From Actinomyces procaprae (lineage in GTDB: Bacteria; Actinomycetota; Actinomycetes; Actinomycetales; Actinomycetaceae), in assembly GCF_004798665.1 (NCBI RefSeq), contig NZ_CP039292.1, forward strand, positions 1,240,001-1,304,000: a DNA stretch of 64,000 nt, read 5' to 3'. A program made the translations under genes and the position numbers. Numbering within the stretch: position 1 is the first letter of the stretch; each line of letters begins with the position of its first letter. This document shows, in pieces, positions 1 through 64,000 of the stretch. The notes below the pieces were generated by a model. It was not told the origin of the DNA and made no database searches. It saw only the letters and a program-made list of their open reading frames with translations.

Positions 1-1519
1 CAAGCTGCGCTACGAAGGCCTCCATGGTGGCGCGCCCGGCGACGACGTCGCTGAAGCGGATACCGACGTCGCCGGTTGGCTCGATAACCTCCGGCAGGCC
101 TGACAGTATCCGTGCGCGCAGATCGGTGGTCGCCGTCGGCACGCGCTCCCAGCCGACTCGGGTGCGTCCGTCACCGCCCCGGTTCGTGGTCATGCGGTCG
201 AACGGGTGATCGGGGGAGGGGGCGAGCGCCTCCTGAAGCTGCTCGACCACCTCGGTGTTCTCCACGACGACGGCGCCGGCGTCAATGGTCTGCCGCACCG
301 AGGTGCCCACGTACAACGGGTAGGCGCCGGCCTCGACCACCCAGGCGTGGGCGTGACCGGTGCTGCCGGAGTCGTCGAATGACGCCAGGCGGCCCCAGGG
401 GAAGGAGACCGTCACCTCCTGGGACTCGCCCGGGGCGACCACGCCACTGCGGGCGAAGGCGACCAGTTCTCGGGCCGGGTGGGGCAGGGCGGCGTCCGCT
501 GGTGCACCCCGGTAGACCTGGATCACCGTGGACCCGGGGCGCGGGCCGGTGTTACTCACCTGCACGTGCACGGTGACGTCCGCGTCCGAGGCGGGGGCGG
601 CGTCATCAAGGCGGGCGCCGGACAGCGCGAAGGACGTGTACCCCAGGCCGTGACCAAAGGGGAACAGCACCTTGTCAGGTGCGAAAGTCTCGAAGTAGCG
701 GTAGCCGACGAACACGTCCTCGGCGTAGTTGTTGAAGTCCTTGCCTCCGAAGTTCACGGCCGACGGGTAGTCCGCGTAGGCGCGGGCGATGGTGTCCGTC
801 AGGTGCCCACCCGGCTCGGTGACCCCGGTGAGCACGTCGGCCACGGCCCGGCCGCCCTCCATGCCCCCGGGCCAGGCCAGCAGCAGGGCGGACACGCCCA
901 GCTCCTCGGCCCAGGACAGGTCCATGACGTTGCCGGAGTTGACGATTACCACCGTGCTCTCGAAGTGGTCGGTGACCTGCTCCAGCAGGGTGCGCTCAAC
1001 CTCCGTGAGGTAGTAGCCGCCGGGCTCCAGCACGTTCTCCCGGTCCTCCCCGGCCGCCCGACCGATGACGACGACAGCGGTGCGGGCACGGGAGGCGGCC
1101 GCGGCCACCAGCTCGGCGTCCACTTCCATCTCCGGGTAGAAGCGCGGCCAGTTGCCCCACTCCTCCACTGGCGGTTCCTGGGCCGCGCACCAATGGCGGT
1201 AGACGGACGCCAACTCGGCGTCGACGCTCACCCCCTGCTGTACCAGGCTGCCCAGCAGGTTGGTGGTGTAGACGGCGTTCACGTCGCCGCCGGAGCCGTA
1301 GCCGACGGCGAACCAGTCGATCTGGACGCGGCCGAACACGGCCACGGGCTCGGCGGGAGACAGTGGGAGGACGCCGTCGTTGGTGAGCAGGACGGTGCCC
1401 TCGGCGGCGGCTCGGCGGGCCAGCTCGGCCAGGCGCGGGTCATAGGAGCGGTCGGCGTCGGGGGCGGTAGCGGAGGTGTTCAGGTTCTGCGCGACCTCGC
1501 TGGTGGTGTTGGCGGTCAT
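1..1519 (-). CDS. Glycoside hydrolase family 3 beta-glucosidase, swapped domain order, 3' end cut by window edge
   Basis: A continuous reading frame runs from an ATG at 1519 off the left edge (506 codons seen). It is most likely an exo-acting beta-glucosidase or similar GH3 enzyme. The protein opens with what is normally the C-terminal GH3 domain (AAAEGTVLLTNDGVLPL near residue 30, VVIGRAAGED, then LLLAWPGGMEGG, then FPFGHGLGYTSF). Only at about residue 486, next to the edge, does the start of the usual N-terminal catalytic barrel domain appear (RFSDVVAGRATMEAFVAQL). This reversed order is known from some GH3 enzymes such as those of Ruminococcus albus and Butyrivibrio. No signal peptide is seen, so it should act in the cytoplasm on imported glucosides. 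The catalytic aspartate is not visible because it depends on the half carrying the edge. The gene follows the MFS gene by 60 bp on the same strand and may be cotranscribed with it. Confidence 0.9.
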   Translation of the reverse strand, partial: MTANTTSEVAQNLNTSATAPDADRSYDPRLAELARRAAAEGTVLLTNDGVLPLSPAEPVAVFGRVQIDWFAVGYGSGGDVNAVYTTNLLGSLVQQGVSVDAELASVYRHWCAAQEPPVEEWGNWPRFYPEMEVDAELVAAAASRARTAVVVIGRAAGEDRENVLEPGGYYLTEVERTLLEQVTDHFESTVVIVNSGNVMDLSWAEELGVSALLLAWPGGMEGGRAVADVLTGVTEPGGHLTDTIARAYADYPSAVNFGGKDFNNYAEDVFVGYRYFETFAPDKVLFPFGHGLGYTSFALSGARLDDAAPASDADVTVHVQVSNTGPRPGSTVIQVYRGAPADAALPHPARELVAFARSGVVAPGESQEVTVSFPWGRLASFDDSGSTGHAHAWVVEAGAYPLYVGTSVRQTIDAGAVVVENTEVVEQLQEALAPSPDHPFDRMTTNRGGDGRTRVGWERVPTATTDLRARILSGLPEVIEPTGDVGIRFSDVVAGRATMEAFVAQL

Positions 1520-1579
1520 GGCTGATTGTCTCCGTAGAAGTGCATGCAGGTCGGGTGGGACGGCGGTGTCAGCCCAAGC

Positions 1580-3208
1580 CTAACCGTCCGTGCGGTCGGT
1601 GTGATAGGCGTCGGCGGGGCCGAACTCGGCGAGCTCCTCCTCAAACTGCTCCAGGCCGGTCTTGGTCGACAGCGGGATCGGCTTGAACAGGCAGGCCACT
1701 GCCGCCGCCACCAGCAGCACCGGGGCCAGCGACAGCAGCACGGGAGCCAGCGCATGGTGGTAGGCGTCCACCACTGCGGCGCCCGTGGCGGCGTTCAAAC
1801 TCCGGGCGATGGCCGGAGTGATTGAAGCGGCCTCACGCGAGTCGAAGCCGAGGGAGAGTAGGGACGCGGTCAGGCGGCCGGTGAACAGCACACCAACGAC
1901 CGTGTTGCCGATCGACACCCCGATCTCCCGGAAGAAGTTATTGGTGGAGGTGGCGGTGCCTAGCATGCTGGCGGGTAGCGCGTTCTGGATGACGAGGACG
2001 CTGAGCTGCAGGAACATCCCAATGCCGATTTCCAGGACGAATACGGCCACGCCGGTCCAGGCCACGGGGGCGTCGGCGGGCAGCAGACCCAGCATGGCCA
2101 TGCCGGTCGCGGCCACCAGCGAGCCCACGATCGGGAAGGGCTTGTAGCGGCCGGTGCGGGTGACCAGAGTGCCTGACAACAGCGACCCGGTGAACATTCC
2201 GACGCTGCCCGGCACCAGCAGCAGACCGGACATGGTGGCGGACACGCCGTGGACCATCTGCAGGTAGGTCGGCAGGTACCCGTTCATGCCGAACATGCAG
2301 GCAGCCATGAGCACCGAGACGACGGTGGCGGTGATGAAGGTGTGATCGGTCAGCACCTGCAGCGGCAGGATCGGGTCTGCGGCTCGCCTCTCCACCGGGA
2401 CGACGGCGGCCCAGGCGGCCACGGTGATGCCGATGAGCCCCAGCATTACCGGGCTGCTCCAGGCGTATGTGGTCCCGCCCCAGGTGGCGATGAGGACGAT
2501 CCCCGCGGCGCCGATGCTGGTCAGTGCCAGCCCGGCCCAGTCGACGCTGAAGCTGCCGGAGCGCCGCGGCATGCGCAGCGCGATAGCTACCGCCGCCCAG
2601 GCGAACAGGCCGAAAGGCAGGAAGAACCAGAAGGTCCAGCGCCAACCGAGCCAGTCCGACAGCCATCCGCCCAGAAGCGGGCCGAGAATGGCGGCAATGC
2701 CGAACATGGCGCCCATGGGCGCCATGTACGTGCCGCGTACACGTGGCGGGATGATGTCGCCGGTGATGGCCTGAGAGCAGATCATCAGGCCACCACCGCC
2801 CAGGCCCTGTACGAAGCGGAAGACCGTGAAGGCAAACATGTCGGTCGCCAGGCCGCACAGGGCCGAGCCCCCGACGAACAGCGCAATGGCCAGCAGGTAG
2901 AGCCGCTTGCGGCCCACCAGGTCGCCGAGCTTGCCGTTGATCGGCATGGCCAGCGTCTGGCCGAGCGTGTAGGCGGTGATTGCCCAGGACATGTGGGCCA
3001 CGCCGCCCAGGTCGCCAATGACGGTCGGCAGTGCGGTGGCGATCACCGTGTGGTACATCGCGGTGAGGAACTGGACCATCATCAGGCAGATGTACACGAC
3101 CCAGAACCGCCGGTCGGGGCGGAAGGTCATGCCCTCGACGGTGCCGGAGATCCCCTGCGAATTCGGCTGGGTGTTCATCTGTTCGCCATGCGTGGGGGTG
3201 TTGCTCAT
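1580..3208 (-). CDS. MFS transporter, DHA2 (EmrB/QacA-like) 14-helix drug:H+ antiporter family
   Basis: Predicted 542-residue integral membrane exporter of the major facilitator superfamily. The region after helix 2 has the family motif as GKLGDLVGRKRLYLLA, and helix 5 carries the antiporter-type GPLLGGWL. The length and the extra central helices fit the 14-helix DHA2 group. An in-frame extension to 3373 exists, but the start at 3208 (MSNTPTHGEQ) is preceded by GAGGAGAG at good spacing, so it is preferred. The hydrophilic N-terminus is followed by the first helix at about residue 35. The substrate cannot be read from the sequence: members export drugs, dyes or metabolites. The GH3 gene lies just downstream on the same strand, so a link to glycoside traffic is possible but unproven. 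It is divergent from the sugar ABC operon starting at 3532. Confidence 0.92.
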   Translation of the reverse strand: MSNTPTHGEQMNTQPNSQGISGTVEGMTFRPDRRFWVVYICLMMVQFLTAMYHTVIATALPTVIGDLGGVAHMSWAITAYTLGQTLAMPINGKLGDLVGRKRLYLLAIALFVGGSALCGLATDMFAFTVFRFVQGLGGGGLMICSQAITGDIIPPRVRGTYMAPMGAMFGIAAILGPLLGGWLSDWLGWRWTFWFFLPFGLFAWAAVAIALRMPRRSGSFSVDWAGLALTSIGAAGIVLIATWGGTTYAWSSPVMLGLIGITVAAWAAVVPVERRAADPILPLQVLTDHTFITATVVSVLMAACMFGMNGYLPTYLQMVHGVSATMSGLLLVPGSVGMFTGSLLSGTLVTRTGRYKPFPIVGSLVAATGMAMLGLLPADAPVAWTGVAVFVLEIGIGMFLQLSVLVIQNALPASMLGTATSTNNFFREIGVSIGNTVVGVLFTGRLTASLLSLGFDSREAASITPAIARSLNAATGAAVVDAYHHALAPVLLSLAPVLLVAAAVACLFKPIPLSTKTGLEQFEEELAEFGPADAYHTDRTDG

Positions 3209-3450
3209 TACCTCGAATCTCTCCTCGCGGCACGCCAAGTGGGGAGGGGCCCGAAGTCGGGAAGGGCGTGCCGCGCAACAAATCTTGCCAAACGGGCGGG
3301 TGCGCTGCGAAACGCCTGCGGAGAGGTATTGGGCACCCCTGGTGCACAGGAGTCGACCATCCCGTTGGGTCACGGTCTCACAACGAAGATTCCTGTCGGT
3401 TGCGGGCTGCGTTCCGGCGAGCTGCTGGCTGGGCTACATTGGTCTCGCCA

Positions 3451-3470
3451 TACAGTCGACGCGCGTCGAC
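3451..3470 (+). promoter_or_regulatory. Candidate promoter -10 with overlapping palindromic operator before the first sugar ABC operon
   Basis: In the 323-bp divergent gap (3209-3531), a TACAGT hexamer (3451-3456) overlaps a perfect 16-bp palindrome GTCGACGCGCGTCGAC (3455-3470). A second dyad, GTGAGC-GA-GCTCAC, lies at 3491-3504, just before the Shine-Dalgarno. Central-CG palindromes are typical operators of LacI-family repressors, and a LacI gene lies at the end of this module (8765). No clear -35 is seen. The assignment is inference from position and symmetry. Confidence 0.4.
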
Positions 3471-3531
3471 GGCGTGTGTTCGCCCAACGAGTGAGCGAGC
3501 TCACGCGTGGTGTTTCAAGGAGGAAAAGCAC

Positions 3532-4839
3532 ATGGCATCTCGTCTACCCCGTCGTCGTTTCATCCAGGGGTCAGCTGTGGTCGCGGCCCTTTCGGCTGCG
3601 GCCGCCTGTTCCGGCGGCGGATCCAACAGTTCAGGCACGAGCGCATCCGCCGCGTCAACGGCCGACTTCACCGGCACGGGACCGATCACCTGGGTGCAGG
3701 GCAAGGACAACTCCGACGGCAAGGTGCAAGAACGCATCGATGAGTGGAACGAGCTGTACCCCGATGAGAAGGTCACGCTGATCGAGCTGTCGGCCGAGGC
3801 CGATCAACAGCGCCAGTCGCTCATCAACAACGCCCAGACCCAGTCCGACGCCTACGACGTGATCTCAATCGACAACGTGTGGGTGGCCGAGTTCGCCGCC
3901 AACCAGTGGGTCGTGCCCCTGCCCGAGGATGACCTGAAGAACGATGACATCGTGGAGTCCGTCTGGCAGACCGGCCTATACATGGATCGGCTGTACGGGA
4001 TGCCCTTCGCCACGGACTCCTCGATCATGTTCTACCGCAAGGACTTCCTCGAGGAGGCCGGCGTCGAGGTACCCACCACCTGGGATGAGGTCAAGTCCGC
4101 CATCGACGCCGTGCGCGCCCTGCCGGGGCACGAGAAGATCGGCGGCTTCGGCGGCCAGTTCGCCAAGTACGAGGGGCTGACCTGCTGCGCCAGCGAGTTC
4201 ATCAACACCGCGGGCGGCTCCTTCTACGACGACGAGGGCAACGTCACCATCAACTCCCCGGAGGCGATCGCCGGCCTGCAGGTGCTGATCGACGGCTTCA
4301 AGGACGGCTACATCCCCAAGGAGGCTCTGGAGTGGAAGGAGGAGGACGGCCGCAACGCCTTCGAGTCCGGCGACCTGCTCTTCTACCGCCAGTGGCCCTA
4401 CCAGTACGCCAACAACATGGCCGCCCTCGGGGAGGAGAAGTTCGGCGTCGCCGCGCTGCCCACCATCGAAGGCAAGGACTTCGTCCCCACCCTGGGCGGA
4501 CACAACTGCGGTATCTCCGCGTATTCGAAGAACAAGGCGACGGCGCTGAAGTTCGTTCAGTGGTGGACCAGCCAGGAGTCCGAGAAGTACGCGCTGGAGA
4601 CCCAGACCCTCGCGCCCATTCTCGGCTCGCTGTACGAGGACTCCGAGATGCTCGAGCAGTTCCCCTACCTGCCCACGCTGCGCGAGTCCCTCGACTCCGC
4701 CAAGGGGCGGCCGAAGGCCGTCTCCTACGGTGACGTGACCGCCGCGATCCAGGACGCCCTCTACCCGGCGGTGCAGCAGCAGGTCACGGCAGAGGAGGCC
4801 ATCAGCAACCTGGAGACCGCGCTCAAGGCCCTGTCCTGA
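3532..4839 (+). CDS. Sugar ABC transporter substrate-binding lipoprotein (family 1, MalE-like)
   Basis: A 435-residue extracytoplasmic solute-binding protein that delivers a sugar, probably an alpha-glucoside, to the two permeases encoded next. The N-terminus has a twin-arginine motif (RRRFIQG), a hydrophobic segment and a cysteine suitable for lipidation (SAAAACSGGG), so it should be Tat-exported and membrane-anchored. The mature part shows the family fold (VISIDNVWVAEFAAN, GMPFATDSSIMFYRKDFLEEAG). The start at 3532 is set by AAGGAGGAAAA seven bases upstream; longer in-frame extensions lack such a site and would bury the signal. First gene of a binding protein-permease-permease operon with no ATP-binding subunit. 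The exact sugar is inferred from the adjacent GH13 alpha-glucosidase. Confidence 0.93.
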   Translation: MASRLPRRRFIQGSAVVAALSAAAACSGGGSNSSGTSASAASTADFTGTGPITWVQGKDNSDGKVQERIDEWNELYPDEKVTLIELSAEADQQRQSLINNAQTQSDAYDVISIDNVWVAEFAANQWVVPLPEDDLKNDDIVESVWQTGLYMDRLYGMPFATDSSIMFYRKDFLEEAGVEVPTTWDEVKSAIDAVRALPGHEKIGGFGGQFAKYEGLTCCASEFINTAGGSFYDDEGNVTINSPEAIAGLQVLIDGFKDGYIPKEALEWKEEDGRNAFESGDLLFYRQWPYQYANNMAALGEEKFGVAALPTIEGKDFVPTLGGHNCGISAYSKNKATALKFVQWWTSQESEKYALETQTLAPILGSLYEDSEMLEQFPYLPTLRESLDSAKGRPKAVSYGDVTAAIQDALYPAVQQQVTAEEAISNLETALKALS

Positions 4840-4883
4840 GACGCGGTCGGCACGCCATTCTCACGGATTCGTGGCCTGCTCCA

Positions 4884-4917
4884 CCGGTGGGGCGGGATGC
4901 CCCTCCCGCCCCACCGG
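4884..4917 (+). other. Intercistronic stem-loop between binding protein and permease genes
   Basis: A perfect 14-bp stem (4884-4897 with 4904-4917) closes a 6-base loop, 45 bp after the binding-protein stop and 40 bp before the permease start. It has no T-tract. A hairpin at this place in malEFG-type operons is known to protect upstream mRNA or attenuate readthrough, giving more binding protein than permease. That role here is inference. Confidence 0.6.
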
Positions 4918-4957
4918 ACAGTGCAGTGGGCGCAAAGAGTTAGAGGCAACACAGGCA

Positions 4958-6001
4958 ATGAGCGCTAATACCTACGTGCCGGATGTGAACCGCCGGTCCA
5001 AATCCAGTCGGGCGCAAGCGCGCCTGGCGTGGCTGCTGATCACCCCGACGATCCTCGTGCTGACGATCGTCATCATCCTCCCCGTATTCCAGTCCTTGCG
5101 GCAGTCCCTTTACGGCAAGGCCGGACTCGATCCCGAGACCGGATTCGTCTCCGACGTCGAGCCCTTCGTGGGACTGGACAACTACACCGCCATCTTCACC
5201 GACGCCGGATCCCGCTTCTGGACGGCCGCCTGGAACACCACGCTGTTCGGCGTGGTCACCGTGGTCCTGGAGACCATCCTCGGCGTGGCAATGGCGCTGA
5301 TCATGCACCGGGCCATGCGCGGGCGCGGCTTCGTCCGCGCGGCGATCCTGGTTCCATGGGCGATCCCCACCGCCGTCTCCGCCATCCTGTGGGGCTGGAT
5401 CTTCAACCAGAACGGCGTGGCCAACGCCATCCTGGGGCAACACATCATGTGGGCCTCGGGCAACGCCACCGCCAAGCTCGCCATCATCATCGCCGACGTG
5501 TGGAAGACCGCCCCCTACATCGGGCTGCTCACGCTCGCCGGGCTTCAGGTCATCCCAGACGAGGTCTACGAGGCCGCCAAGATCGACGGAGCGAACGCCT
5601 GGAAGCGGTTCACCCGGATCACGCTGCCGCTGGTCAAGCCGGCACTGGTGGTCGCGGTGCTGTTCCGCGCTCTGGACGCACTGCGCATGTTCGACCTGCC
5701 CTACATTCTCATCGGCCCGCGCAAGGGGTCGGTCGAGACGATCTCCATGCTCGTCCAGGACGAGGCCTCCAACTTGCGCTACGGCTCGGCGGCCGCGTAC
5801 GCGCTCATCCTGTTCCTATACGTGTTCATCTTCGCCTTCGCCTTCACCCGGATCACCCACGCCGACCTGGGGGCCACCGCTCCGCGCAGCGGCGGCAGGC
5901 GGGGGCGCAGGCTGCCCGCCACCGTCTTCCTGCCGCGACGCAGCCCCTCCGCCGTCGGGGCGAGCGGCGCCGCCGAGCCCACTGAGAGGAGCGCGTCATG
6001 A
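4958..6001 (+). CDS. Sugar ABC transporter permease (MalF-like)
   Basis: A 347-residue inner-membrane permease with about six helices. The EAA loop that contacts the ATPase is visible as EAAKIDGANAWKRFTRITLPL near residue 207. The protein starts MSANTYVPD and has a first helix at about residue 24. The ATG at 4958 follows an AGAGG site; longer readings upstream run through the intercistronic hairpin and are rejected. It overlaps the next permease by ATGA (5998-6001), indicating translational coupling. The C-terminus carries an Arg/Gly-rich cytoplasmic tail (GGRRGRRL) that is longer than usual. Works with the 5998 permease and the 3532 lipoprotein. The ATPase must be supplied from elsewhere in the genome, as with shared MsmK-type subunits. 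Confidence 0.92.
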   Translation: MSANTYVPDVNRRSKSSRAQARLAWLLITPTILVLTIVIILPVFQSLRQSLYGKAGLDPETGFVSDVEPFVGLDNYTAIFTDAGSRFWTAAWNTTLFGVVTVVLETILGVAMALIMHRAMRGRGFVRAAILVPWAIPTAVSAILWGWIFNQNGVANAILGQHIMWASGNATAKLAIIIADVWKTAPYIGLLTLAGLQVIPDEVYEAAKIDGANAWKRFTRITLPLVKPALVVAVLFRALDALRMFDLPYILIGPRKGSVETISMLVQDEASNLRYGSAAAYALILFLYVFIFAFAFTRITHADLGATAPRSGGRRGRRLPATVFLPRRSPSAVGASGAAEPTERSAS

Positions 6002-6873
6002 GCGCGGCAACTGCGTCAACACCGGTGAGCGTGCGACCCCGGAGGAAGATCGACTGGGCCGGCGGCCTGTCGACCTTCGGCATCGTCCTCATCGTCATCT
6101 ACTGTCTCGCCCCGTTCTACTGGATGCTCGTGTCCTCCCTGCGGCCCGACACGGAGATCTTCGAGAACACCTGGTGGCCCAGGCACGTCTCCTTCGAGAA
6201 CTACCAGGCGGTGTTCTCCGCCAAGAACAACTTCGGGCAAGGGCTGATCAACTCGCTCATCGTCTCCGTGGTGGTGACCGTGGTTGCCCTGGCAATTGCC
6301 ACCTTCGCCTCCTACGCGCTCGCACGGCTGGACTTCCGCGGCAAGAGCGTGCTGCTGCTGGTGGTGCTGGCCACCTCGATGTTCCCGCTGGTGGCCATCA
6401 TCGTGCCGCTGCTGAAGAACTTCTCAGCCTGGGGCTGGATCAACACCTACCAGGCGATGATCATCCCGGACCTGTCGTTCTCACTGCCGCTGGCGGTGTG
6501 GAACCTGACCAGCTTCTTCCGGCAGATGCCCCAGGAACTGGAGCAGTCCGCCATGGTCGACGGCTGCACCCCAGGGCAGGCCTTCCGCAAGGTGATCCTG
6601 CCGATCGCCGCACCCGGCATCTTCACCACCGCCATCATCATCTTCATCGGCGCCTGGAACGAGTTCCTGGTGGCCGTGACGATGATCAACAACCCGGTCA
6701 TGCAGCCCGCCACCGTGCTGCTGTCGAAGTTCACCGGCGCATCCCAGTTCAACACCCCATTCGGCTCGCAGATGGCCGCGGGCGTGATCATGACCCTGCC
6801 GCTGGTGATCATGGTGCTGATCTTCCAGCGTCGCATCGTGGCCGGCCTGGCCGCGGGCGGGCTCAAGCAGTGA
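5998..6873 (+). CDS. Sugar ABC transporter permease (MalG-like)
   Basis: A 291-residue second permease of the first sugar importer. It has a short cytoplasmic N-terminus (about 20 residues), six predicted helices and the MalG-type EAA loop in a modified form (ELEQSAMVDGCTPGQAFRKV, near residue 180). It ends with a hydrophobic helix and AAGGLKQ, the usual MalG-like tail. Its start overlaps the stop of the preceding permease. A strong hairpin with a T-run follows six bases after its stop, so the operon core ends here, while the alpha-glucosidase gene downstream probably has its own promoter. Confidence 0.92.
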   Translation: MSAATASTPVSVRPRRKIDWAGGLSTFGIVLIVIYCLAPFYWMLVSSLRPDTEIFENTWWPRHVSFENYQAVFSAKNNFGQGLINSLIVSVVVTVVALAIATFASYALARLDFRGKSVLLLVVLATSMFPLVAIIVPLLKNFSAWGWINTYQAMIIPDLSFSLPLAVWNLTSFFRQMPQELEQSAMVDGCTPGQAFRKVILPIAAPGIFTTAIIIFIGAWNEFLVAVTMINNPVMQPATVLLSKFTGASQFNTPFGSQMAAGVIMTLPLVIMVLIFQRRIVAGLAAGGLKQ

Positions 6874-6878
6874 CGCGG

Positions 6879-6929
6879 ACGGGGCGGGTGCGCGGCGCCT
6901 GCGCACCCGCCCCGTGCGAGTTGTTTTTT
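6879..6929 (+). terminator. Rho-independent terminator of the first ABC operon
   Basis: A perfect 15-bp GC-rich stem (6879-6893 with 6901-6915) and 7-base loop are followed by TTGTTTTTT at 6921-6929. This is the only classic T-tailed terminator seen in the window. A TTGTTT inside the T-run and TATGTA at 6944 could form a promoter for the downstream GH13 gene. Confidence 0.85.
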
Positions 6930-7014
6930 GCCCTGTCCTAGCTTATGTACCATCCACCCGTGCCCGGGAGCCGCCGTTTCCGGGCCCCGACCCGTTCCAG
7001 GACCAGAGGACCCC

Positions 7015-8718
7015 ATGACCTCGCTTGCTCCGCTTGTGACCGTGCGCAACGACCAGGACGCCTGGTGGCGCGACGCCGTCATCTACCAGATCTACCCCCG
7101 CTCCTTCGCCGACTCCGACGGCGACGGCCTCGGCGACCTGCCCGGCATCACCTCCCACATGGACCACCTCGCCGCCCTGGGAGTCGACGCCATCTGGCTC
7201 TCGCCCTTCTACCCCTCCCCGCAGGTCGACGCCGGCTACGACGTCGCCGACTACTTCGACGTGGCCCCCGAGTACGGCACGCTGGCGGACTTCGACGAAA
7301 TGGTGGCCGCCGCCCGAGCCGTCGGCATCAGGGTTGTGATCGACCTGGTGCCCAACCACTCCTCCGACCAGCACGCCTGGTTCCGCGCGGCGCTTCAGGC
7401 CGGACCCGGCTCACCGGAGCGCGAGCGCTACATCTTCCGCCACAGCCCGGACGGACCGCCCAACAACTGGGGCAGCCTGTTCGGCGGCCCGGCATGGACC
7501 CGGGTCGAGCCGCTCACCGGTCGGGAGGAGGACCGCGGCTGGTGGTACTTGCACCTGTTCGCCGCCGAACAGCCCGACTTCAACTGGGACCACCCCGACG
7601 TACACGAGATGTTCCGCGAATTCCTGCGCTTCTGGGCTGGGCGCGGGGTGGACGGCTTCCGCGTGGACGTCGCCCACGGCCTGGTCAAGGCTCCCGGCCT
7701 GCCCGACGACGCTCTGGGGGAGGACCGCTGGCGCGGCACCGCCGTCGACGATGAGCGGCCCAAGACCGCCGACAACGGCCCCATGTTCGACCAGCCCGGC
7801 GTGCACGACATCTATCGCGACTGGCGCAGCGTGCTCAGCGGCATCCGCCCCGACATCCTGCTGGTGGCCGAGGCCTGGGTGGATCCGCCCGAGCAGATGG
7901 CCAAGTACGTCCGCGAGGACGAGATGAGCCAGGCCTTCAACTTCGACTACCTCAAGTCCCCCTGGCGTGCCCCCGACCTGCGCCGAGTCATCGACACCTC
8001 AATGGCAGCCAACGCCGCCGTGGGCGCGCCCACCACCTGGGTGCTGTCCAACCACGACGTCGTCCGTCACGCCACCCGCTTCGGCTTCCCCCCGGGAGCC
8101 GAGCCGGACGACGGCATCGGCGCCGAGGATCTGCAGCCCGACACCGTCCTGGGGCTGCGCAAGGCCCGCGCCGCCACCCTGTTCGCCCTCGGTCTGCCCG
8201 GCAGCATGTACATGTTCCAGGGGGAGGAGCTGGGCCTGCCCGAGCACACCACCATGGACGACGCCGCCCGCCAGGACCCGGCCTGGCTGCGCACCGACAA
8301 GCGCACGCGCGGGCGCGACGGCTGCCGCGTCCCCCTGCCCTGGGCGGCCGGCGGACCCGCCTGCGGCTTCAACACCACCGGGCGGACCTGGCTGCCGCAG
8401 CCAGATGGCTGGGGCGCCTACGCCCCCGCCGTACAGGAGTCCGACCCCGACTCCACCCTGTCCATGTACCGGCGCGCCATCGCCGCCAGGCGCGAATGGC
8501 AGTTGGGGCGGGGCGAGGTCGAATGGGTGCAGGATCTGCCCGAGCAGGTGCTTGCCTTCCGCAACGGTGAGATCACTGTTGCTATCAATATGGGGGACGG
8601 GGACGCCGTACTGCCGTTGACGGGTACGGTGCTGGTGCAGTCTTGGAGCGGGCAGACAGGCGGACGCCTCGACGCCATCACAGTTCCCGCGAACGCCGCC
8701 GTGTGGCTAGCCGCATGA
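7015..8718 (+). CDS. GH13 alpha-glucosidase (oligo-1,6-glucosidase subfamily)
   Basis: A 567-residue cytoplasmic retaining glucosidase that releases glucose from the non-reducing end of imported alpha-glucosides. The four GH13 regions are present: DLVPNHSSD, GFRVDVAHG (nucleophile Asp), LLVAEAWVD (acid/base Glu) and LSNHDVVRH. QPDFNW (region V) places it in the oligo-1,6-glucosidase/alpha-glucosidase group. The valine after the nucleophile (DV) is the residue often linked to alpha-1,6 activity, but substrate choice is not certain. No signal peptide. The start at 7015 follows AGAGGACCCC. It lies between the ABC operon terminator and a LacI gene, forming an uptake-hydrolysis-regulation module. 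Confidence 0.93.
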   Translation: MTSLAPLVTVRNDQDAWWRDAVIYQIYPRSFADSDGDGLGDLPGITSHMDHLAALGVDAIWLSPFYPSPQVDAGYDVADYFDVAPEYGTLADFDEMVAAARAVGIRVVIDLVPNHSSDQHAWFRAALQAGPGSPERERYIFRHSPDGPPNNWGSLFGGPAWTRVEPLTGREEDRGWWYLHLFAAEQPDFNWDHPDVHEMFREFLRFWAGRGVDGFRVDVAHGLVKAPGLPDDALGEDRWRGTAVDDERPKTADNGPMFDQPGVHDIYRDWRSVLSGIRPDILLVAEAWVDPPEQMAKYVREDEMSQAFNFDYLKSPWRAPDLRRVIDTSMAANAAVGAPTTWVLSNHDVVRHATRFGFPPGAEPDDGIGAEDLQPDTVLGLRKARAATLFALGLPGSMYMFQGEELGLPEHTTMDDAARQDPAWLRTDKRTRGRDGCRVPLPWAAGGPACGFNTTGRTWLPQPDGWGAYAPAVQESDPDSTLSMYRRAIAARREWQLGRGEVEWVQDLPEQVLAFRNGEITVAINMGDGDAVLPLTGTVLVQSWSGQTGGRLDAITVPANAAVWLAA

Positions 8719-8764
8719 GTTGAGGCAGGGCGGGCGGCCCCATCAGACCCTGGAAGGAGAACGC

Positions 8765-9772
8765 ATGGCCACCCGCGCCGAGGTCGCACGCCTGGCCGGA
8801 GTCTCCCCTTCAACCGTCACCTATGTCCTGACGGGACAGCGACCCACCACCCGGGCCACGCGGGAGCGGGTGCAGCGCGCCATCGACGAGTTGGGTTATC
8901 GGCCCAACCGGCATGCCTCCATGCTGGCGGCTCGCTCGGTGCGCACGGTCGGGGTGCTGTTTCGCATGCAGCGCTCCGGCATTGATGTCAACGATCTGGA
9001 GTATGTCGAGGGTCTGCGCCAGGGCGTGGAGCCGCAGGGCATGCAGGTTTTCGTTCCCGTGGGACGGCGTTCGGGACCGATGGACGCGCTGGAGGCCCTG
9101 GTTCGCTCCCGGGCGCTGGAGGCCGCCGTCCTCATGGACGTAGCCATTGACGACGAACGTGAGGAGTATCTGCTGGGGGAGGGCGTGCCGACCGTGCTGA
9201 TTGGCACGTCGAACCGTGCCGACGGCGCGCCGGGGGTGGACGCCGACTTCGAGCGGATGGCGGATCTGGGTGTGCACCACCTGGTGGAGCTCGGCCACCG
9301 CCGCATCCTGTTCCTCATGCGCGACGTGCATGCCGATAGGTCTCACGCCTATGCGGCTCAGAGCCAGGCTGTACGTCAGGCCGCCCGTAGGCATGGGGTT
9401 GAGGCCGTGTTCCGTTCTTGTCCCGACAACGTCATTGCCGGCGCGCATGTACTCGGACCAGACGGGCTGCCGGGGGGATGCACAGCCGTGGTCTCCAACA
9501 ACGTCAGTGCGTTCGAAGGCGTGATTGCGGCGGCGTGGGCGCGCGGCCTGTCTCTTCCAAACGATCTGTCCCTCGTATCGGTCGGCTTGACCGCGGCCCG
9601 CACCCCGGCCGGGGACTTGGTAACCGAGGTGGGGGTGGACCGGCCGGCGCTCGGGCGTATGGCCGGGGACCTGCTATTGCATTACCTGACCGATGATTCA
9701 GTATCCGGTGTAACGCTGGTCGAGCCGCGCCTTATTGACCACGGTTCGACCGCCTCGCCGGGCCCCGCCTGA
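8765..9772 (+). CDS. LacI-family transcriptional regulator of the first sugar module
   Basis: A 335-residue repressor. The N-terminal helix-turn-helix (EVARLAGVSPSTVTYVL, residues 5-21) is followed by the hinge and a periplasmic-binding-protein-like sugar sensor (TVGVLFRM, LGHRRILFL, DLSLVSVGL). The ATG at 8765 lies five bases after GGAAGGAGA; a 15-codon upstream extension is in-frame but has no better site. It follows the GH13 gene by 46 bp and is likely read with it. Probable targets are the palindromes near 3455-3504 and itself. The sensor domain lacks any feature that tells which sugar is the inducer. Confidence 0.92.
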   Translation: MATRAEVARLAGVSPSTVTYVLTGQRPTTRATRERVQRAIDELGYRPNRHASMLAARSVRTVGVLFRMQRSGIDVNDLEYVEGLRQGVEPQGMQVFVPVGRRSGPMDALEALVRSRALEAAVLMDVAIDDEREEYLLGEGVPTVLIGTSNRADGAPGVDADFERMADLGVHHLVELGHRRILFLMRDVHADRSHAYAAQSQAVRQAARRHGVEAVFRSCPDNVIAGAHVLGPDGLPGGCTAVVSNNVSAFEGVIAAAWARGLSLPNDLSLVSVGLTAARTPAGDLVTEVGVDRPALGRMAGDLLLHYLTDDSVSGVTLVEPRLIDHGSTASPGPA

Positions 9773-9773
9773 T

Positions 9774-9811
9774 CCGCCGAGGCCGGTCGGCATGGCGACC
9801 GACCTCGGCGG
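9774..9811. terminator. Bidirectional hairpin between convergent lacI-type and GH31 genes
   Basis: A 16-bp stem (9774-9789 with 9796-9811, one G-T wobble) with a 6-base loop fills the 64-bp gap between two convergent stops. There is no strong T-run on either side. Its position strongly suggests it ends transcription from both directions. Confidence 0.65.
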
Positions 9812-9836
9812 AGCAACGGCTCCCGCGGGTGTGGGG

Positions 9837-12320
9837 TCAGGCGACCTCGCTAATGGCGGCCAACAGCTGCTCGGACAAGCCGGCTGCTCGTAGGCCGCCG
9901 ATGAGTGCGCCGCCGGTGGCCCCGGAGGAGACCACGCCCCAGGCCCGGTCCTTGGCCGGGTAGGACATCTGGGCGGGTTCAAGGATCCGGAAGACCTCGT
10001 CTGCCAGCGACGGCGGCTTAGTGCTCACGCCCGACAGCTCGAGCACGACGCCGTCGGCCGGGCGCACCGTGCCCAGGGAGACGTCCAGGCCGCCGCCTAG
10101 GGTGAAGCCGTCGGCGGGGCGTTCCTTGACAGGGGTGTCGGTGCCGTTCACGCGGGCCGTGGCCTGGCCGCCGGCGGACAGCAGGTGCACGGTGATCTCC
10201 CGTTCTTCCGGTACGACGCCGTCCGGACCGTCCTGGGTGATTGCCAGGCGGGCCGAGCCGGCCGCCTCGTCCCAGGTGAGCGTGAAGCGGGTGCGCACCA
10301 CGCCGTCGGGCCCGGGCGCGGCGGAGCCATCGTCCTCCTCGAGCACGAACTCGCCGTCGGCTCCCGGCACGACGACCACGGAGAGATGGCGTGGGTTGTC
10401 GCCGGCCGCCTCGCCAAGGTCCTCGGCGCCGACGATCACGGACCCGGTGCGCGCCAGGACGGGCACCTGCTCCAGGGGACGGGAGAAGGTGAGCATGCGC
10501 CCGTCGGCGGCAGCGGCGTCGTAGCGGCGCCCGGTGGGCAGGTCGAACCAGGTGCCCTGGGGCAGCCAGGCCTCCTCCTGAGCCAGGCGCGAGGCCGGGT
10601 CGGCGGGGCGGGTGATCGGCATGACGAGCAGGTCCCCGAAGAGGAACTCATTGCGGTTGTCGTAGGACCCCGTGCGCCAGGGGTAATCGTGGTAGAGCGG
10701 ACGCACCGGGCCGATGCCCTCGGCGTGCGCACGGCGCGCCCACGTATACAGGTAGGGCACGAGCCGGTGCCGCAGCCGCAGGTACGCATCCATGGTGGCG
10801 TGGGCGTCGCGCGAGTAACGCCACGGCTCCTTGGAGTTGAACACCGACATGGTGGAGTGCATGCGGTTGATGGGGGAGAAGCAGCCCAGTTGCACCCAGC
10901 GGGCCGTCATTTGATCGTCCTTGACGCCGAGCATGTGGCCACCGATGTCGTTGGACCACCAGTAGTAGCCGATGTTGGCGGAGGTGGCGGTGAATTCCGG
11001 CTGGAAGCGCAGCGACTCCCAGGAGGTCACCGTGTCTCCCGAGAAGCCGATCGGGGTGCGGTGGCTGGAGGCGTCGGCGAAGCGTGAGAAGGTGATGGGA
11101 CGACGCCTGTAGGGTGTCTGGCCGGGACCGCTGCGCTCGCGTCCGGAGTCGAGGTAGTGGACGTGGTTGAGCATCCACAGCGGGTCCAGGCCCGGAATAT
11201 CGGTGTCGCCTCCCTGCTGCCAGTCCAGCCACCAGAAGTCGACTCCCTGCGCCTCCAGGGTGTGGTGGGCGTGCTCCAGGTATACGGCGGTGAAGTCCTT
11301 GTCTCCGATGTTGAAGGGGATATCCGCTCCCGTGGCGGGATCCAGGCCGAGCGCTCGGGCCACGGGCTCGTAGGCGTCCTCATGGCGGCGTATGCCCGCG
11401 GCCGGATGCAGGTTGAGCGTCACCTGCATGCCGCGCTCGTGCAGGGCCGCCAGGAAGCGTTTCGGATCGGGGAACAGCTCGCGGTTCCAGGTGTAGCCGG
11501 TCCAGCCGTTGCCGATGGCGGGATCAATGTCCACCAGGTGCCAGTCCATATCGATCACGGCCACCGAGAACGGCAGTTGCTCCGCGGCGAAACGGTCCAT
11601 CAGCTCCAGGTAGGACTTCTCGGAGTACCGGTGGAAGCGGCTCCACCAGTTGCCCAGCAGTGCGCGCGGAATCAACGGGGTGGGGCCGGTCAGTGCGAAG
11701 AAGTCGCGCAGGGCCGAGCGGTAGTCCTGCCCGTAGCCGAAGAAGTACAGGTCCTGATCGGGGGACTGCCCGCAGTCGCTGCCGGATCGTGGCCGCGGGC
11801 GCACCCACTCGTCCTCCTGGATGAGCAGGGAGCCGGAGTCGTCAATGATCGAGTGCCCGGTGATTGACAGCAGGCCGGGCTGCACCGGGGTGGCGCCGTC
11901 AACGGTGTCGAGCGTGCGCACGGTGCCGCCCAGGTTGGTGCGATAGGCCTCATCCGGGTCCCAGCGGTCCCCGTAGCGCCAGGTTCCGCCGTGCGCGCCG
12001 ATGACGGCGGTGCGCAGGGCGACGCTGAGGCCGGAGCGGGAGAAGCCACGCGCGGGCAGGTACGTCAGGTGCAGGTGCTCGGTGATGATCTCGACCCGGT
12101 CCTCGCTGCGGCGCACCTGGAAGTCAGGAACCGGGCCCAGGTCGCGGCTGACCACCAGCTGGGTGGCTGCGTCCACGAAGTTGCCTTCGCGGGAGTACTC
12201 CATGCGGATGAGCCGGGAGGTCAGCACCGTGAAGCGGTAGTCGGTGCCGGCGACGACGGCACCGGGGCGGGCGGGAGCTGGACGTGGCCGGTCGGCGCCG
12301 GGGGAGAGGGGAGAGGTCAT
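9837..12320 (-). CDS. Glycoside hydrolase family 31 alpha-glucosidase/alpha-xylosidase-like enzyme
   Basis: An 827-residue intracellular GH31 enzyme. An N-terminal beta-sandwich region (to about residue 215) precedes the barrel. The likely nucleophile Asp is in WWLDWQQGG (about residue 363) and the acid/base Asp in GFSGDTVTSW (about 428). The C-terminal beta domains begin near residue 600. The WLDWQQG variant differs from the WxDMNE of classic alpha-glucosidases, so specificity could be for an unusual alpha-glucoside. There is no signal peptide; the start at 12320 follows GAAAGG. It is divergent from the LacI gene at 12509, which probably controls it, and convergent with the LacI gene at 8765. 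Confidence 0.9.
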   Translation of the reverse strand: MTSPLSPGADRPRPAPARPGAVVAGTDYRFTVLTSRLIRMEYSREGNFVDAATQLVVSRDLGPVPDFQVRRSEDRVEIITEHLHLTYLPARGFSRSGLSVALRTAVIGAHGGTWRYGDRWDPDEAYRTNLGGTVRTLDTVDGATPVQPGLLSITGHSIIDDSGSLLIQEDEWVRPRPRSGSDCGQSPDQDLYFFGYGQDYRSALRDFFALTGPTPLIPRALLGNWWSRFHRYSEKSYLELMDRFAAEQLPFSVAVIDMDWHLVDIDPAIGNGWTGYTWNRELFPDPKRFLAALHERGMQVTLNLHPAAGIRRHEDAYEPVARALGLDPATGADIPFNIGDKDFTAVYLEHAHHTLEAQGVDFWWLDWQQGGDTDIPGLDPLWMLNHVHYLDSGRERSGPGQTPYRRRPITFSRFADASSHRTPIGFSGDTVTSWESLRFQPEFTATSANIGYYWWSNDIGGHMLGVKDDQMTARWVQLGCFSPINRMHSTMSVFNSKEPWRYSRDAHATMDAYLRLRHRLVPYLYTWARRAHAEGIGPVRPLYHDYPWRTGSYDNRNEFLFGDLLVMPITRPADPASRLAQEEAWLPQGTWFDLPTGRRYDAAAADGRMLTFSRPLEQVPVLARTGSVIVGAEDLGEAAGDNPRHLSVVVVPGADGEFVLEEDDGSAAPGPDGVVRTRFTLTWDEAAGSARLAITQDGPDGVVPEEREITVHLLSAGGQATARVNGTDTPVKERPADGFTLGGGLDVSLGTVRPADGVVLELSGVSTKPPSLADEVFRILEPAQMSYPAKDRAWGVVSSGATGGALIGGLRAAGLSEQLLAAISEVA

Positions 12321-12378
12321 GGATGGCCTTTCGGGGGCTGGAGTCGGTAAGAGCAGGCGTTCTACCGCCGTTGGGTTT

Positions 12379-12402
12379 TGCGATAAACGTAAGCGTAGCG
12401 CA
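12379..12402. promoter_or_regulatory. Imperfect dyad in the GH31/lacI divergent gap
   Basis: In the 188-bp divergent gap an AT-richer patch begins TGCGATAAACG and ends GCGTAGCGCA, giving TGCG...CGCA symmetry with mismatches in the middle. On the minus strand it contains TACGTT, a possible -10 of the GH31 gene. LacI-family operators commonly lie in such gaps. The symmetry is weak, so this is only a candidate. Confidence 0.3.
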
Positions 12403-12508
12403 TCTACTGATGCCGACGGCGCCGACTGTTCCGGCCGGCTGTGCGAGAATCCTGTGAGCAGGCTCGATTGGCGGGTCGGTGCATGGCGGCGCGCGTGAGG
12501 GGGACATT

Positions 12509-13531
12509 GTGGCGACGCTCAAGGATGTTGCGGCGCGGGCGGGCGTGAGCGCTATGACGGTCTCCAACGTCATCAACGGGCGGGCGGGCAAGGTGTCGGA
12601 GCCGACCATCGCCCGCGTGCAGGAGGCCATTGCGGCGCTGGGGTACGTGCCCAGCGCGGCCGCCCGCTCGCTGGCCGGCTCCTCCTCGCGCATCCTCGCC
12701 CTGGTCTACGAGGCCGTGCCGGGGCGCCCGGCACTGGAGTCCCCGTATGAGTCGCTGTTCGTGGGGGTATGTGAGCAGGCGGCGCGGGCGGAGGGCTATG
12801 CACTCATGCTCTGCGGCGCCTCCAAGGCGGAGGACACGGTTGCCCAGCTGCGCTCATGGAATGTTGCCGGGGCGATCGTGATGGCCACGACCCGCATGCC
12901 TCCCGGTGAGTTCCTGGAGCGCTCCGGTATCCCGGCGGTTTTCGTCGACGCCTACCGTGAGGCGGATGGCATCTCTCGGGTCAATGTCGACGACGTCGGC
13001 GGCGCCCGCATGGTGGGTGAGCGGCTCGGGCGCGCCGGGCACAGGCGCGTGGCGTTCGTGGGCCCGACGGTCGATGTGCCCGGGGTGGTGCGTGAACGGC
13101 TGCGAGGCCTGCGCGCGGGGCTGGCCGCACACGGCGGTGGCGTCGAGCGGCGTGACGTGCTGCTCAGCGAGGTCGATTTCGTCGAGGGCGTGGCCGTCGC
13201 GGGCCGGGTACTGGAGCGCGAGCCCGCCGTGACCGCCGTGTTCGCCTCCGGCGACGTACTGGCACTCGGTGTCATCATGGGGCTGCGTCGCGCCGGGGTG
13301 AGCGTGCCTGAGGAGGTCTCCGTGGTCGGCTTCGACGGGCTGGACCTGGCCCGCTACGTAGATCCGCCACTGACAACCGTGTGTCAGCCGATACGGGACA
13401 AGGCCGCTACGGCCGTCGCCTTTCTGCTGGATGAACTGCACGACGGCGACGGCGCCCCGCGGCAAACGGTGCTACCGGTCGCCTGGCAGGAGGGCGGGAC
13501 GCTCGGGCCGGCAGCGAGCCTCGACAGGTGA
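12509..13531 (+). CDS. LacI-family transcriptional regulator, likely controlling the GH31 gene
   Basis: A 340-residue repressor starting at GTG 12509 (VATLKDVAARAG), with GAGGGGGA seven bases upstream; an ATG 30 bases earlier gives an unlikely extension before the DNA-binding domain. The helix-turn-helix is DVAARAGVSAMTVSNVI (residues 6-22). The sensor domain has the standard blocks (ILALVYEA, HRRVAFVGP, VFASGDVLALGVI, VSVVGFDGLDLARYVDPPLT), the last typical of sugar-responsive members. It is divergent from GH31, so local control is the natural reading. No other gene is close downstream. Confidence 0.92.
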   Translation: MATLKDVAARAGVSAMTVSNVINGRAGKVSEPTIARVQEAIAALGYVPSAAARSLAGSSSRILALVYEAVPGRPALESPYESLFVGVCEQAARAEGYALMLCGASKAEDTVAQLRSWNVAGAIVMATTRMPPGEFLERSGIPAVFVDAYREADGISRVNVDDVGGARMVGERLGRAGHRRVAFVGPTVDVPGVVRERLRGLRAGLAAHGGGVERRDVLLSEVDFVEGVAVAGRVLEREPAVTAVFASGDVLALGVIMGLRRAGVSVPEEVSVVGFDGLDLARYVDPPLTTVCQPIRDKAATAVAFLLDELHDGDGAPRQTVLPVAWQEGGTLGPAASLDR

Positions 13532-13625
13532 ATCGTGAAAGAGCTCTAGAGCTGCCTGGCGGGTCTAGAGGGATGATGACTGGGTGTGGGAGTCGGCCAG
13601 GGCGGAGAGCCTCTTGCTACTTGCC

Positions 13626-13814
13626 CTATTGGTTGTGCCTCAACCTGATTGCCGTTGCGTCGAGGGCTCCCACAATGGGCGCGGCGATGAGGATCAGTGG
13701 GATGTTGTCTCCATGTCCCAGGGCCGCGGAGATCCCGCAGACACCTGCGGCAACGATAACCGTCGCCAGGACGTGCCGTGCAAAATGCGGCTTGTGACGA
13801 ATTGAGTTGTCCAT
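13626..13814 (-). CDS. Small two-helix membrane protein of unknown function
   Basis: A 62-residue protein starting MDNSIRHKPHF. It has two hydrophobic segments, VLATVIVAAGVCGISAALG and IPLILIAAPIVGALDATAI, joined by a short polar turn (HGDN), and ends in a basic tail. AAGAAG lies about eight bases before the chosen ATG. A longer in-frame reading from 13931 adds a less hydrophobic stretch and is not favoured. The family is not recognised. It stands alone between the LacI gene and a repeat-rich intergenic region. Confidence 0.5.
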   Translation of the reverse strand: MDNSIRHKPHFARHVLATVIVAAGVCGISAALGHGDNIPLILIAAPIVGALDATAIRLRHNQ

Positions 13815-13944
13815 AGGATCACTTCTTCTTGCAGGGAGCATTGCAGTCCGGGAATAGGCTCGGTGCAAATATACTCCCTCGCAGATCACGCCGGGAACCC
13901 CTCCGGCAACGGTGAATGCGCCGCAATCCATCGCAGTAGGTCGT

Positions 13945-14206
13945 GTTGTGCGCAGCCAGGCGCGCGGGGCCGTTCCCGCGGTGTTGGGGGCCTGGTTGCC
14001 GGCAGCCGAAGGGGGCGGGCGGGGTCTGGTACCGCCCCGTTGGACCGCTTACGGCCCGTTGGACCGCTTACGGCCCGATGGACCGCTGTAAACGGTGGCT
14101 AGGGCGGTCCAACGGGGGCGCAGGGGTCCAACGGGGGCGCAGGGGTCCAACTGGCGGGCTCGACGGCCGCGCACACAGACACCCAAGCGCTCACACAACC
14201 GGACCT
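13945..14206. repeat. Dispersed intergenic repeat, copy 1, with convergent 19-bp units
   Basis: About 262 bp that recur at 63220-63499 with high identity. The core has three 19-bp units beginning GTTGGACCGC (14039, 14058; variant at 14077), then after GTGGCTAGG three inverted units containing GGTCCAAC (14106, 14125, 14144), again at 19-bp spacing. The element starts GTTGTGCGCAG and ends CTCACACAACCGGACCT. No reading frame in it looks like a gene. The middle can fold as GTTGGACCGC against GCGGTCCAAC. Confidence 0.85.
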
Positions 14207-14366
14207 AGCCGCTTTCTGAGAGAACCCTGCTGCTGCATATGCGATCCTGGCGCAGGGTGTGATGGCGGGCACTTACGTATGACGAGATTTGCGGAGGAGC
14301 GTCGCTGCGTCGTCAACGCTGACTCGCTCGAGGCTGAGTGCAGCGTGTCTTGGGGAAACGGGCGGG

Positions 14367-14460
14367 CCATGGTGCTTGATGTGCTCTGGAGGGAGCCTCG
14401 ACGGTGGCGGAGCCCGACGCCCGGACGCCATGGTGCTTGATGGGCTTTGGAAGGGAGGCT
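14367..14460. repeat. Pair of direct repeats, 61 bp apart
   Basis: CCATGGTGCTTGATG plus about 18 further partly conserved bases (GCT-TGGA-GGGAG) occurs at 14367-14400 and again at 14428-14460. It lies in a stretch of about 300 bases between the dispersed repeat and the ROK gene end in which I see no gene. Function unknown. Confidence 0.6.
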
Positions 14461-14513
14461 GCCCCAAGGGCGGTTGTGGGGTGAGGACTGATGTGGAATG
14501 TCACTGCACAATG

Positions 14514-15683
14514 TCATAACTCGCCCAGGACGCGGGCACGCAGGGCCAGGGTGGCGGCGCCGGTGGCCCATTCGGCCCGGTCGTGCTCGCGCACGACCAC
14601 GTCGAGCGGAGACGCACTGGCACGGCGTACCGCGGCGATCCCCTGCTGTACCTCGTCCTCGAAGAGCGTGGCGATGGCGGCGCGCTCGCCCGCAACCACC
14701 ACGACCTCGGGCAGGGTGAACGCCGCGGCCATGCCCAGCAAGCGCCCCAGCCTGCGCGCGTAGGAAGCACATAGAGACACGGCGTCGCCGTCACCAGCGG
14801 TCGCCAGCTCGACGACGTCCGCCGCCGCCAGCCAGTCGTGGCCGCGCTGCACCCAGGTGCGTTCGATCGCCTCATTGGTCAGGCAGTCCATCGCCGCTGC
14901 GGCGCTGGCCGGCCGGGCGCCGTCGGGCACTGGCACCATGCCCAGCAGACCCATCTCGGCGTCGGCGTTGGTCACGACCTGGCCGTCCACTACCAGTCCA
15001 TGGCCGACGCCGGCACCCACCGTGAGCAGGCTGAAGCGGCCGTGTTCCCGTCCCACTCCGAACCAGGCCTCCCGCAGCGTCAGTGCGGTCAGGTCGTTGC
15101 CGATAATGGTCGGCAAGCCCAGGCGCGCATTGATGAACTCGGCCAGGGGTACTCGGTGCCAGCCGTAGAACACGGCCTCGTCCACTGTGCGCCCATCGCG
15201 CGCCGTACCGCCCAGGCTCACCCCGAGGCAGGACGGCGGCGGGGCGTCGGGTGCGGCGGCGGACAGCTCGGCCAGGGCGGCGGCCAGCTCGCCGATGATC
15301 TCAGCGGGGGAGTGTCCCGGGAGTGGACGCCGCACGGTGGCGAGCACCCCCAGGCGCAGATCTGTCAGGACCGCCGTCAACAGATTCGTCGACAGTCCCA
15401 CCCCCACCACGGACTCGGCGTCCGCACGTACCTCCAGCGGCGACTGCGGCCGGCCGGTGTCGGCGACCTGCTGGGTGTGCACGGTGAGCAGGCCCGCCTC
15501 CACCAGCGGTGTCGTCAGCCGGGTGACGGAGCCGGGGGAGATACCGACGAGGCGCATGAGGTCGGGGCGAAGCAGCCTCCCGTGGCGCAGTAGGGCCAGC
15601 ACGATCTCGCGCTGGGTGTCGCTGAGCGCGGTCCAGGGCGTTTTGTGCGATTCGATCCCGGCCGGGGCGTTTGAGTCGGCCAT
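14514..15683 (-). CDS. ROK-family transcriptional regulator (NagC/XylR-like)
   Basis: A 389-residue regulator. An N-terminal winged helix (REIVLALLRHGRLLRPDLMR to about residue 85) is joined to a ROK sugar-kinase-like domain (VVGVGLSTNLL; FSLLTVGAGVGHGLVVDG near residue 215). The usual ROK zinc motif CxCGxxGC is not present: the equivalent stretch reads PDGARPASAAAAMDCL, so metal binding and kinase activity are probably lost. It is divergent from the second sugar ABC operon with a 140-bp gap, so it probably represses that operon and senses its sugar or a phosphosugar. The start is the ATG at 15683 (MADSNAP). Confidence 0.9.
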   Translation of the reverse strand: MADSNAPAGIESHKTPWTALSDTQREIVLALLRHGRLLRPDLMRLVGISPGSVTRLTTPLVEAGLLTVHTQQVADTGRPQSPLEVRADAESVVGVGLSTNLLTAVLTDLRLGVLATVRRPLPGHSPAEIIGELAAALAELSAAAPDAPPPSCLGVSLGGTARDGRTVDEAVFYGWHRVPLAEFINARLGLPTIIGNDLTALTLREAWFGVGREHGRFSLLTVGAGVGHGLVVDGQVVTNADAEMGLLGMVPVPDGARPASAAAAMDCLTNEAIERTWVQRGHDWLAAADVVELATAGDGDAVSLCASYARRLGRLLGMAAAFTLPEVVVVAGERAAIATLFEDEVQQGIAAVRRASASPLDVVVREHDRAEWATGAATLALRARVLGEL

Positions 15684-15744
15684 GGCCCAATCATGCCCGA
15701 CTCGCAGTCAGGGCTCTTGTCCGATGGGCTTGCGCACAGGTTTC

Positions 15745-15763
15745 TTCTGACGCAGAATAATCT
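15745..15763 (+). promoter_or_regulatory. Candidate operator and -10 of the second sugar ABC operon
   Basis: A perfect dyad TTCTG-ACG-CAGAA (15745-15757) is directly followed by TAATCT (15758-15763), a good actinobacterial -10, 60 bp before the binding-protein start and 62 bp from the divergent ROK start. Binding by the ROK repressor would block this promoter. Inference from position and symmetry. Confidence 0.45.
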
Positions 15764-15823
15764 GTGTTGCCGCCGTCCGGCGGCAGTCCCACCCAACCTC
15801 AGCAAGGATGCACGGAGGTACCC

Positions 15824-17092
15824 ATGAGAGCACTGAGCAGGCGCTCCTTCCTCGCCGGCACGGCGACGGCGGCGGCGCTCGCGGCCACGGGCGGCACGCT
15901 CGCCGGCTGCTCCTCCTCAGACGGCAAGGTTCACTTGGAGCTGTTCCAGTTCAAGAGCGAGGCCATCGCCCTGTTCGACCAGATCTGCGCCGACTTCAAC
16001 GCCGCCAACCCGGACATCGTCGTCACCCAGAACTTCCAGGCCGACAACATCACCTCGTTGCGCGCCCGCCTGGTCAAGGGCGACACCCCGGACCTGATCA
16101 CCATCAACGGCGACTACAACTACGGCGCCCTGGCCGACACGGGCATCTTCTACGACTTCAACCGCACCGACCTGCTCGACGGCGTGAACCCGTCCATCGC
16201 CTCCATCCTGGACACGCTCGGCACCGGTGGTGAGGGCCAGACCAACGGCGTCGCCTTCGCCGACAACGGCTCGGGCATCATCTACAATAAGGACGTCTTC
16301 GACGACGCCGGCCTCGAGCCGCCGACCACCTGGGCCGAGTTGATTGAGATCTGCGACGAGCTCACCGCCCAGGGGATCGATCCCTTCTACTGGGCCATTA
16401 AGGACAACTGGACCGGCGCCCCCGCCTTCTCCTCCCTGTCCGGCTCCTTCCTCACCGACGGCGTCGCCGCCTGGTACGAAAAGCGCCGCGACCTGGACTC
16501 CGGCACCTCCTTCGCCGAGCTCAGCCCGGTGTTCGAGAAGATGTACCAGGCGGTCCAGTACGGCAACGGCGACAAGGCCGCCCTGGGCTACAACGACGGC
16601 AACCAGGGCTTCGCGCAGGGCAAGGCGGCCATGTACTGGCACGGCACCTACGCCATCCCCGCCATCCGCTCCTACAACCCGGACATCAACCTGGGCACCT
16701 TCGCCACCCCAGCCGACGACCCCGCCGACACCAAGGTCGTCTCCGGCGTCGACGTGGCCTTGACCATGGGCGAGAACCCGGCCCACCTGGAGGAGAACCT
16801 GCGCTTCTTCCAGTACCTGATGGACGAGGCCAACATGACCGCCTACTGCGACGAGCAGGTCGCCTACCCGACCCTGACGACGCTGTCCGCGCAGGACCCG
16901 GCCCTTGAGGGGCTCCAGCCGTACTTCGACGCCGGACGGGTGGCCACATACTCCGACCACAACTTCCCGCCGGCGATCACCCTGAACGCCTATATCCAGC
17001 AGTACCTGTTCAACGGCGACCTGGACCAGCTGATCTCCACGCTGGACGCCCAGTGGAACAAGGTCGTGCGCCGTATCAACGAGACGGCCTGA
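15824..17092 (+). CDS. Sugar ABC transporter substrate-binding lipoprotein (second module)
   Basis: A 422-residue family 1 solute-binding lipoprotein. The N-terminus has a Tat motif (SRRSFLAG) and a lipobox (LAGC, cysteine at about residue 28). The mature protein shows the usual ligand-binding fold (LITINGDYNYGALADTGIFYDF, YNKDVFDDAGLEPPTTW). The start at 15824 follows ACGGAGGTACCC; an upstream in-frame ATG would interrupt the signal. The permease genes follow after 20 bp. It is only distantly similar to the binding protein at 3532, so the two importers probably take different sugars. The neighbouring enzyme points to an alpha-1,6- or mixed-linkage glucoside. Confidence 0.93.
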   Translation: MRALSRRSFLAGTATAAALAATGGTLAGCSSSDGKVHLELFQFKSEAIALFDQICADFNAANPDIVVTQNFQADNITSLRARLVKGDTPDLITINGDYNYGALADTGIFYDFNRTDLLDGVNPSIASILDTLGTGGEGQTNGVAFADNGSGIIYNKDVFDDAGLEPPTTWAELIEICDELTAQGIDPFYWAIKDNWTGAPAFSSLSGSFLTDGVAAWYEKRRDLDSGTSFAELSPVFEKMYQAVQYGNGDKAALGYNDGNQGFAQGKAAMYWHGTYAIPAIRSYNPDINLGTFATPADDPADTKVVSGVDVALTMGENPAHLEENLRFFQYLMDEANMTAYCDEQVAYPTLTTLSAQDPALEGLQPYFDAGRVATYSDHNFPPAITLNAYIQQYLFNGDLDQLISTLDAQWNKVVRRINETA

Positions 17093-17112
17093 GGCAGGAG
17101 GACCGAATAACC

Positions 17113-18048
17113 ATGACCACACAAACCGCCACCGCGCCGCGGGCCGGCGACCCGCAGGCCGTATCCCACAAGATTCGGGACAACAAGGCCAAGAAGGTCG
17201 ATCCGGCCTTCATCTGGATGCTCGTCCCCGCCGCCCTCGTCTTCACAGTGCTGCTGACGATCCCGCTGCTGACGGGCGTCTTCTACACCTTCACGAACTT
17301 CAAGGGATACGGCGACTGGCACTTCGTCGGCCTGACCAACTACAAGAACCTATTCTCCGATGACATCATCTGGGGCTCATACCTGTTCACCTTCAAGTAC
17401 GCGATCGTCGCCTCGATCCTGACCAACATCATCGCCCTGGGGCTGGCGCTCGTGCTCAACTCCAAGATGAAGGCGCGCACCTTCTTCCGCGGGGTGTTCT
17501 TCGTGCCCTACATCCTGCCGGTGCTGGTCGTCTCCTACATCTTCAGCTACCTGTTCACCAACAACCTGCCCCAGATCGGGCAGGCGCTGGGCTGGGAGTG
17601 GCTGAGCACCTCCCTGCTGGCCAATGAGGACCTGGCCTGGCTGGCCATCGTCGTCGTCGGCGTGTGGCAGTCGGTCGCCTACAACACGATCATCTACCTG
17701 GCGGGCCTGCAGACCGTGCCAGAGGAGATCTATGAGGCCTCCGCCCTTGACGGTGCCGGCCCGGTGCGACGGCTGTGGTCCATGACCCTGCCGCTGATCA
17801 TCCCCTACCTCGGTATCAACATGGTGCTGTCCTTCAAGGGCTTCCTGGGGGTCTTCGACCAGATCGTCGCCCTGACCTCCGGCGGCCCCGGCACCGCCAC
17901 CCAGTCCATCTCCTACCTCATCTTCAAGAACGGCTTCCAGGGCGGCGAGTACGCCTACCAGACGGCGAACGGCGTCATCTACTTCCTCATCGTGGTGGCG
18001 CTGTCCTTCGCCCAGCTCCGCTTCACCCAGAGCCAGGAAAGGGTCTGA
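17113..18048 (+). CDS. Sugar ABC transporter permease (MalF-like, second module)
   Basis: A 311-residue membrane permease with about six helices, the first near residue 34. Its EAA loop reads EIYEASALDGAGPVRRLWSM near residue 205. The ATG at 17113 follows GCAGGAGGACCG. It lies 20 bp after the binding-protein gene and 5 bp before the next permease, so all three are cotranscribed. As in the first module, no ATPase gene is present and a shared ATPase is inferred. A short Lys-rich N-terminus (DNKAKKVDP) precedes the first helix, consistent with a cytoplasmic N-end. Confidence 0.92.
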   Translation: MTTQTATAPRAGDPQAVSHKIRDNKAKKVDPAFIWMLVPAALVFTVLLTIPLLTGVFYTFTNFKGYGDWHFVGLTNYKNLFSDDIIWGSYLFTFKYAIVASILTNIIALGLALVLNSKMKARTFFRGVFFVPYILPVLVVSYIFSYLFTNNLPQIGQALGWEWLSTSLLANEDLAWLAIVVVGVWQSVAYNTIIYLAGLQTVPEEIYEASALDGAGPVRRLWSMTLPLIIPYLGINMVLSFKGFLGVFDQIVALTSGGPGTATQSISYLIFKNGFQGGEYAYQTANGVIYFLIVVALSFAQLRFTQSQERV

Positions 18049-18053
18049 TTCGC

Positions 18054-18974
18054 ATGACCGCCACAACCGCCAATCATGACAGTGCCGGCTCCGCCGACAG
18101 CCTCCTGGGCAAGGCCGAGCCGGAGGTATACCGGGTCCGTCGCGGCTCGAAGGGAACCTTTGGGCGCACGAACTGGTGGACCACTCTGCTCGCGGTCGTA
18201 CTCAGTCTCACGGTGCTGGTGCCCCTGTACTTCACCGTGGTCACCGCCTTCAAGACGCCCGAGGAACTGGCCACATCCGGCTGGGCGCTGCCCCGGTCCT
18301 GGAGCCTGGACAACTTCGCCACCGCCTGGGAGATGACCTCCTACCCGCGGCGGGTGCTGACCTCCTCCATCATCACCGTCGGCGCCACCGTGTTCACACT
18401 GCTGTCCAACTCCATGGTGGCCTACGCGCTGGGCCGCAACATGCACCGCCCCTGGTTCCGGCGCCTGTACTACTACTTCGTGGCGGCCCTGTTCGTGCCG
18501 TTCCCGATCATCATGCTGCCGGTGGTCAAGGAGACCGCCCTGCTGCACCTGGACAACGAGGCCGGGCTGATCCTGCTGTACGTGGTCTACGGCCTGGCCT
18601 TCAACATCCTGATGTACACCTCCTTCATCAAGTCCATCCCGGAGGAGCTGGAGGAGGCGGCCGCCATGGACGGCGCCAGCCGCTGGACGATCTTCTGGCG
18701 GATCATCTTCCCGCTGCTGTCACCCATGAACGCCACCGTCGGGATCCTGACGTGCCTGTGGGCGTGGAACGACTTCCTGCTCCCACTGGTCATCCTCACC
18801 GACCAGACCAAGGCCACGCTGCCGCTGGCCCAGTATGTCTTCCAGGGGCAGTTCAACACCAACTACCCGGTGTCCTTCGCCTCCTACCTGATGGCGATCG
18901 CCCCGATGTTCCTGGTCTACGTCATCGCTCAGCGCTGGGTGATCTCCGGCGTCATGCGCGGCAGCCAGAAGTAG
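18054..18974 (+). CDS. Sugar ABC transporter permease (MalG-like, second module)
   Basis: A 306-residue permease with six predicted helices and a hydrophilic N-terminus of about 40 residues. The EAA loop is ELEEAAAMDGASRWTIFWRI near residue 200, a close match to the MalG family. The ATG at 18054 lies five bases after the previous stop, with GAAAGGG overlapping the end of that gene. Pairs with the 17113 permease. A 191-bp gap with a 40-bp perfect palindrome separates it from the downstream GH13 gene. Confidence 0.92.
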   Translation: MTATTANHDSAGSADSLLGKAEPEVYRVRRGSKGTFGRTNWWTTLLAVVLSLTVLVPLYFTVVTAFKTPEELATSGWALPRSWSLDNFATAWEMTSYPRRVLTSSIITVGATVFTLLSNSMVAYALGRNMHRPWFRRLYYYFVAALFVPFPIIMLPVVKETALLHLDNEAGLILLYVVYGLAFNILMYTSFIKSIPEELEEAAAMDGASRWTIFWRIIFPLLSPMNATVGILTCLWAWNDFLLPLVILTDQTKATLPLAQYVFQGQFNTNYPVSFASYLMAIAPMFLVYVIAQRWVISGVMRGSQK

Positions 18975-19085
18975 GGCATAGGATCTTCTCAACCCGCCGC
19001 GACCGGCGCCGGCAACCCGCCGTGAGGCACCAGTCACGTGCCGATCCGGCGCTCGCCACCCGTCAGCCCGGCTGCACCGGCACCC

Positions 19086-19125
19086 TGCCCGGGGTGCGGT
19101 ACGACGTCGTACCGCACCCCGGGCA
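19086..19125. repeat. Perfect 40-bp palindrome between ABC operon and GH13 gene
   Basis: Each half is TGCCCGGGGTGCGGTACGAC or its exact complement, with no interrupting bases. As RNA it folds to an 18-bp stem with a 4-base loop. No T-run follows. It starts 112 bp after the permease stop and ends 40 bp before the GH13 start, the same place as the T-tailed terminator of the first module. It could be a terminator, attenuator or large operator. Confidence 0.8.
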
Positions 19126-19165
19126 TGAGCCGCTACTGCACACTCCCCATCCGGAAGGCCTCCAC

Positions 19166-21022
19166 ATGAGCTACCCGCCGCTGATCGTCAGCTCCCGCCA
19201 CGTCGGAGACGACGCCGACTGGTGGCGCCGAGCCGTCGTCTACCAGATCTACCCGCGCTCCTTCCAGGACTCCGACGGCGATGGCTACGGCGACATCCCC
19301 GGCATCACCGCCCGCCTGGACCACCTGGACGCCCTCGGCGTCGACGTCGTCTGGCTCAGCCCCGTCTACCGCTCCCCGCAGGACGACAATGGCTACGACA
19401 TCTCCGACTACGAGGACATCGACCCGATGTTCGGCTCGCTGGCGGACCTCGACGCCCTGATCGCGGGCCTGCATGCGCGCGGCATGCGCCTGGTGATGGA
19501 CCTGGTGGTCAACCACACCTCCGACGAGCACCCCTGGTTCGCCGACTCCCGCAGTGCGAAGGACAGCCCCAAGCGGGACTGGTATATCTGGCGGCCCGCC
19601 CGCGCGGTCCCCGGCTTGGCACCAGGCGCACCCGGCACCGAGCCCACGAACTGGGGCTCCTTCTTCTCCGGCCCCGCCTGGCAGTGGGATGAGGGCACGG
19701 GCGAGTTCTACCTGCACCTGTTCTCCACCAAGCAACCCGACCTGAACTGGGAGAACCCACTGGTGCGCCGCGCCGCCTACGACATGATGGGACGCTGGCT
19801 GGACCGCGGGGTGGACGGCTTCCGCATGGATGTCATCAACCTGATCTCCAAGACCTACCCGCTCGCCGACGGCCCGCGCCCCGACGGCGCCCTGTACGGC
19901 GACGGCGCGGCACTGGTCGCCAACGGGCCGCGCGTGCACGAGTTCCTGCAAGAGATGCACCAGGCGGTCTTCGCCCCGCGTGCCCGGCACATCATCACCG
20001 TTGGCGAGACTCCCGGCGTAACCGCCGCCGAGGCGTTGCGTTACACCGATCCCGCCCGTGCCGAGGTGGACATGGTCTTCCAGTTCGAGCATGTGGGCCT
20101 GACCGACGGGCCGGGCGGCAAGTTCGACCCGCAGCCGCTGGACCGGGTTGCTCTCAAGCGCAACCTCGCCGACTGGCAGGCGGCCCTCGCCCCCGACGTG
20201 GATGCCGACGGTCGTGTCACCGGCGAGCGCGGCTGGAACTCCAACTACTGGGACAACCACGACCAGCCCCGCGCCGTCTCTCGGTTCGGCGATGACGACC
20301 CCGCATGGAGGGAGACGAGTGCCAAGACCATCGCCTCCATCCTTCATCTTCACCGGGGTACGCCATACGTCTACCAGGGTGAGGAGCTCGGCCAGACCAA
20401 CACGGTCTTCCATGGCATCGACTCCTACCGGGACCTGGAGTCCATCAACTACTTCCGTGAGCGCACGGGCGTCGGCGATGACCCGGGCGCTCTGCTGAGC
20501 GGGATGTCCGTCAACTCCCGTGACAACGCCCGCACCCCGGTGCAGTGGGACGCGACCGCAAACGCCGGCTTCACCTCCGGCACCCCGTGGATCGACGTCA
20601 CCCCCAACTACACGCAGATCAACGCCGCCGCCCAAGTGGGCGTGCCCGACAGTGTATTCGAGCACTACCGGGCGCTGATCGGCCTGCGGCACTCCGATGA
20701 TGCCGTCGCCCTGGGCACTTTCCGACTGCTGGACGCCGATGCCGCCGAATCCTGGACGCTGCTGCGCGAGCACGTGGGGGCCGACGGCGAACGCGAGCAG
20801 ATCCTGCTGATCGCCTCGTGCACACGCGCCGGGCTGGAGACCGGGCCCGGTTCCGCCCTGCGCGGTCGACTGGCGGACGAGGGGCTGGACCTGGGGGAGT
20901 GGGCCGGCGCCGAGCGGGTGCTCATGGCCTCCCTGCCGGCGGGGAAGGCGGCCGCCTCCGGCACAGGGATGCCCGCGCACCTGGCGGGCTGGGACTCGGC
21001 GATCCTGCGCCGCACTCTGTGA
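19166..21022 (+). CDS. GH13 oligo-1,6-glucosidase/alpha-glucosidase (second module)
   Basis: A 618-residue cytoplasmic retaining glucosidase. The GH13 regions are DLVVNHTSD, GFRMDVINLISK (nucleophile Asp), ITVGETPG (acid/base Glu) and YWDNHDQPR, plus QPDLNW. GFRMDVINLISK is the textbook form of oligo-1,6-glucosidases and dextran glucosidases, so isomalto-oligosaccharides or panose are likely substrates. It is about 50 residues longer than the first GH13 enzyme, mostly in the C-terminal beta domain and the loop after region I. The start at 19166 follows GGAAGG. It completes the second uptake module controlled by the ROK protein. Confidence 0.93.
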   Translation: MSYPPLIVSSRHVGDDADWWRRAVVYQIYPRSFQDSDGDGYGDIPGITARLDHLDALGVDVVWLSPVYRSPQDDNGYDISDYEDIDPMFGSLADLDALIAGLHARGMRLVMDLVVNHTSDEHPWFADSRSAKDSPKRDWYIWRPARAVPGLAPGAPGTEPTNWGSFFSGPAWQWDEGTGEFYLHLFSTKQPDLNWENPLVRRAAYDMMGRWLDRGVDGFRMDVINLISKTYPLADGPRPDGALYGDGAALVANGPRVHEFLQEMHQAVFAPRARHIITVGETPGVTAAEALRYTDPARAEVDMVFQFEHVGLTDGPGGKFDPQPLDRVALKRNLADWQAALAPDVDADGRVTGERGWNSNYWDNHDQPRAVSRFGDDDPAWRETSAKTIASILHLHRGTPYVYQGEELGQTNTVFHGIDSYRDLESINYFRERTGVGDDPGALLSGMSVNSRDNARTPVQWDATANAGFTSGTPWIDVTPNYTQINAAAQVGVPDSVFEHYRALIGLRHSDDAVALGTFRLLDADAAESWTLLREHVGADGEREQILLIASCTRAGLETGPGSALRGRLADEGLDLGEWAGAERVLMASLPAGKAAASGTGMPAHLAGWDSAILRRTL

Positions 21023-21038
21023 CACCCCGAAATGCGAC

Positions 21039-21044
21039 TATGGT
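21039..21044 (+). promoter_or_regulatory. Candidate -10 for a leaderless ATPase transcript
   Basis: TATGGT lies seven bases before the ATG of the ATPase gene, and no Shine-Dalgarno is present. In actinobacteria a TAnnnT at this distance usually marks a leaderless mRNA starting at the A of the start codon. It would give the cassette its own promoter, independent of the GH13 gene 29 bp upstream. Confidence 0.45.
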
Positions 21045-21051
21045 TTAGGCC

Positions 21052-22359
21052 ATGGCCCATGCACGACTGACGCAGGTGCAGCTCGATCGTTTCAAGTCCT
21101 ACCGGTCCGCCGTGATGGCACTCGACCGGCTGACGATTGTCACTGGGCGTAACTCCAGTGGCAAGTCGAACATTCTCGACGCCATTGAGGTTCTCGCACG
21201 CCTCTCCGGTGGCGAGTCACTCGCCCAGGCGCTTGACGGTGCAGGCCGGGAACGCAGTCCTGTGCGAGGCGGCTCGCGCGGATGTGCGCCATTCGGCGAG
21301 GACTCCTTCGCGCTGGGATGCCTTATCGATATGGGCGAGGACCGTGTGCTCGACTACAAGATCGAGGTCGAGGTCGAGCCGATTCTGCGGATTCGGCGAG
21401 AAAGCCTGATTGAGCGGGGAACGCGGGAGCGTCAGTGGTTCGAAGTGCGGCATGAGCAGCCGGGAGGACTTCAGGTCGCATACGCGAACGGTAAACGAGG
21501 CAAGAATCCAATGGTGACGGTGCGCGACGACCGCAGCGTCCTTGGGCAACTCAAGACAGCACTAATTGCCGACACCAAGACGACTCAGGATCTTATCGGT
21601 CGCGCTGCGACGGTCAGCGCAGTCCTCGCCAATACTTTCCATCTTGATCCCGTTCCCCAGCTCATGCGGGACTATGTTTCACCACGGGAGTCTCGGCTGC
21701 GTAGAAACGGTGAGAACCTCGCAGCCGCGGTCATGGATCTACAGAGCAGGGATCCCGCGCGGTTCGGCAGGCTTCAGGACATCGTTCGCAAGGTTGCCGA
21801 CTGTGATGTGCACGCGCTCGACTTCTCGCGTACGGACGAGGGCCTGATCATGCTTGCCCTTGATGAGGGACGTAGCCGGAAAACGACTGCCAGGCTCATG
21901 AGCGACGGGCTCCTACGGTTCATCGCCGTGGCGACGGCGCTGATGACCGCGTCAACATCGCTGGAGGTCGGGGAACCGGACGCGATCGGTCTGCAAGGCC
22001 AAGGCCCCATTCCTGGGGTAGTACTTGCAATTGAGGAGATCGAGAATGGGCTCCATCCTTCCCATGCTGCACGTCTGCTCGAGATCGTAAAGGAGGCGGC
22101 TAACCAGGTTGGTGTCTCGGTTCTCTTGACTACCCACAGTCCCGCCCTGCTCGACTGCCTGACCGGGGACCTTCTCGGCAGCGTGGTCGTGTGTCATGCG
22201 GGCAGGATTTCGCGAATGCAGGAACTCCCGGGATATGCCGCGGCCATGGCCGGCGGGACGCTCGGCCGGGTGGTTTCCAAGGGCGAGCTAGTTTCCGACG
22301 AAGAGACGCCTGAGGCTGACTACTCGGAGTTCATGCGACTCATAGGGGTGGACGCATGA
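21052..22359 (+). CDS. AAA_21/OLD-like ATPase of a two-gene cassette (candidate defence system)
   Basis: A 435-residue ABC/SMC-type ATPase. Walker A is GRNSSGKS (residues 32-39), the signature-like block is MSDGLLRF (about 282), Walker B is VLAIEEIENGLHP (about 322-334) and the switch histidine is in TTHSPALLD (about 360). The N-terminus (LTQVQLDRFKSYRSA) is typical of OLD, RecF-like and PtuA-like proteins. The protein ends soon after the ATPase core, so the TOPRIM nuclease domain of full OLD/GajA proteins is missing. The next gene, a PIN-like nuclease, overlaps by ATGA and probably supplies the effector. Codon choice is less GC-biased than in flanking genes, suggesting transfer. The function is inferred; no close named family is claimed. 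Confidence 0.85.
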   Translation: MAHARLTQVQLDRFKSYRSAVMALDRLTIVTGRNSSGKSNILDAIEVLARLSGGESLAQALDGAGRERSPVRGGSRGCAPFGEDSFALGCLIDMGEDRVLDYKIEVEVEPILRIRRESLIERGTRERQWFEVRHEQPGGLQVAYANGKRGKNPMVTVRDDRSVLGQLKTALIADTKTTQDLIGRAATVSAVLANTFHLDPVPQLMRDYVSPRESRLRRNGENLAAAVMDLQSRDPARFGRLQDIVRKVADCDVHALDFSRTDEGLIMLALDEGRSRKTTARLMSDGLLRFIAVATALMTASTSLEVGEPDAIGLQGQGPIPGVVLAIEEIENGLHPSHAARLLEIVKEAANQVGVSVLLTTHSPALLDCLTGDLLGSVVVCHAGRISRMQELPGYAAAMAGGTLGRVVSKGELVSDEETPEADYSEFMRLIGVDA

Positions 22360-22847
22360 CCATCTGGTTCATCGACTCCTCGGTTCTCGACCACCTCGTT
22401 CCGGTTCCGGGATGGCCCAAGCCCGACTCCGACGATCGCCGCCAGGTGAAAACGCTCATGAAGCAGCGCACTGAGGCGGGTGACAGGTTCGTCCTGCCCA
22501 TCACCGCCGTCGTCGAGACCGGTAACCACATCTGTCAGGTCAAAGACGGTGATCAGCGCAGGCAGGCCGCTGTGCAGTTGGAAAAGATCCTTGGGTTCGT
22601 CGTCGATGGCAAGGCACCCTGGGCACTTGATGAGGTCCAGTGGGATGAGAAATTCCTCCGGGCGTTCCTGAACGGTGGCAGCACAGGGCAGACCTGGGTA
22701 CAGCTCGCGACCCAGGGCAAGGCCGGTTTGGGCGGAGGCGATCTCACACTGGTCGTTGAGCGGGACCAATACTGTGAGCGGACGGGGATTCCGCGCGAGC
22801 GCGTGGAAGTCTGGACACTCGATGCCGCCCTGAAGGCGTACCGCTAA
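22356..22847 (+). CDS. PIN-like nuclease partner of the ATPase
   Basis: A 163-residue protein I assign to the PIN-domain fold from the pattern of acidic residues after hydrophobic strands: Asp7 (IWFIDSSVL), Glu54 (ITAVVETGN), Asp129 (GLGGGDLTLV) and Asp156 (VEVWTLDAAL). PIN domains are metal-dependent RNases, common as toxins and effectors. It is translationally coupled to the ATPase (overlap 22356-22359), so a fixed ratio or complex is likely. It is not paired with a small antitoxin gene, unlike VapC, so the ATPase probably controls it. The domain call rests on pattern, not a database search, so an unrelated fold remains possible. Confidence 0.65.
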   Translation: MTIWFIDSSVLDHLVPVPGWPKPDSDDRRQVKTLMKQRTEAGDRFVLPITAVVETGNHICQVKDGDQRRQAAVQLEKILGFVVDGKAPWALDEVQWDEKFLRAFLNGGSTGQTWVQLATQGKAGLGGGDLTLVVERDQYCERTGIPRERVEVWTLDAALKAYR

Positions 22848-23012
22848 GCCTCTTGTCATCCTGTGCCGTCGGCTGTGAGAAGTACCCGGATTCGGGACGA
22901 ACGGGTGATTCCCGCTGATTCTCGATTTCACGATCGTTGGAATTATGTGGTTTGCGGGCCGGTCCTTGGGTCCGCCGACGGCGTTTGTCCAGAATCCGGA
23001 CAGTGAACCTGT

Positions 23013-23792
23013 TTACGGAGCGTTATCGTCGGCGGGGTTCGGCGTCCGACTCAGCCACCATACGAGCAGTGCGGCCGCGGCCAGCTGGGCGGAGGTGATG
23101 AGCACGGTGGGCGCATCGGGCGCCGCCCAGGACTGCTCCCGCGGAGCCAGCGCGTCGAGGAACACTCCGACCGCGTTCGAGCCCATGTGCATTCCGAGGG
23201 CGAAGAACAAGGACCGCAGCCGTACCACCGACCAGCCGGCCACCAGACCGAAGACCAGCTTGTCAGGAACCTCGACCGCGTATGCCGATGCGGTCAGCCC
23301 GGAATCCAGCCAGGTGGGCAGGTGCCAGGCCACGAACGCCAGGGCGGTGGCGGATATGGCCAACGGCGCGCCCCAGCGCCGGAGCAGTGGGTCCAGAAGG
23401 ACGCGGCGCAGGGCAACCTCCTCGGGAATCGCATTCAGGCAGCAGCCGACAAGCACCGCCATGCCGACAGCGCTCAATAGCTGGGCCGGTGCGGCAGCGG
23501 TGACGGCTTTCATGCAACCGGGCTCCTCCTGCGCGCCCAGGAGGAGCCCGCCAATGACCGGTGCGGCGGCACCGACTGCGAGCAGGGTCCACGTTCGCGA
23601 TCTCCCGTCCGAGTACATGAGATCGCGCCACGGCCGCTGCTCCGCCAGGCGCCAGTAGCACAGTGCGCACAGGTAGAACACCAGGAGCAGCAACCGCCAC
23701 GGGCCTCCGCTCAGCGCCAAGAAGATGGCCGCTATGGGAGCGGCAATGAGCAGGATCAGAAGGAGGACGGTGGCTTGCGGGCGAGCGGACAT
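23013..23792 (-). CDS. CPBP-family intramembrane glutamic protease (CAAX protease/Abi)
   Basis: A 259-residue membrane protein with about seven or eight helices. The family's conserved sites are present: EEVALRR (about residue 124, catalytic Glu pair and Arg), AWHLPTW (His, about 157) and GMHMGSNAVG (His and Asn, about 200). Members cleave prenylated or membrane proteins, process peptides or act in bacteriocin immunity and phage abortive infection; none of these can be chosen here. The ATG at 23792 begins MSARPQATVLLLILL. The ClC gene ends 16 bp upstream on the same strand, so the two may be cotranscribed. Confidence 0.85.
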   Translation of the reverse strand: MSARPQATVLLLILLIAAPIAAIFLALSGGPWRLLLLVFYLCALCYWRLAEQRPWRDLMYSDGRSRTWTLLAVGAAAPVIGGLLLGAQEEPGCMKAVTAAAPAQLLSAVGMAVLVGCCLNAIPEEVALRRVLLDPLLRRWGAPLAISATALAFVAWHLPTWLDSGLTASAYAVEVPDKLVFGLVAGWSVVRLRSLFFALGMHMGSNAVGVFLDALAPREQSWAAPDAPTVLITSAQLAAAALLVWWLSRTPNPADDNAP

Positions 23793-23808
23793 GGTGAGAA
23801 CTCTCGGT

Positions 23809-25128
23809 TCAGGAACTTGCTGGGCCTCTCCCGCGTCGAGGGCGAATGTGCCTAACCACGCCCAGAGGCGACGTCAGCCACCAGCAGCATACGGAGACCA
23901 CCGCCATCAGGGCCAGTACCCAAAGCGGACCGCGGGCGAGCTCCCACACGAACACCGTGCCGAACACGGGTGCTCGCTGCGTGATTGACAGTACGGCGCC
24001 GGCGCCGACGAGTGCCAGCACCGGAACGCTCACCTGCCAGTCGGCCAGGTTCGCGGCGACCGCCACCGCCGCGCCCGCACTGCCGCCCAGGGCGAAGGAC
24101 GGAGCCAGCAGGCCGCCGGTCGCGCCCGCCCCCAACGTGAGCCCGGTCAGCAGCGGCTTGAGCACGACGACGCCGAGCAGGCACGCAAGGGCGGCTGCGG
24201 TGGTGGGGGAGGTCAGAGCCGCCTCCAGGGCGTCGCGGCCGTTGCCGGGCAGGACCGGCAGCCACAGGGAGGCCACCCCCGTAAGCAGCCCGGCAGCCCC
24301 GATGCCCAGCGGCAGCGCCCAGGTGTCCGGCAGTCGGTGATCCTTCAGCTGCCGCCACAACGACCGTGCACCCACACCCAACAGCGCTGCCAGCCCTGCG
24401 ACCGGCAACACCGCCACCAGCGTCGCGGTGTTGGGTGCGCCCATGGTCACCTGAAAGGTGGGCCGTCCACCCGAGTGCAGCCAGGAGACCACCGTGGCCA
24501 GCAGGCTCACCGGAATGGCCAGCCACACTCCCTGACGGCGCATACCCGCAAGCATGGTGATCTCGACGGCGAAGGCGGCCCCGCCCAGGGGAGCGTTGTA
24601 CATGGCCGCCAAGCCCGCGCCGGCCGCTGCGGCCACCAGGGTGCGGGCAGTGCGCGGATCCAGGCCGAGGCGGGAGGAGACTCGGGCGGCTATGGCCCCG
24701 GCCATGAGCCGCGGCGCGCCCTCACGTCCCACCGAGTTGCCGGCGCCCACCGTGAGCACCTGCAGCACGCCGTCGGCGAAGGGACGCAGCAGGCCCATGT
24801 GGCGGCCGGTCCTGCCGGAGACGTCCCCGACCGCCGCCTCCACGCCCGCCACGCCGCCGGTGGCACGCTCCCACCACCACAGGGCGCCGGCGGTCAGCCC
24901 GCCAATAGCCGGTGCGGCGATCCGCCTCCAGCTGGCGGCTGCCTGCACGCGCTGGGGGAGTGTGCCCTCGCCGACCCCGTAGAAGAGCCACTCGAAGCCC
25001 TCCAGCAGGACGGCCATGGCGATGCCTATCAGGCCCGCAGCCACGCCGGAGACGAGTGCGGCCGCCAGCAGGCGCACGCAGGCGTGGGCGGGGGCGCCGG
25101 GCGGGGACGCGGCGGTATCCGTGGTCAC
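23809..25128 (-). CDS. ClC-family chloride channel/antiporter-like protein
   Basis: A 439-residue membrane protein of the voltage-gated chloride channel family. The second filter motif is clear as GREGAP (about residue 133), with the gating Glu, followed by the AGAGAGLAAMYNAPLGG helix and later GATGGLLAPSFALGGSAG. The first filter motif (GSGIPE in the E. coli protein) is altered to GGVAGVE, so ion selectivity may differ. It starts with GTG at 25128 after a basic-free N-terminus; the Shine-Dalgarno is weak. The C-terminus is Arg-rich with no CBS domains. It may help acid tolerance or halide balance. Confidence 0.88.
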   Translation of the reverse strand: MTTDTAASPPGAPAHACVRLLAAALVSGVAAGLIGIAMAVLLEGFEWLFYGVGEGTLPQRVQAAASWRRIAAPAIGGLTAGALWWWERATGGVAGVEAAVGDVSGRTGRHMGLLRPFADGVLQVLTVGAGNSVGREGAPRLMAGAIAARVSSRLGLDPRTARTLVAAAAGAGLAAMYNAPLGGAAFAVEITMLAGMRRQGVWLAIPVSLLATVVSWLHSGGRPTFQVTMGAPNTATLVAVLPVAGLAALLGVGARSLWRQLKDHRLPDTWALPLGIGAAGLLTGVASLWLPVLPGNGRDALEAALTSPTTAAALACLLGVVVLKPLLTGLTLGAGATGGLLAPSFALGGSAGAAVAVAANLADWQVSVPVLALVGAGAVLSITQRAPVFGTVFVWELARGPLWVLALMAVVSVCCWWLTSPLGVVRHIRPRRGRGPASS

Positions 25129-25197
25129 CCCCGCGACCCTACCGGCACGCGTCGCGCCGCTGGCCGACCAAACGCGGCTTGAAGACCGGTCGGCGTC

Positions 25198-27576
25198 TCA
25201 GTCAGTCTCCCCGGCGGAGGCCGCCTGAGCGACGGTCTGGCCGAAGTCGGGCGCATCCTCGGCGGACATGATCCCGAGATCCTTGTTGACCAGGCCGATG
25301 GCCTCGCGCAGCCCCATCCACCACTGGTGCAGTGGGCGTCGCGCCGTCAGGTCCAGTTCCTCGTCCATGTGCTCCAGGCGGTGGTGGGTGATCCTCCCCT
25401 CCACGAGCCCCACGTAGCTGGAGTGGTAGGTGCCGGCGTCCAACTGGTCGGACAGCAGGTCCAGTGCGTGCGCCACCAGCTTGGTGGCCATGATGCGGTC
25501 GAAGGCGGTCGGGTCCCCGCCCTGCTGCAGGTGTCCGATCTGAGCCTGGCGCACGTCATACAAGCCCTCGCTCTCCTCGGAGAAGATCTTCGCCAGCACG
25601 TCCAGGGTGTAGTTCTCACTGGCCCGCTCATTACGTATGACCAGGTACAGCTTGCGGCCCGAGCGGAAGGACTCCACCATGCGGGAAGAATCCTGGGCCA
25701 GCTTCTTCAGCGTCAGCCCCTCCTCATTGAGGTACACCCTCTCGGCGCCCGTGGCAATGCCGCTCATCAGGGTCAGGTAACCGCACCTGCGGCCCATGGC
25801 CTCGGCGACGAAGCACCGGCGCGACGCCGCCGCCGACTGCTTGATCGCATCCAGTGCCTCTACCGCGCTGTTAAGTGCCGTATCCGCGCCGATGGACAGC
25901 TCGGAGCCGGGCAGGTTGTTGTCGATCGACGCGGGCACACAGATCAAGGGGATCTTGAAGGCGGGGTAGCGGTCGCGCTCGGTCACCAGCTCGTGTGCCG
26001 CCAGGTAGGCGTTGAAGCCGCCGATGATGAGTATGGCGTCGATCTGGTGGGACTCGATGGCCCGGCCCAGGGAGTACAGCTGCTCAATGGTGGGGACATC
26101 GCGTCGGGTGCCCAGCTCGGCGCCTCCGTCGCCCACCCAGCCCTCGACGTCGTCCCAGGACAGCTCGCGCACGTTCCCGTCCAGCAGGCCCGGGAAGCCT
26201 CCGTACACGCCGAGCATGGTGAAGCCGTGGTCCAGGCCCAGGCGCACCGCGGCCCGCGCAGCCGTGTTCATGCCCGGCGCCAGTCCGCCGGCATGCACAA
26301 TCGCCACACGCCGAGAACGGTCCGCGCCCGCGCTCAGGGCCTCCTTAGCCGCAGGATCCAGCTCCGGCGGGGTGGACATGGTCTCAAAGATGCCGAGCAT
26401 CTGCTCGAAACTCGCCCCGCGAGCGGCCACCGCGCCGCGGTAGTCGCCGGAGGCCACCAGGTCCTTCACCGCGCGGGTGGCGCGGATCTGCTCCATCATG
26501 GGCAGGCGCGCGATGCGGTTGCGGCGCTCGGCGATGATCACCGGCTCGCTCTCCGGGGTGGCAAGCAGCACCTCCCGGGCCGCAGTGCAGCCCAGCAGCG
26601 TGGACATCCAGCGGTCGTACGCGCTCGGCTTGCCACCGCGCTGCACGTGCCCGAGGATCGTGACCCGGGCCTCCTCGCCGAGCCGCTCTGCCAGCACCCG
26701 CTTGACGTCGTCGGCGGTGATGGGGTTGCCGGAACGGTCCGTGGCCCCCTCGGCCACAATCACCATGGACTCACGGCGCCCGGCCTCACGGCCCTTGGAC
26801 AGCTTGCGGCACATGTCCTCCTCCCAGCCGTCATCCGGTGGGAGCTCGGGCACGAGCACATAGTCGCAGCCCCCGGCCACCGCGGCCATCAGGGCCAGGT
26901 AGCCGCAGTGACGGCCCATGACCTCCACGATGAAGGTGCGCTGGTGGGAGGCGGCCGTGGAGGAGATGTCGTCGATCGCCTCAAGGATGCGGTGCAGGGC
27001 GGAGTCTGTGCCAATGGTCATGTCCGCACCCACCAGGTCGTTGTCGATCGAGCCGACGATCCCGGTGGTCATCAGGACCGGGTGGGCGGCAGCCGTCTCG
27101 GCGGAGATCTCACCGCGCTCGGCCAGCTCGGCCACCAGGCCCGGCCAGTTCTTGCGGAACTCGTTGGTGCCCGTCAGGGAGCCGTCCCCCCCGATGACGA
27201 CCAGACGATCAATACCGTGGTCCAGCAGGTTGCGGCAGGCCGCCAACTGGCCCTCGCGCTCCCGGAACTCCTTGGAGCGGGCCGTGCCGATGATGGTGCC
27301 GCCGCGATGCAGGATGGAGCCGACCGAGTCCCATTCCAGCTTGCGCACGCCGTCGCCGCCGGCCACGGCGCCCGCCCAGCCCTCCATCACCGCATACGGC
27401 TGGGCACCCATGCGCAGGGCGGTCCGTACGACCGCGCGCACTGCCGCATTCATGCCCTGGGCGTCGCCTCCGGAGGTGAGCACGCCGATGCGCACGGGCT
27501 CGGCGGTGGGGGGAGTGGTGGCTGCTGCGCCGACCGGCCGCTCGGCCGAGGTGTCACGTTGAGCGTCGTTGGACAT
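25198..27576 (-). CDS. Fused two-domain (eukaryote-type) ATP-dependent 6-phosphofructokinase
   Basis: A 792-residue tandem duplication of the PfkA fold, about twice the usual bacterial length. The N-terminal half keeps the active site: GGDGS (129-133, ATP), GSIDNDL with the catalytic Asp (about 177) and MGRHCGYLAL. In the C-terminal half the same places read IIGGFNAYLAA (about 518) and ASIDNNLPG (about 550). This matches the degenerate regulatory half of animal and fungal PFKs (GGFEAY, SNN), so the C-half probably binds an effector. ATG 27576 follows GGAAGGAACC; an earlier in-frame start at 27609 is less likely. It catalyses fructose-6-phosphate to fructose-1,6-bisphosphate, the committed glycolytic step. 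Confidence 0.95.
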   Translation of the reverse strand: MSNDAQRDTSAERPVGAAATTPPTAEPVRIGVLTSGGDAQGMNAAVRAVVRTALRMGAQPYAVMEGWAGAVAGGDGVRKLEWDSVGSILHRGGTIIGTARSKEFREREGQLAACRNLLDHGIDRLVVIGGDGSLTGTNEFRKNWPGLVAELAERGEISAETAAAHPVLMTTGIVGSIDNDLVGADMTIGTDSALHRILEAIDDISSTAASHQRTFIVEVMGRHCGYLALMAAVAGGCDYVLVPELPPDDGWEEDMCRKLSKGREAGRRESMVIVAEGATDRSGNPITADDVKRVLAERLGEEARVTILGHVQRGGKPSAYDRWMSTLLGCTAAREVLLATPESEPVIIAERRNRIARLPMMEQIRATRAVKDLVASGDYRGAVAARGASFEQMLGIFETMSTPPELDPAAKEALSAGADRSRRVAIVHAGGLAPGMNTAARAAVRLGLDHGFTMLGVYGGFPGLLDGNVRELSWDDVEGWVGDGGAELGTRRDVPTIEQLYSLGRAIESHQIDAILIIGGFNAYLAAHELVTERDRYPAFKIPLICVPASIDNNLPGSELSIGADTALNSAVEALDAIKQSAAASRRCFVAEAMGRRCGYLTLMSGIATGAERVYLNEEGLTLKKLAQDSSRMVESFRSGRKLYLVIRNERASENYTLDVLAKIFSEESEGLYDVRQAQIGHLQQGGDPTAFDRIMATKLVAHALDLLSDQLDAGTYHSSYVGLVEGRITHHRLEHMDEELDLTARRPLHQWWMGLREAIGLVNKDLGIMSAEDAPDFGQTVAQAASAGETD

Positions 27577-27802
27577 GGTGGTTCCTTCCGTCGGCGTACG
27601 GTGCTGCACCTGATTCTAGTGTGGTCCCTGCCGCATCAGGTGACCTCGGACCGCCTCGTTCACGCCGTGTTCACCCGGAGCGCCGCGTCCTCCGTGTCCC
27701 ACCGCCACCCAGCCCTCGGCTCGCGCTAGGGTCGGCGGTGGCCGTCCGACGCCGTCGGGACCGGTACTCCGGCACACTCCCGGGAGGATGGAGAAAACGG
27801 GC

Positions 27803-29095
27803 ATGAACCTCAGGGAAAGGCTGCGTCTGCGGCCCTCGTCGGTGCCGGGCGCACCCCCCGCGCGACCGGAACCGCCAGCGGGCTGGCCCCTGGCTGCGCG
27901 GGCCGGGGCGGAGGCCGTGCTGCTCGGCTGGGCGCTGGTGGTGGTGCCGACCCTCGCCCTGTACCTGGCCGAATCCTCACGTGACGCCGCCGCGGCCCTC
28001 TCGCTGGGCGGCGTGCTGCGTGCCGGCACCGGCTTGTGGAGCCTGGGCTTCGGCGGCGCCATGGGCGGTACCGGGGACGACTACGGCACGCTGAGCCTGC
28101 CGCTGCTGGGACTGACACTGGCGCAAGCGTGGTTGACGAACGCCTCCGTGCGCCGGGCGCGGCTCGGTGGACCCGCAGCCGGGGCCGTCACCGTCATCGC
28201 CGCCGCGCTGACGGCGTCGGTGATTGTGGCCGCCACCCATCCGGCGGACTCGCGCACCAGTACCGCCATCCTCGGCGTGACGGCGCTGACTGCGGCCGTT
28301 ACTGCCGTCCACCTGCAGCGTGCGGGCCGGGGCTGGGCGGCCGTGACGGGCTGGCAGCGGCGCCGCCCCGCGTGGGTCGCCCTGGCGCTGCGCATCGCCA
28401 GGGAGCTTGCCGTTGTGCTGGTGGCGCTGGCCGGGGTGACGGCCATAATCGGGCTGATCATTGGGGCCGGCCGGGTCTCCCGCCTGCACGACTCCCTCGT
28501 CGGCGGAGGGCTCACGGCGAGCGCGGGCCTGGCCCTGCTGCAACTTGGCTGGCTGCCGACTGCCCTGGTCTGGGCGCTGTCCTGGCTGGCTGGACCCGGA
28601 TTCGTGGTGGGCACCGGCTCGGTCTTCTCACCCACTCGCGTGCTCGCCGGGGCGGTGCCCGGGCTGCCGCTCCTGGGGGGCCTCCCTACGGCCGCACTGG
28701 GCACGGGAGGTACGCTCCTGCCCTTCCTCATCGCGCTCGCGGCCGGCACGGTCGCCTGGCGCAGGCGGGCGGCTCTGCGGGAGCTGCCCCTGCGGCAGGC
28801 CGCGGCGGTGACGGCTGCGGTGGCGCTGCTCCTGGCATGCGGGACGTTGTTGGCATGCCTGCTCGCGTCCGGTCAGGTCGGGCCGGGGCGCATGGCCGAC
28901 GTCGGCCCCCGCAGCGGCTTCGTGACGGCGATCGTCGCGCTGATGGTTCTGGTGGGTGTGGGCGTGATCGCCGTGCTGCCGCATCCGAGCACTCGGGCAC
29001 TCGCCAAACGAGGCGTCCAGGCGACCACTGCCGCCACCACTGCCGCCGCAGACAGTGCCCGGGAGCACCTGAGAACACGCCCCGACAGGCGGTAG
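27803..29095 (+). CDS. DUF6350 polytopic membrane protein (PerM-like)
   Basis: A 430-residue protein with about ten hydrophobic helices and a short Arg/Pro-rich cytoplasmic N-terminus ([13 protein letters not shown]). The start at 27803 has GGAGA eight bases upstream. An ATG at 27788 is possible but abuts its GGAGG. Proteins of this kind lie next to purN/purH across actinobacteria. The mycobacterial PerM (Rv0955), in the same position, is needed for cell division under stress, so a similar role is suggested by synteny. Here purN is absent and purH follows directly after a riboswitch. No catalytic motif is seen. Confidence 0.75.
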
Positions 29096-29104
29096 GCTGG
29101 AGGC

Positions 29105-29200
29105 GGCCGCGACTGGCGAGGGTGGGGCACCACCGGGAAGCGGCCGACCGGACATCGGTAACCCTCAACGGGGCGTCGCCCGCCTGGGCGTCCCGCCGAC
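29105..29200 (+). ncRNA. ZTP (pfl) riboswitch upstream of purH
   Basis: The 124-bp leader before purH carries both conserved parts of the pfl motif. The 5' domain is CGACTGGCG followed by a GGTGG/CCACC hairpin and CCGGGAAGC. The 3' domain is CCGCCTGGGC at 29180-29189, just before the Shine-Dalgarno. The motif senses ZMP/ZTP, which builds up when 10-formyl-tetrahydrofolate is scarce, and activates purine and one-carbon genes. PurH uses ZMP (AICAR) and 10-formyl-THF, so the pairing is fully consistent. Probably controls translation, as no terminator is seen. Confidence 0.88.
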
Positions 29201-29219
29201 ACCGGCACAAGGAGCATCC

Positions 29220-30932
29220 GTGACCGCCCAAGCCACCTCGTCCACCAGTCCCGCAGGCCCCAGCGCCCAGGCCGACGCCGGCCGTATCCCCATCCGCCGC
29301 GCCCTGGTCTCGGTCTACGACAAGACCGGCCTGACCGAGCTGGCAGCCGCCCTGGCCGCCAACGGTGTAGAGATCGTCTCCACCGGCTCCACCGCCGCCA
29401 CCATCGCGGGCGCGGGCCTGCCGGTAACCGCGGTCGAGGACGTCACCGGCTTCCCCGAGTGCCTGGACGGGCGGGTCAAGACCCTCCACCCCCGTATCCA
29501 CGCCGGCATCCTCGCCGATCGGCGCAAGCCCGAGCACCTGGCTCAGCTGGAGGAGCTCGACGTGGCCGCCATAGACCTGGTGGTGGTCAACCTCTACCCC
29601 TTCACCCAGACGGTCGCCTCCGGCGCGGACTTCGACGCCTGCGTGGAGCAGATCGACATCGGCGGCCCCGCCATGGTGCGTGCCGCGGCGAAGAACCACC
29701 CGTCGGTAGCGGTAGTGGTCGATCCGGCCCGTTACGGGGATGTCGCCGCGGCGGCGGCCTCCGGAGGCTTCGACCAGGTCCAGCGGCGCGCCCTGGCGGC
29801 CGCCGCCTACGCCCACACCGCCGCCTATGACGCCGCCGTCGCCTCCTGGTTCGCCCAGCAGCTGGAGGAGCAGGCCGACGACGCCGTAGCTCCGGCGCTG
29901 CCCGCCTACGTCGGGGAGGGATACTCCCGGTTGAAGCCGCTGCGCTACGGGGAGAACCCCCATCAGCGCGCCGCCGTCTACACCACTGTCGGCGCGACCC
30001 CGGGGACGGGCGTCGCCGGGGCCGAACAGCTGTCCGGCAAGGCCATGAGCTACAACAACTACACGGACACCGACGCCGCTGTCCGCGCCGCCTACGACCA
30101 CGGTGAGGACGTCTGCGTGGCGATCATCAAGCACGCCAACCCCTGCGGCGTGGCCGTGTCCGCCGCGGGCGACGTCGCCGAGGCTCACCGCAAGGCCCAC
30201 GCCTGCGACCCGGTGTCCGCCTACGGCGGCGTGATCGCCACCAATGCCACCGTCACCGCCGCCATGGCCCGCCAGGTAAAGCCGATCTTCACCGAGGTGA
30301 TCGCCGCCCCCGCCTATGACGAGGAGGCCCTGGAGATCCTGACCACCAAGAAGAACCTGCGCATCCTCGTGGTCGCCCCGCCCGCGCGCGGCGGCTGGGA
30401 GGTCAAGCAGATTTCCGGCGGCGCGGTGATCCAGGAGCGCGACGCCGTCGACGCCCCCGGGGACGACCCCGCCGGGTGGCGGCTCGTCGCCGGCGAGGCC
30501 GCTGACCCGGCCACTATCGCGGACCTGGACTTCGCCTGGCGCACCGTCCGCGCCGTGCGCTCCAACGCGATCCTGCTGGCCCGGGACGGTGCCACCGTCG
30601 GGGTGGGCATGGGGCAGGTAAACCGGGTGGACTCCTGCAAGCTGGCCGTTGAGCGTGCCAACACTCTCGGTGCCCGCACCACCGGGGATGCCGCCGCCGG
30701 CGCCCAAGGCGATGCGGGGGCCGGGGCCGCCGCACCTGAGCGTGCCCGCGGTTCCGTGGTGGCCTCGGACGCCTTCTTCCCCTTCGCCGACGGCCTCCAG
30801 GTCCTTATCGACGCCGGAGTGCGCGCCGTCGTCCAGCCGGGAGGCTCCATCCGCGATGAGGAGGTAATCGCCGCGGCGAAGGAGGCCGGGCTGACCATGT
30901 ACCTGACCGGCACCCGTCACTTCGCTCACTGA
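29220..30932 (+). CDS. purH: Bifunctional AICAR formyltransferase/IMP cyclohydrolase
   Basis: A 570-residue enzyme for the last two steps of IMP synthesis. The N-terminal MGS-like cyclohydrolase domain ([15 protein letters not shown], about residues 25-165, with [11 protein letters not shown]) is followed by the formyltransferase domain. The latter carries the Lys-His catalytic pair in [11 protein letters not shown] (about 303) and RSNAILLA. The insert [19 protein letters not shown] near residue 495 is low-complexity and longer than in most homologues. It starts with GTG at 29220 after AAGGAGCATCC, immediately below the ZTP riboswitch. A hairpin at 30947 follows. Confidence 0.97.
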
Positions 30933-30946
30933 CCCTGGGCCCAGGA

Positions 30947-30975
30947 CCCGGTCGCCCGCGGCGCGGGCGACCGGG
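30947..30975 (+). terminator. Hairpin after purH
   Basis: A 14-bp GC inverted repeat around a single base (30947-30960 with 30962-30975), which would fold with a small loop by opening the inner pairs. It starts 14 bp after the purH stop and has no T-run. The next gene (DUF3017) begins 30 bp further, so it may only attenuate. Confidence 0.45.
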
Positions 30976-31005
30976 GAGGGACAGGAGAGGGACTAAGGTA
31001 GCGGC

Positions 31006-31377
31006 GTGACCGACCAGAACGGGACGGCCGGCGGGGCGCCGTCGTCCGGCGAACAGGCAGATCGGCCCACTGCTGTCCCGAGCGGCGTCGGTGGCGCGGA
31101 CGGCAGTCCCAGGCGGCTGCCCTACCGCAACCTGGCCGTCGTCGCCGTCGCCGCATGGTTGATGACCGTTCCGGTGCTCTCCCTGCTGGGGTACCGCCGC
31201 CTGGCCGTGATCGGCCTCGGCCTGGAGGTCCTCGCCCTGGCGGTGATCCGTATACAGCGCCCCGATGGGACCTGGATATCCGCGCGCGGCCGCGGCTTCG
31301 ACGTCGTCTTCGGGCTGCTGCTCGCCGTCGGCCTGTTCGCTCTGTCCTACTACGCGAATCTTCCCCGCGTGCGCTGA
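31006..31377 (+). CDS. DUF3017 small membrane protein
   Basis: A 123-residue protein with a hydrophilic N-terminus of about 40 residues and three predicted helices (LAVVAVAAWLMTVPVLSLLG, LAVIGLGLEVLALAVI, VVFGLLLAVGLFALSYYANL). The conserved middle (RIQRPDGTWISARGRGFDV) resembles the DUF3017 family, which in actinobacteria sits beside purH, folD or mdh, as here. It starts with GTG at 31006. Function unknown. Confidence 0.75.
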   Translation: MTDQNGTAGGAPSSGEQADRPTAVPSGVGGADGSPRRLPYRNLAVVAVAAWLMTVPVLSLLGYRRLAVIGLGLEVLALAVIRIQRPDGTWISARGRGFDVVFGLLLAVGLFALSYYANLPRVR

Positions 31378-31437
31378 AACCAGGCACCACGTCGGCAGGG
31401 GAGCCGCACTGGCGTGACCGTTCCCGCACGGGTGCGG

Positions 31438-31503
31438 ACACTCGCCGCCGGGCCGGCCCGGGCCCACTGTTTGATCCCGCAACGCGCCCACGGCGGCGAG
31501 TGT
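31438..31503 (+). repeat. 13-bp inverted repeat in the leader of the symporter gene
   Basis: ACACTCGCCGCCG (31438-31450) pairs perfectly with CGGCGGCGAGTGT (31491-31503) across a 40-base GC-rich loop, 59 bp before the symporter start. It could fold a leader RNA or mark the end of the DUF3017 transcript. No known riboswitch is recognised. Confidence 0.45.
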
Positions 31504-31562
31504 GGCATCCTGCCGCCCGATAACCGGTCCCCGACCGCACGATTCCAGCCGGAAGGCAGTAA

Positions 31563-32954
31563 ATGAGCAACCCATCCCCGCGTCCCGAACGTTCCACCGG
31601 GCAGGCATCCCCGGGGCCCGTACGCAGCTTCCTGGCCCGCGGCGGCATCCTGGTATGGGTGCTCGCGGCAATCATCCTCGCCCTGGTGCTCGGCTCCATC
31701 CGGGTCGGCGGCACCCACCTGGTTCCCGTTCCGGTAGGCAGGATCTTCGCGACCTTCTCCGACCTGTTCAGCCAGTTCCTGTCGTTCTCCATCCCGCTGA
31801 TCATCATCGGCCTGGTCACCCCCGCCATTGCCGACCTGGGCCGCGGCGCCGGCCGCTGGCTCGCCATCACCGCCGCCATCGCCTACAGCTCCACCCTGTT
31901 CGCAGGCTTCGTCACCTACCTGGTGTGCGCGGCCACGCTGCCCCGCGTGCTGGGCGGTACCACGCTGACCGACGTCGATGAGCCCGGCAGCGCCCTGGAC
32001 ACCTATTTCAGCGTGGAGATGCCGGCCGCCGTCAGCGTGATGACGGCACTGCTGCTCAGCTTCGTGGTCGGCATCGGTCTGTCCATGGTGCCGCGAGGGG
32101 TGCTGCGCAAGGGCTTCATCGAGTTCCGCGCCATCATCACCGCCCTGATCGAACGGATCATCATTCCGCTGCTGCCCCTGCACATCTTCGGCATCTTCCT
32201 CAACCTCACCTACACCGGTGAGGCCTGGGCGATCATGCGCACCCTGCTGCGCGTGGTCGTGGTCGTGCTGCTGCTGGAGGTGCTGATCCTCGGCGTCCAG
32301 TACCTGGTTGCCGGGGCCGTTGGGCGCCGGAACCCCATCAAGGCGCTGGTCACCATGCTGCCCGCATACCTGACGGCGCTGGGCACCTCCTCCTCGGCGG
32401 CCACCATCCCGGTGACGCTGCGGCAGGCGCGCAAGAACGGTGTGGCCGACGCCGTCGCCTCCTTCACCGTGCCGCTGTGCGCCACCATCCACCTGGCCGG
32501 CTCCACCTCGAAGATCTTCGCCTTCGCATTCGCCATCGCCCTCACGCAGGGCATCACCGTGTCCGCCGCCCAGTGGGTCGGCTTCATCTTCATGCTCGGT
32601 ATCACCATGGTGGCCGCCCCGGGCGTGCCCGGCGGCGCCATCATGGCGGCGACCGGCCTGCTGTCCAGCATGCTCGGCTTCAACGACGCGCAGGTGGCGC
32701 TCATGATCGCCACCTACATCGCCCTGGACGCCTTCGGCACCGCCACCAATGTCACCGGCGACGGCGCCATCGCCATCGTCGTCGACCGGCTCGCCCACGG
32801 CCGCATCGGCCCGGAGGGGGACCCGGAGAACACTCGTGAGCTCGCCTTCGATGGCATGAAGTACCTGGACCGGGTCAGCGTCGAGGGGGTCGTCAGCGCC
32901 GAGGAGCTGAAGGCCTCCGCCGTGGCGGCCGGCCCCAACGCCGTCAGCCGCTGA
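31563..32954 (+). CDS. Dicarboxylate/amino acid:cation symporter (DAACS family)
   Basis: A 463-residue membrane transporter. Family hallmarks are the serine-rich re-entrant loop ALGTSSSAATIPVTLRQ (about residue 270), FTVPLCATIHLAGS, the second re-entrant loop region GVPGGAIMAATGLL, and the substrate-binding block ATNVTGDGAIAIVVDR (about 395). Substrates of the family are C4-dicarboxylates, glutamate, aspartate or serine/threonine. The malate dehydrogenase gene 207 bp downstream on the same strand makes malate, fumarate or aspartate attractive, but this is inference. The start at 31563 follows GGAAGGCAGTAA. Confidence 0.93.
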   Translation: MSNPSPRPERSTGQASPGPVRSFLARGGILVWVLAAIILALVLGSIRVGGTHLVPVPVGRIFATFSDLFSQFLSFSIPLIIIGLVTPAIADLGRGAGRWLAITAAIAYSSTLFAGFVTYLVCAATLPRVLGGTTLTDVDEPGSALDTYFSVEMPAAVSVMTALLLSFVVGIGLSMVPRGVLRKGFIEFRAIITALIERIIIPLLPLHIFGIFLNLTYTGEAWAIMRTLLRVVVVVLLLEVLILGVQYLVAGAVGRRNPIKALVTMLPAYLTALGTSSSAATIPVTLRQARKNGVADAVASFTVPLCATIHLAGSTSKIFAFAFAIALTQGITVSAAQWVGFIFMLGITMVAAPGVPGGAIMAATGLLSSMLGFNDAQVALMIATYIALDAFGTATNVTGDGAIAIVVDRLAHGRIGPEGDPENTRELAFDGMKYLDRVSVEGVVSAEELKASAVAAGPNAVSR

Positions 32955-34148
<1,194 letters not shown>

Positions 34149-34164
34149 CCCACGTCTGCGTCGC

Positions 34165-34211
34165 AGGCCCCGCCCCCGGTTCCGGTAAGGATCCGGGGGC
34201 GGGGCCTTCCT
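34165..34211 (+). terminator. Terminator of mdh
   Basis: A perfect 15-bp stem (34165-34179 with 34193-34207) with a 13-base loop begins 17 bp after the mdh stop and is followed by TCCTT. Strong hairpin with a weak T-run, as is common in high-GC actinobacteria. Confidence 0.75.
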
Positions 34212-34284
34212 TGAACGGGTAGCACGGCGCCGGCGCTGCGAGCGTCGGCGGTCGTGTTGGTCGAGGCAGGCGGGCAAGCCGCAC

Positions 34285-34290
34285 TACAGT
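34285..34290 (+). promoter_or_regulatory. Candidate -10 for a leaderless transcript
   Basis: TACAGT ends six bases before the ATG at 34297, and no Shine-Dalgarno is present. The spacing fits a leaderless mRNA, as proposed for the ATPase gene at 21052. Confidence 0.4.
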
Positions 34291-34296
34291 CATCCC

Positions 34297-34596
34297 ATGG
34301 CACATCGAGGATCCCGCAGCTCCAAACGGCCCTACGGGGCCGGGCACCGGCCCCTCGACATGAGTCGCTTGGCGTCGCTTCCGCGGACTCAGTCCGGGCC
34401 GGGAGGAGCAGAGTTCACGGTCCGGCACGTCCGTGGCGGCGACAAGACCTACACCTGCCCCGGCTGCAATCAGACCATTCCCGTCGGCACGCCCCACGTT
34501 GTGGCGTGGAGCAACGAGTCGCTGTTCGGACCGGAGCGCGGCCTGGAGGAGCGGCGTCACTGGCATACCTCATGCTGGGAACGGCGCCTGTGGTGA
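34297..34596 (+). CDS. Small zinc-ribbon-like protein, conserved in actinobacteria
   Basis: A 99-residue basic protein with a CPGC pair (residues 54-57, in YTCPGCNQTI) and a second His/Cys pair in HWHTSCWERRLW at the C-terminus. This gives a plausible treble-clef or zinc-ribbon site (CxxC...HxxC). Similar proteins are often called ATP/GTP-binding in actinobacterial genomes without experimental basis; no P-loop is present here. The basic N-terminus (RGSRSSKRPYGAG) suggests nucleic acid binding. No operon partner: the next gene is on the other strand. Confidence 0.75.
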   Translation: MAHRGSRSSKRPYGAGHRPLDMSRLASLPRTQSGPGGAEFTVRHVRGGDKTYTCPGCNQTIPVGTPHVVAWSNESLFGPERGLEERRHWHTSCWERRLW

Positions 34597-34639
34597 TGTG
34601 CCGGGAGACCCGGGCGCTGGACGGTTGAACGGCAACTGG

Positions 34640-35167
34640 TCAGGCCAGCGGCTCGGGGGAGCGTTTCTCCCAGCCCGGCAGCAGCCGGTCCAGGGCGGTT
34701 CGCAGCGGCACGATATCGCCGTCGCGCCCGCCCTCACCAATGGTCATGGGAACCGGTTCCTCCGCGGGCGTCACCCCGAGCAGGCGGTCACGTACGGTCA
34801 GTGACCGGGTGAGGATGTAGAAGTGCCCGGCGGTGTCGATCGCCACCGACTGATCCTGGCGCAGGTACCACCCGTTCAGCGGGGTTCGTGCCGACCCGCC
34901 CCCGTAGCCCTTGACTCGTAGCGGCTCCGCTTCCAGGCCCTCGGCACTGGCGACGGCGATGAACAGGGAGACGATCCGGGCGGCCCGCTGATGCTCGGCA
35001 TCCTGCCGGGCTCGCAGCATGCGCGCACGTTCCGCGGCGGCCTCGCGCCGCCGCCGTGCCCAGTCGGAATCCGCCGCCCCGGGGCGCGGCCCGGGCTGAC
35101 CGTCCGGGGCGTCCGGGGTGGCGGAGGCGGCATCATCCGGGGAGAAGTCGGCGTCGACGTCGGGCAT
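34640..35167 (-). CDS. Conserved protein of unknown function
   Basis: A 175-residue soluble protein. The N-terminal 30 residues are acidic and disordered (DADFSPDDAASATPD). An Arg-rich helix follows (WARRRREAAAERARML), then a small mixed domain (GWYLRQDQSVAIDTAGHFYILTR) ending at a Pro/Glu tail. No motif is recognised. It is convergent with the zinc-ribbon gene and divergent from the GntR gene, with 66 bp between starts, so they may share a regulatory region. The start at 35167 is the only good ATG before the domain. Reality as a gene is supported by length, codon use and domain-like composition. Confidence 0.6.
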   Translation of the reverse strand: MPDVDADFSPDDAASATPDAPDGQPGPRPGAADSDWARRRREAAAERARMLRARQDAEHQRAARIVSLFIAVASAEGLEAEPLRVKGYGGGSARTPLNGWYLRQDQSVAIDTAGHFYILTRSLTVRDRLLGVTPAEEPVPMTIGEGGRDGDIVPLRTALDRLLPGWEKRSPEPLA

Positions 35168-35233
35168 GGGCCCAGCCTACGAGGCGGATGGCGGTCTGTG
35201 GTGTCTTCCGGCCCGTTGCCGCACACTAGAGGT

Positions 35234-35656
35234 ATGCACACGCCTATGCCACCTCCACAGCGCCCTCCTGAATCCTCCGCCGAGACGCCCCGCAGCGGCC
35301 GATCCGCCCGAATCAGCATCCACCTGGACCCTGCCTCCACGCAGCCCGTGTTTTCGCAGATCTGCGCCGCGGTGAGCGCCGACATCGCCGCAGGTCGACT
35401 TCCTGCGGGAACTCGGCTGCCTCCCACGCGCGCGCTAGCCGCCCAGCTTGACATTGCCGTCAACACGGTGGCGAAGGCATACCGTGAGCTCGAGGTGGGC
35501 GGCTACATCGAGGGCCGCGGGCGGCGCGGCACCTTCGTGCGCGACCAGTCCGGGGCAGCCGGCGAGCGCGAGGTGATACGTTTCGTCACCACCATGCACT
35601 CCCTGGGAACCTCCTTGGAGGACACCCTCGACCTGGTTCGCCGCGCCTGGCCCTGA
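35234..35656 (+). CDS. GntR-family transcriptional regulator, YtrA-like short type
   Basis: A 140-residue repressor. The winged helix is typical of GntR proteins: QPVFSQICAAVSADIAAGRL, then GTRLPPTRALAAQLDIAVNTVAKAYRELE and the wing YIEGRGRRGTFV (residues about 37-100). The C-terminal part is only about 35 residues (LGTSLEDTLDLVRRAW), too short for a ligand domain, which is the YtrA subfamily pattern. YtrA members usually control adjacent ABC transporters, but none is seen here. The ATG at 35234 is chosen because it gives the normal N-terminus. It is convergent with the coiled-coil gene at 35717. Confidence 0.88.
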   Translation: MHTPMPPPQRPPESSAETPRSGRSARISIHLDPASTQPVFSQICAAVSADIAAGRLPAGTRLPPTRALAAQLDIAVNTVAKAYRELEVGGYIEGRGRRGTFVRDQSGAAGEREVIRFVTTMHSLGTSLEDTLDLVRRAWP

Positions 35657-35716
35657 GCTCAAGCCGAGCGACGAGCGCGCACAGCATCGGATCGGTAGCC
35701 GCCGACCGGGTGCGCG

Positions 35717-37189
35717 TCACTTGCCGCCGCGCCGCGCATTCGCTTTCACGGTCGGTTTGTCGACGGCGAGGTCGTCGGCCGACTCCTGATCCGCTGCGAC
35801 CGCATCGCCTTCGGCGTCTGCGGCTTCCTCCGCGGCAGCGTCTCCCGGGAGGTCGGCAGCGAGTGCCGGACCGTCGGTCGTGTCCTCCTCGCTGCCCAGC
35901 GCATCCGCGATCACGTCGGAGAAAACCGGCGCCGGGGGCAGTGCGTTGCCGAGTACCCCGCGCATCTCCTCAAGGTAGCTGGCAACGGAGTCGCGCTGGC
36001 GCTCCAACTCCTCGACGTCGCGTGCCGCGGCGGACTTCTCCGCGTCGGCGTCGGCCCGTGCATCCTCGATCAGCTGCTTGGCCTCCTCACGGGCCTGCCG
36101 CAGGATCTCCTCGGCCTGGCGAATGGACTCCTCACGGCGCGCCTGGGCGGACTGGTCGGTCTGGGTGCGCACCGCCTCCGCGCGCTTCAGCGCCTCCTGC
36201 AACCGGGCCTCGGCGTCCGCCGCCTGGGCCTGTGCCTGCTCGTGCATCTCGGCGATGCGGGCGCGCGTGGACTCGTGGGCTGCGGCATCCTCCTGTGCGG
36301 CCGCCTCATGGGCGGCGGCGACGTCCAGGGTCGCCTGCTGACGCAGCTGCGCGGCCTGCGCATGCGCGGTCTCGGCGTCTGCCTGAGCGGATCGGCGCAG
36401 CTCCTCCGACTCCCTGCGTGCAGTGCTCAGCAGCTCCTCGGCCTCCGCGCGGGCCTTCTCGACGGCGAGCTTCGCCTCCTCCCGGGCAGAGGCGAGGGCA
36501 TTCTCCGCCTGCTCGGCAGTGGAACGGCGCAGTTCCTCGGACTCCTGGGTGGCGGCGTCACGCCGCGCGGTCGCCTCACGCTCGGAGGAGACCGCCAGCT
36601 CGGCGGCGGCCTTCTTCGCCTCGGCGCGTACGACTTGTGCCTCGCGCTCCGCGGAGGCGCGCAGCTCGGTGGCGGCAGAGTCGGCGTCGGCGGTGACCTG
36701 GGCGGCCCGCCGCTCGGCGCTGCCGACGAGTTCATCCGCTCGGGCCTGGGCGTTGGCCAGCGTGGTCTCCGCCTCGCTCTCACTGCGTGCGCGCAGCTCA
36801 GCGGCCTCGCGACGGGCGTCCGACAGCAGGGTGGCGGCCTCGGAGGAGCTGCGCTCGGAGAGATTCGCGGCATTCGCCCGCGTGCGGGTCAGCAGGGCAT
36901 TGGCCTCGGCATTGGCCTTGGAAAGGACGGAGGCGCTCTGCTCCTCCGCGCTGCGCAGCAGCTGCTCGATGCGCGATCCCAGTCCTGCGTAGGTCGGCTT
37001 GTCCGTCTCTCGCAGACGCCGCTGAGCCTCCGCGAGCTCGCCGGCAAGAGTCATCGCCCGCTGGTCGAGGCTGGCGACCTCGCGGCGCGCGTCCCGCAGT
37101 TGGCGGTTGAGCGCCTCCAGGCGCTGGTCAACCTGTGCGCGATCGTATCCACGCATGGTGATGGCGAACTCTTCGGTGTCCTCGGCCAC
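35717..37189 (-). CDS. DivIVA-like long coiled-coil cytoskeletal protein (Scy/FilP-like)
   Basis: A 490-residue protein. The N-terminus has the DivIVA membrane/pole-targeting type of motif (FAITMRGYDRAQVDQRLEAL, residues 8-27). Residues about 30-420 are an almost unbroken Ala/Glu/Arg-rich coiled coil with recurring EAE, ARREAAEL and SEREA patterns, and the tail is acidic ending in KANARRGGK. This layout resembles the actinobacterial polar scaffold proteins DivIVA/Wag31 and Scy/FilP, which guide polar growth and division. It starts with GTG at 37189 after GGGAGGAGAG. The repeats are biased in composition, so alignment-based family calls would be weak. Confidence 0.75.
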   Translation of the reverse strand: MAEDTEEFAITMRGYDRAQVDQRLEALNRQLRDARREVASLDQRAMTLAGELAEAQRRLRETDKPTYAGLGSRIEQLLRSAEEQSASVLSKANAEANALLTRTRANAANLSERSSSEAATLLSDARREAAELRARSESEAETTLANAQARADELVGSAERRAAQVTADADSAATELRASAEREAQVVRAEAKKAAAELAVSSEREATARRDAATQESEELRRSTAEQAENALASAREEAKLAVEKARAEAEELLSTARRESEELRRSAQADAETAHAQAAQLRQQATLDVAAAHEAAAQEDAAAHESTRARIAEMHEQAQAQAADAEARLQEALKRAEAVRTQTDQSAQARREESIRQAEEILRQAREEAKQLIEDARADADAEKSAAARDVEELERQRDSVASYLEEMRGVLGNALPPAPVFSDVIADALGSEEDTTDGPALAADLPGDAAAEEAADAEGDAVAADQESADDLAVDKPTVKANARRGGK

Positions 37190-37612
37190 GTCAACTCTCC
37201 TCCCGGGCCGGGTTGGGACGGCCCACCGTCCCAGCCTAGCGCCTGGCGAATCCGCTTGGAGTCGGCAAATACTCCGTGTCCGTGTGGGGTTGAGCCGGGG
37301 ACGCGCGCAGGGCCTTGTCAGTGATCTCCTACCAGCGGCGCAGACAGTGCCTGGCCGTGGTGTCCAACGGTGGGCGGGAGGCGGATCAGGTGCTTCTCGG
37401 CCTGAGGAACAGCGCGGGAACGGACTTTGACCTAGGCTTCAGCTTATGGCGCAGCAACCTGTGATCTTCGCCGGGATCGGTGCGAGTCGGCGGCACTCAT
37501 GGGATTCTGGCGCCCGGCCGCGTTCGTCGTCGTCACCGCGACGACGGTGCGAGTTGCGAACACCCGCCCGTCACGGTGGGTCCATGTCCATGAGTCTGAG
37601 GAGAACCGCGTC
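37190..37612 (+). other. Intergenic stretch without a recognisable gene
   Basis: A divergent gap of 423 bp between the coiled-coil gene and the membrane-protein gene. Short open frames exist but have no ribosome site and no protein-like composition. It must hold both promoters. I see no repeats or strong hairpins. Confidence 0.5.
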
Positions 37613-38968
37613 GTGAATCGACGGATCCTGAGCGTGATCATTGCCGTTCTCGGCCTGGTCGCCATTGTCCTGGCAGTCTGTTCCGCCACCGTGTGGCGCC
37701 CGAGCTCGACTGCGCAGGCGAGCCTTGCCCAGAACCCCGATCAGCACTACGTCATCACCGAGCCGGGTGTGCTCAGCCTGGTTGAGGCGGACGTCAAGGT
37801 CACGGCCTCGGCCGCAGACGATCAGCAGGTGTTCATCGCCGTCGGGCACGCGCAGGACGTGCATGCCTGGCTCGCCTCGGACCCGTACATCTCTGTGACC
37901 GGCCTGGTCGACTGGAACACGCTCGCATCGGAGTCCGTGACCACCTCCTGCCCCGAGGAGGCCGCGGAGACGAGCGCCAGCGCAGCGGCCTCCCCGGCGG
38001 CCACAGCGGGGACCACGGCCGAGCCGACGGGGTCCGCACAGTCCGACGGCTGCACGGCCCTTGAGAACAGCGGTGCCAACCCCGCGGACTCCGACCTCTG
38101 GATCACCACCCAGACCGGCACCGGCACGGCCACCCTCGAGCTGGACACCGCCGGCTCCGACGTGGTGGTACTCGTGGCCACGGACGGCACCTCGAACGCG
38201 CCCCAGCTGTCGCTGTCCTGGCCGCGGCACGTGTCGACCCCCTGGCTGATTCCGGGCCTGGTTCTAGGCGGACTGCTGCTGCTGGTGGGCGTGTTCCTGT
38301 TCCTGATAGACATGCAGGTACGGCACGCGGACGAGCAGCGGCGCGCGCGGGCTGCCGAGCGTGCCGCCCGTATGGCGCAGGCCGACTCGGTCGCAACCGT
38401 CGGCATTCCGCAGATCGGTGACCCTGACCGCCCGCTCACCCGTCGCGAGCAGCGGGACAAGGAACGTGCTGAGGCGGCTGGAGAGGAGTGGGTCGACCCG
38501 CGTACCGGCGCCGTCTACCTCGGCGGCATTGAGGCTCCCGCCGTCCCGCAGGCACCCGCGCCCGACGCCGATGAGCCGCTCTCGGGTGCCGACGCCGTGG
38601 AGGCCTCGGGCGCCGCCCGGGGCAGCGCCGTCGTCCCCGGACTGGACGCTGATGCCGCCGCCGCTCACCGGGCGAGCCGCGCGCTGGAGGACGACGCCCC
38701 GCTCGCCATCGTCGAGGACGCTGCGGAGGACGACTCGGCTGACCAGGAGACGCCCGCCCAGGGCGAGCCCGCCGAGGATGACGCGGCTGATGTCGAGGAG
38801 ACGGCCGAGCTCAGCCGGGAAGAACTCGGTGGCCTGCCCGGCTCCGAGGCGCCTACCGGAACTCGGGCCACGGACACCGGCGAAGAGCCGGTCGAGGCGG
38901 CCCCCACCGCAGGTGACGGTTCCGAGGAGTCCACCACTGAACAGACCGATGAGGAGCACCACGCATGA
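37613..38968 (+). CDS. Two-helix membrane protein with acidic cytoplasmic tail, unknown function
   Basis: A 451-residue protein. One helix near the N-terminus (ILSVIIAVLGLVAIVLAVCS) is followed by an external domain of about 180 residues (QHYVITEPGVLSLVEADVKV; WITTQTGTGTATLELD). A second helix (LIPGLVLGGLLLLVGVFLFL, about residue 215) leads to a cytoplasmic tail with a basic start (RRARAAERAARM) and a long Asp/Glu/Ala-rich end. GTG 37613 is chosen because GAGGAG lies nine bases upstream; in-frame ATGs further up have no site and would add a second hydrophobic stretch. Its stop overlaps the next lipoprotein start (ATGA), so the two are coupled and probably act together at the membrane. Confidence 0.75.
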   Translation: MNRRILSVIIAVLGLVAIVLAVCSATVWRPSSTAQASLAQNPDQHYVITEPGVLSLVEADVKVTASAADDQQVFIAVGHAQDVHAWLASDPYISVTGLVDWNTLASESVTTSCPEEAAETSASAAASPAATAGTTAEPTGSAQSDGCTALENSGANPADSDLWITTQTGTGTATLELDTAGSDVVVLVATDGTSNAPQLSLSWPRHVSTPWLIPGLVLGGLLLLVGVFLFLIDMQVRHADEQRRARAAERAARMAQADSVATVGIPQIGDPDRPLTRREQRDKERAEAAGEEWVDPRTGAVYLGGIEAPAVPQAPAPDADEPLSGADAVEASGAARGSAVVPGLDADAAAAHRASRALEDDAPLAIVEDAAEDDSADQETPAQGEPAEDDAADVEETAELSREELGGLPGSEAPTGTRATDTGEEPVEAAPTAGDGSEESTTEQTDEEHHA

Positions 38969-39997
38969 TCACCAGCCGCCGCGCCTTCTTGACGTCCGCG
39001 TCCGCGACCGCGCTCGCAGCCGCACTCGCAGCCTGCTCCCAGGACGTGCCCAGGAACGCGTCCGCCACCACCAGCCCCACCCCGCAGCCGGTGCTGGACT
39101 CCGAGCGCCTGACCACGGTTCTCGAGCGCATTCAGACCGGGCTGGATGCGGCCGATGCGGAGAAGAACGCCGACGCGCTCAACGGCTACCTGACCGGTCC
39201 GGCGGCCCGCGTCCGTGGGCGAGGAGTACACGCTCGCGGCGGCCGCCTCCGACGACTCCGTGGTGCACACCTTCACCACCGAGAGCCAGGCCGGGACGGT
39301 GGCGCTCGCCACCGACTTCCCGCGTACGGTACTGACCATCACCGACTTCGCGGAGGATGAGCAGGGCTACCTGCTCGCGCTCACCCAGGACTCCGCCCGC
39401 GAGAACTACCAGCTGTGGGGCTGGACCCAGCTCTTCGCCGGCGTCGAGATCCCGTCCACCTACGCGCCGGCCATCGGCACCGAGCAGGTCGCGGCCGACG
39501 ACGGTACCGGTTTGAAGGCCAGTCCGCAGGAGGTACTCGACGCCTACGTGGACGCACTGAACAACCCCGACGGCGACAACGGCAAGCTCTTCGCCGACGA
39601 CATCCTGCGCCAGCGCATCGCGGCCGAGCGCGGTGCCGACCTGGCCGACGTTGGCGAGGTGAGCGTGAGCGCCAAGGCCGGCACGGATGGCTTCAAGAGC
39701 CTGCGGACGGCGGACGGCGGCGTAATCACCATGACCACCCTGAGCTTCGCGACCGAGTACAAGAAGACGGTCGCCGGCTCGACCCTCTCCCTGGACGGCA
39801 ACGTGGGCGCGCTCATGGGGGAGGACCGGGAAGTGGCGGGCACCGCCACCGCCAATTACGACGTCATGATCGCCTTCCTGATCCCCGCCGAGGACGCCGA
39901 GGACAACGCCTCCGCCCTGGGTATGGACCTCGTGCTCGCCTCGGTGTCACGTGATGACTCCCAGGCGCCCACGGAGGACGAGGACACGGGGAACTGA
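38965..39997 (+). pseudogene. Tat-type lipoprotein gene with an internal frameshift
   Basis: The N-terminal part starts MITSRRAFLTSASATALA with a twin-arginine motif and lipobox (LAAC, Cys about residue 25). It stays in frame to about 39213 and then loses protein character. The continuation (GEEYTLAAAASDDSVVHTFT to the stop at 39997) lies in the next frame. Removing one C of the CC at 39213-39214 joins them as ARVVGEEYTLA, giving about 343 residues. This is either a true frameshift or a base-calling error. The C-terminal part has four or five beta-rich blocks and an acidic end (DDSQAPTEDED). The family is not recognised. It is translationally coupled to the membrane protein upstream. Confidence 0.75.
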
Positions 39998-40107
39998 CGC
40001 CCGGGGCGAACGGGGCACGCCCTCCGCTTGAGGTGCGACTACGCTCCCAGGCGTGACGGAACAAGCCGCCCCGACGAACTGCGGGCAATGCCCGGGAAAG
40101 GCGCACC

Positions 40108-41025
40108 ATGAGCATGTTCGGTGCCGTTGACCTGTCCTCCCTCGCCCCTAGGCAGGGGGCCGCATCCGCCGCGCCGGCCGACGCGACCCCGGCCCCGGGG
40201 GGTGAGGCGGCCAGCCTTGTGGTCGATGTCGATGCGGCGAACCTCCGCGACGTCGTTGAGGGCTCCACGCGGGTGCCGGTTGTGGTGGTGCTGCACACGC
40301 CCCGATCCCAGGCCTCCACGGAGCTGGCCGCCTTGCTGGAGCGGCTGGCGGCCGAGTATGGGGGCCGCTTCCAGCTGGCTCGCGTTGACGTGGATGCCGC
40401 CCCCGAGGTGGCACAGGCACTGCAGGCCACGGCGGTTCCCACGGTTGTGGCGCTGATCGCCGGGCAGCCGGTGCCCATGTTCCAGGGAGGTGTGCCCGAG
40501 GAGCAGTTGCGTGCCGTCCTCGACCAGTTGCTGGAGGTCGCTGCCCGCAACGGCGTGGACGGCCGTATCGCCGTCGACGCCTCGGCGCAGCCGGAGCCTG
40601 CCGAGCCGGAGGAGACCGAGGTTGAGCGTGAGGCGCGTGAGGCCATTGAGCGCGGCGACTGGGCGGCGGCCGAGGCCGTCTACGACCATGCGATCGCCAA
40701 TTCGCCTGCGGACGACGACCTGAAGGCCGCCCGCAATCAGGTCCGAATGCTTGCCCGCATGGATGGCGAGGACCCCGCCGCGCTGTTGGCGGCGGCCGAC
40801 GCTCCCGGAGCGGACCTGGACGCCCAACTCGCAGGTGCGGACGCGGCGCTCGCCCTGGGGGACGTGAACGCCTGCCTGGGACGTGCCCTGGAGGCCGTGC
40901 GTGCACACACCGGCGAGGAGCGCGAGCGCGCCCGGGTGCGGGTGCTGGAGCTGTTCGAGGTCATCGGCGCCACCGCCCCCGAGGTGGCTCGGGCCCGCCG
41001 CCAGCTGGCCACCATCCTGTACTGA
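40108..41025 (+). CDS. YbbN/CnoX-type thioredoxin-fold co-chaperone with TPR tail
   Basis: A 305-residue cytoplasmic protein. A thioredoxin fold spans about residues 45-150 (PVVVVLHTPRSQASTELAALL; LARVDVDAAPEVAQALQATAVPTVVAL) with the cis-proline in AVPTV. The redox CxxC is replaced by TPRSQ, so it cannot do disulfide exchange. A TPR-like C-terminal domain follows (AREAIERGDWAAAEAVYDHA, then ADAALALGDVNACLGRALEA). Actinobacterial YbbN proteins have this layout and bind unfolded proteins and chaperonins. The start follows GGGAAAGGCGCACC. It stands alone. Confidence 0.88.
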   Translation: MSMFGAVDLSSLAPRQGAASAAPADATPAPGGEAASLVVDVDAANLRDVVEGSTRVPVVVVLHTPRSQASTELAALLERLAAEYGGRFQLARVDVDAAPEVAQALQATAVPTVVALIAGQPVPMFQGGVPEEQLRAVLDQLLEVAARNGVDGRIAVDASAQPEPAEPEETEVEREAREAIERGDWAAAEAVYDHAIANSPADDDLKAARNQVRMLARMDGEDPAALLAAADAPGADLDAQLAGADAALALGDVNACLGRALEAVRAHTGEERERARVRVLELFEVIGATAPEVARARRQLATILY

Positions 41026-41057
41026 GTCGCGGAGCGCGTGGACGGCGAGCCGGGGAG

Positions 41058-41327
41058 TCAGAAGAACGCGTCGATGCCCGCATGCACCATGGCATTGCGG
41101 TAATCCACCAGATCCTCGGGGTGCAGTGCCGGGACTCCGGCCATGTGGTAGGGACGTCCCAGTAGTGTGTACTTGCGTTCGCCGAACTGGTGGAAGGGCA
41201 GCAGCTGGACGCGCTCGACCCCGAGCGAGCGCAGCAGGTCGGCGAAGGCGGTGGCGTCGTCGAGAGCGTCGTTGACGCCGGGAATGACGGGTATGCGCAC
41301 CTGCGTGCGGATGCCGCGCTCGAGCGC
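41058..41327 (-). pseudogene. Glycyl-radical-enzyme activating protein (PflA-like), C-terminal fragment
   Basis: Only about 90 C-terminal residues remain (ALERGIRTQVRIPVIPGVND, then LLPFHQFGERKYTLLGRPY). These match the last third of radical-SAM activases of pyruvate formate-lyase-type enzymes. The N-terminal part with the CxxxCxxC cluster is missing. Homology stops at about 41327, inside a 14-bp palindrome, where the opposite strand becomes a truncated DeoR gene. The enzyme would normally install the glycyl radical in the protein encoded at 41929, so the loss matters unless another copy exists. A misassembly at this point is possible. Confidence 0.8.
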
Positions 41328-41328
41328 G
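41315..41328. repeat. 14-bp perfect palindrome at the pflA/deoR junction
   Basis: CGCGCTCGAGCGCG spans the point where two truncated genes on opposite strands meet. Such palindromes can promote fold-back inversion, deletion or chimeric joins. Confidence 0.7.
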
Positions 41329-41329
41329 C

Positions 41330-41932
41330 GGGAACGGCGAGACCGTCATGGTGGAGGCCGGCTCATGCTGCACGCTGCTGGCCGAGCAGATCGCCGCCCA
41401 GCACTCCGGCACGACGATCATCACCAACTCGGCCTTCATCGCCGATCGGCTGCGCGCCTTCCCGGCCACGCGGGTCATTGTCCTGGGCGGTGAGCAGCAG
41501 CCGGACTCACGCGTCATGGTCGGCCCCATGGTCGAATTGTGCGCGCAGCAGTTCCTGGTCGACCGGCTCTTCGTCGGCGCCGACGGCTTCACCGCCCGGC
41601 TCGGCTTCACCGCACGCGACTACCTGCGCGCCACCGCCGTACGGGCGCTGGCCGAGCGGGCTGAACACGTCGTCGTCGTCACCGAGTCCGAGAAGCTCGG
41701 CGGACACGGGCCCGTACCGCTGCTGCCCGCCTCGGCCGTGTCCACCGTATGGACCGACGCGGCGGGGGACCCCGCCCAGATCACCGCGCTGACCGACTCC
41801 GGCGTCCAGGTCGTCACCGTATCTCCGTCGGGCGCCGCCACCACCCACAGCGCCGCCGCCGGCGCAACCACCAGGCCCACGGCCGCGATCCGCACGGGCG
41901 CGGGCACGCTAGAAGAGGAACAATCGTCATGA
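41330..41932 (+). pseudogene. DeoR-family regulator, N-terminal helix-turn-helix missing
   Basis: About 200 C-terminal residues of a DeoR-type sugar-phosphate sensor: GNGETVMVEAGSCCTLLAEQI, IITNSAFIADRL, VIVLGGEQQPDSRVMVGP, FVGADGFTARLGFT. Intact members have about 255 residues with a DNA-binding domain first; here the frame opens within the sensor at the palindrome. An ATG at 41348 could start a fragment, but without DNA binding. Its stop overlaps the glycyl-radical-enzyme start (ATGA), so it was the natural operon regulator. The C-terminal extension (STVWTDAAGDPAQITALTDSGV to a Thr/Ala-rich tail) is family-like and then low complexity. Confidence 0.8.
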
Positions 41933-44368
41933 CAACCATTGCCCAATCCACGCCCACAGCCCTCGGCGGCCCCCACTTCGGCGGTCTCACCGAACGCATG
42001 GCCGCCTGGCGCGAGGAGATTCTGGACACCGAGCCCAGTGTCTGCGTTGAACGCGCGGTCATCACCACGCAGACCTACCGGGACAACGCCGACCAGCCGC
42101 TGGACATGGTCCGGGCCCTCATGCTCAAGAACGTGCTCGAACGGATGACCATCTACATCGAGCCCGCCTCCCGGCTCGCCGGCAACCAGGCGAGCGCCAA
42201 CCGGGCCGCCCCCATCATGCCCGAATACGCCGTGGACTGGGTGATCGACGAGCTCGACGAGTTCGCCAAGCGCCCCGGGGACCGCTTCACCATCTCCGAG
42301 GAGGCGAAGCAGACGCTGCGGGAGATCGCCCCATTCTGGCGGGGCCGCACCCTCAAGGAACACGCCCTGGCCCTCATGCCCGCGGACGCCAAGCGCTTCT
42401 ACGACCTGGGCATCATCCACCCCGAGGGCAACATCACCTCCGGGGACGCCCACATCGCCGTCAACTACCGGCGCCTGCTGGCAGACGGCCTGGCCACCTA
42501 CCGGCGGCGCGCCCAGGAGGCGCTCGACGCCCTGGACCTGACCGACCCCGCACAGCTCGAGCAGGCCCCCTTCTACCGCAGCCTCATCGTCGTCTTCGAC
42601 GCCGTCATCGCCTTCGCCCACCGCTACGCAGACCTCGCTGAGCAGCTCGCCGCCGCCGAGACCGCCCCGGAGCGTCAGGCCGAGTTGCGGGAGATGGCCC
42701 GCGTGCTGCGGGTTGTTCCCGAGCACCCGGCCAACACCTTCCACGAGGCCGTGCAGTCGATCTGGCTGGTGCACGTGGCCCTGCAGATCGAGTCCAATGG
42801 TCACTCGCTGTCCTACGGGCGCCTGGACCAGTACCTGTGGCCCTTCCTGCGTGAGGACCTCGAGGCCGGCCGTGAGACCGACGCCTCCGCCACGGAACTG
42901 CTGACCAACCTGTGGCTGAAGACCTTCACCGTCAACAAGATCCGCTCCTGGAGCCACACCCGGTTCTCCGCCGGCAGCCCCCTGTACCAGAACGTCACCA
43001 TCGGCGGCCAGCACCCTGATGGCTCGGACGCCGTCAACCACCTGTCCTACCTCATCATCGCCTCCGTGGCGCAGGCCCACCTGCCCCAGCCGAACCTGAC
43101 CGTTCACTACCACCACGGCCTGAGCGACAACTTCATGAACGAGGCCATTGAGCTCATGCGGCTGGGTACCGGCATGCCGGCCTTCAACAGCGACGAAGTC
43201 ATCATCCCCTCGCTGATTGAGCGCGGGGTGGTCCCCGAGGACGCCCACGACTACTCGGCGATCGGCTGTGTCGAGGTCGCCGTCCCGGGCCGCTGGGGAT
43301 ACCGCTGCACCGGCATGAGCTTCCTCAACTTCCCCAAGGCGCTCCTGGTTGCGCTCAACGACGGCGTCGACCCCGCCTCTGGAACCCGACTGGCTCCGAC
43401 TTGCGGGCACCTGCGGGACATGACCTCCTTCGAGCAGGTCATGTCCGCGTGGGACTCCACCATCCGCGAGTTCCAGCGCAACTGCATCGTGCTGGACGCC
43501 GCCTGCGACCTCGCCCTGGAGCACCAGGTCCCCGACCTGCTGTGCTCCGGACTGGTGGATGACTGCATCGGCCGCGGCAAGACCCTCAAGGAGGGCGGCG
43601 CCGTCTACGACTTCGTTTCCGGCCTCCAGGTCGGCATCGCCAACCTCGGTGACTCCCTGGCCGCCATCAAGAAGGTCGTCTTCGAGGACCACGCCATCAC
43701 CGGCGCCCAGCTGTGGGAGGCCCTCCAGTCCGACTTCGCCGGCGAGGGCGAGCGGATCCGCAAGCTCCTGGTCGCCGCCCCCAAGTACGGCAACGACGAC
43801 GACTACGTGGACGATCTACTCGTGCGCGCCCTACGCCACCGACATCGATGAGATCTTCAAGTACAAGAACTCGCGCTACGGGCGCGGCCCCATCGGCGGA
43901 ACCTACTACGCCGGCACCTCGTCCATCTCCGCGAACGTGCCGCAAGGCGCCTCCACGGCGGCCACCCCCGACGGTCGTCACGCCGGCCAGCCGCTCGCGG
44001 AGGGCTGCTCGCCGAGCCACGGCGCCGACGTCAACGGTCCGACCGCCGTGTTCAAGTCGGTCTCCAAGCTGGAGACCGACCGGATTACCGGCGGCGTGCT
44101 ACTCAATCAAAAGGTCAACCCGCAGATCCTGGCCAAGCCCGAGGATCGGGCAAAGCTCATCGCCATGCTGCGCGCCTTCTTCAACCGACTCCACGGCTTC
44201 CACGTCCAGTACAACGTGGTTGACCGCGCCGTCCTCCTGGACGCCCAGGCGCACCCCGAGCAGCACCGCGATCTGATCGTCCGCGTTGCCGGCTACAGCG
44301 CCTTCTTCGTGGTGCTGTCCAAGCAGACCCAGGACGACATCATCGCCCGTACCGAGCAGACCCTCTGA
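41929..44368 (+). pseudogene. Glycyl radical enzyme (PflD/YbiW-like), frameshifted near residue 634
   Basis: A glycyl radical enzyme of the PFL2/glycerol-dehydratase-like group, about 812 residues if repaired. The catalytic Cys-Glu motif is AIGCVEVA (Cys447) and the C-terminal radical Gly is in RVAGYSA, 25 residues from the end. The frame breaks at CCC 43829-43831: removing one C joins DDLLVRA to YATDIDEIFKYKNSRYG, which is the family sequence. As written, the first frame ends at 43851 and the protein lacks the radical Gly, so it would be inactive. It starts at 41929 after AAGAGGAACAATCG. The exact substrate is unknown; E. coli relatives are also uncharacterised. It is linked to FSA downstream, as ybiW/pflD are in enteric bacteria. 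Confidence 0.9.
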
Positions 44369-44409
44369 AATCGCCCGCGGCTCAGAACTAATCAGGAAGG
44401 AGAACCGAG

Positions 44410-45078
44410 ATGCAGTTTCTCATCGACGACGCTCGTCTGGACCGGGTGGAGCACGCCCTGAACACCTTCCCCCTCATCGGGGTCACCACGAACCCGTCTA
44501 TTCTCAAGGCCGGTGGCCTGACGGACTTCGAACGCGATCTGCGCACCATCCGGGAGCTGGTCGGGGACCGGGACCTTCACGTGCAAGTGGTCGCCCGAGA
44601 CACCGAGGGCATGCTGCGGGAGGCCGACGCCATCCGCGAGCTAGTCGGGGAGTCGACCCTCATCAAGATCCCGACGACGGCGGCCGGGCTTCCGGCCATG
44701 CTGCGGCTCAAGGCCCAGGGGGCTCGCGTGACCGCGACGGCCATCTACTCCACGGCGCAGGGGTTGCTGGCGACGGCGGCCGGGGCGGACTACCTCGCCC
44801 CGTACGTCAACCGTATGTCCAATGCGGACGTGGACCCGTATGCGGTGATCCGCGCACTGCGCCAGGATATCGACCGTGAGGGGGTGTCGACCCGGATCCT
44901 GGCGGCCAGCTTCAAGAACGTCAAGCAAGTCACTGATGCGGCTGCTGCCGGGGCTCACACGGCGACTATTGGTGCCGACGTGCTGGACAACATGCTGGGG
45001 CTGCCGCAGGTGGGGTTGGCGGTGGACGCGTTCGCTGCTGAATTTCAGGCGGCCTTCTCCGCCCCGGGTATCGCCTGA
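44410..45078 (+). CDS. Fructose-6-phosphate aldolase (FSA/TalC family)
   Basis: A 222-residue class I aldolase of the small transaldolase family. Strand motifs are GVTTNPSIL (about 24-32) and HVQVVARD. The Schiff-base Lys is Lys86 in LIKIPTTAAG, and TATAIYSTAQGLLA plus GADYLAPYVNRM follow. The family cleaves fructose-6-phosphate to dihydroxyacetone and glyceraldehyde-3-phosphate or acts as transaldolase; length and motifs favour FSA. ATG 44410 follows AAGGAGAACCGAG. The genes for the glycyl radical enzyme, its activase and FSA cluster in other bacteria, so this is a conserved though obscure metabolic unit. Confidence 0.92.
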   Translation: MQFLIDDARLDRVEHALNTFPLIGVTTNPSILKAGGLTDFERDLRTIRELVGDRDLHVQVVARDTEGMLREADAIRELVGESTLIKIPTTAAGLPAMLRLKAQGARVTATAIYSTAQGLLATAAGADYLAPYVNRMSNADVDPYAVIRALRQDIDREGVSTRILAASFKNVKQVTDAAAAGAHTATIGADVLDNMLGLPQVGLAVDAFAAEFQAAFSAPGIA

Positions 45079-45160
45079 GGCACCCGCGCGGGGATCCTCC
45101 ACCCCGCTCCTGCTGAGGCCGCGCCACCGCAATGAGGCGGCGGGGCGGCGGCACTGGGCT

Positions 45161-45351
45161 GACGATTCGTACTTTTGTACGACGGTTCGGCACTTAGTAC
45201 CGACGATTCGTACTTTTGTACGACGGTTCGGCACCTAGGGGTACGTGCCGTCGTCAGAAGGTACGAATCGTTGACTAGAAGGTACGAACCGTCGCCGGAA
45301 GTGCCGAATCGTCGACTAGAAGGTACGAACCGTCGCCGGAAGTGCCGAATC
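45161..45351. repeat. Convergent 41-bp repeat array
   Basis: Two exact 33-base copies starting GACGATTCGTAC lie at 45161-45193 and 45202-45234 (period 41). They face two exact 38-base copies starting GACTAGAAGGTACG at 45273-45310 and 45314-45351 (period 41), plus a partial unit at 45246-45272. The second type is a diverged reverse complement of the first, sharing GGTACGAAYCGTC and GTGCCGAAYCGTCG. A large fold-back hairpin is possible. It occupies the gap between fsa and glgP; no gene is visible. Confidence 0.85.
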
Positions 45352-45409
45352 ATCGACTCGAGGGGATGAACCATCAAGCGAGCTACCGAACCTCCACGCT
45401 CGGTGACGG

Positions 45410-45525
45410 TGATCCACCCACCGCAATCAGCCGGGTCCACTGCGATATGCGGCATCCACCGCGATCCACTGAGATCCACCGCGACTCGCAGCAATCCGCT
45501 GCGGTCTGCCGGAGTTGACGGTGGT
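45410..45525. repeat. Degenerate short repeats after the 41-bp array
   Basis: Variants of GATCCACCGCGAT recur about five times (near 45410, 45434, 45453, 45463, 45473) with changing spacing. Reminiscent of the neighbouring array but with an unrelated unit. No gene visible. Confidence 0.45.
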
Positions 45526-45541
45526 CTACCGGCGCACGCCA

Positions 45542-45574
45542 ACGGCGCCCGCCCCGGGAGGGGACGGGCGCCGT
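45542..45574 (-). terminator. Hairpin after glgP
   Basis: ACGGCGCCCGCCCC (45542-45555) pairs with its complement at 45560-45574 with one bulged base and a 4-base loop, 27 bp beyond the glgP stop. No T-run on the glgP-reading strand. Confidence 0.6.
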
Positions 45575-45601
45575 CGGCGGGATGCGCGGGCAGGTTAGCC
45601 G

Positions 45602-47959
45602 TCAGGCGACCGGCTGCGGCTCGATGCCCCACACCTTGGCGTAGTCGCTGATGGTGCGGTCGGAGGAGAACCGGCCGGAGCGGGTGATGTTCACCCATGC
45701 CTTGCGCTGCCAGGCACTCAGGTCGGCGTAGTCGGCGGCCATGGCGTCCTTCGCCTCGCGGTAGGCGGCGAAGTCACCGAGCACGTAGTAGACGTCGGCG
45801 TCGCCACCCTCCAGGAGGCTGCGGCGCAGGTCCGCGAACCAGCCGGAGCCGTTGTCATCCAGGGTCCCGTCGGTGAATGCGTCGAGCACCCGCTTGAGAC
45901 CGGGCACGGACTCGTAGGTGGCGTGCGGGTCGTAGGTGGCGCGCAGGGCGGGCAGCTCATCCTCGGTGGCTCCGAAGATGTAGGCGTTCTCATCCCCGAC
46001 GGCGTCCAGGATCTCCACGTTGGCGCCGTCGAGCGTGCCCAGGGTCAGGGCGCCGTTCATCATGAACTTCATGTTGGACGTGCCGGAGGCCTCCTTCCCG
46101 GCCATGGAGATCTGCTCGGAGACGTCGGCGGCCGGGATGATGTGCTCAGCGGGGGAGACGTTGTAGTTGTGGATGAAGACGACCTTCAGGGTCTTGGAGA
46201 CCACCGGGTCGTTGTTGACCAGCTCGGCAATGGCGTTGGTCAGCTTGATGATGGCCTTGGCGCGGATGTACCCGGGAGCCGCCTTGGCACCGAAGATGAA
46301 CACCCGCGGCGGCACCTGCAGCGACGGGTCCTCCTTCATGCGGAAGTACAGGTCCAGGATGTAGATCGCGTTGAGCAGCTGACGCTTGTATTCGTGCAGG
46401 CGCTTGATCTGGACGTCGAAGATCGCGTCCGGGTCGATCTCAATGCCCTCGCGCTCCGCCACCCAGGCGGCGAAGTCCACCTTGTTGGCGTGCTTGATCT
46501 CGGCCAGCCGGTCCAGCAGCGCGTCATCGACGGTGTCGGTGTACTCGGCCAGCAGGGACAGGTCCTTGACCCAGGCGTCGGAGCCGGTCACCTCGTCCAG
46601 CAGCGCGGACAGGCGGGGGTTGCACTGCCGCAGCCAGCGGCGCGGGGTCACGCCGTTGGTCTTGTTGTTGAAGCGCTCGGGCCAGACGTCGTGCCACTCC
46701 TTGAGGGTGTCGCGCTTGATGATCTCGGTGTGCAGCGCGGCCACGCCGTTGATGGAGTAGGAGGCATAGCAGGCGATCCAGGCCATACGGACCTTGTCGC
46801 CGGCAAGGGGCGCCATGTAGTCGATGCGGGCCTGGTCCAGGCCGCGCTCCGCCATGTCCTCGCGGAAGCGGCGGTCGATCTCGTGGACGATCTCGGTGAT
46901 GCGCGGGAACAGGCGCTCGAAGATCGACATCTCCCAGGTCTCCAGGGCCTCGGCCAGCACCGTGTGGTTGGTGTAGGCGAAGGTCTTGGTGACCACGCTC
47001 CAGGCCTCGTCCCAGCCCAGGTGGTGCTCGTCCATCAGCAGGCGCATGAGCTCGGGAATGGCGAGCACCGGGTGGGTGTCATTGAGCTGGACGGAGTTGA
47101 ACTCGGCGAAGCGGCTCAGGTCCTCGCCGTGGTGGGTGACGTAGTTGCCAACGATCTCCTGCAGGGACGCGGAGCAGAAGAAGTACTGCTGGCGCACCCG
47201 CAGGACCTTGCCCTCGTAGGTGGTGTCATTGGGATACAGCACACGGGAGATGTCCGCGGTGCGTTCGCGCTCGACGATGGCGTCGGTGAAGCGCTGGGAG
47301 TTGAAGGCGTCGTAGTCGAACTCCTCCATGGGCTCGGCCCGCCACAGCCGCAGCGTGACCACGTTCTTAGTGCCGTAGCCGGTGATCGGCATGTCGTAGG
47401 GGACGGCGCGCACGGTCAGGTCGTTGTAGCGGACGATGCGCTGCGCCTCCTCTCGGCGCACCACGAAGGGGTAGCCCTCCTCCATCCACGGGTCGGGGTG
47501 CTCGGTCTGGAAACCGTCCTCGAACAGCTGCTTGAACAGGCCGTAGCGGTACAGGATGCCGTAGCCGGCCACGGGCAGGTCCAGGGTGGCGCAGGAGTCG
47601 AGGAAGCAGGCGGCCAGGCGGCCAAGCCCGCCGTTGCCCAGGGCGGCGTCGGGCTCCTGCTCGAGCACATCGGTGAGGTTCTGCCCGAATGCGTTGACGG
47701 CCTGGGAGGCCTCCTCTACCAGGCCCAGATTGGTCAGGTTGTTCAGCAGGGCGCGTCCCTCAAGGAACTCGGCGGAGAAGTAGTGTTCCATCCTGCCGGC
47801 ACGGTACTTCTGCTCGGTGGCGTACCAGTCGTCCGCGATGGCGTCGACGACGGTGGCGGACAGCCCCTGCCAGACCTCCATGGGGGTGGAGGCCTCGGCC
47901 GGACGGCCCGAGACTGCGCGCACCTGGGAGGACACGCTGCTGGGGAGAATCTTCGACAT
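45602..47959 (-). CDS. glgP: Glycogen/maltodextrin phosphorylase
   Basis: A 785-residue PLP enzyme that releases glucose-1-phosphate from alpha-1,4-glucan ends. The PLP-binding Lys is in EASGTSNMKFMMNGALT (about residue 631), and LGNGGLGRLAACFLDS (about 108) and NDTHPVLAIPELMR match the family. Its length fits bacterial phosphorylases. The start at 47959 (MSKILPSSV) follows GGGAATAAAG. It is on the minus strand with the rest of the glycogen genes but separated by a methyltransferase. It supplies the breakdown arm, with GlgX removing branches, to balance synthesis by GlgE and GlgB. 47960-48249 upstream shows only low-complexity GC-rich sequence. Confidence 0.97.
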   Translation of the reverse strand: MSKILPSSVSSQVRAVSGRPAEASTPMEVWQGLSATVVDAIADDWYATEQKYRAGRMEHYFSAEFLEGRALLNNLTNLGLVEEASQAVNAFGQNLTDVLEQEPDAALGNGGLGRLAACFLDSCATLDLPVAGYGILYRYGLFKQLFEDGFQTEHPDPWMEEGYPFVVRREEAQRIVRYNDLTVRAVPYDMPITGYGTKNVVTLRLWRAEPMEEFDYDAFNSQRFTDAIVERERTADISRVLYPNDTTYEGKVLRVRQQYFFCSASLQEIVGNYVTHHGEDLSRFAEFNSVQLNDTHPVLAIPELMRLLMDEHHLGWDEAWSVVTKTFAYTNHTVLAEALETWEMSIFERLFPRITEIVHEIDRRFREDMAERGLDQARIDYMAPLAGDKVRMAWIACYASYSINGVAALHTEIIKRDTLKEWHDVWPERFNNKTNGVTPRRWLRQCNPRLSALLDEVTGSDAWVKDLSLLAEYTDTVDDALLDRLAEIKHANKVDFAAWVAEREGIEIDPDAIFDVQIKRLHEYKRQLLNAIYILDLYFRMKEDPSLQVPPRVFIFGAKAAPGYIRAKAIIKLTNAIAELVNNDPVVSKTLKVVFIHNYNVSPAEHIIPAADVSEQISMAGKEASGTSNMKFMMNGALTLGTLDGANVEILDAVGDENAYIFGATEDELPALRATYDPHATYESVPGLKRVLDAFTDGTLDDNGSGWFADLRRSLLEGGDADVYYVLGDFAAYREAKDAMAADYADLSAWQRKAWVNITRSGRFSSDRTISDYAKVWGIEPQPVA

Positions 47960-48249
47960 CTTTATTCCCTTACGTGGGCATCAGGACAGCGCCGCAAGGT
48001 CCTTGCAGCAAGGACAGCATACGGCGATCGGACTCATGGTAGCGGGCGAACCGGCCGCCGGAGAGCGTGGGCATTGCCTCACGGAGCGGGCGGCCCGGCG
48101 GCGGCTGCGACGACAGTGCGCGCGTCCGGCGGCCGCGGCGGCGAAGGCGGCGCGTGCAGTGAGCTTGCGCACGGATGGCGCGGGCGGGGATGGCGGCGCG
48201 GCCCCGGCGCTGGTGCTATGGCGGGACCGTGATGACGGCCCCGAATTGG

Positions 48250-49017
48250 TTATGGCGTCCTTCTTGCCACGATGTAGAACCTGTGGATGCTGCCTTCAAT
48301 CACGCCGGCCCTGTCAAGAATCGCCTGCGCCTCGTACAGCTGTTCAAGGCAGTTCTCGACCGAGAACCCGGGAAACTCCCACTCGATGATCCGGGCGAAC
48401 CAGACAAGCGCGCCCACATCGTAGAACCGTATCGGTCGGCGGGCCTCACCGCTTTCCATCACTTCAAACCCCTGGCCCAGGAGCTCCGACACCCGTGCGT
48501 CAAGGCACTGCTCGGGTTCCGGTGGCTGTTCGATGTGGGGGAGCAGAAGCCGAACCAGTTCACGGTCGTTGTCTGCGCCCACCTGCTGGGTGAGGAATAG
48601 CCCGCCGGGCCTGAGTACGCGCCGCAGCTCCGCGGCATCGTATGCGCCGTGCCGGTTCGTGACGATGTCGAAGCTTTCGTCGGGGAAGGGGAGTGTCTCC
48701 TCTCCATCGGCCTCCTTGAAGTCGATCCCCAGTGGCAGCAGGACTTCTTTGCACAGCTTCACGTTGGGCGGATAGCCCTCGATCGCCGCGGTGCGCTCGT
48801 TGGGGTGGTGGAGGGAGAGCAGCAACTCACCGCCCCCGGTGTCCATGTCCAGCAGCTGCATGTCGTCGGTCCGGTGCCGGTGAATGAGCTCTCGAAACTC
48901 CCACGGCAGGTCATCCTCCTCCGTGTACCTGCCGTGAATATGGGAGAAGTCCCAGCCGTGGATATGAGCGACCCGCTCCTCCGCCAGCCAGGCCTGCTTG
49001 AGTTCATCCGCGTTCAT
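48250..49017 (-). CDS. Class I SAM-dependent methyltransferase
   Basis: A 255-residue methyltransferase. The SAM-binding motif I is LLDMDTGGGELLLSL (about residues 54-68); motif III-like FPDESFDIVTNRHGAYDAAEL (about 115-135) and VLRPGGLFLTQQVG follow. The start at 49017 (MNADELKQAW) follows AGAAGGAAC; a longer reading to 49389 has no site. The C-terminus carries a beta-rich substrate region (IEWEFPGFSVENC). The substrate is not identifiable. It lies between glgB and glgP and may be an insertion in the glycogen block. Confidence 0.85.
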   Translation of the reverse strand: MNADELKQAWLAEERVAHIHGWDFSHIHGRYTEEDDLPWEFRELIHRHRTDDMQLLDMDTGGGELLLSLHHPNERTAAIEGYPPNVKLCKEVLLPLGIDFKEADGEETLPFPDESFDIVTNRHGAYDAAELRRVLRPGGLFLTQQVGADNDRELVRLLLPHIEQPPEPEQCLDARVSELLGQGFEVMESGEARRPIRFYDVGALVWFARIIEWEFPGFSVENCLEQLYEAQAILDRAGVIEGSIHRFYIVARRTP

Positions 49018-49186
49018 CGAATGCTGTTCCTTCTGGAAGGGGTGATGAATGAATGGTTCTCCCGGGCGCGGCGCACCGCGGGCGCAAGGGCTGCTTAAGG
49101 TACGCCGGAGGGGCCGGCGAGCCGCTAGGCGTGCTCGCCGGCCCCTCCGCCCGGCTGAATGCCCTGAAGCCGGGGACGGCCCCGGG

Positions 49187-51439
49187 TCAGTCCCGCGATG
49201 GCCGCAGGAAGATGGCGCCCATCGGGGGGACCCGCAGCCGCACCGAGGCGGGCCTGCCGTTCCAGGGCAGCTCCTCGGCCTCCACGTGGCCGAGGTTACC
49301 CACGCCCGAGCCGCCGTACTCGGGGGCATCGGTGTTGATGATCTCGTCCCAGCCTCCCGCGAAGGGCAGCCCCACGCGGTAGCCCTCATGGGGCGTGCCG
49401 GCGAAGTTGACGATCACCGCCACCAGGTCCGAGCGCCCGTCGGGTCCGGTTCCCTTGCGCAGGTAGGACAGGACGTTGTGATCACCGTCACCGGCCTCGA
49501 TCCACTCGAATCCGCGGTGGGAGAAGTCATCCGACCACAGGGCGGGGGAGTCCTTGTAGAAGGCGTTCAGGTCGCTGACCAGCCGCAGCAGGCCCGTGTG
49601 GCCCGGGTCATCCAGGATCCACCAGTCCAGGGAGTTGTCCGAGTTCCACTCGGCGCCCTGCCCGAACTCCTGGCCCATGAACAGCAGCTGCTTGCCGGGG
49701 TGGGACCACTGGTAGGCGTACAGGGCACGCAGGCCCGCCAGTTCCTGCCAGGCGTCGCCGGGCATCTTGGACAGCAGCGAGCCCTTGCCGTGCACGACCT
49801 CGTCGTGGCTCAGCGGCAGGATGAACTGCTCGGAGAAGGCGTACACCAGGGAGAAGGTCAGCTCCCCATGGTGGTAGCGGCGATTGATGGGCTCCTCGGC
49901 CAGGTACCGCAGGGTGTCGTTCATCCACCCCATGTTCCACTTCAGGCCGAAGCCGAGGCCACCGTACTCGGTGGGCGCGGTCACGCCCGGCCACGCGGTG
50001 GACTCCTCGGCGATCATGACCGTGCCGGGGTTCTTCCGGTAGGCGGTGGCAGTGGCCTCCTGCAGGAAGCTGATCGCCTCCAGGTTCTCCCGGCCCCCGA
50101 ACTGGTTCGGGTGCCACTGGCCCTCCTCGCGGGAGTAGTCCAGGTACAGCATGGAGGCGACGGCGTCCACGCGCAGCCCGTCGATGTGGAACTCGCCCAG
50201 CCAGTACAGGGCGTTGGCCACCAGGAAGTTGCGAACCTCGTTGCGGCCGAAGTTGAACACGTAGGTGCCCCAGTCGGGGTGCTCGCCGCGCTGCGGGTCC
50301 GGGTCCTCATACAGGGGTGTGCCGTCGAAGCGCGCCAGCGCCCACTCATCCTTGGGGAAGTGGGCGGGCACCCAGTCCAGGATGACGCCGATGCCTGCCT
50401 GGTGCAGCTGGTCAACCAGGTAACGGAAGTCATCCGGGGTGCCGAAGCGTGCCGTGGGGGCGTAGTAGCCGGATACCTGGTAGCCCCAGGAGCCGCCGAA
50501 GGGGTGCTCGGCCACGGGCATGAACTCCACGTGGGTGAAGCCGGCGTCCTTGACATAGGGGACCAGCTCGTCGGCCAGGCCCCGGTAGCCCAGGCCCTGC
50601 CTCCAGGAGCCGATGTGAACCTCGTAGACGCTCATCGGCCCGGAGTGCGGGTCGGTGACCGCGCGGCGTGACATCCAGTCCTCGTCGTTCCACTCGTGGA
50701 AGCGGTCGGTGACCACGGAGGCGGTGGCGGGCGGGACCTCGGTGGCGCGTGCCATCGGGTCGGCCTTCTGGTGCCAGGAGCCGTCCTGGAAGCACAGCTC
50801 GAACTTGTAGCGTGCACCCACGCCCACACCGGGGATGAACAGCTCCCACACGCCGGATGCGCCCAGGGAGCGCATGGCGGAGGCGGTGCCGTCCCAGTAG
50901 TTGAAGTCGCCGACCACGCGGACGGCGCGGGCGTTGGGGGCCCATACCGCGAAGGCGACGCCCTCAACGTCCCCCATGGCGCCGGAGTAGCGCTTGACGT
51001 GCGCCCCCAGCACCTCCCACAGCTCCTCGTGACGGCCCTCGGAGATCAGGTAGGTGTCCATCTCTCCGAGGGTCGGCAGGAACCGGTAGGGGTCGTCGAC
51101 GGTGATGGTCTCCTCGCCGTAGGTCACCTTGAGCCGGTAGTCCGGGATGGCGTCTCCGGGCACGACGGCAACCCATACGCCGTCCTGCTCGTGGCGGGCG
51201 GGGAAGGATCCCTCGGGGGTAACCACGACGACGGCGTCGGCGAGGTGGCGCACGGTGCGGATCGTCACGCCGTCGTCGCCCACATGGGCGCCCAGCACCT
51301 CATGCGGGTTGTGGTAACGGGCGTAGGCGACATCCGCGAGGACCCAGGGGTCCACCGGGACGGGCGCGGGGCCAGTGGCCTCCGGCGGCGGGGCGTCGTT
51401 GGATTCGGGGGCGGGCTCGGGGCTGGTGACGTCGGTCAT
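49187..51439 (-). CDS. glgB: 1,4-alpha-glucan branching enzyme
   Basis: A 750-residue GH13 branching enzyme that makes alpha-1,6 branches. After a Pro/Glu-rich start come a carbohydrate-binding N-domain ([20 protein letters not shown]), CBM48 ([20 protein letters not shown]) and the barrel. Catalytic residues are in [15 protein letters not shown] (Asp, about 421) and [12 protein letters not shown] (Glu, about 476), with [17 protein letters not shown] 51439 follows GGGAGAGTGAG; a longer in-frame reading begins upstream without a site. Fourth gene after glgE, treS and maltokinase, it branches the linear glucan made by GlgE. Confidence 0.97.
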
Positions 51440-51551
51440 GTTCTCACTCTCCCATGCGGTGACCGGCTGAGGGGGGACTTTATACCGGTGCAACCCGGTG
51501 TGGATGATGTGTCTTACGCGACCGTTACCGGGCGCGGCGGACAAGTGCGTG

Positions 51552-53015
51552 TCAAATGGTCAGAATCACCTCGATGCCGTGCAGTGGGATCGAGATCCAG
51601 TCGGGACGGTTACGGGCCTCGTAGACCGCCTCGTACAGGGCCTTGTCGAGCTCAAGCGCACCCAGGAGCGTACTGTCCCGCGGCTCCGGCCGCGGCCCCG
51701 AGGCCGACGGCGACGCGGGTGCGGTTGCCCAGTAGCCGGCCAGGAAGGCGTCGCGCACGGCCGGCAGCCAATCGGGATTGGCCGCGTGGCCGACCTCGGC
51801 GGCGTAGTCGAAGGAACGCAGCATGCCCGCGACGTCTCGCAGGGGCTGGTCCGGTCGGCGGCGGTCGGCCAGCGGCCGCAGCGGCTCGCCCTCGAAGTCG
51901 AGCACGTACCAGCGGTCCTCCTCGACGGCGTGCAGCACCTGGCCCAAGTGGTAGTCGCCGTGGACACGAGTGGCGAGGTCCAGCCGATCCAGGCGGGACA
52001 GGTCGGTGAGCACCGCCTCCACGCGGTCGCGCAGGCCCGGCAGCCGCGCCTCCAGGAGGGGCACCTCCGCCATGGCCCAGTCGGCCCGCTCGCGCAGCTC
52101 CTGCGCCAGTTCCCCGGGGGCGGGCGGTGCGTCGGCGCCCAGAGCCGCAGCCAGGTGAGCGTGCATCTGCGCCGTGGTGGTGCCCAGGTCCCGGGCCAGC
52201 GCGGTGGCCCGCGTCCGCTGCGGCCCGTCGGCATCGTCGTCGGCGGCGAGCGCGCAGAACAGCTCGAAGCCGTCGTCGGCACGGGGGATGAAGGTGCAGG
52301 CCACGGCCGCATCAGCCGTCCGCTCGGTGCCGGTCCCCGGCTCGGTCCAGGTCAGTGTGGTCCAGGCGACCGGTGTGCGTACCCGGTCCCAGCCGTCCCG
52401 GGCCAGCGCCACGGAAACCTCCACGTCGGGGTTGCGTCCCGGGGCGAGCACGCGGAACAGCTTGACGATCAGGTCTCCGGTGGTCGCGTCCGCAGCTGCG
52501 GCGGCGGGCGCGTCCACGGGTGCGGGCATGATTACGGAGGTGTTCGACTGCTCGCCGGTGGTCACGCGCAGACGGTTGGCGCGCTGGGCGATGGCGCGCG
52601 CCCCGGTGTCTGTGAGCACGGTGCCGGCCTCCAGCGCGGAGCCGGCCCAGGCACGCCAGAAGCGCGGATGGTGCGCACCGTCCACCAGCGCCACCGGCCG
52701 GCCGTCGGGACCGGGCATCACGAAGCCCTCGTTGCCCTCGGCCTCGTCGGCGACCGTGAACTGGGCAAGTGCGTCAGCGGGCTCAAGCACCAGGGGCACG
52801 TGGATGAGTACCTCGTCCCCCTCACGCCGGGGAACCGCAACCAGCAGGTCGCGCACGCCGTCGGCCAGCTCCCAGCGCCCGGCCAGACGCGACGGCCCGG
52901 GGGAGGCGCCTCCCTTCAAGGGGTACCAGCGGCGCTGCCCCATCCAGTCCGCGAGCGCCGCCAGCAGGGCGGAGTCGTCGGGCCAGGACGGCGTTGCGGT
53001 GATCGAGTTGCTCAT
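51552..53015 (-). CDS. mak: Maltokinase (Mak/Pep2)
   Basis: A 487-residue kinase making maltose-1-phosphate from maltose and ATP. The N-terminal lobe begins [13 protein letters not shown], the family's start motif. The catalytic loop is [12 protein letters not shown] (about residue 350) and the metal site [15 protein letters not shown]. It overlaps the TreS stop by four bases (53012-53015), so translation is coupled, and TreS-maltokinase coupling is the standard actinobacterial way to pass maltose on. Its product is the donor for GlgE. An Ala/Pro-rich loop near residue 430 is unusually long. Confidence 0.93.
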
Positions 53016-54754
53016 CGGGCCTCCTCACGATTCGGAATGACTTCCAGCCACCAGTAGCCGCGAGGCGGCAGCACGGCTGTCAGCCTGCCGTGGGCGTCGA
53101 CGGCGGGGGCCGGGGCGGTGACCGCGCCGGCCAGCACGGTGCGGGTGGCCCGCCCGGCGAGCCCGGGCACCTCCACGCTCGTCTCGCACTGGCTGTCGGA
53201 CAGATTCGCCAGGCACAGCAGCACCTCGCCGTGCGCCCGCTCGCCCTGAGCGGTCGCGGGAGCCCAGGTGCGGGTATGCGCCAGCACGGCGGCAGCGGAC
53301 GCCCGGCACAGCTGAAACTCCCCACGCCCCAGCACCGGGTGCCGACGGCGCACCCGCAGCATATGGCGCAGGCAGTGCAGTAGCGAGCTCGGGTCCGCCA
53401 GCGCATCAGCCACGCAGCGGTCGGCGTAGTCGTCGACGTCGATCAGGGGCAGGGTGAGCGCGGTCGGGTCCGCGCAGGCGGAGAAACCCATATTCGCCGA
53501 GTGATCCCACTGCATGGGAGTACGCACGGCGTCACGGTCGGGCAGCCAGATGTTCTCACCCATGCCGATCTCGTCGCCGTAGTACAGGCAGGGGGAGCCG
53601 GGCAGGGACAGCAGCAGCGCGTGGGCCAGCTCCAGCTCGGCGCGGGAGTCTCCCAGCAGCGGCGCCAGGCGACGGCGGATCCCCACATTCGCGCGCATGC
53701 GCTGGTGCGGCGCATACCAGTGGTACAGGCGCTCCCGTTCGGCGTCGGTGACCATCTCCAGCGTCAGCTCGTCGTGATTGCGCAGGAATGTGCCCCACTG
53801 CCCCTGCGCCGGAATCGGCGGGGTCGCGCGGAGCACGTCGCGGATCGGCGTGGCCGTGCCCTCGCGCAGCGCGGAGAAGATGCGTGGCATCACCGGGAAG
53901 TGGAAGCACATGGTGCACTCGGGCGCGTCCGTGCTGCCGAAGTAGGCGACTACCTCCCGCGGAGGCTGATTCGCCTCCGCGATGGTGATGGTGCCGGGGA
54001 ACTCCCGGTCGAGCATCTCCCGCAGGCCGGCGACCAGCCGGTGCGTGCCCGGAAGATTCTCACAGTCGGTGCCCTCGCGCTCCACCAGGTAGGGGATCGC
54101 GTCCAGGCGGAAGCCGTCCACCCCGGTGCGCGCCCAGAACCGCACCACCTCGTGTACCGCGTCCACGACCGCCGGGTTGTCGTAGTTCAGGTCCGGCTGG
54201 TGGGAGAAGAAGCGGTGCCAGTAGTACTGGCCGCGCACCTCGTCGTAGCTCCAGTTGGAGCGCTCGGTGTCCACGAAGATGATGCGGGCGTCGGCGTAGC
54301 CGGCGTCGTCGTCGGCCCATACGTAGAAGTCGCCGTAGGGGCCGTCCGGATCGCGGCGGGAGGCCTGGAACCAGGGATGAGCATCGGAGGTGTGGTTGAG
54401 CACCATGTCGATGACGATGCGGATACCCCGCTCATGCGCGGCCTCCACCAGGGCGCGGAAGTCGTCCATGGACCCGTAGCGCGGATCAACGCCGGTGTAG
54501 TCGGCGATGTCGTAGCCGCCGTCGCGCATGGGCGATGGGTAGAAGGGCGGGATCCAGATGGCATCCACGCCGAGCCAGGCCAGATAGTCCAGCCTGGAGG
54601 CCAGGCCGCGGAAGTCGCCGACGCCATCGCCGTCGGAGTCCGCGAAGGAGCGCAGCAGCGCCTCATAGAACACCGCGGTGCGGAACCAGTCCGGATCCGG
54701 GCGCAGGCCCGGGCGTGACTGGGCGGGAAGGGCGGGAACACCGGGAATGGTCAC
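53012..54754 (-). CDS. treS: Trehalose synthase (maltose alpha-D-glucosyltransferase)
   Basis: A 580-residue GH13 enzyme interconverting trehalose and maltose. The N-terminus (WFRTAVFYEALLRSFADSDG) and IPPFYPSPMRDGGYD are typical of TreS. The catalytic residues are in GFRLDAIPYLVER (nucleophile Asp), TIAEANQPP (acid/base Glu) and LRNHDELT. It starts with GTG at 54754 after GAAGGAGCCCC and overlaps maltokinase by four bases. It lies 45 bp after glgE. It feeds maltose to maltokinase, or with GlgE running backwards can handle trehalose surplus. Confidence 0.95.
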   Translation of the reverse strand: MTIPGVPALPAQSRPGLRPDPDWFRTAVFYEALLRSFADSDGDGVGDFRGLASRLDYLAWLGVDAIWIPPFYPSPMRDGGYDIADYTGVDPRYGSMDDFRALVEAAHERGIRIVIDMVLNHTSDAHPWFQASRRDPDGPYGDFYVWADDDAGYADARIIFVDTERSNWSYDEVRGQYYWHRFFSHQPDLNYDNPAVVDAVHEVVRFWARTGVDGFRLDAIPYLVEREGTDCENLPGTHRLVAGLREMLDREFPGTITIAEANQPPREVVAYFGSTDAPECTMCFHFPVMPRIFSALREGTATPIRDVLRATPPIPAQGQWGTFLRNHDELTLEMVTDAERERLYHWYAPHQRMRANVGIRRRLAPLLGDSRAELELAHALLLSLPGSPCLYYGDEIGMGENIWLPDRDAVRTPMQWDHSANMGFSACADPTALTLPLIDVDDYADRCVADALADPSSLLHCLRHMLRVRRRHPVLGRGEFQLCRASAAAVLAHTRTWAPATAQGERAHGEVLLCLANLSDSQCETSVEVPGLAGRATRTVLAGAVTAPAPAVDAHGRLTAVLPPRGYWWLEVIPNREEAR

Positions 54755-54799
54755 GGGGCTCCTTCGAATGTCATCGAGCCGCGAACCGGCAGCCGTCCG

Positions 54800-56911
54800 T
54801 CACAGGGGCTCGACGGAGAAGACATGCGCGACGCGGCCGGAGAAGGGATCCAGGCGCACGTAGTTCTGCCCCGACCAGTCATAGGTGTCCCCGGTCAGCT
54901 CGTCCTTGACCCGCAGCACCGGCCGGGAGCCGTCCACCCAGCCGGGCAGCCCCAGCTGCTCCAGGTTGAGGTAGATCTCGCCCTCGTGGGCGCCGTAGGG
55001 ATCAAGGTTGACCACCGTCAGCACCACGTCGTCCTTCCCGGTGGGGGAGTGCGCGGCGTCCACCCGCTTGGAGTAGGCGATCAGGTTGTCGTCGCTGGTG
55101 GCGTGGAACCAGACATCACGCAGCTGCCGCAGCGCCGGGTGCGCGTTGCGGGCGGCGTTCAGCCGGGTGAGCAGATCCTCGATACCGTTGACGCGGGCGG
55201 CGCCGAAGTCGCGCTGCTTGTACTCGTACTTCTCATTGTCGATCTGCTCCTCGTACCCGGGGCGCGGGACCGACTCCGCCAGCTCGTAACCGGAGTAGAT
55301 GCCCCAGGTCGGTGACATGGTGGCGGCGAGCACGGCCCGCAGCTTGAAGGCGGGGACCTTCCCGTTGGTCATGAAGGGCGTGAGGATGTCGTGCGTGGTC
55401 GGCCAGAAGGTGGGACGCATGATGTGCGCGGTCTCCTGGGACAGCTCCACGAGGTACTCAGTCAGCTCCTGCTTGGTGTTGCGCCAGGCGAAGTAGGTGT
55501 ACGACTGGTGGAAGCCGATCTTCGCCAGGGTGCGCATCATCGCCGGCCTGGTGAAGGCCTCCGCCAGGAACAGAACCTCGGGGTTGTCCTCACGCACCTG
55601 GCGGATGAGCCTCTGCCAGAAGGGCAGGGGCTTGGTGTGGGGGTTGTCGACCCGGAAGATCGTCACCCCGTGACTGATCCAGGTGCGCACGACCTCCAGG
55701 ATCGCCTGATAGATGCCCTCGGGGTCGTTGTCGAAGTTCAGGGGGTAGATGTCCTGGTACTTCTTGGGCGGGTTCTCGGCGTAGGCGATGGAGCCGTCGG
55801 CCAGGACGGTGAACCACTCCGGGTGCTCGGTAACCCAGGGGTGGTCGGGCGAGCACTGCAGGGCCAGGTCCAGGGCCACCTCCATGCCGAGCTCGTGGGC
55901 GCGCGCCACCAGGGCGTCGAAGTCCTCGAAGGTGCCCAGGTCGGGGTGGATGACGTCGTGGCCGCCGTCGGGCGAGCCGATGCCGTAGGGGGAGCCCGGG
56001 TCCTCGGGCAGGGCGTTGAGCGTGTTGTTGCGGCCCTTGCGGTTGGTGGTGCCGATGGGGGAGATCGGGGTCAGGTAGAGGACGTCGAAGCCCATGGCGG
56101 CGATCCGGTCCAGGCGGTGGGTCGCCGTCTGCAGCGTGCCGGTGTGCCAGACGCCCTGCTCGTCGCGGTGCGCCCCCAGGGAGCGGGGGAAGATCTCATA
56201 CCAGGAGCCGGCCAGGGCGCGGGTGCGGTCCACCTGCAGTGGGTATGTGGCCGACGGGGAGACGTGGTCGCGCAGCGGGAGCCGGTCCAGTGCGGAGGTC
56301 ACCTCTCCGGACAGGCCGGCGGCCAGGCGGTCGCTGGGAGAGGCGGACTGATCGCGCAGCGCTGCGGCGGCGCCCAGCAGGGCCTCGGCGTCGGCCTGCT
56401 CCCGGCCCTTGACGGCGGCGGCGCGCTCAAGCACGCGCGCGCCCTCCTCCAGCATGAGCTCGACGTCGACGCCGGCAGGCACCTTCACCCCGGCGTCATG
56501 CGCCCAAGTGCCGTAGGGGTCGGACCAGCCGTCCACACGGATGCCCCAGTCGCCCGGGGCGTCAGCGGCCAGACGGGCCTCGTAGCGGTCCAGGCCGATG
56601 CCCACCTCGTACATGCGGGCGCTGGGACCATCGCTCCCATCAGGACGCACCAGGACGGCGGTGGCGCCGAAGCGGTCGTGCCCCTCCCGGAACACCGTGG
56701 CGCGAATGGGGAAGACCTCATTCGGGACGGCTTTGGAGGGCCAGCGCCCGTCCTCCACGACGGGGAACACCTCCGTCACCGGGATACGACCTACCGGGGA
56801 GTAGGGCGCGGGCCGCGGAACCCTACTGTGTTCGGGCTGCGCCGGAGCGGCGGGAGCAACGTGGCGGGTGGACTTCGTCTTCGCCGTGTGCGGCGTCGTG
56901 TTAGGGGTCAC
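54800..56911 (-). CDS. glgE: Alpha-1,4-glucan:maltose-1-phosphate maltosyltransferase
   Basis: A 703-residue GH13 subfamily 3 enzyme that extends alpha-1,4-glucan by two glucose units from maltose-1-phosphate. Family features are the N-terminal beta domain (VTEVFPVVEDGRWPSKAVPN), an inserted helical region (residues about 150-210) and GSWYEIFPRSLG. The catalytic Asp is in TIFRVDNPHTKPLPFW (about 420), the Glu in LFLAEAFTRPAMM (about 447), and PTTHDILT follows. It starts with GTG at 56911. First gene of glgE-treS-mak-glgB, the complete GlgE pathway, and 48 bp after trpS. Confidence 0.97.
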   Translation of the reverse strand: MTPNTTPHTAKTKSTRHVAPAAPAQPEHSRVPRPAPYSPVGRIPVTEVFPVVEDGRWPSKAVPNEVFPIRATVFREGHDRFGATAVLVRPDGSDGPSARMYEVGIGLDRYEARLAADAPGDWGIRVDGWSDPYGTWAHDAGVKVPAGVDVELMLEEGARVLERAAAVKGREQADAEALLGAAAALRDQSASPSDRLAAGLSGEVTSALDRLPLRDHVSPSATYPLQVDRTRALAGSWYEIFPRSLGAHRDEQGVWHTGTLQTATHRLDRIAAMGFDVLYLTPISPIGTTNRKGRNNTLNALPEDPGSPYGIGSPDGGHDVIHPDLGTFEDFDALVARAHELGMEVALDLALQCSPDHPWVTEHPEWFTVLADGSIAYAENPPKKYQDIYPLNFDNDPEGIYQAILEVVRTWISHGVTIFRVDNPHTKPLPFWQRLIRQVREDNPEVLFLAEAFTRPAMMRTLAKIGFHQSYTYFAWRNTKQELTEYLVELSQETAHIMRPTFWPTTHDILTPFMTNGKVPAFKLRAVLAATMSPTWGIYSGYELAESVPRPGYEEQIDNEKYEYKQRDFGAARVNGIEDLLTRLNAARNAHPALRQLRDVWFHATSDDNLIAYSKRVDAAHSPTGKDDVVLTVVNLDPYGAHEGEIYLNLEQLGLPGWVDGSRPVLRVKDELTGDTYDWSGQNYVRLDPFSGRVAHVFSVEPL

Positions 56912-56959
56912 AGCGCAAGCCTACCTGCCCGCGCGCGTGCGTGTAGCCGCCCCGACGTC

Positions 56960-58117
56960 CTAGTAGTTCATGTGCATGGCGGTGCGCACCGCGTCGAGGG
57001 TCTGCTCGGCGACCTCGTTCGCCTTGGCGTTGCCTTCGGCCAGGACCTGCAGCAGGTAGTCCTCGTTGGCGGACAGCTCGGCGCGGCGGGCGCGGATGGG
57101 GGCGAAGAACTCGTTGACCGCCTCGGTGGTGATCCGCTTGAGGGCGCCGGCGCCGCCGTCGCCGATCTGATCGGCCAGTGACCGCGGGTCCCCGGCCCCG
57201 CACAGGGAGGCGAGGGTGAGCAGGTTGGCCACCTCCGGACGTCCCTGCGGATCGTAGGTGATGTTCCGGTCGGAGTCGGTCTTGGCCTTCCTGAGCAGCT
57301 TGGCAGTCTCGTCCGCGCTCATGCGCAGCTCAATGGTGTTGTGGCGGGACTTGCTCATCTTCTCCCCGTCCAGGCCCAGCAGCAGCGGTGCCTGGGACAG
57401 CAGCGCCTCGGGACGGCGGAACACCGGGTGTGCCTTGACTGCGCGGCCGTAGCGCTTGTCGAAGCGCTGGGCGATCATCCTGGCCTGCTCCAGATGCGGC
57501 AGCTGGTCCTTGCCCACCGGGACGAGGTTCGCCTGGCAGAACAGGATGTCGGCGGCCTGGTGCACCGGGTAGGTCAGCATCAGACCGGTCATGGCGCGGC
57601 CGTCGGTGGCCTCCAGCTCGGCCTTGACCGTCGGGTTGCGATGCAGCTCGGACTCGGTGACCAGGGACAGGAACGGCAGCATCAGCTGATTGGCCGCCGG
57701 CACTGCGGAGTGGGTGAAGATCGTCGAGCGCTGCGGGTCGACGCCGACCGCGAGCGTGTCCGCCACCAGCGACAGCACGCGCTCGCGGATCGGGCCGACG
57801 CCGTCGCGGTCGGTGATCACCTGGTAGTCGGCCACGAGGATCCAGGTGTCCACGCCCCGATCCTGGATCGGCTGCCAGGAGTGCATGGTGCCGAAGTAGT
57901 GGCCCAGGTGCATATTGCCGGTCGGGCGTACGCCCGTCAGCATCCGGTAGCGGCCGGGGTTGACGTCCAGGTCGGCCTCGATCTCGGCGCTGCGCTCCAG
58001 GGAGCGGGCCAGGGAGGCGGCGTCGGTGGACCGGGACAGCGCCTCGCCCGCGTCTGCGCCGTCGGCGGCATTGCTGCTGGGGGAGGGGGAGCCTGCGGTC
58101 GCGTCATGCTGCGTCAT
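56960..58117 (-). CDS. trpS: Tryptophanyl-tRNA synthetase
   Basis: A 385-residue class I synthetase charging tRNA-Trp. The HIGH motif is GNMHLGHY (about residue 67-74) and KMSKS lies in GEKMSKSRHNTIEL (about 253). GVRPTGNMHLGHYFG and ADYQVITDRDG mark the TrpS rather than TyrS family. The N-terminal 45 residues are a Ser/Ala-rich extension. The start at 58117 has AGGA eight bases upstream; ATG 58126 is also possible. It sits between glgX and glgE on the same strand, an odd place for a housekeeping gene, and may be cotranscribed with the glycogen genes. Confidence 0.95.
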   Translation of the reverse strand: MTQHDATAGSPSPSSNAADGADAGEALSRSTDAASLARSLERSAEIEADLDVNPGRYRMLTGVRPTGNMHLGHYFGTMHSWQPIQDRGVDTWILVADYQVITDRDGVGPIRERVLSLVADTLAVGVDPQRSTIFTHSAVPAANQLMLPFLSLVTESELHRNPTVKAELEATDGRAMTGLMLTYPVHQAADILFCQANLVPVGKDQLPHLEQARMIAQRFDKRYGRAVKAHPVFRRPEALLSQAPLLLGLDGEKMSKSRHNTIELRMSADETAKLLRKAKTDSDRNITYDPQGRPEVANLLTLASLCGAGDPRSLADQIGDGGAGALKRITTEAVNEFFAPIRARRAELSANEDYLLQVLAEGNAKANEVAEQTLDAVRTAMHMNY

Positions 58118-58296
58118 GGCGGTCATCCTAAGGGGCGCCCGCCGGTAGGCCGGAATCGTGTTCACAGCCCTCCGCTCACGCGCCCTCCCGCCGGAGGGGC
58201 GCCGACGGATGAGCGTGAGTCCCAGGAACGGCCGCCCCGGAGCCATGCGGGCGCGCTGCCGGCGCCGGCAGCCACGCGCAAGCACCACTGCCGGTC

Positions 58297-60654
58297 TCAG
58301 GCGGCGGCCCCCGCAGACTCATCGGGCAGGCCGACCAGCTGTTCGCCGGACAGGTAGATGCGCAGCGACAGCGCGTCCAGCGTGGTGGTGTCCCCGGGAC
58401 GGTCCTGGCGGCAATCGGTGGCCCCGGACCGGGAGGTCCGCGCACGGGTGGGATTGAGCGCACGGGCGCGGGCCGCCGGCCCCCGGCTCACCCGGTGGGC
58501 GAGGGCGAAGGCGGAGGTGTGCGGCCGCGGCACGGCCCAAGTGGAGTCCCACATCAGGTGCCAGTCGGTGCCGTGCCCCTCGGGAAGAGTGACATCGGCC
58601 TGGCTCAAGGACCCGTTGATGACCAGGAGCAGATCGTCGTCGCCCATGGCAGTGCCCGAGCGCAGCATCTGCACCACTCGGGTCCACGGGTCGTGCCAGG
58701 CGGCCACGTCCATCGGGTCTGCGTTGGCGCGGAACCAGGACAGGTCGGGAAGGGCGTCGCAGTTCTGCGTGGAGCCGCTGGCGAAGCTGACCGGGCGCAG
58801 CACCGGGTGCTCGTCGCGCAGATTGATCAGGAAACGGGTCGTGGCGATGAGGTCGCGCTGCCAGGTGGTCAGGTTCCAGTCGTACCAGGAGATCTCCGAG
58901 TCCTGGCAGTAGGAGTTGTTGTTGCCGTCCTGGGTGCGCCCCATCTCATCCCCGCCCAGCAGCATGGGCGTGCCCGCGGAGACCAGCAGCGTGCCCAGCA
59001 CGTTCCGAGACGAACGACGCCGGAGGATCTCGATAGGACCCCCACCCATACCCTCCGGCAGAGGGCCTTCGAAGCCGTGGTTCCAGGAGCGGTTGTCGTC
59101 GGTGCCGTCGCGGTTGTCCTCGCCGTTGGCCAGGTTGTGCTTGTAGTCGTAGCAGACCAGGTCACGCAGCGTGAAGCCGTCGTGGGCGGTAACGAAGTTG
59201 ATCGACGCCAGCGGTCCGCGTCCGCCCGGATACTCCCCGTAGCCGAACATGTCCGCGCTGCCGCTCAGGCGCGTGGCCAGGTCGCGCAGGTCGTTGCCCG
59301 GGCGCCCCTTGGACATCTCCGACGCGTCGTGCAGCCAGAAGGAGCGCACGGTGCCCCGGTAGCGGTCGTTCCAGTCGTGGAAGGGCGCGGGGAACTCGCC
59401 GGTGCGCCACCCTCCCGGACCGATGTCCCAGGGCTCTGCGATCAGCTTGGCGTGCTGCAGCACCGGATCGGTGGCCATCCCGATGAGCAGCGGGTGGCGG
59501 GACTGGAACTCGGACGCGTCGCGGCCCAGGGTGACCGCCAGGTCGAAGCGGAACCCGTCGACGCCGACGTCACCGGCCCAGTAGCGCAGCGAGTCCAGTA
59601 CGAGCTGCACCGCCCGCGTGGAGCGGAAGTCCACCGTGTTGCCAGTTCCCGTCACGTCCACGTACTGCGCGGGACGGTGCGGCGCGTGCAGGTAGTACTC
59701 GAGGTTGTCCAGTCCCCGCAGTGACAGCGCGGGCCCGTCCATGCCCGACTCGCAGGTGTGGTTGTAGACGACGTCCATGATCACCTCGAGGCCGGCCTCG
59801 TGCAGCAACGACACCATGCCGCGGAACTCGTCCAGGACGGCCTGTGGGCCGGCCTCGCGGGCGGCGCGAGTCGCATAAGACGGCTCGGGGGCGAAGTAGG
59901 ACAAGGTGGAGTAGCCCCAGTAGTTCTTCCGCTCGCGCTGAAGGAGGAAGGCCTCCGAGAAGGCGGCGTGAACGGGGAGCAGCTCAATCGTCGTGATGCC
60001 GAGCGAGCGCAGGTGGGAGACGGCGGCCGGATGCGCCAGGCCGGCGTAGGTGCCGCGCAGCTCCGGGGGCACCCCGGGCATGGAGTGGGTGAACCCCTTG
60101 ACGTGCGTCTCGTAGATGACGGTGCGCTCGCGGGGCACCTTCGGTCCCGGCACCACCGGGAACTGCTCGCCGGTGACCACGCCGAGGGCAGTGTGCCCGG
60201 CGGAGTCCAGCTCGGAGGGTAGCAAGGGCACGTAGGTCGGGGACAGCTCGGCGTCGACGGCGTGGGCGTAAAGCTCCGGGCCGAGGCGCGGGGCGCCGTC
60301 GATGGCACGGGCGTAGGGGTCGAGCAGGAGCTTGCGCGGGTTGAACAGCAGGCCCTCCGCGGGATTCCACTGGCCGTGCGCGCGGTAGCCGTAGCGCTGG
60401 CCCGCACGCACCCCGGGCACATGGGCGCTCCAGGCGCCGTGGACCGGGCCGTGCATACCGATGCGTCGTTCGGAGCTGATCCTCCCGGTGGAGTCGACCT
60501 CCAGGAGGCACAGGTCAACCGCATCGGCGCGCGGTGCTACGACCACGAAGTCGGCGCCGTCCTCGATGAGCGTGGCGCCCAGGCGAGTGCGGTCCGACGC
60601 CTCGGAGTCGGCACGTGCGGCGGGTTGCAGCTCTGGCGTGGAGGACATCGGCAT
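58297..60654 (-). CDS. glgX: Glycogen debranching enzyme
   Basis: A 785-residue GH13 isoamylase-type debranching enzyme that cleaves alpha-1,6 branches after phosphorylase trimming. It has an N-terminal CBM48 (FVVVAPRADAVDLCLLEV) and then the barrel. The nucleophile Asp is in DGFRFDLAVTLGR (about 370), the Glu in LIAEPWDIGPGGW (about 406), and TAHDGFTLRDLVCY follows. The sequence near residues 720-760 (TRARTSRSGATDCRQDRPGD) looks like an insert compared with most GlgX and is low in hydrophobics. The start is ATG 60654 or 60648; AGGA lies upstream of both. Divergent from etfB. Confidence 0.95.
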   Translation of the reverse strand: MPMSSTPELQPAARADSEASDRTRLGATLIEDGADFVVVAPRADAVDLCLLEVDSTGRISSERRIGMHGPVHGAWSAHVPGVRAGQRYGYRAHGQWNPAEGLLFNPRKLLLDPYARAIDGAPRLGPELYAHAVDAELSPTYVPLLPSELDSAGHTALGVVTGEQFPVVPGPKVPRERTVIYETHVKGFTHSMPGVPPELRGTYAGLAHPAAVSHLRSLGITTIELLPVHAAFSEAFLLQRERKNYWGYSTLSYFAPEPSYATRAAREAGPQAVLDEFRGMVSLLHEAGLEVIMDVVYNHTCESGMDGPALSLRGLDNLEYYLHAPHRPAQYVDVTGTGNTVDFRSTRAVQLVLDSLRYWAGDVGVDGFRFDLAVTLGRDASEFQSRHPLLIGMATDPVLQHAKLIAEPWDIGPGGWRTGEFPAPFHDWNDRYRGTVRSFWLHDASEMSKGRPGNDLRDLATRLSGSADMFGYGEYPGGRGPLASINFVTAHDGFTLRDLVCYDYKHNLANGEDNRDGTDDNRSWNHGFEGPLPEGMGGGPIEILRRRSSRNVLGTLLVSAGTPMLLGGDEMGRTQDGNNNSYCQDSEISWYDWNLTTWQRDLIATTRFLINLRDEHPVLRPVSFASGSTQNCDALPDLSWFRANADPMDVAAWHDPWTRVVQMLRSGTAMGDDDLLLVINGSLSQADVTLPEGHGTDWHLMWDSTWAVPRPHTSAFALAHRVSRGPAARARALNPTRARTSRSGATDCRQDRPGDTTTLDALSLRIYLSGEQLVGLPDESAGAAA

Positions 60655-60919
60655 GAATCCTATTGTCGAGCAAGGGGTGTCGTGATGCTACTTCGTGGCT
60701 GCGGATCGTGACGGTGTTTGGCCTGTCCGGCGTGTGCCGACGTGGCGGAGAATAGGCGATCCGGCGTTTGGGCGGGCTACGTGGGCTGTCAGTGGCCGCC
60801 GGCCGGGGCGGGACGGGCGGGCATCGCCGTCCAGCAGGATGTGGGCGGGGCGTGGTAGCGCCCGCGGGGTGACCGAGTGCTCACCTGCCTGTGCACCGCG
60901 ATATGGCAATCTTGTACGC

Positions 60920-61702
60920 ATGAAAATAGTCGTCTGCATCAAGCACGTCCCGGATGTGCAGTCTGAGCGTCGTCTGGAGGAGGGGCGCCTGGTCCGCGGT
61001 GAGGATGACGTCCTCAACGAGCTGGACGAGAACGCCGTCGAGGCCGCAGTGGCCCTGGTCGAGGAACTGGGCGGCGAGGTGATCGCCCTGTGTATGGGTC
61101 CCGAGGACGCCGAGGACGGTGTGCGCCGTGCCCTGCAGATGGGGGCCGACTCCGGCGTCGTCGTCAGCGATGACGCGCTGGTGGGTGCCGACGTGCCTAC
61201 CACTGCCCGCACTCTCGCCGCCGCCGTATCGAAGATCGGCGGTGCTGACTCCGGGCCGGGCGACGTGGATCTGGTCATCACCGGCATGGCCTCACTGGAT
61301 GCCATGACCTCCATGCTTCCGGGCGCGCTCGCCGCCGCCCTGCACGTGCCGGCGCTCACCCTGGCGGGCTCGCTGGAGGTGAGTGCCGATGAGGCGACCA
61401 TCACCCGTTCGACCGGCACCGTGCGGGAGGTGCTCTCCGCCCCGCTGCCCGCACTCGTGTCGGTCACGGACCAGGCCAATGAGCCCCGCTACCCCAATTT
61501 CGCCGCCATGCGCGCCGCCCGCAAGAAGCCGGTGGATGTCTGGGACCTGGGTGACCTGGGGCTCGACGCCGTCGCCGAGGCGGGGATCGCCGTCGTCGAC
61601 TTCACCGAGCGGCCCGCCCGTGAGGCCGGCGTCATCCGCACCGACGCCGGCGAGGCCGGCCGTGAGCTCGCCGCCTGGCTCGTCGAGAACAACCTTGTTT
61701 GA
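60920..61702 (+). CDS. etfB: Electron transfer flavoprotein beta subunit
   Basis: A 260-residue ETF beta chain that, with EtfA, binds FAD and AMP and shuttles electrons between dehydrogenases and the membrane. Family blocks are MKIVVCIKHVPDV, LNELDENAVEAAVAL, the signature VSVTDQANEPRYPNFAAMRAA and AARKKPVDVW. ATG 60920 is the normal family start; no Shine-Dalgarno is seen, so a leaderless or weakly translated start is likely. It is followed by etfA after 34 bp. No dehydrogenase or EtfD gene is close, so the electron donor is unknown. Confidence 0.95.
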   Translation: MKIVVCIKHVPDVQSERRLEEGRLVRGEDDVLNELDENAVEAAVALVEELGGEVIALCMGPEDAEDGVRRALQMGADSGVVVSDDALVGADVPTTARTLAAAVSKIGGADSGPGDVDLVITGMASLDAMTSMLPGALAAALHVPALTLAGSLEVSADEATITRSTGTVREVLSAPLPALVSVTDQANEPRYPNFAAMRAARKKPVDVWDLGDLGLDAVAEAGIAVVDFTERPAREAGVIRTDAGEAGRELAAWLVENNLV

Positions 61703-61736
61703 GCGGTAGCGTCAGGGAAGGAGCAACGAATCAACC

Positions 61737-62735
61737 ATGCCTGAAAACATGCTGAACGCGCCCATTGTCGTGCTGGTCGACCGTACGCCCGAGGGCATCC
61801 CCACCGCGGGCGCCCTCGCACTCGTCTCCGTGGCGCGCGCACTCACCTCCGCCGAGGTCGTGGCGCTGGCTCCCGGGGGCCTGGAGCCATCCGCCTCCGC
61901 CGTGCTTGCCGCGGCCGGAGCCGCTCGTGTGCTTGTGGCGGACCTTGACGGCCGGGAGGCGGTGGCGGCGGTCGCGGCCGACGCCGTCGTTGCGGCTGTC
62001 CGGTCCGTGCGCCCCGCCGTCGCGCTGGTGGGTAGCGACTACCGCGGCAAGGAGATTGCCGGCCGGGCCGCGGTCCTGCTGGGCTCGGCCTGCGCCTCCG
62101 ATGTGGGTGACCTGGAAGTGGTCGGCAGTGAGCTGCGGGCCTCCAAGCTGGTCCTGTCGGGCACCTGGTCCACCACCATGACCGTGTCCGCGCAGTCCGA
62201 CCACACCCCGGTCATCTCGGTGCACCCCAGTGCCGTAGAGCCGGCGTCCCCCGCCGCGGGCGAGGCGGAGATCCCCGTCGAGCCCCTGGACGTGCCGTTG
62301 TCTGCGGAGGCCGCAGCCGTCAAGGTCGTCTCCCGCGAGGTCTCCGACGCCGCCGCGGGCCCCGACCTGGCCGAGGCGCAGCGCGTCGTGGTCATGGGGC
62401 GCGGCACAGACGGCGACCTCGGCCTGGTGCATTCGCTCGCCGACCCGCTCGACGCCGCCATCGGCGCGACCCGCGTGGCCTGCGACGAGGGCTGGATCGA
62501 GCGTTCCGCACAGGTCGGGCAGACCGGTGTCTCCATAGCCCCCAGTCTGTATATCGGGCTGGGCGTGTCCGGCGCAGTCCACCACACCAGCGGCATCCAG
62601 GGCGCCGGCACGATTGTTGCGGTCTGCGACGACTCGGAGGCGCCGATCTTCGAGATGGCCGACTACGGCGTGGTCGGCGACGTCGCCGAGGTCGTGCCCC
62701 AGCTGGTGGAGGAGCTGGCGCGCCTGCGCGGCTGA
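61737..62735 (+). CDS. etfA: Electron transfer flavoprotein alpha subunit
   Basis: A 332-residue ETF alpha chain. The N-terminal domain (IVVLVDRTPEG) is followed by the conserved C-terminal FAD domain: MGRGTDGDLGLVHSLADPL, GATRVACDEGWIE, QVGQTGVSIAPSLYIGLG, SGAVHHTSGIQGAGTIVAV and APIFEMADYGVVGD (residues about 220-330). The ATG at 61737 follows GGGAAGGAGCAACG. It forms the ETF heterodimer with EtfB. The N-terminal domain is rich in Ala/Val and less conserved, as is usual. A terminator hairpin follows at 62762. Confidence 0.95.
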   Translation: MPENMLNAPIVVLVDRTPEGIPTAGALALVSVARALTSAEVVALAPGGLEPSASAVLAAAGAARVLVADLDGREAVAAVAADAVVAAVRSVRPAVALVGSDYRGKEIAGRAAVLLGSACASDVGDLEVVGSELRASKLVLSGTWSTTMTVSAQSDHTPVISVHPSAVEPASPAAGEAEIPVEPLDVPLSAEAAAVKVVSREVSDAAAGPDLAEAQRVVVMGRGTDGDLGLVHSLADPLDAAIGATRVACDEGWIERSAQVGQTGVSIAPSLYIGLGVSGAVHHTSGIQGAGTIVAVCDDSEAPIFEMADYGVVGDVAEVVPQLVEELARLRG

Positions 62736-62761
62736 GCGCCACCCGCTGGACCTCCGACATT

Positions 62762-62795
62762 CCGCCCCGTCCCGGTTCGTGCCGGGGCGGGGCGG
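62762..62795 (+). terminator. Terminator of etfBA
   Basis: A 14-bp GC-rich stem (62762-62775 with 62782-62795, one G-T wobble) with a 6-base loop, 26 bp after the etfA stop. No T-run follows. Confidence 0.65.
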
Positions 62796-62803
62796 CCTCA
62801 CAC

Positions 62804-62866
62804 GCCGAGATCGGTACTTCTTACGTGCCGAGATCGGTAGTTGTTACGTGCTGAGGTCGGTAGATA
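62804..62866. repeat. Three tandem 23-bp units
   Basis: Units beginning GCCGAGATCGGTA at 62804 and 62827 and GCTGAGGTCGGTA at 62850, each followed by TT-TTACGT-like spacers. Period 23. Directly after the etfA terminator; no inverted partners seen nearby. Confidence 0.7.
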
Positions 62867-63219
62867 TGGCGCTCTTCGTGTTTGTGGGTGTGGTGGTTGG
62901 GTGCCGTGGGTGGTTGTGTTCGGGGCGCACCGGTCCGGCTAGGTGGTTGTGTTCGGGGCGAGGAGGTCGTGTTCGCCTGTGCAGGTTCGTGTTCGGGCTG
63001 TTGAGGAAGTTTTGGCCGGTCAGAGGGCTGTCGCCGGGCTGGCGGGGAGTTCCTTGGGCCGATGTCGGGCTGGATACGTGGACGTTGACCTGAACGCGCG
63101 GGCCGTGGTGTCTGGCGCGTCGTGGCTGGGTCGTGTTGTGTGAGTCGTTTGTGCTGGTGGGGCGGTGCTGGCGGTGTGGGTGCCTCCGGGCGGGCGGGTC
63201 TGTGTGCTCGGTGAGGATT
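62867..63219. other. Gene-free stretch with strong G+T bias on the plus strand
   Basis: Plus strand is dominated by G and T (GTGGTTGG, GGTTGTGTTCGGGGCG twice at about 62912 and 62942). Frames on either strand give only Pro/Arg/His/Thr or Gly/Val/Trp low-complexity proteins. I see no gene. Confidence 0.5.
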
Positions 63220-63499
63220 GTTGTGCGCAGTCGAGCGTCCAGGGCGGTTTCCGCGGTGTTGGGGGCCTGGTTGTCGGCAGTCGAGGGGGCGGGCGGGGTC
63301 TTGTGCTGCCCTGGTTGGACCGCTCACGCGCGGTTGGACCGCTCACGCGCGGTTGGACCGCTGTAACCGGTGGCTAGGGCGGTCCAACGGGGGCGCAGGG
63401 GTCCAACGGGGGCACAGGGGTCCAACTGGCAGGCTCAACGGCCGCGCACACAGACACCCGAACGCGCAGCGCCACCCGAGCGCTCACACAACAGGACCT
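63220..63499. repeat. Dispersed intergenic repeat, copy 2, with convergent 19-bp units
   Basis: Second copy of the element at 13945-14206, in the same orientation, about 280 bp (about 17 bp longer near the 3' end). Three forward units start GGTTGGACCGC at 63313, 63332 and 63351; after GTGGCTAGGGC come inverted GGTCCAAC units at 19-bp spacing. The bases between the cores differ from copy 1 (CACGCGC here, TACGGCC there) but agree within each copy. Confidence 0.85.
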
Positions 63500-63822
63500 G
63501 GCGCGCATGCTCTGGCCCGGCTCCCGTCCGTCGCGCCGTGTAGCGCGCCGCCGGGGCGTGCGCCCATGACCCCCGGCCAGCCGCAGCCCCCTGGCTCGCC
63601 CCGCCCCCGAGTGCAAGGAGCCTGTTCCTAGGGATTTTGAGACCGATTTGGCGAGTGACAGCCACGCTCCCGAGTGCGAGGAGCCTGTAGGCCCGATGAC
63701 GAACCGCTTCTTCGTGGGGCATGGAGGCTGGCGGCGCGAGCACCCGTCGCGGGGCGGCGTCTTGGACGTACAGGGAGTGGGGTCAGGGCCGGGGGTAGAT
63801 CGTTGGGTGCGACCCTTCGGCC
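63500..63822. other. Intergenic stretch with one 20-base direct repeat
   Basis: No gene seen. A 20-base sequence ending AGGAGCCTGT occurs at 63606-63625 and 63669-63688 with one mismatch, 63 bp apart. Confidence 0.5.
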
Positions 63823-63913
63823 TCTGCTACGCCGGTTTGACCTCTGCTGAAGGGTCCAGAACCGTTCAGCAGACACCTAACTGGCGTAGTAAACCCCGAA
63901 CCGGCGTAGCAGA
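63823..63913. repeat. Nested inverted repeats (convergent array)
   Basis: Outer pair: TCTGCTACGCCGGTT (63823-63837) and its exact complement (63899-63913). Inner pair: TCTGCTGAA (63843-63851) and TTCAGCAGA (63865-63873). A further inverted unit, CTGGCGTAGTAAACC, begins at about 63881. Two forward units face three inverted ones. No gene is seen up to the window end. Confidence 0.75.
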
Positions 63914-64000
63914 CGACGTCAGCGCAAAGCACGCGGGCAAGCCGACTCCAGGCTCCACCCACACCCACAAACACCAAGCGCCAGATATGGCGCAGCAGCG

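Follow-up and report, generated by a model that had tools for sequence, protein, structure and literature searches.

Two-gene systems that combine an ABC ATPase sensor with a nuclease cutting tRNA are represented by PARIS, in which an AriA hexamer holds AriB, a TOPRIM nuclease, until a phage protein binds, and AriB then cuts tRNA (PMC12409363). Cleavage of tRNA-Tyr on infection has been described for Septu (PMC13096335), whose effector PtuB is an HNH nuclease, and in WonAB an OLD-like ABC ATPase and a separate nuclease, the predicted PD-(D/E)xK protein WonB, are required for defence against phage ICP1 (PMC12137116). A 2026 survey, which cites an older one (Krishnan 2020), describes OLD-ABC ATPases encoded near BREX whose partners are HNH, PD-(D/E)XK or PIN nucleases (594 taxa; PMC12839542). 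The DefensePredictor systems DS-3 and DS-5 depend on PIN nuclease residues for phage defence and therefore provide a precedent for PIN effectors (PMC13092281), and in ptuXYZ a PtuA-like ATPase adjoins a protein containing a PIN domain of the VapC kind (PMC11980606).

We report that two overlapping genes in a 64,000-nucleotide stretch of Actinomyces procaprae DNA (hereafter the window) form, judging from their protein sequences, a member of the PADLOC candidate defence family PDC-M07. The genes are:

21052..22359, plus strand: M07A open reading frame, 435 aa, ATG start, predicted OLD/PtuA-like ABC ATPase
22356..22847, plus strand: M07B open reading frame, 163 aa, ATG start, predicted PIN-domain nuclease

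The frames share an ATGA on the plus strand in both the open reading frame list and the sequence, and these coordinates bear out the translational coupling proposed in an earlier note on this DNA. In PADLOC-DB 2.0.0 (2023) M07A matches PDC-M07A at 1.3e-159 and the adjacent M07B matches PDC-M07B at 2.3e-47, both over nearly their full length, and all six PADLOC families matching M07B are PDC-M07B; no difference between the pair and PDC-M07 is visible. Because both proteins match this family, listed in PADLOC-DB in 2023, and because OLD-ABC/PIN pairs are reported in PMC12839542, where the idea already stands in print as a prediction, we rejected the pair as a new type of system. The PDC systems come as candidates from a guilt-by-embedding study, most of those discussed still awaiting validation (PMC12988326), and are described elsewhere as unpublished candidates (PMC11811056). 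Within the open-licence literature, excluding preprints, we found no publication naming PDC-M07 and no phage test or demonstrated activity of a member. Two other PADLOC candidates, PDC-M63AB and PDC-S04, were tested in their host and showed no evidence of defence (PMC12409345).

Related loci were found through one pattern, ETGNHI, in the genome_contigs collection, and the best 80 of 259 related stretches were compared. M07A lies at most 150 nt upstream of M07B in 79 of these best 80 of 259, the exception being a contig that begins at M07B (L070); M07A is also upstream in two of three viral-contig loci. The alignments comprise 78 pairs, truncated or odd copies (L069, L078, L093, L102) having been dropped and L070 and L110 having no ATPase in the stretch; across the 78 M07A/M07B pairs r is 0.93, a value that also reflects shared descent. 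The hosts, several of them MAGs, belong to at least seven phyla (Actinomycetota, Cyanobacteriota, Chloroflexota, Pseudomonadota, Verrucomicrobiota, Bacteroidota and Bacillota). Relatives of M07B occur in 10 of 72,556 plasmid records (four conjugative, three mobilizable and three non-mobilizable), an ATPase being annotated directly upstream in all six of the ten examined, and a search of 50,697 phage records returned no match. One of the plasmids, from Acinetobacter (L160, NZ_CP039153.1; 9.1 kb, mobilizable), carries M07AB next to a RelE/ParE module and an SMR efflux gene.

Within the class, M07 matches were present in 6 of 394 genomes, the own genome included; of the other five, G371, G186, G185 and G144 had no more than partial or broken matches. 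The M07B matches of G186 are split over about 2.5 kb and that of G371 is shifted in frame, in each case as if interrupted or decayed. Among the relatives 11 of 59 had matches, again counting the own genome, and one of these (G005) was a fragment. Forty-eight other genus genomes were searched, and of the 20 in which the stretch downstream of the glucosidase was examined five held M07 sequence there: both genes in G015, G031 and G032, sequence without the gene junction in G471, and remnants in G005.

The ATPase motifs GRNSSGKS, MSDGLLRF, IEEIENGLHP and TTHSPALL(D) named in the earlier note are all in place, the last (TTHSPALL) beginning at residue 360, and M07A thus has the Walker A, SDG signature, EExxNGLHP Walker B/D-loop and H-loop of an OLD-type ABC ATPase (counts refer to the aligned homologues):

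21145..21168, plus strand: Walker A GRNSSGKS, M07A residues 32-39; G32, N34, G37 and K38 in 78/78
21898..21921, plus strand: ABC signature MSDGLLRF, residues 283-290; S284, D285 and G286 in 78/78
22030..22059, plus strand: Walker B and D-loop IEEIENGLHP, residues 327-336; E328 and H335 in 78/78
22312..22356, plus strand: C-terminal tail, residues 421-435; putative partner-docking segment

Pfam places M07A in AAA_21 (1.9e-28) and AAA_15 (9e-18), and among the nine families at E <= 1 there is neither a TOPRIM model, in agreement with the earlier note, nor a DNA-binding model like that of VapB. A classical OLD or GajA protein ends in a TOPRIM domain, whereas the 435-residue M07A is modelled to end in a short tail; an OLD protein with TOPRIM in cis was therefore rejected. 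The protein is predicted to fold as an OLD/PtuA-like ABC ATPase head. The best Foldseek matches to its model are the PtuAB proteins of Septu and of retrons Eco7, Ec78 and Ec83, in VIA-align PtuAB scores level with Rad50 and SMC heads, and an AriA model of PADLOC-DB matches M07A at 1.4e-29. The tail carries a [FY]x[DE]FxRLLG-like motif in 37 of 46 actinobacterial homologues and in 0 of 35 others, and residues 411-435 are modelled at low confidence (pLDDT 65-69); this variable segment may be where M07B docks.

PIN nucleases have three to four conserved acids, at strand 1, in a helix, at a helix start and at a strand end. Structure prediction gave M07B a VapC/FitB-type PIN domain of the alpha/beta/alpha kind (pLDDT 93.6), as the earlier note had anticipated, and the four acids which that note singled out lie where it put them and are conserved among the 78 aligned partners:

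22374..22376, plus strand: Asp7 codon, first predicted active-site acid; D in 78/78
22515..22517, plus strand: Glu54 codon, second predicted active-site acid; invariant in 67/67, most of them found through its own motif
22740..22742, plus strand: Asp129 codon, third predicted active-site acid; D in 78/78
22821..22823, plus strand: Asp156 codon, fourth predicted active-site acid; D in 75/78, E in 3/78

Since the 80 genome loci were found through ETGNHI, residues 54-59 of M07B are conserved in them by construction, while the conservation of D7, D129 and D156 is unforced by that selection; two genus copies found by phmmer have ETGAHI and keep E54. In Foldseek the PIN match has weak E-values (best 5.3e-3, none <= 0.001), M07B alone has no significant Pfam match and no NCBIfam match, and its sequence profile returned a single, meaningless match from the PDB. 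We regard M07B as a predicted PIN-domain ribonuclease.

The likeness to PARIS thus lies in the two-gene plan of ABC ATPase sensor and nuclease, and the difference in the effector, AriB being a TOPRIM nuclease whereas M07B models as PIN and matches PDC-M07B only among the PADLOC families. The same matches and fold set M07B apart from the HNH effector of Septu and of the retron PtuAB systems, and no retron part was seen at the window locus. Gabija combines a TOPRIM-containing GajA with a UvrD-like helicase, GajB; here there is no TOPRIM and the partner is the 163-residue PIN-like protein. In ptuXYZ the PIN-like domain, devoid of catalytic residues, is joined to a YoeB-like RNase in one protein, and a third gene encodes a DUF262 nuclease (PMC11980606), whereas the acids of M07B are conserved and the protein is a PIN domain alone. 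DS-3 is a single protein and the partner of DS-5 is DUF5830/AcrIF4-like, with no ABC ATPase (PMC13092281). WonAB shares the plan of an OLD-like ABC ATPase with a separate nuclease and differs in the PD-(D/E)xK effector (PMC12137116). From VapBC and FitAB, whose toxins have the fold predicted for M07B, the locus differs in that the partner is a 435-residue ABC ATPase encoded upstream rather than a small DNA-binding antitoxin such as VapB. The OLD-ABC and PIN-endoRNase pairs beside BREX have the same logic, with a PIN RNase in place of TOPRIM (PMC12839542); they are BREX-linked, unlike the window pair.

Upstream of M07A lies a candidate promoter element:

21039..21044, plus strand: TATGGT, leaderless-type -10 element, 7 nt before the M07A ATG

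Its first base, 21039, is where the earlier note placed the start of the cassette. All six genus copies of M07A compared have a TANNNT element upstream of the ATG at a spacing of 6-7 nt. At a spacing of 5-9 nt from the start it precedes 34 of 46 actinobacterial M07A genes, whereas other gene starts have it in 25 of 194 cases and random NTG in 44 of 4,567, with M07A starts picked by rule, the other starts taken as the first NTG of called frames, and related genomes not independent of one another. These counts uphold the suggestion of a leaderless-type promoter and support its extension, at the level of sequence, to actinobacterial M07A genes. Rfam gave no match at E 0.1 over 20900-23100, and scans for sigma-70 promoters and terminators gave one minus-strand promoter-like site and no terminator. 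Codon use in the pair is also less GC-biased than around it, as had been observed: GC is 0.615 and 0.624 for the two genes and GC3 0.69 and 0.77, against a GC3 of 0.83-0.90 in four neighbours.

By our reading of the sequences, the flanks carry an alpha-glucosidase gene and genes resembling those for CPBP proteases and ClC channels; the pair, described earlier as breaking a metabolic region, lies between metabolic and transport genes. Two copies of the glucosidase end frame the pair:

21002..21022, plus strand: 3' end of the upstream alpha-glucosidase gene, left copy of a 21-bp duplicated tail
22858..22878, plus strand: second, stranded copy of the alpha-glucosidase 3' end, marking the right edge of the putatively inserted unit

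In G014, G467 and G470, whose glucosidases are 88-93% identical to that of the window, the gene runs straight into sequence starting at window position 22855, and in G014 and G470 the flanking genes are 92-93% identical and the sites empty of M07. Because the empty sites join at 22855, the window has the last 21 glucosidase bases twice, the two copies being alike at 16 of 21 positions. On the simplest reading, the unit 21023-22857 brought along a glucosidase gene end of its own, which leads us to infer insertion at this site; the alternative is loss between repeats in the relatives.

Just 3' of M07B lies an element of about 120 bp (22883-23002) with 21-bp inverted ends of the type CGTTTGTCC[CA]GAATCCGGACA. 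With three or fewer mismatches allowed, the own genome has 17 matches to the ends and none to the reversed pattern, and several of the 17 are paired about 120 bp apart (31836, 201393, 1037378, 2125961 and 3114136); this paired recurrence of inverted ends marks the element as a MITE-like repeat, and G014, G467 and G470 have it at their empty sites too. The interval between glucosidase and ClC gene in Actinomyces relatives (e.g. L148 and L149) ranges from about 30 bp to 6 kb with differing gene sets, and was rejected as a defence hotspot, the interval frames of G017 and G473 reading as metabolic and transport genes.

Association with known defence genes is real but uneven. In 4 of the best 80 of 259 loci (L089, L100, L103 and L107) the pair lies between HsdM/HsdS upstream and HsdR downstream, with further frames between HsdS and M07A in L103, and restriction genes stand farther off in L028 and L080; this context was found in 0 of 20 control loci. 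Two of the six plasmids examined, from Vibrio campbellii and Photobacterium damselae, have the gene row HsdM-HsdS-M07A-M07B-HsdR, and PglW adjoins the pair in Corynebacterium kalidii (L035). Among 30 hand-picked neighbours at 14 loci, scanned singly against PADLOC, 27 had no match at 1e-15, one was PglW and two matched mad3 (1e-26 and 3.5e-34) and look like transporter ATPases; no clear defence gene appeared among the neighbours scanned at 7 of 8 actinobacterial loci sampled or at the window locus. At E <= 1e-20, 128 PADLOC families were matched near 16 M07 loci (141 proteins) and 40 in 16 control stretches (147 proteins), each side using 16 of 20 prepared loci with genes called by a crude script, and since many models match the same gene these figures do not count systems. 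Among the 25 families listed per side, mad3 was the most frequent near M07 (six members, likely transporter ATPases included), along with two cyclase and PDC-S13 members, and the control models listed (HerA, GajB and RTasHel) had one member each. The possibility raised beforehand, that orthologues are always in housekeeping surroundings, thus meets a mixed picture, with restriction operons around some copies and ordinary neighbours at most of the actinobacterial loci sampled. The own genome has three further OLD-like ATPases, about 1.1 Mb from the window (L026 and L027, G000:C1 2435.7-2438.6 kb and 2450.4-2451.5 kb), with HEC-01A as their best PADLOC match (1.6e-64, 8.6e-82 and 5.6e-118), in a possible defence region.

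The pair is probably an abortive-infection module with a PIN effector, and we lean, with some reserve, towards a reading in which M07A senses an invader and unleashes M07B, arresting translation in the infected cell. M07A, as an OLD/PtuA-like ATPase, would be the likely sensor, its trigger being perhaps the entry of a phage or plasmid, and until then it may hold M07B inactive in the way that AriA holds AriB. Once unleashed, the predicted ribonuclease might cut tRNA or rRNA, by analogy with VapC toxins and the effectors of Septu, retron-Eco7 and PARIS, and translation would stop in that cell. A sensor ATPase with a translation-stopping nuclease is the best reading given PARIS (PMC12409363), Septu (PMC13096335) and WonAB (PMC12137116). 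What was observed is the pairing across phyla, the intact motifs, the conserved acids, the patchy and partly plasmid-borne spread and the duplicated glucosidase end. Of the earlier proposal of defence by an ATPase sensor and a PIN nuclease, the PIN model and the conserved pairing stand; the system is not a new type, and its role in defence is only probable.

The predicted VapC-like fold also fits a plain toxin-antitoxin role. M07B would then be a PIN toxin neutralised by M07A, the module being retained mainly since its loss is punished, with phage defence secondary or absent. In the NetFlax study AAA ATPases were validated as neutralising TOPRIM toxins and the RNase-like toxin AarT, and screening AarT:AAA against the BASEL phages produced no hit (PMC10440598). 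On two small plasmids no restriction genes are listed in the annotated stretch around the pair, and the RelE/ParE module lies on one of these two. Yet M07A matches no VapB-like DNA-binding model and keeps full ABC ATPase motifs that neutralisation alone would not need, and some copies are embedded in restriction operons, and we consider an addiction module unlikely.

Those operons would suit a helper of DNA restriction, firing as a backup when a phage blocks restriction, as proposed for the suicidal effectors of OLD-ABC modules in BREX loci (PMC12839542). Such a role is favoured by the four genome loci (of 80) and two plasmids (of 6) in which the pair stands between HsdS and HsdR, and by PglW beside the L035 pair, but 74 of the 80 genome loci have, within the stretch compared, no relative of the HsdM, HsdS and HsdR queries, which covered type I systems only, and we find it distinctly improbable. 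The ordinary neighbours at the window and at 7 of 8 actinobacterial loci, and the shared position downstream of the same glucosidase in the window, G015, G031 and G032, would be expected of a housekeeping pair for RNA processing or repair, unrelated to conflict. Patchy presence, sites left empty in G014 and G470, whose flanking genes are 92-93% identical, decayed copies and plasmid carriage make this the least probable explanation.

Beyond the abortive-infection reading that we prefer, a bolder version, rather unlikely in its entirety, would make PDC-M07 a widespread ATPase-gated PIN ribonuclease immunity, a hybrid of PARIS/Septu sensing with a VapC-type toxin. The C-terminal tail of M07A would hold M07B as VapB holds VapC, release on infection would lead to cutting of tRNA or of the sarcin-ricin loop of rRNA, and in actinobacteria the leaderless mRNA could stay translated when a phage remodels canonical initiation.

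If the pair does act as a sensor and its effector, PIN RNases would join HNH, TOPRIM and PD-(D/E)xK nucleases as effectors under OLD-type ABC ATPase sensors, and the world of VapC toxins would be linked to PARIS and Septu immunity, in a family with relatives from seven phyla or more, some of them carried by conjugative plasmids.
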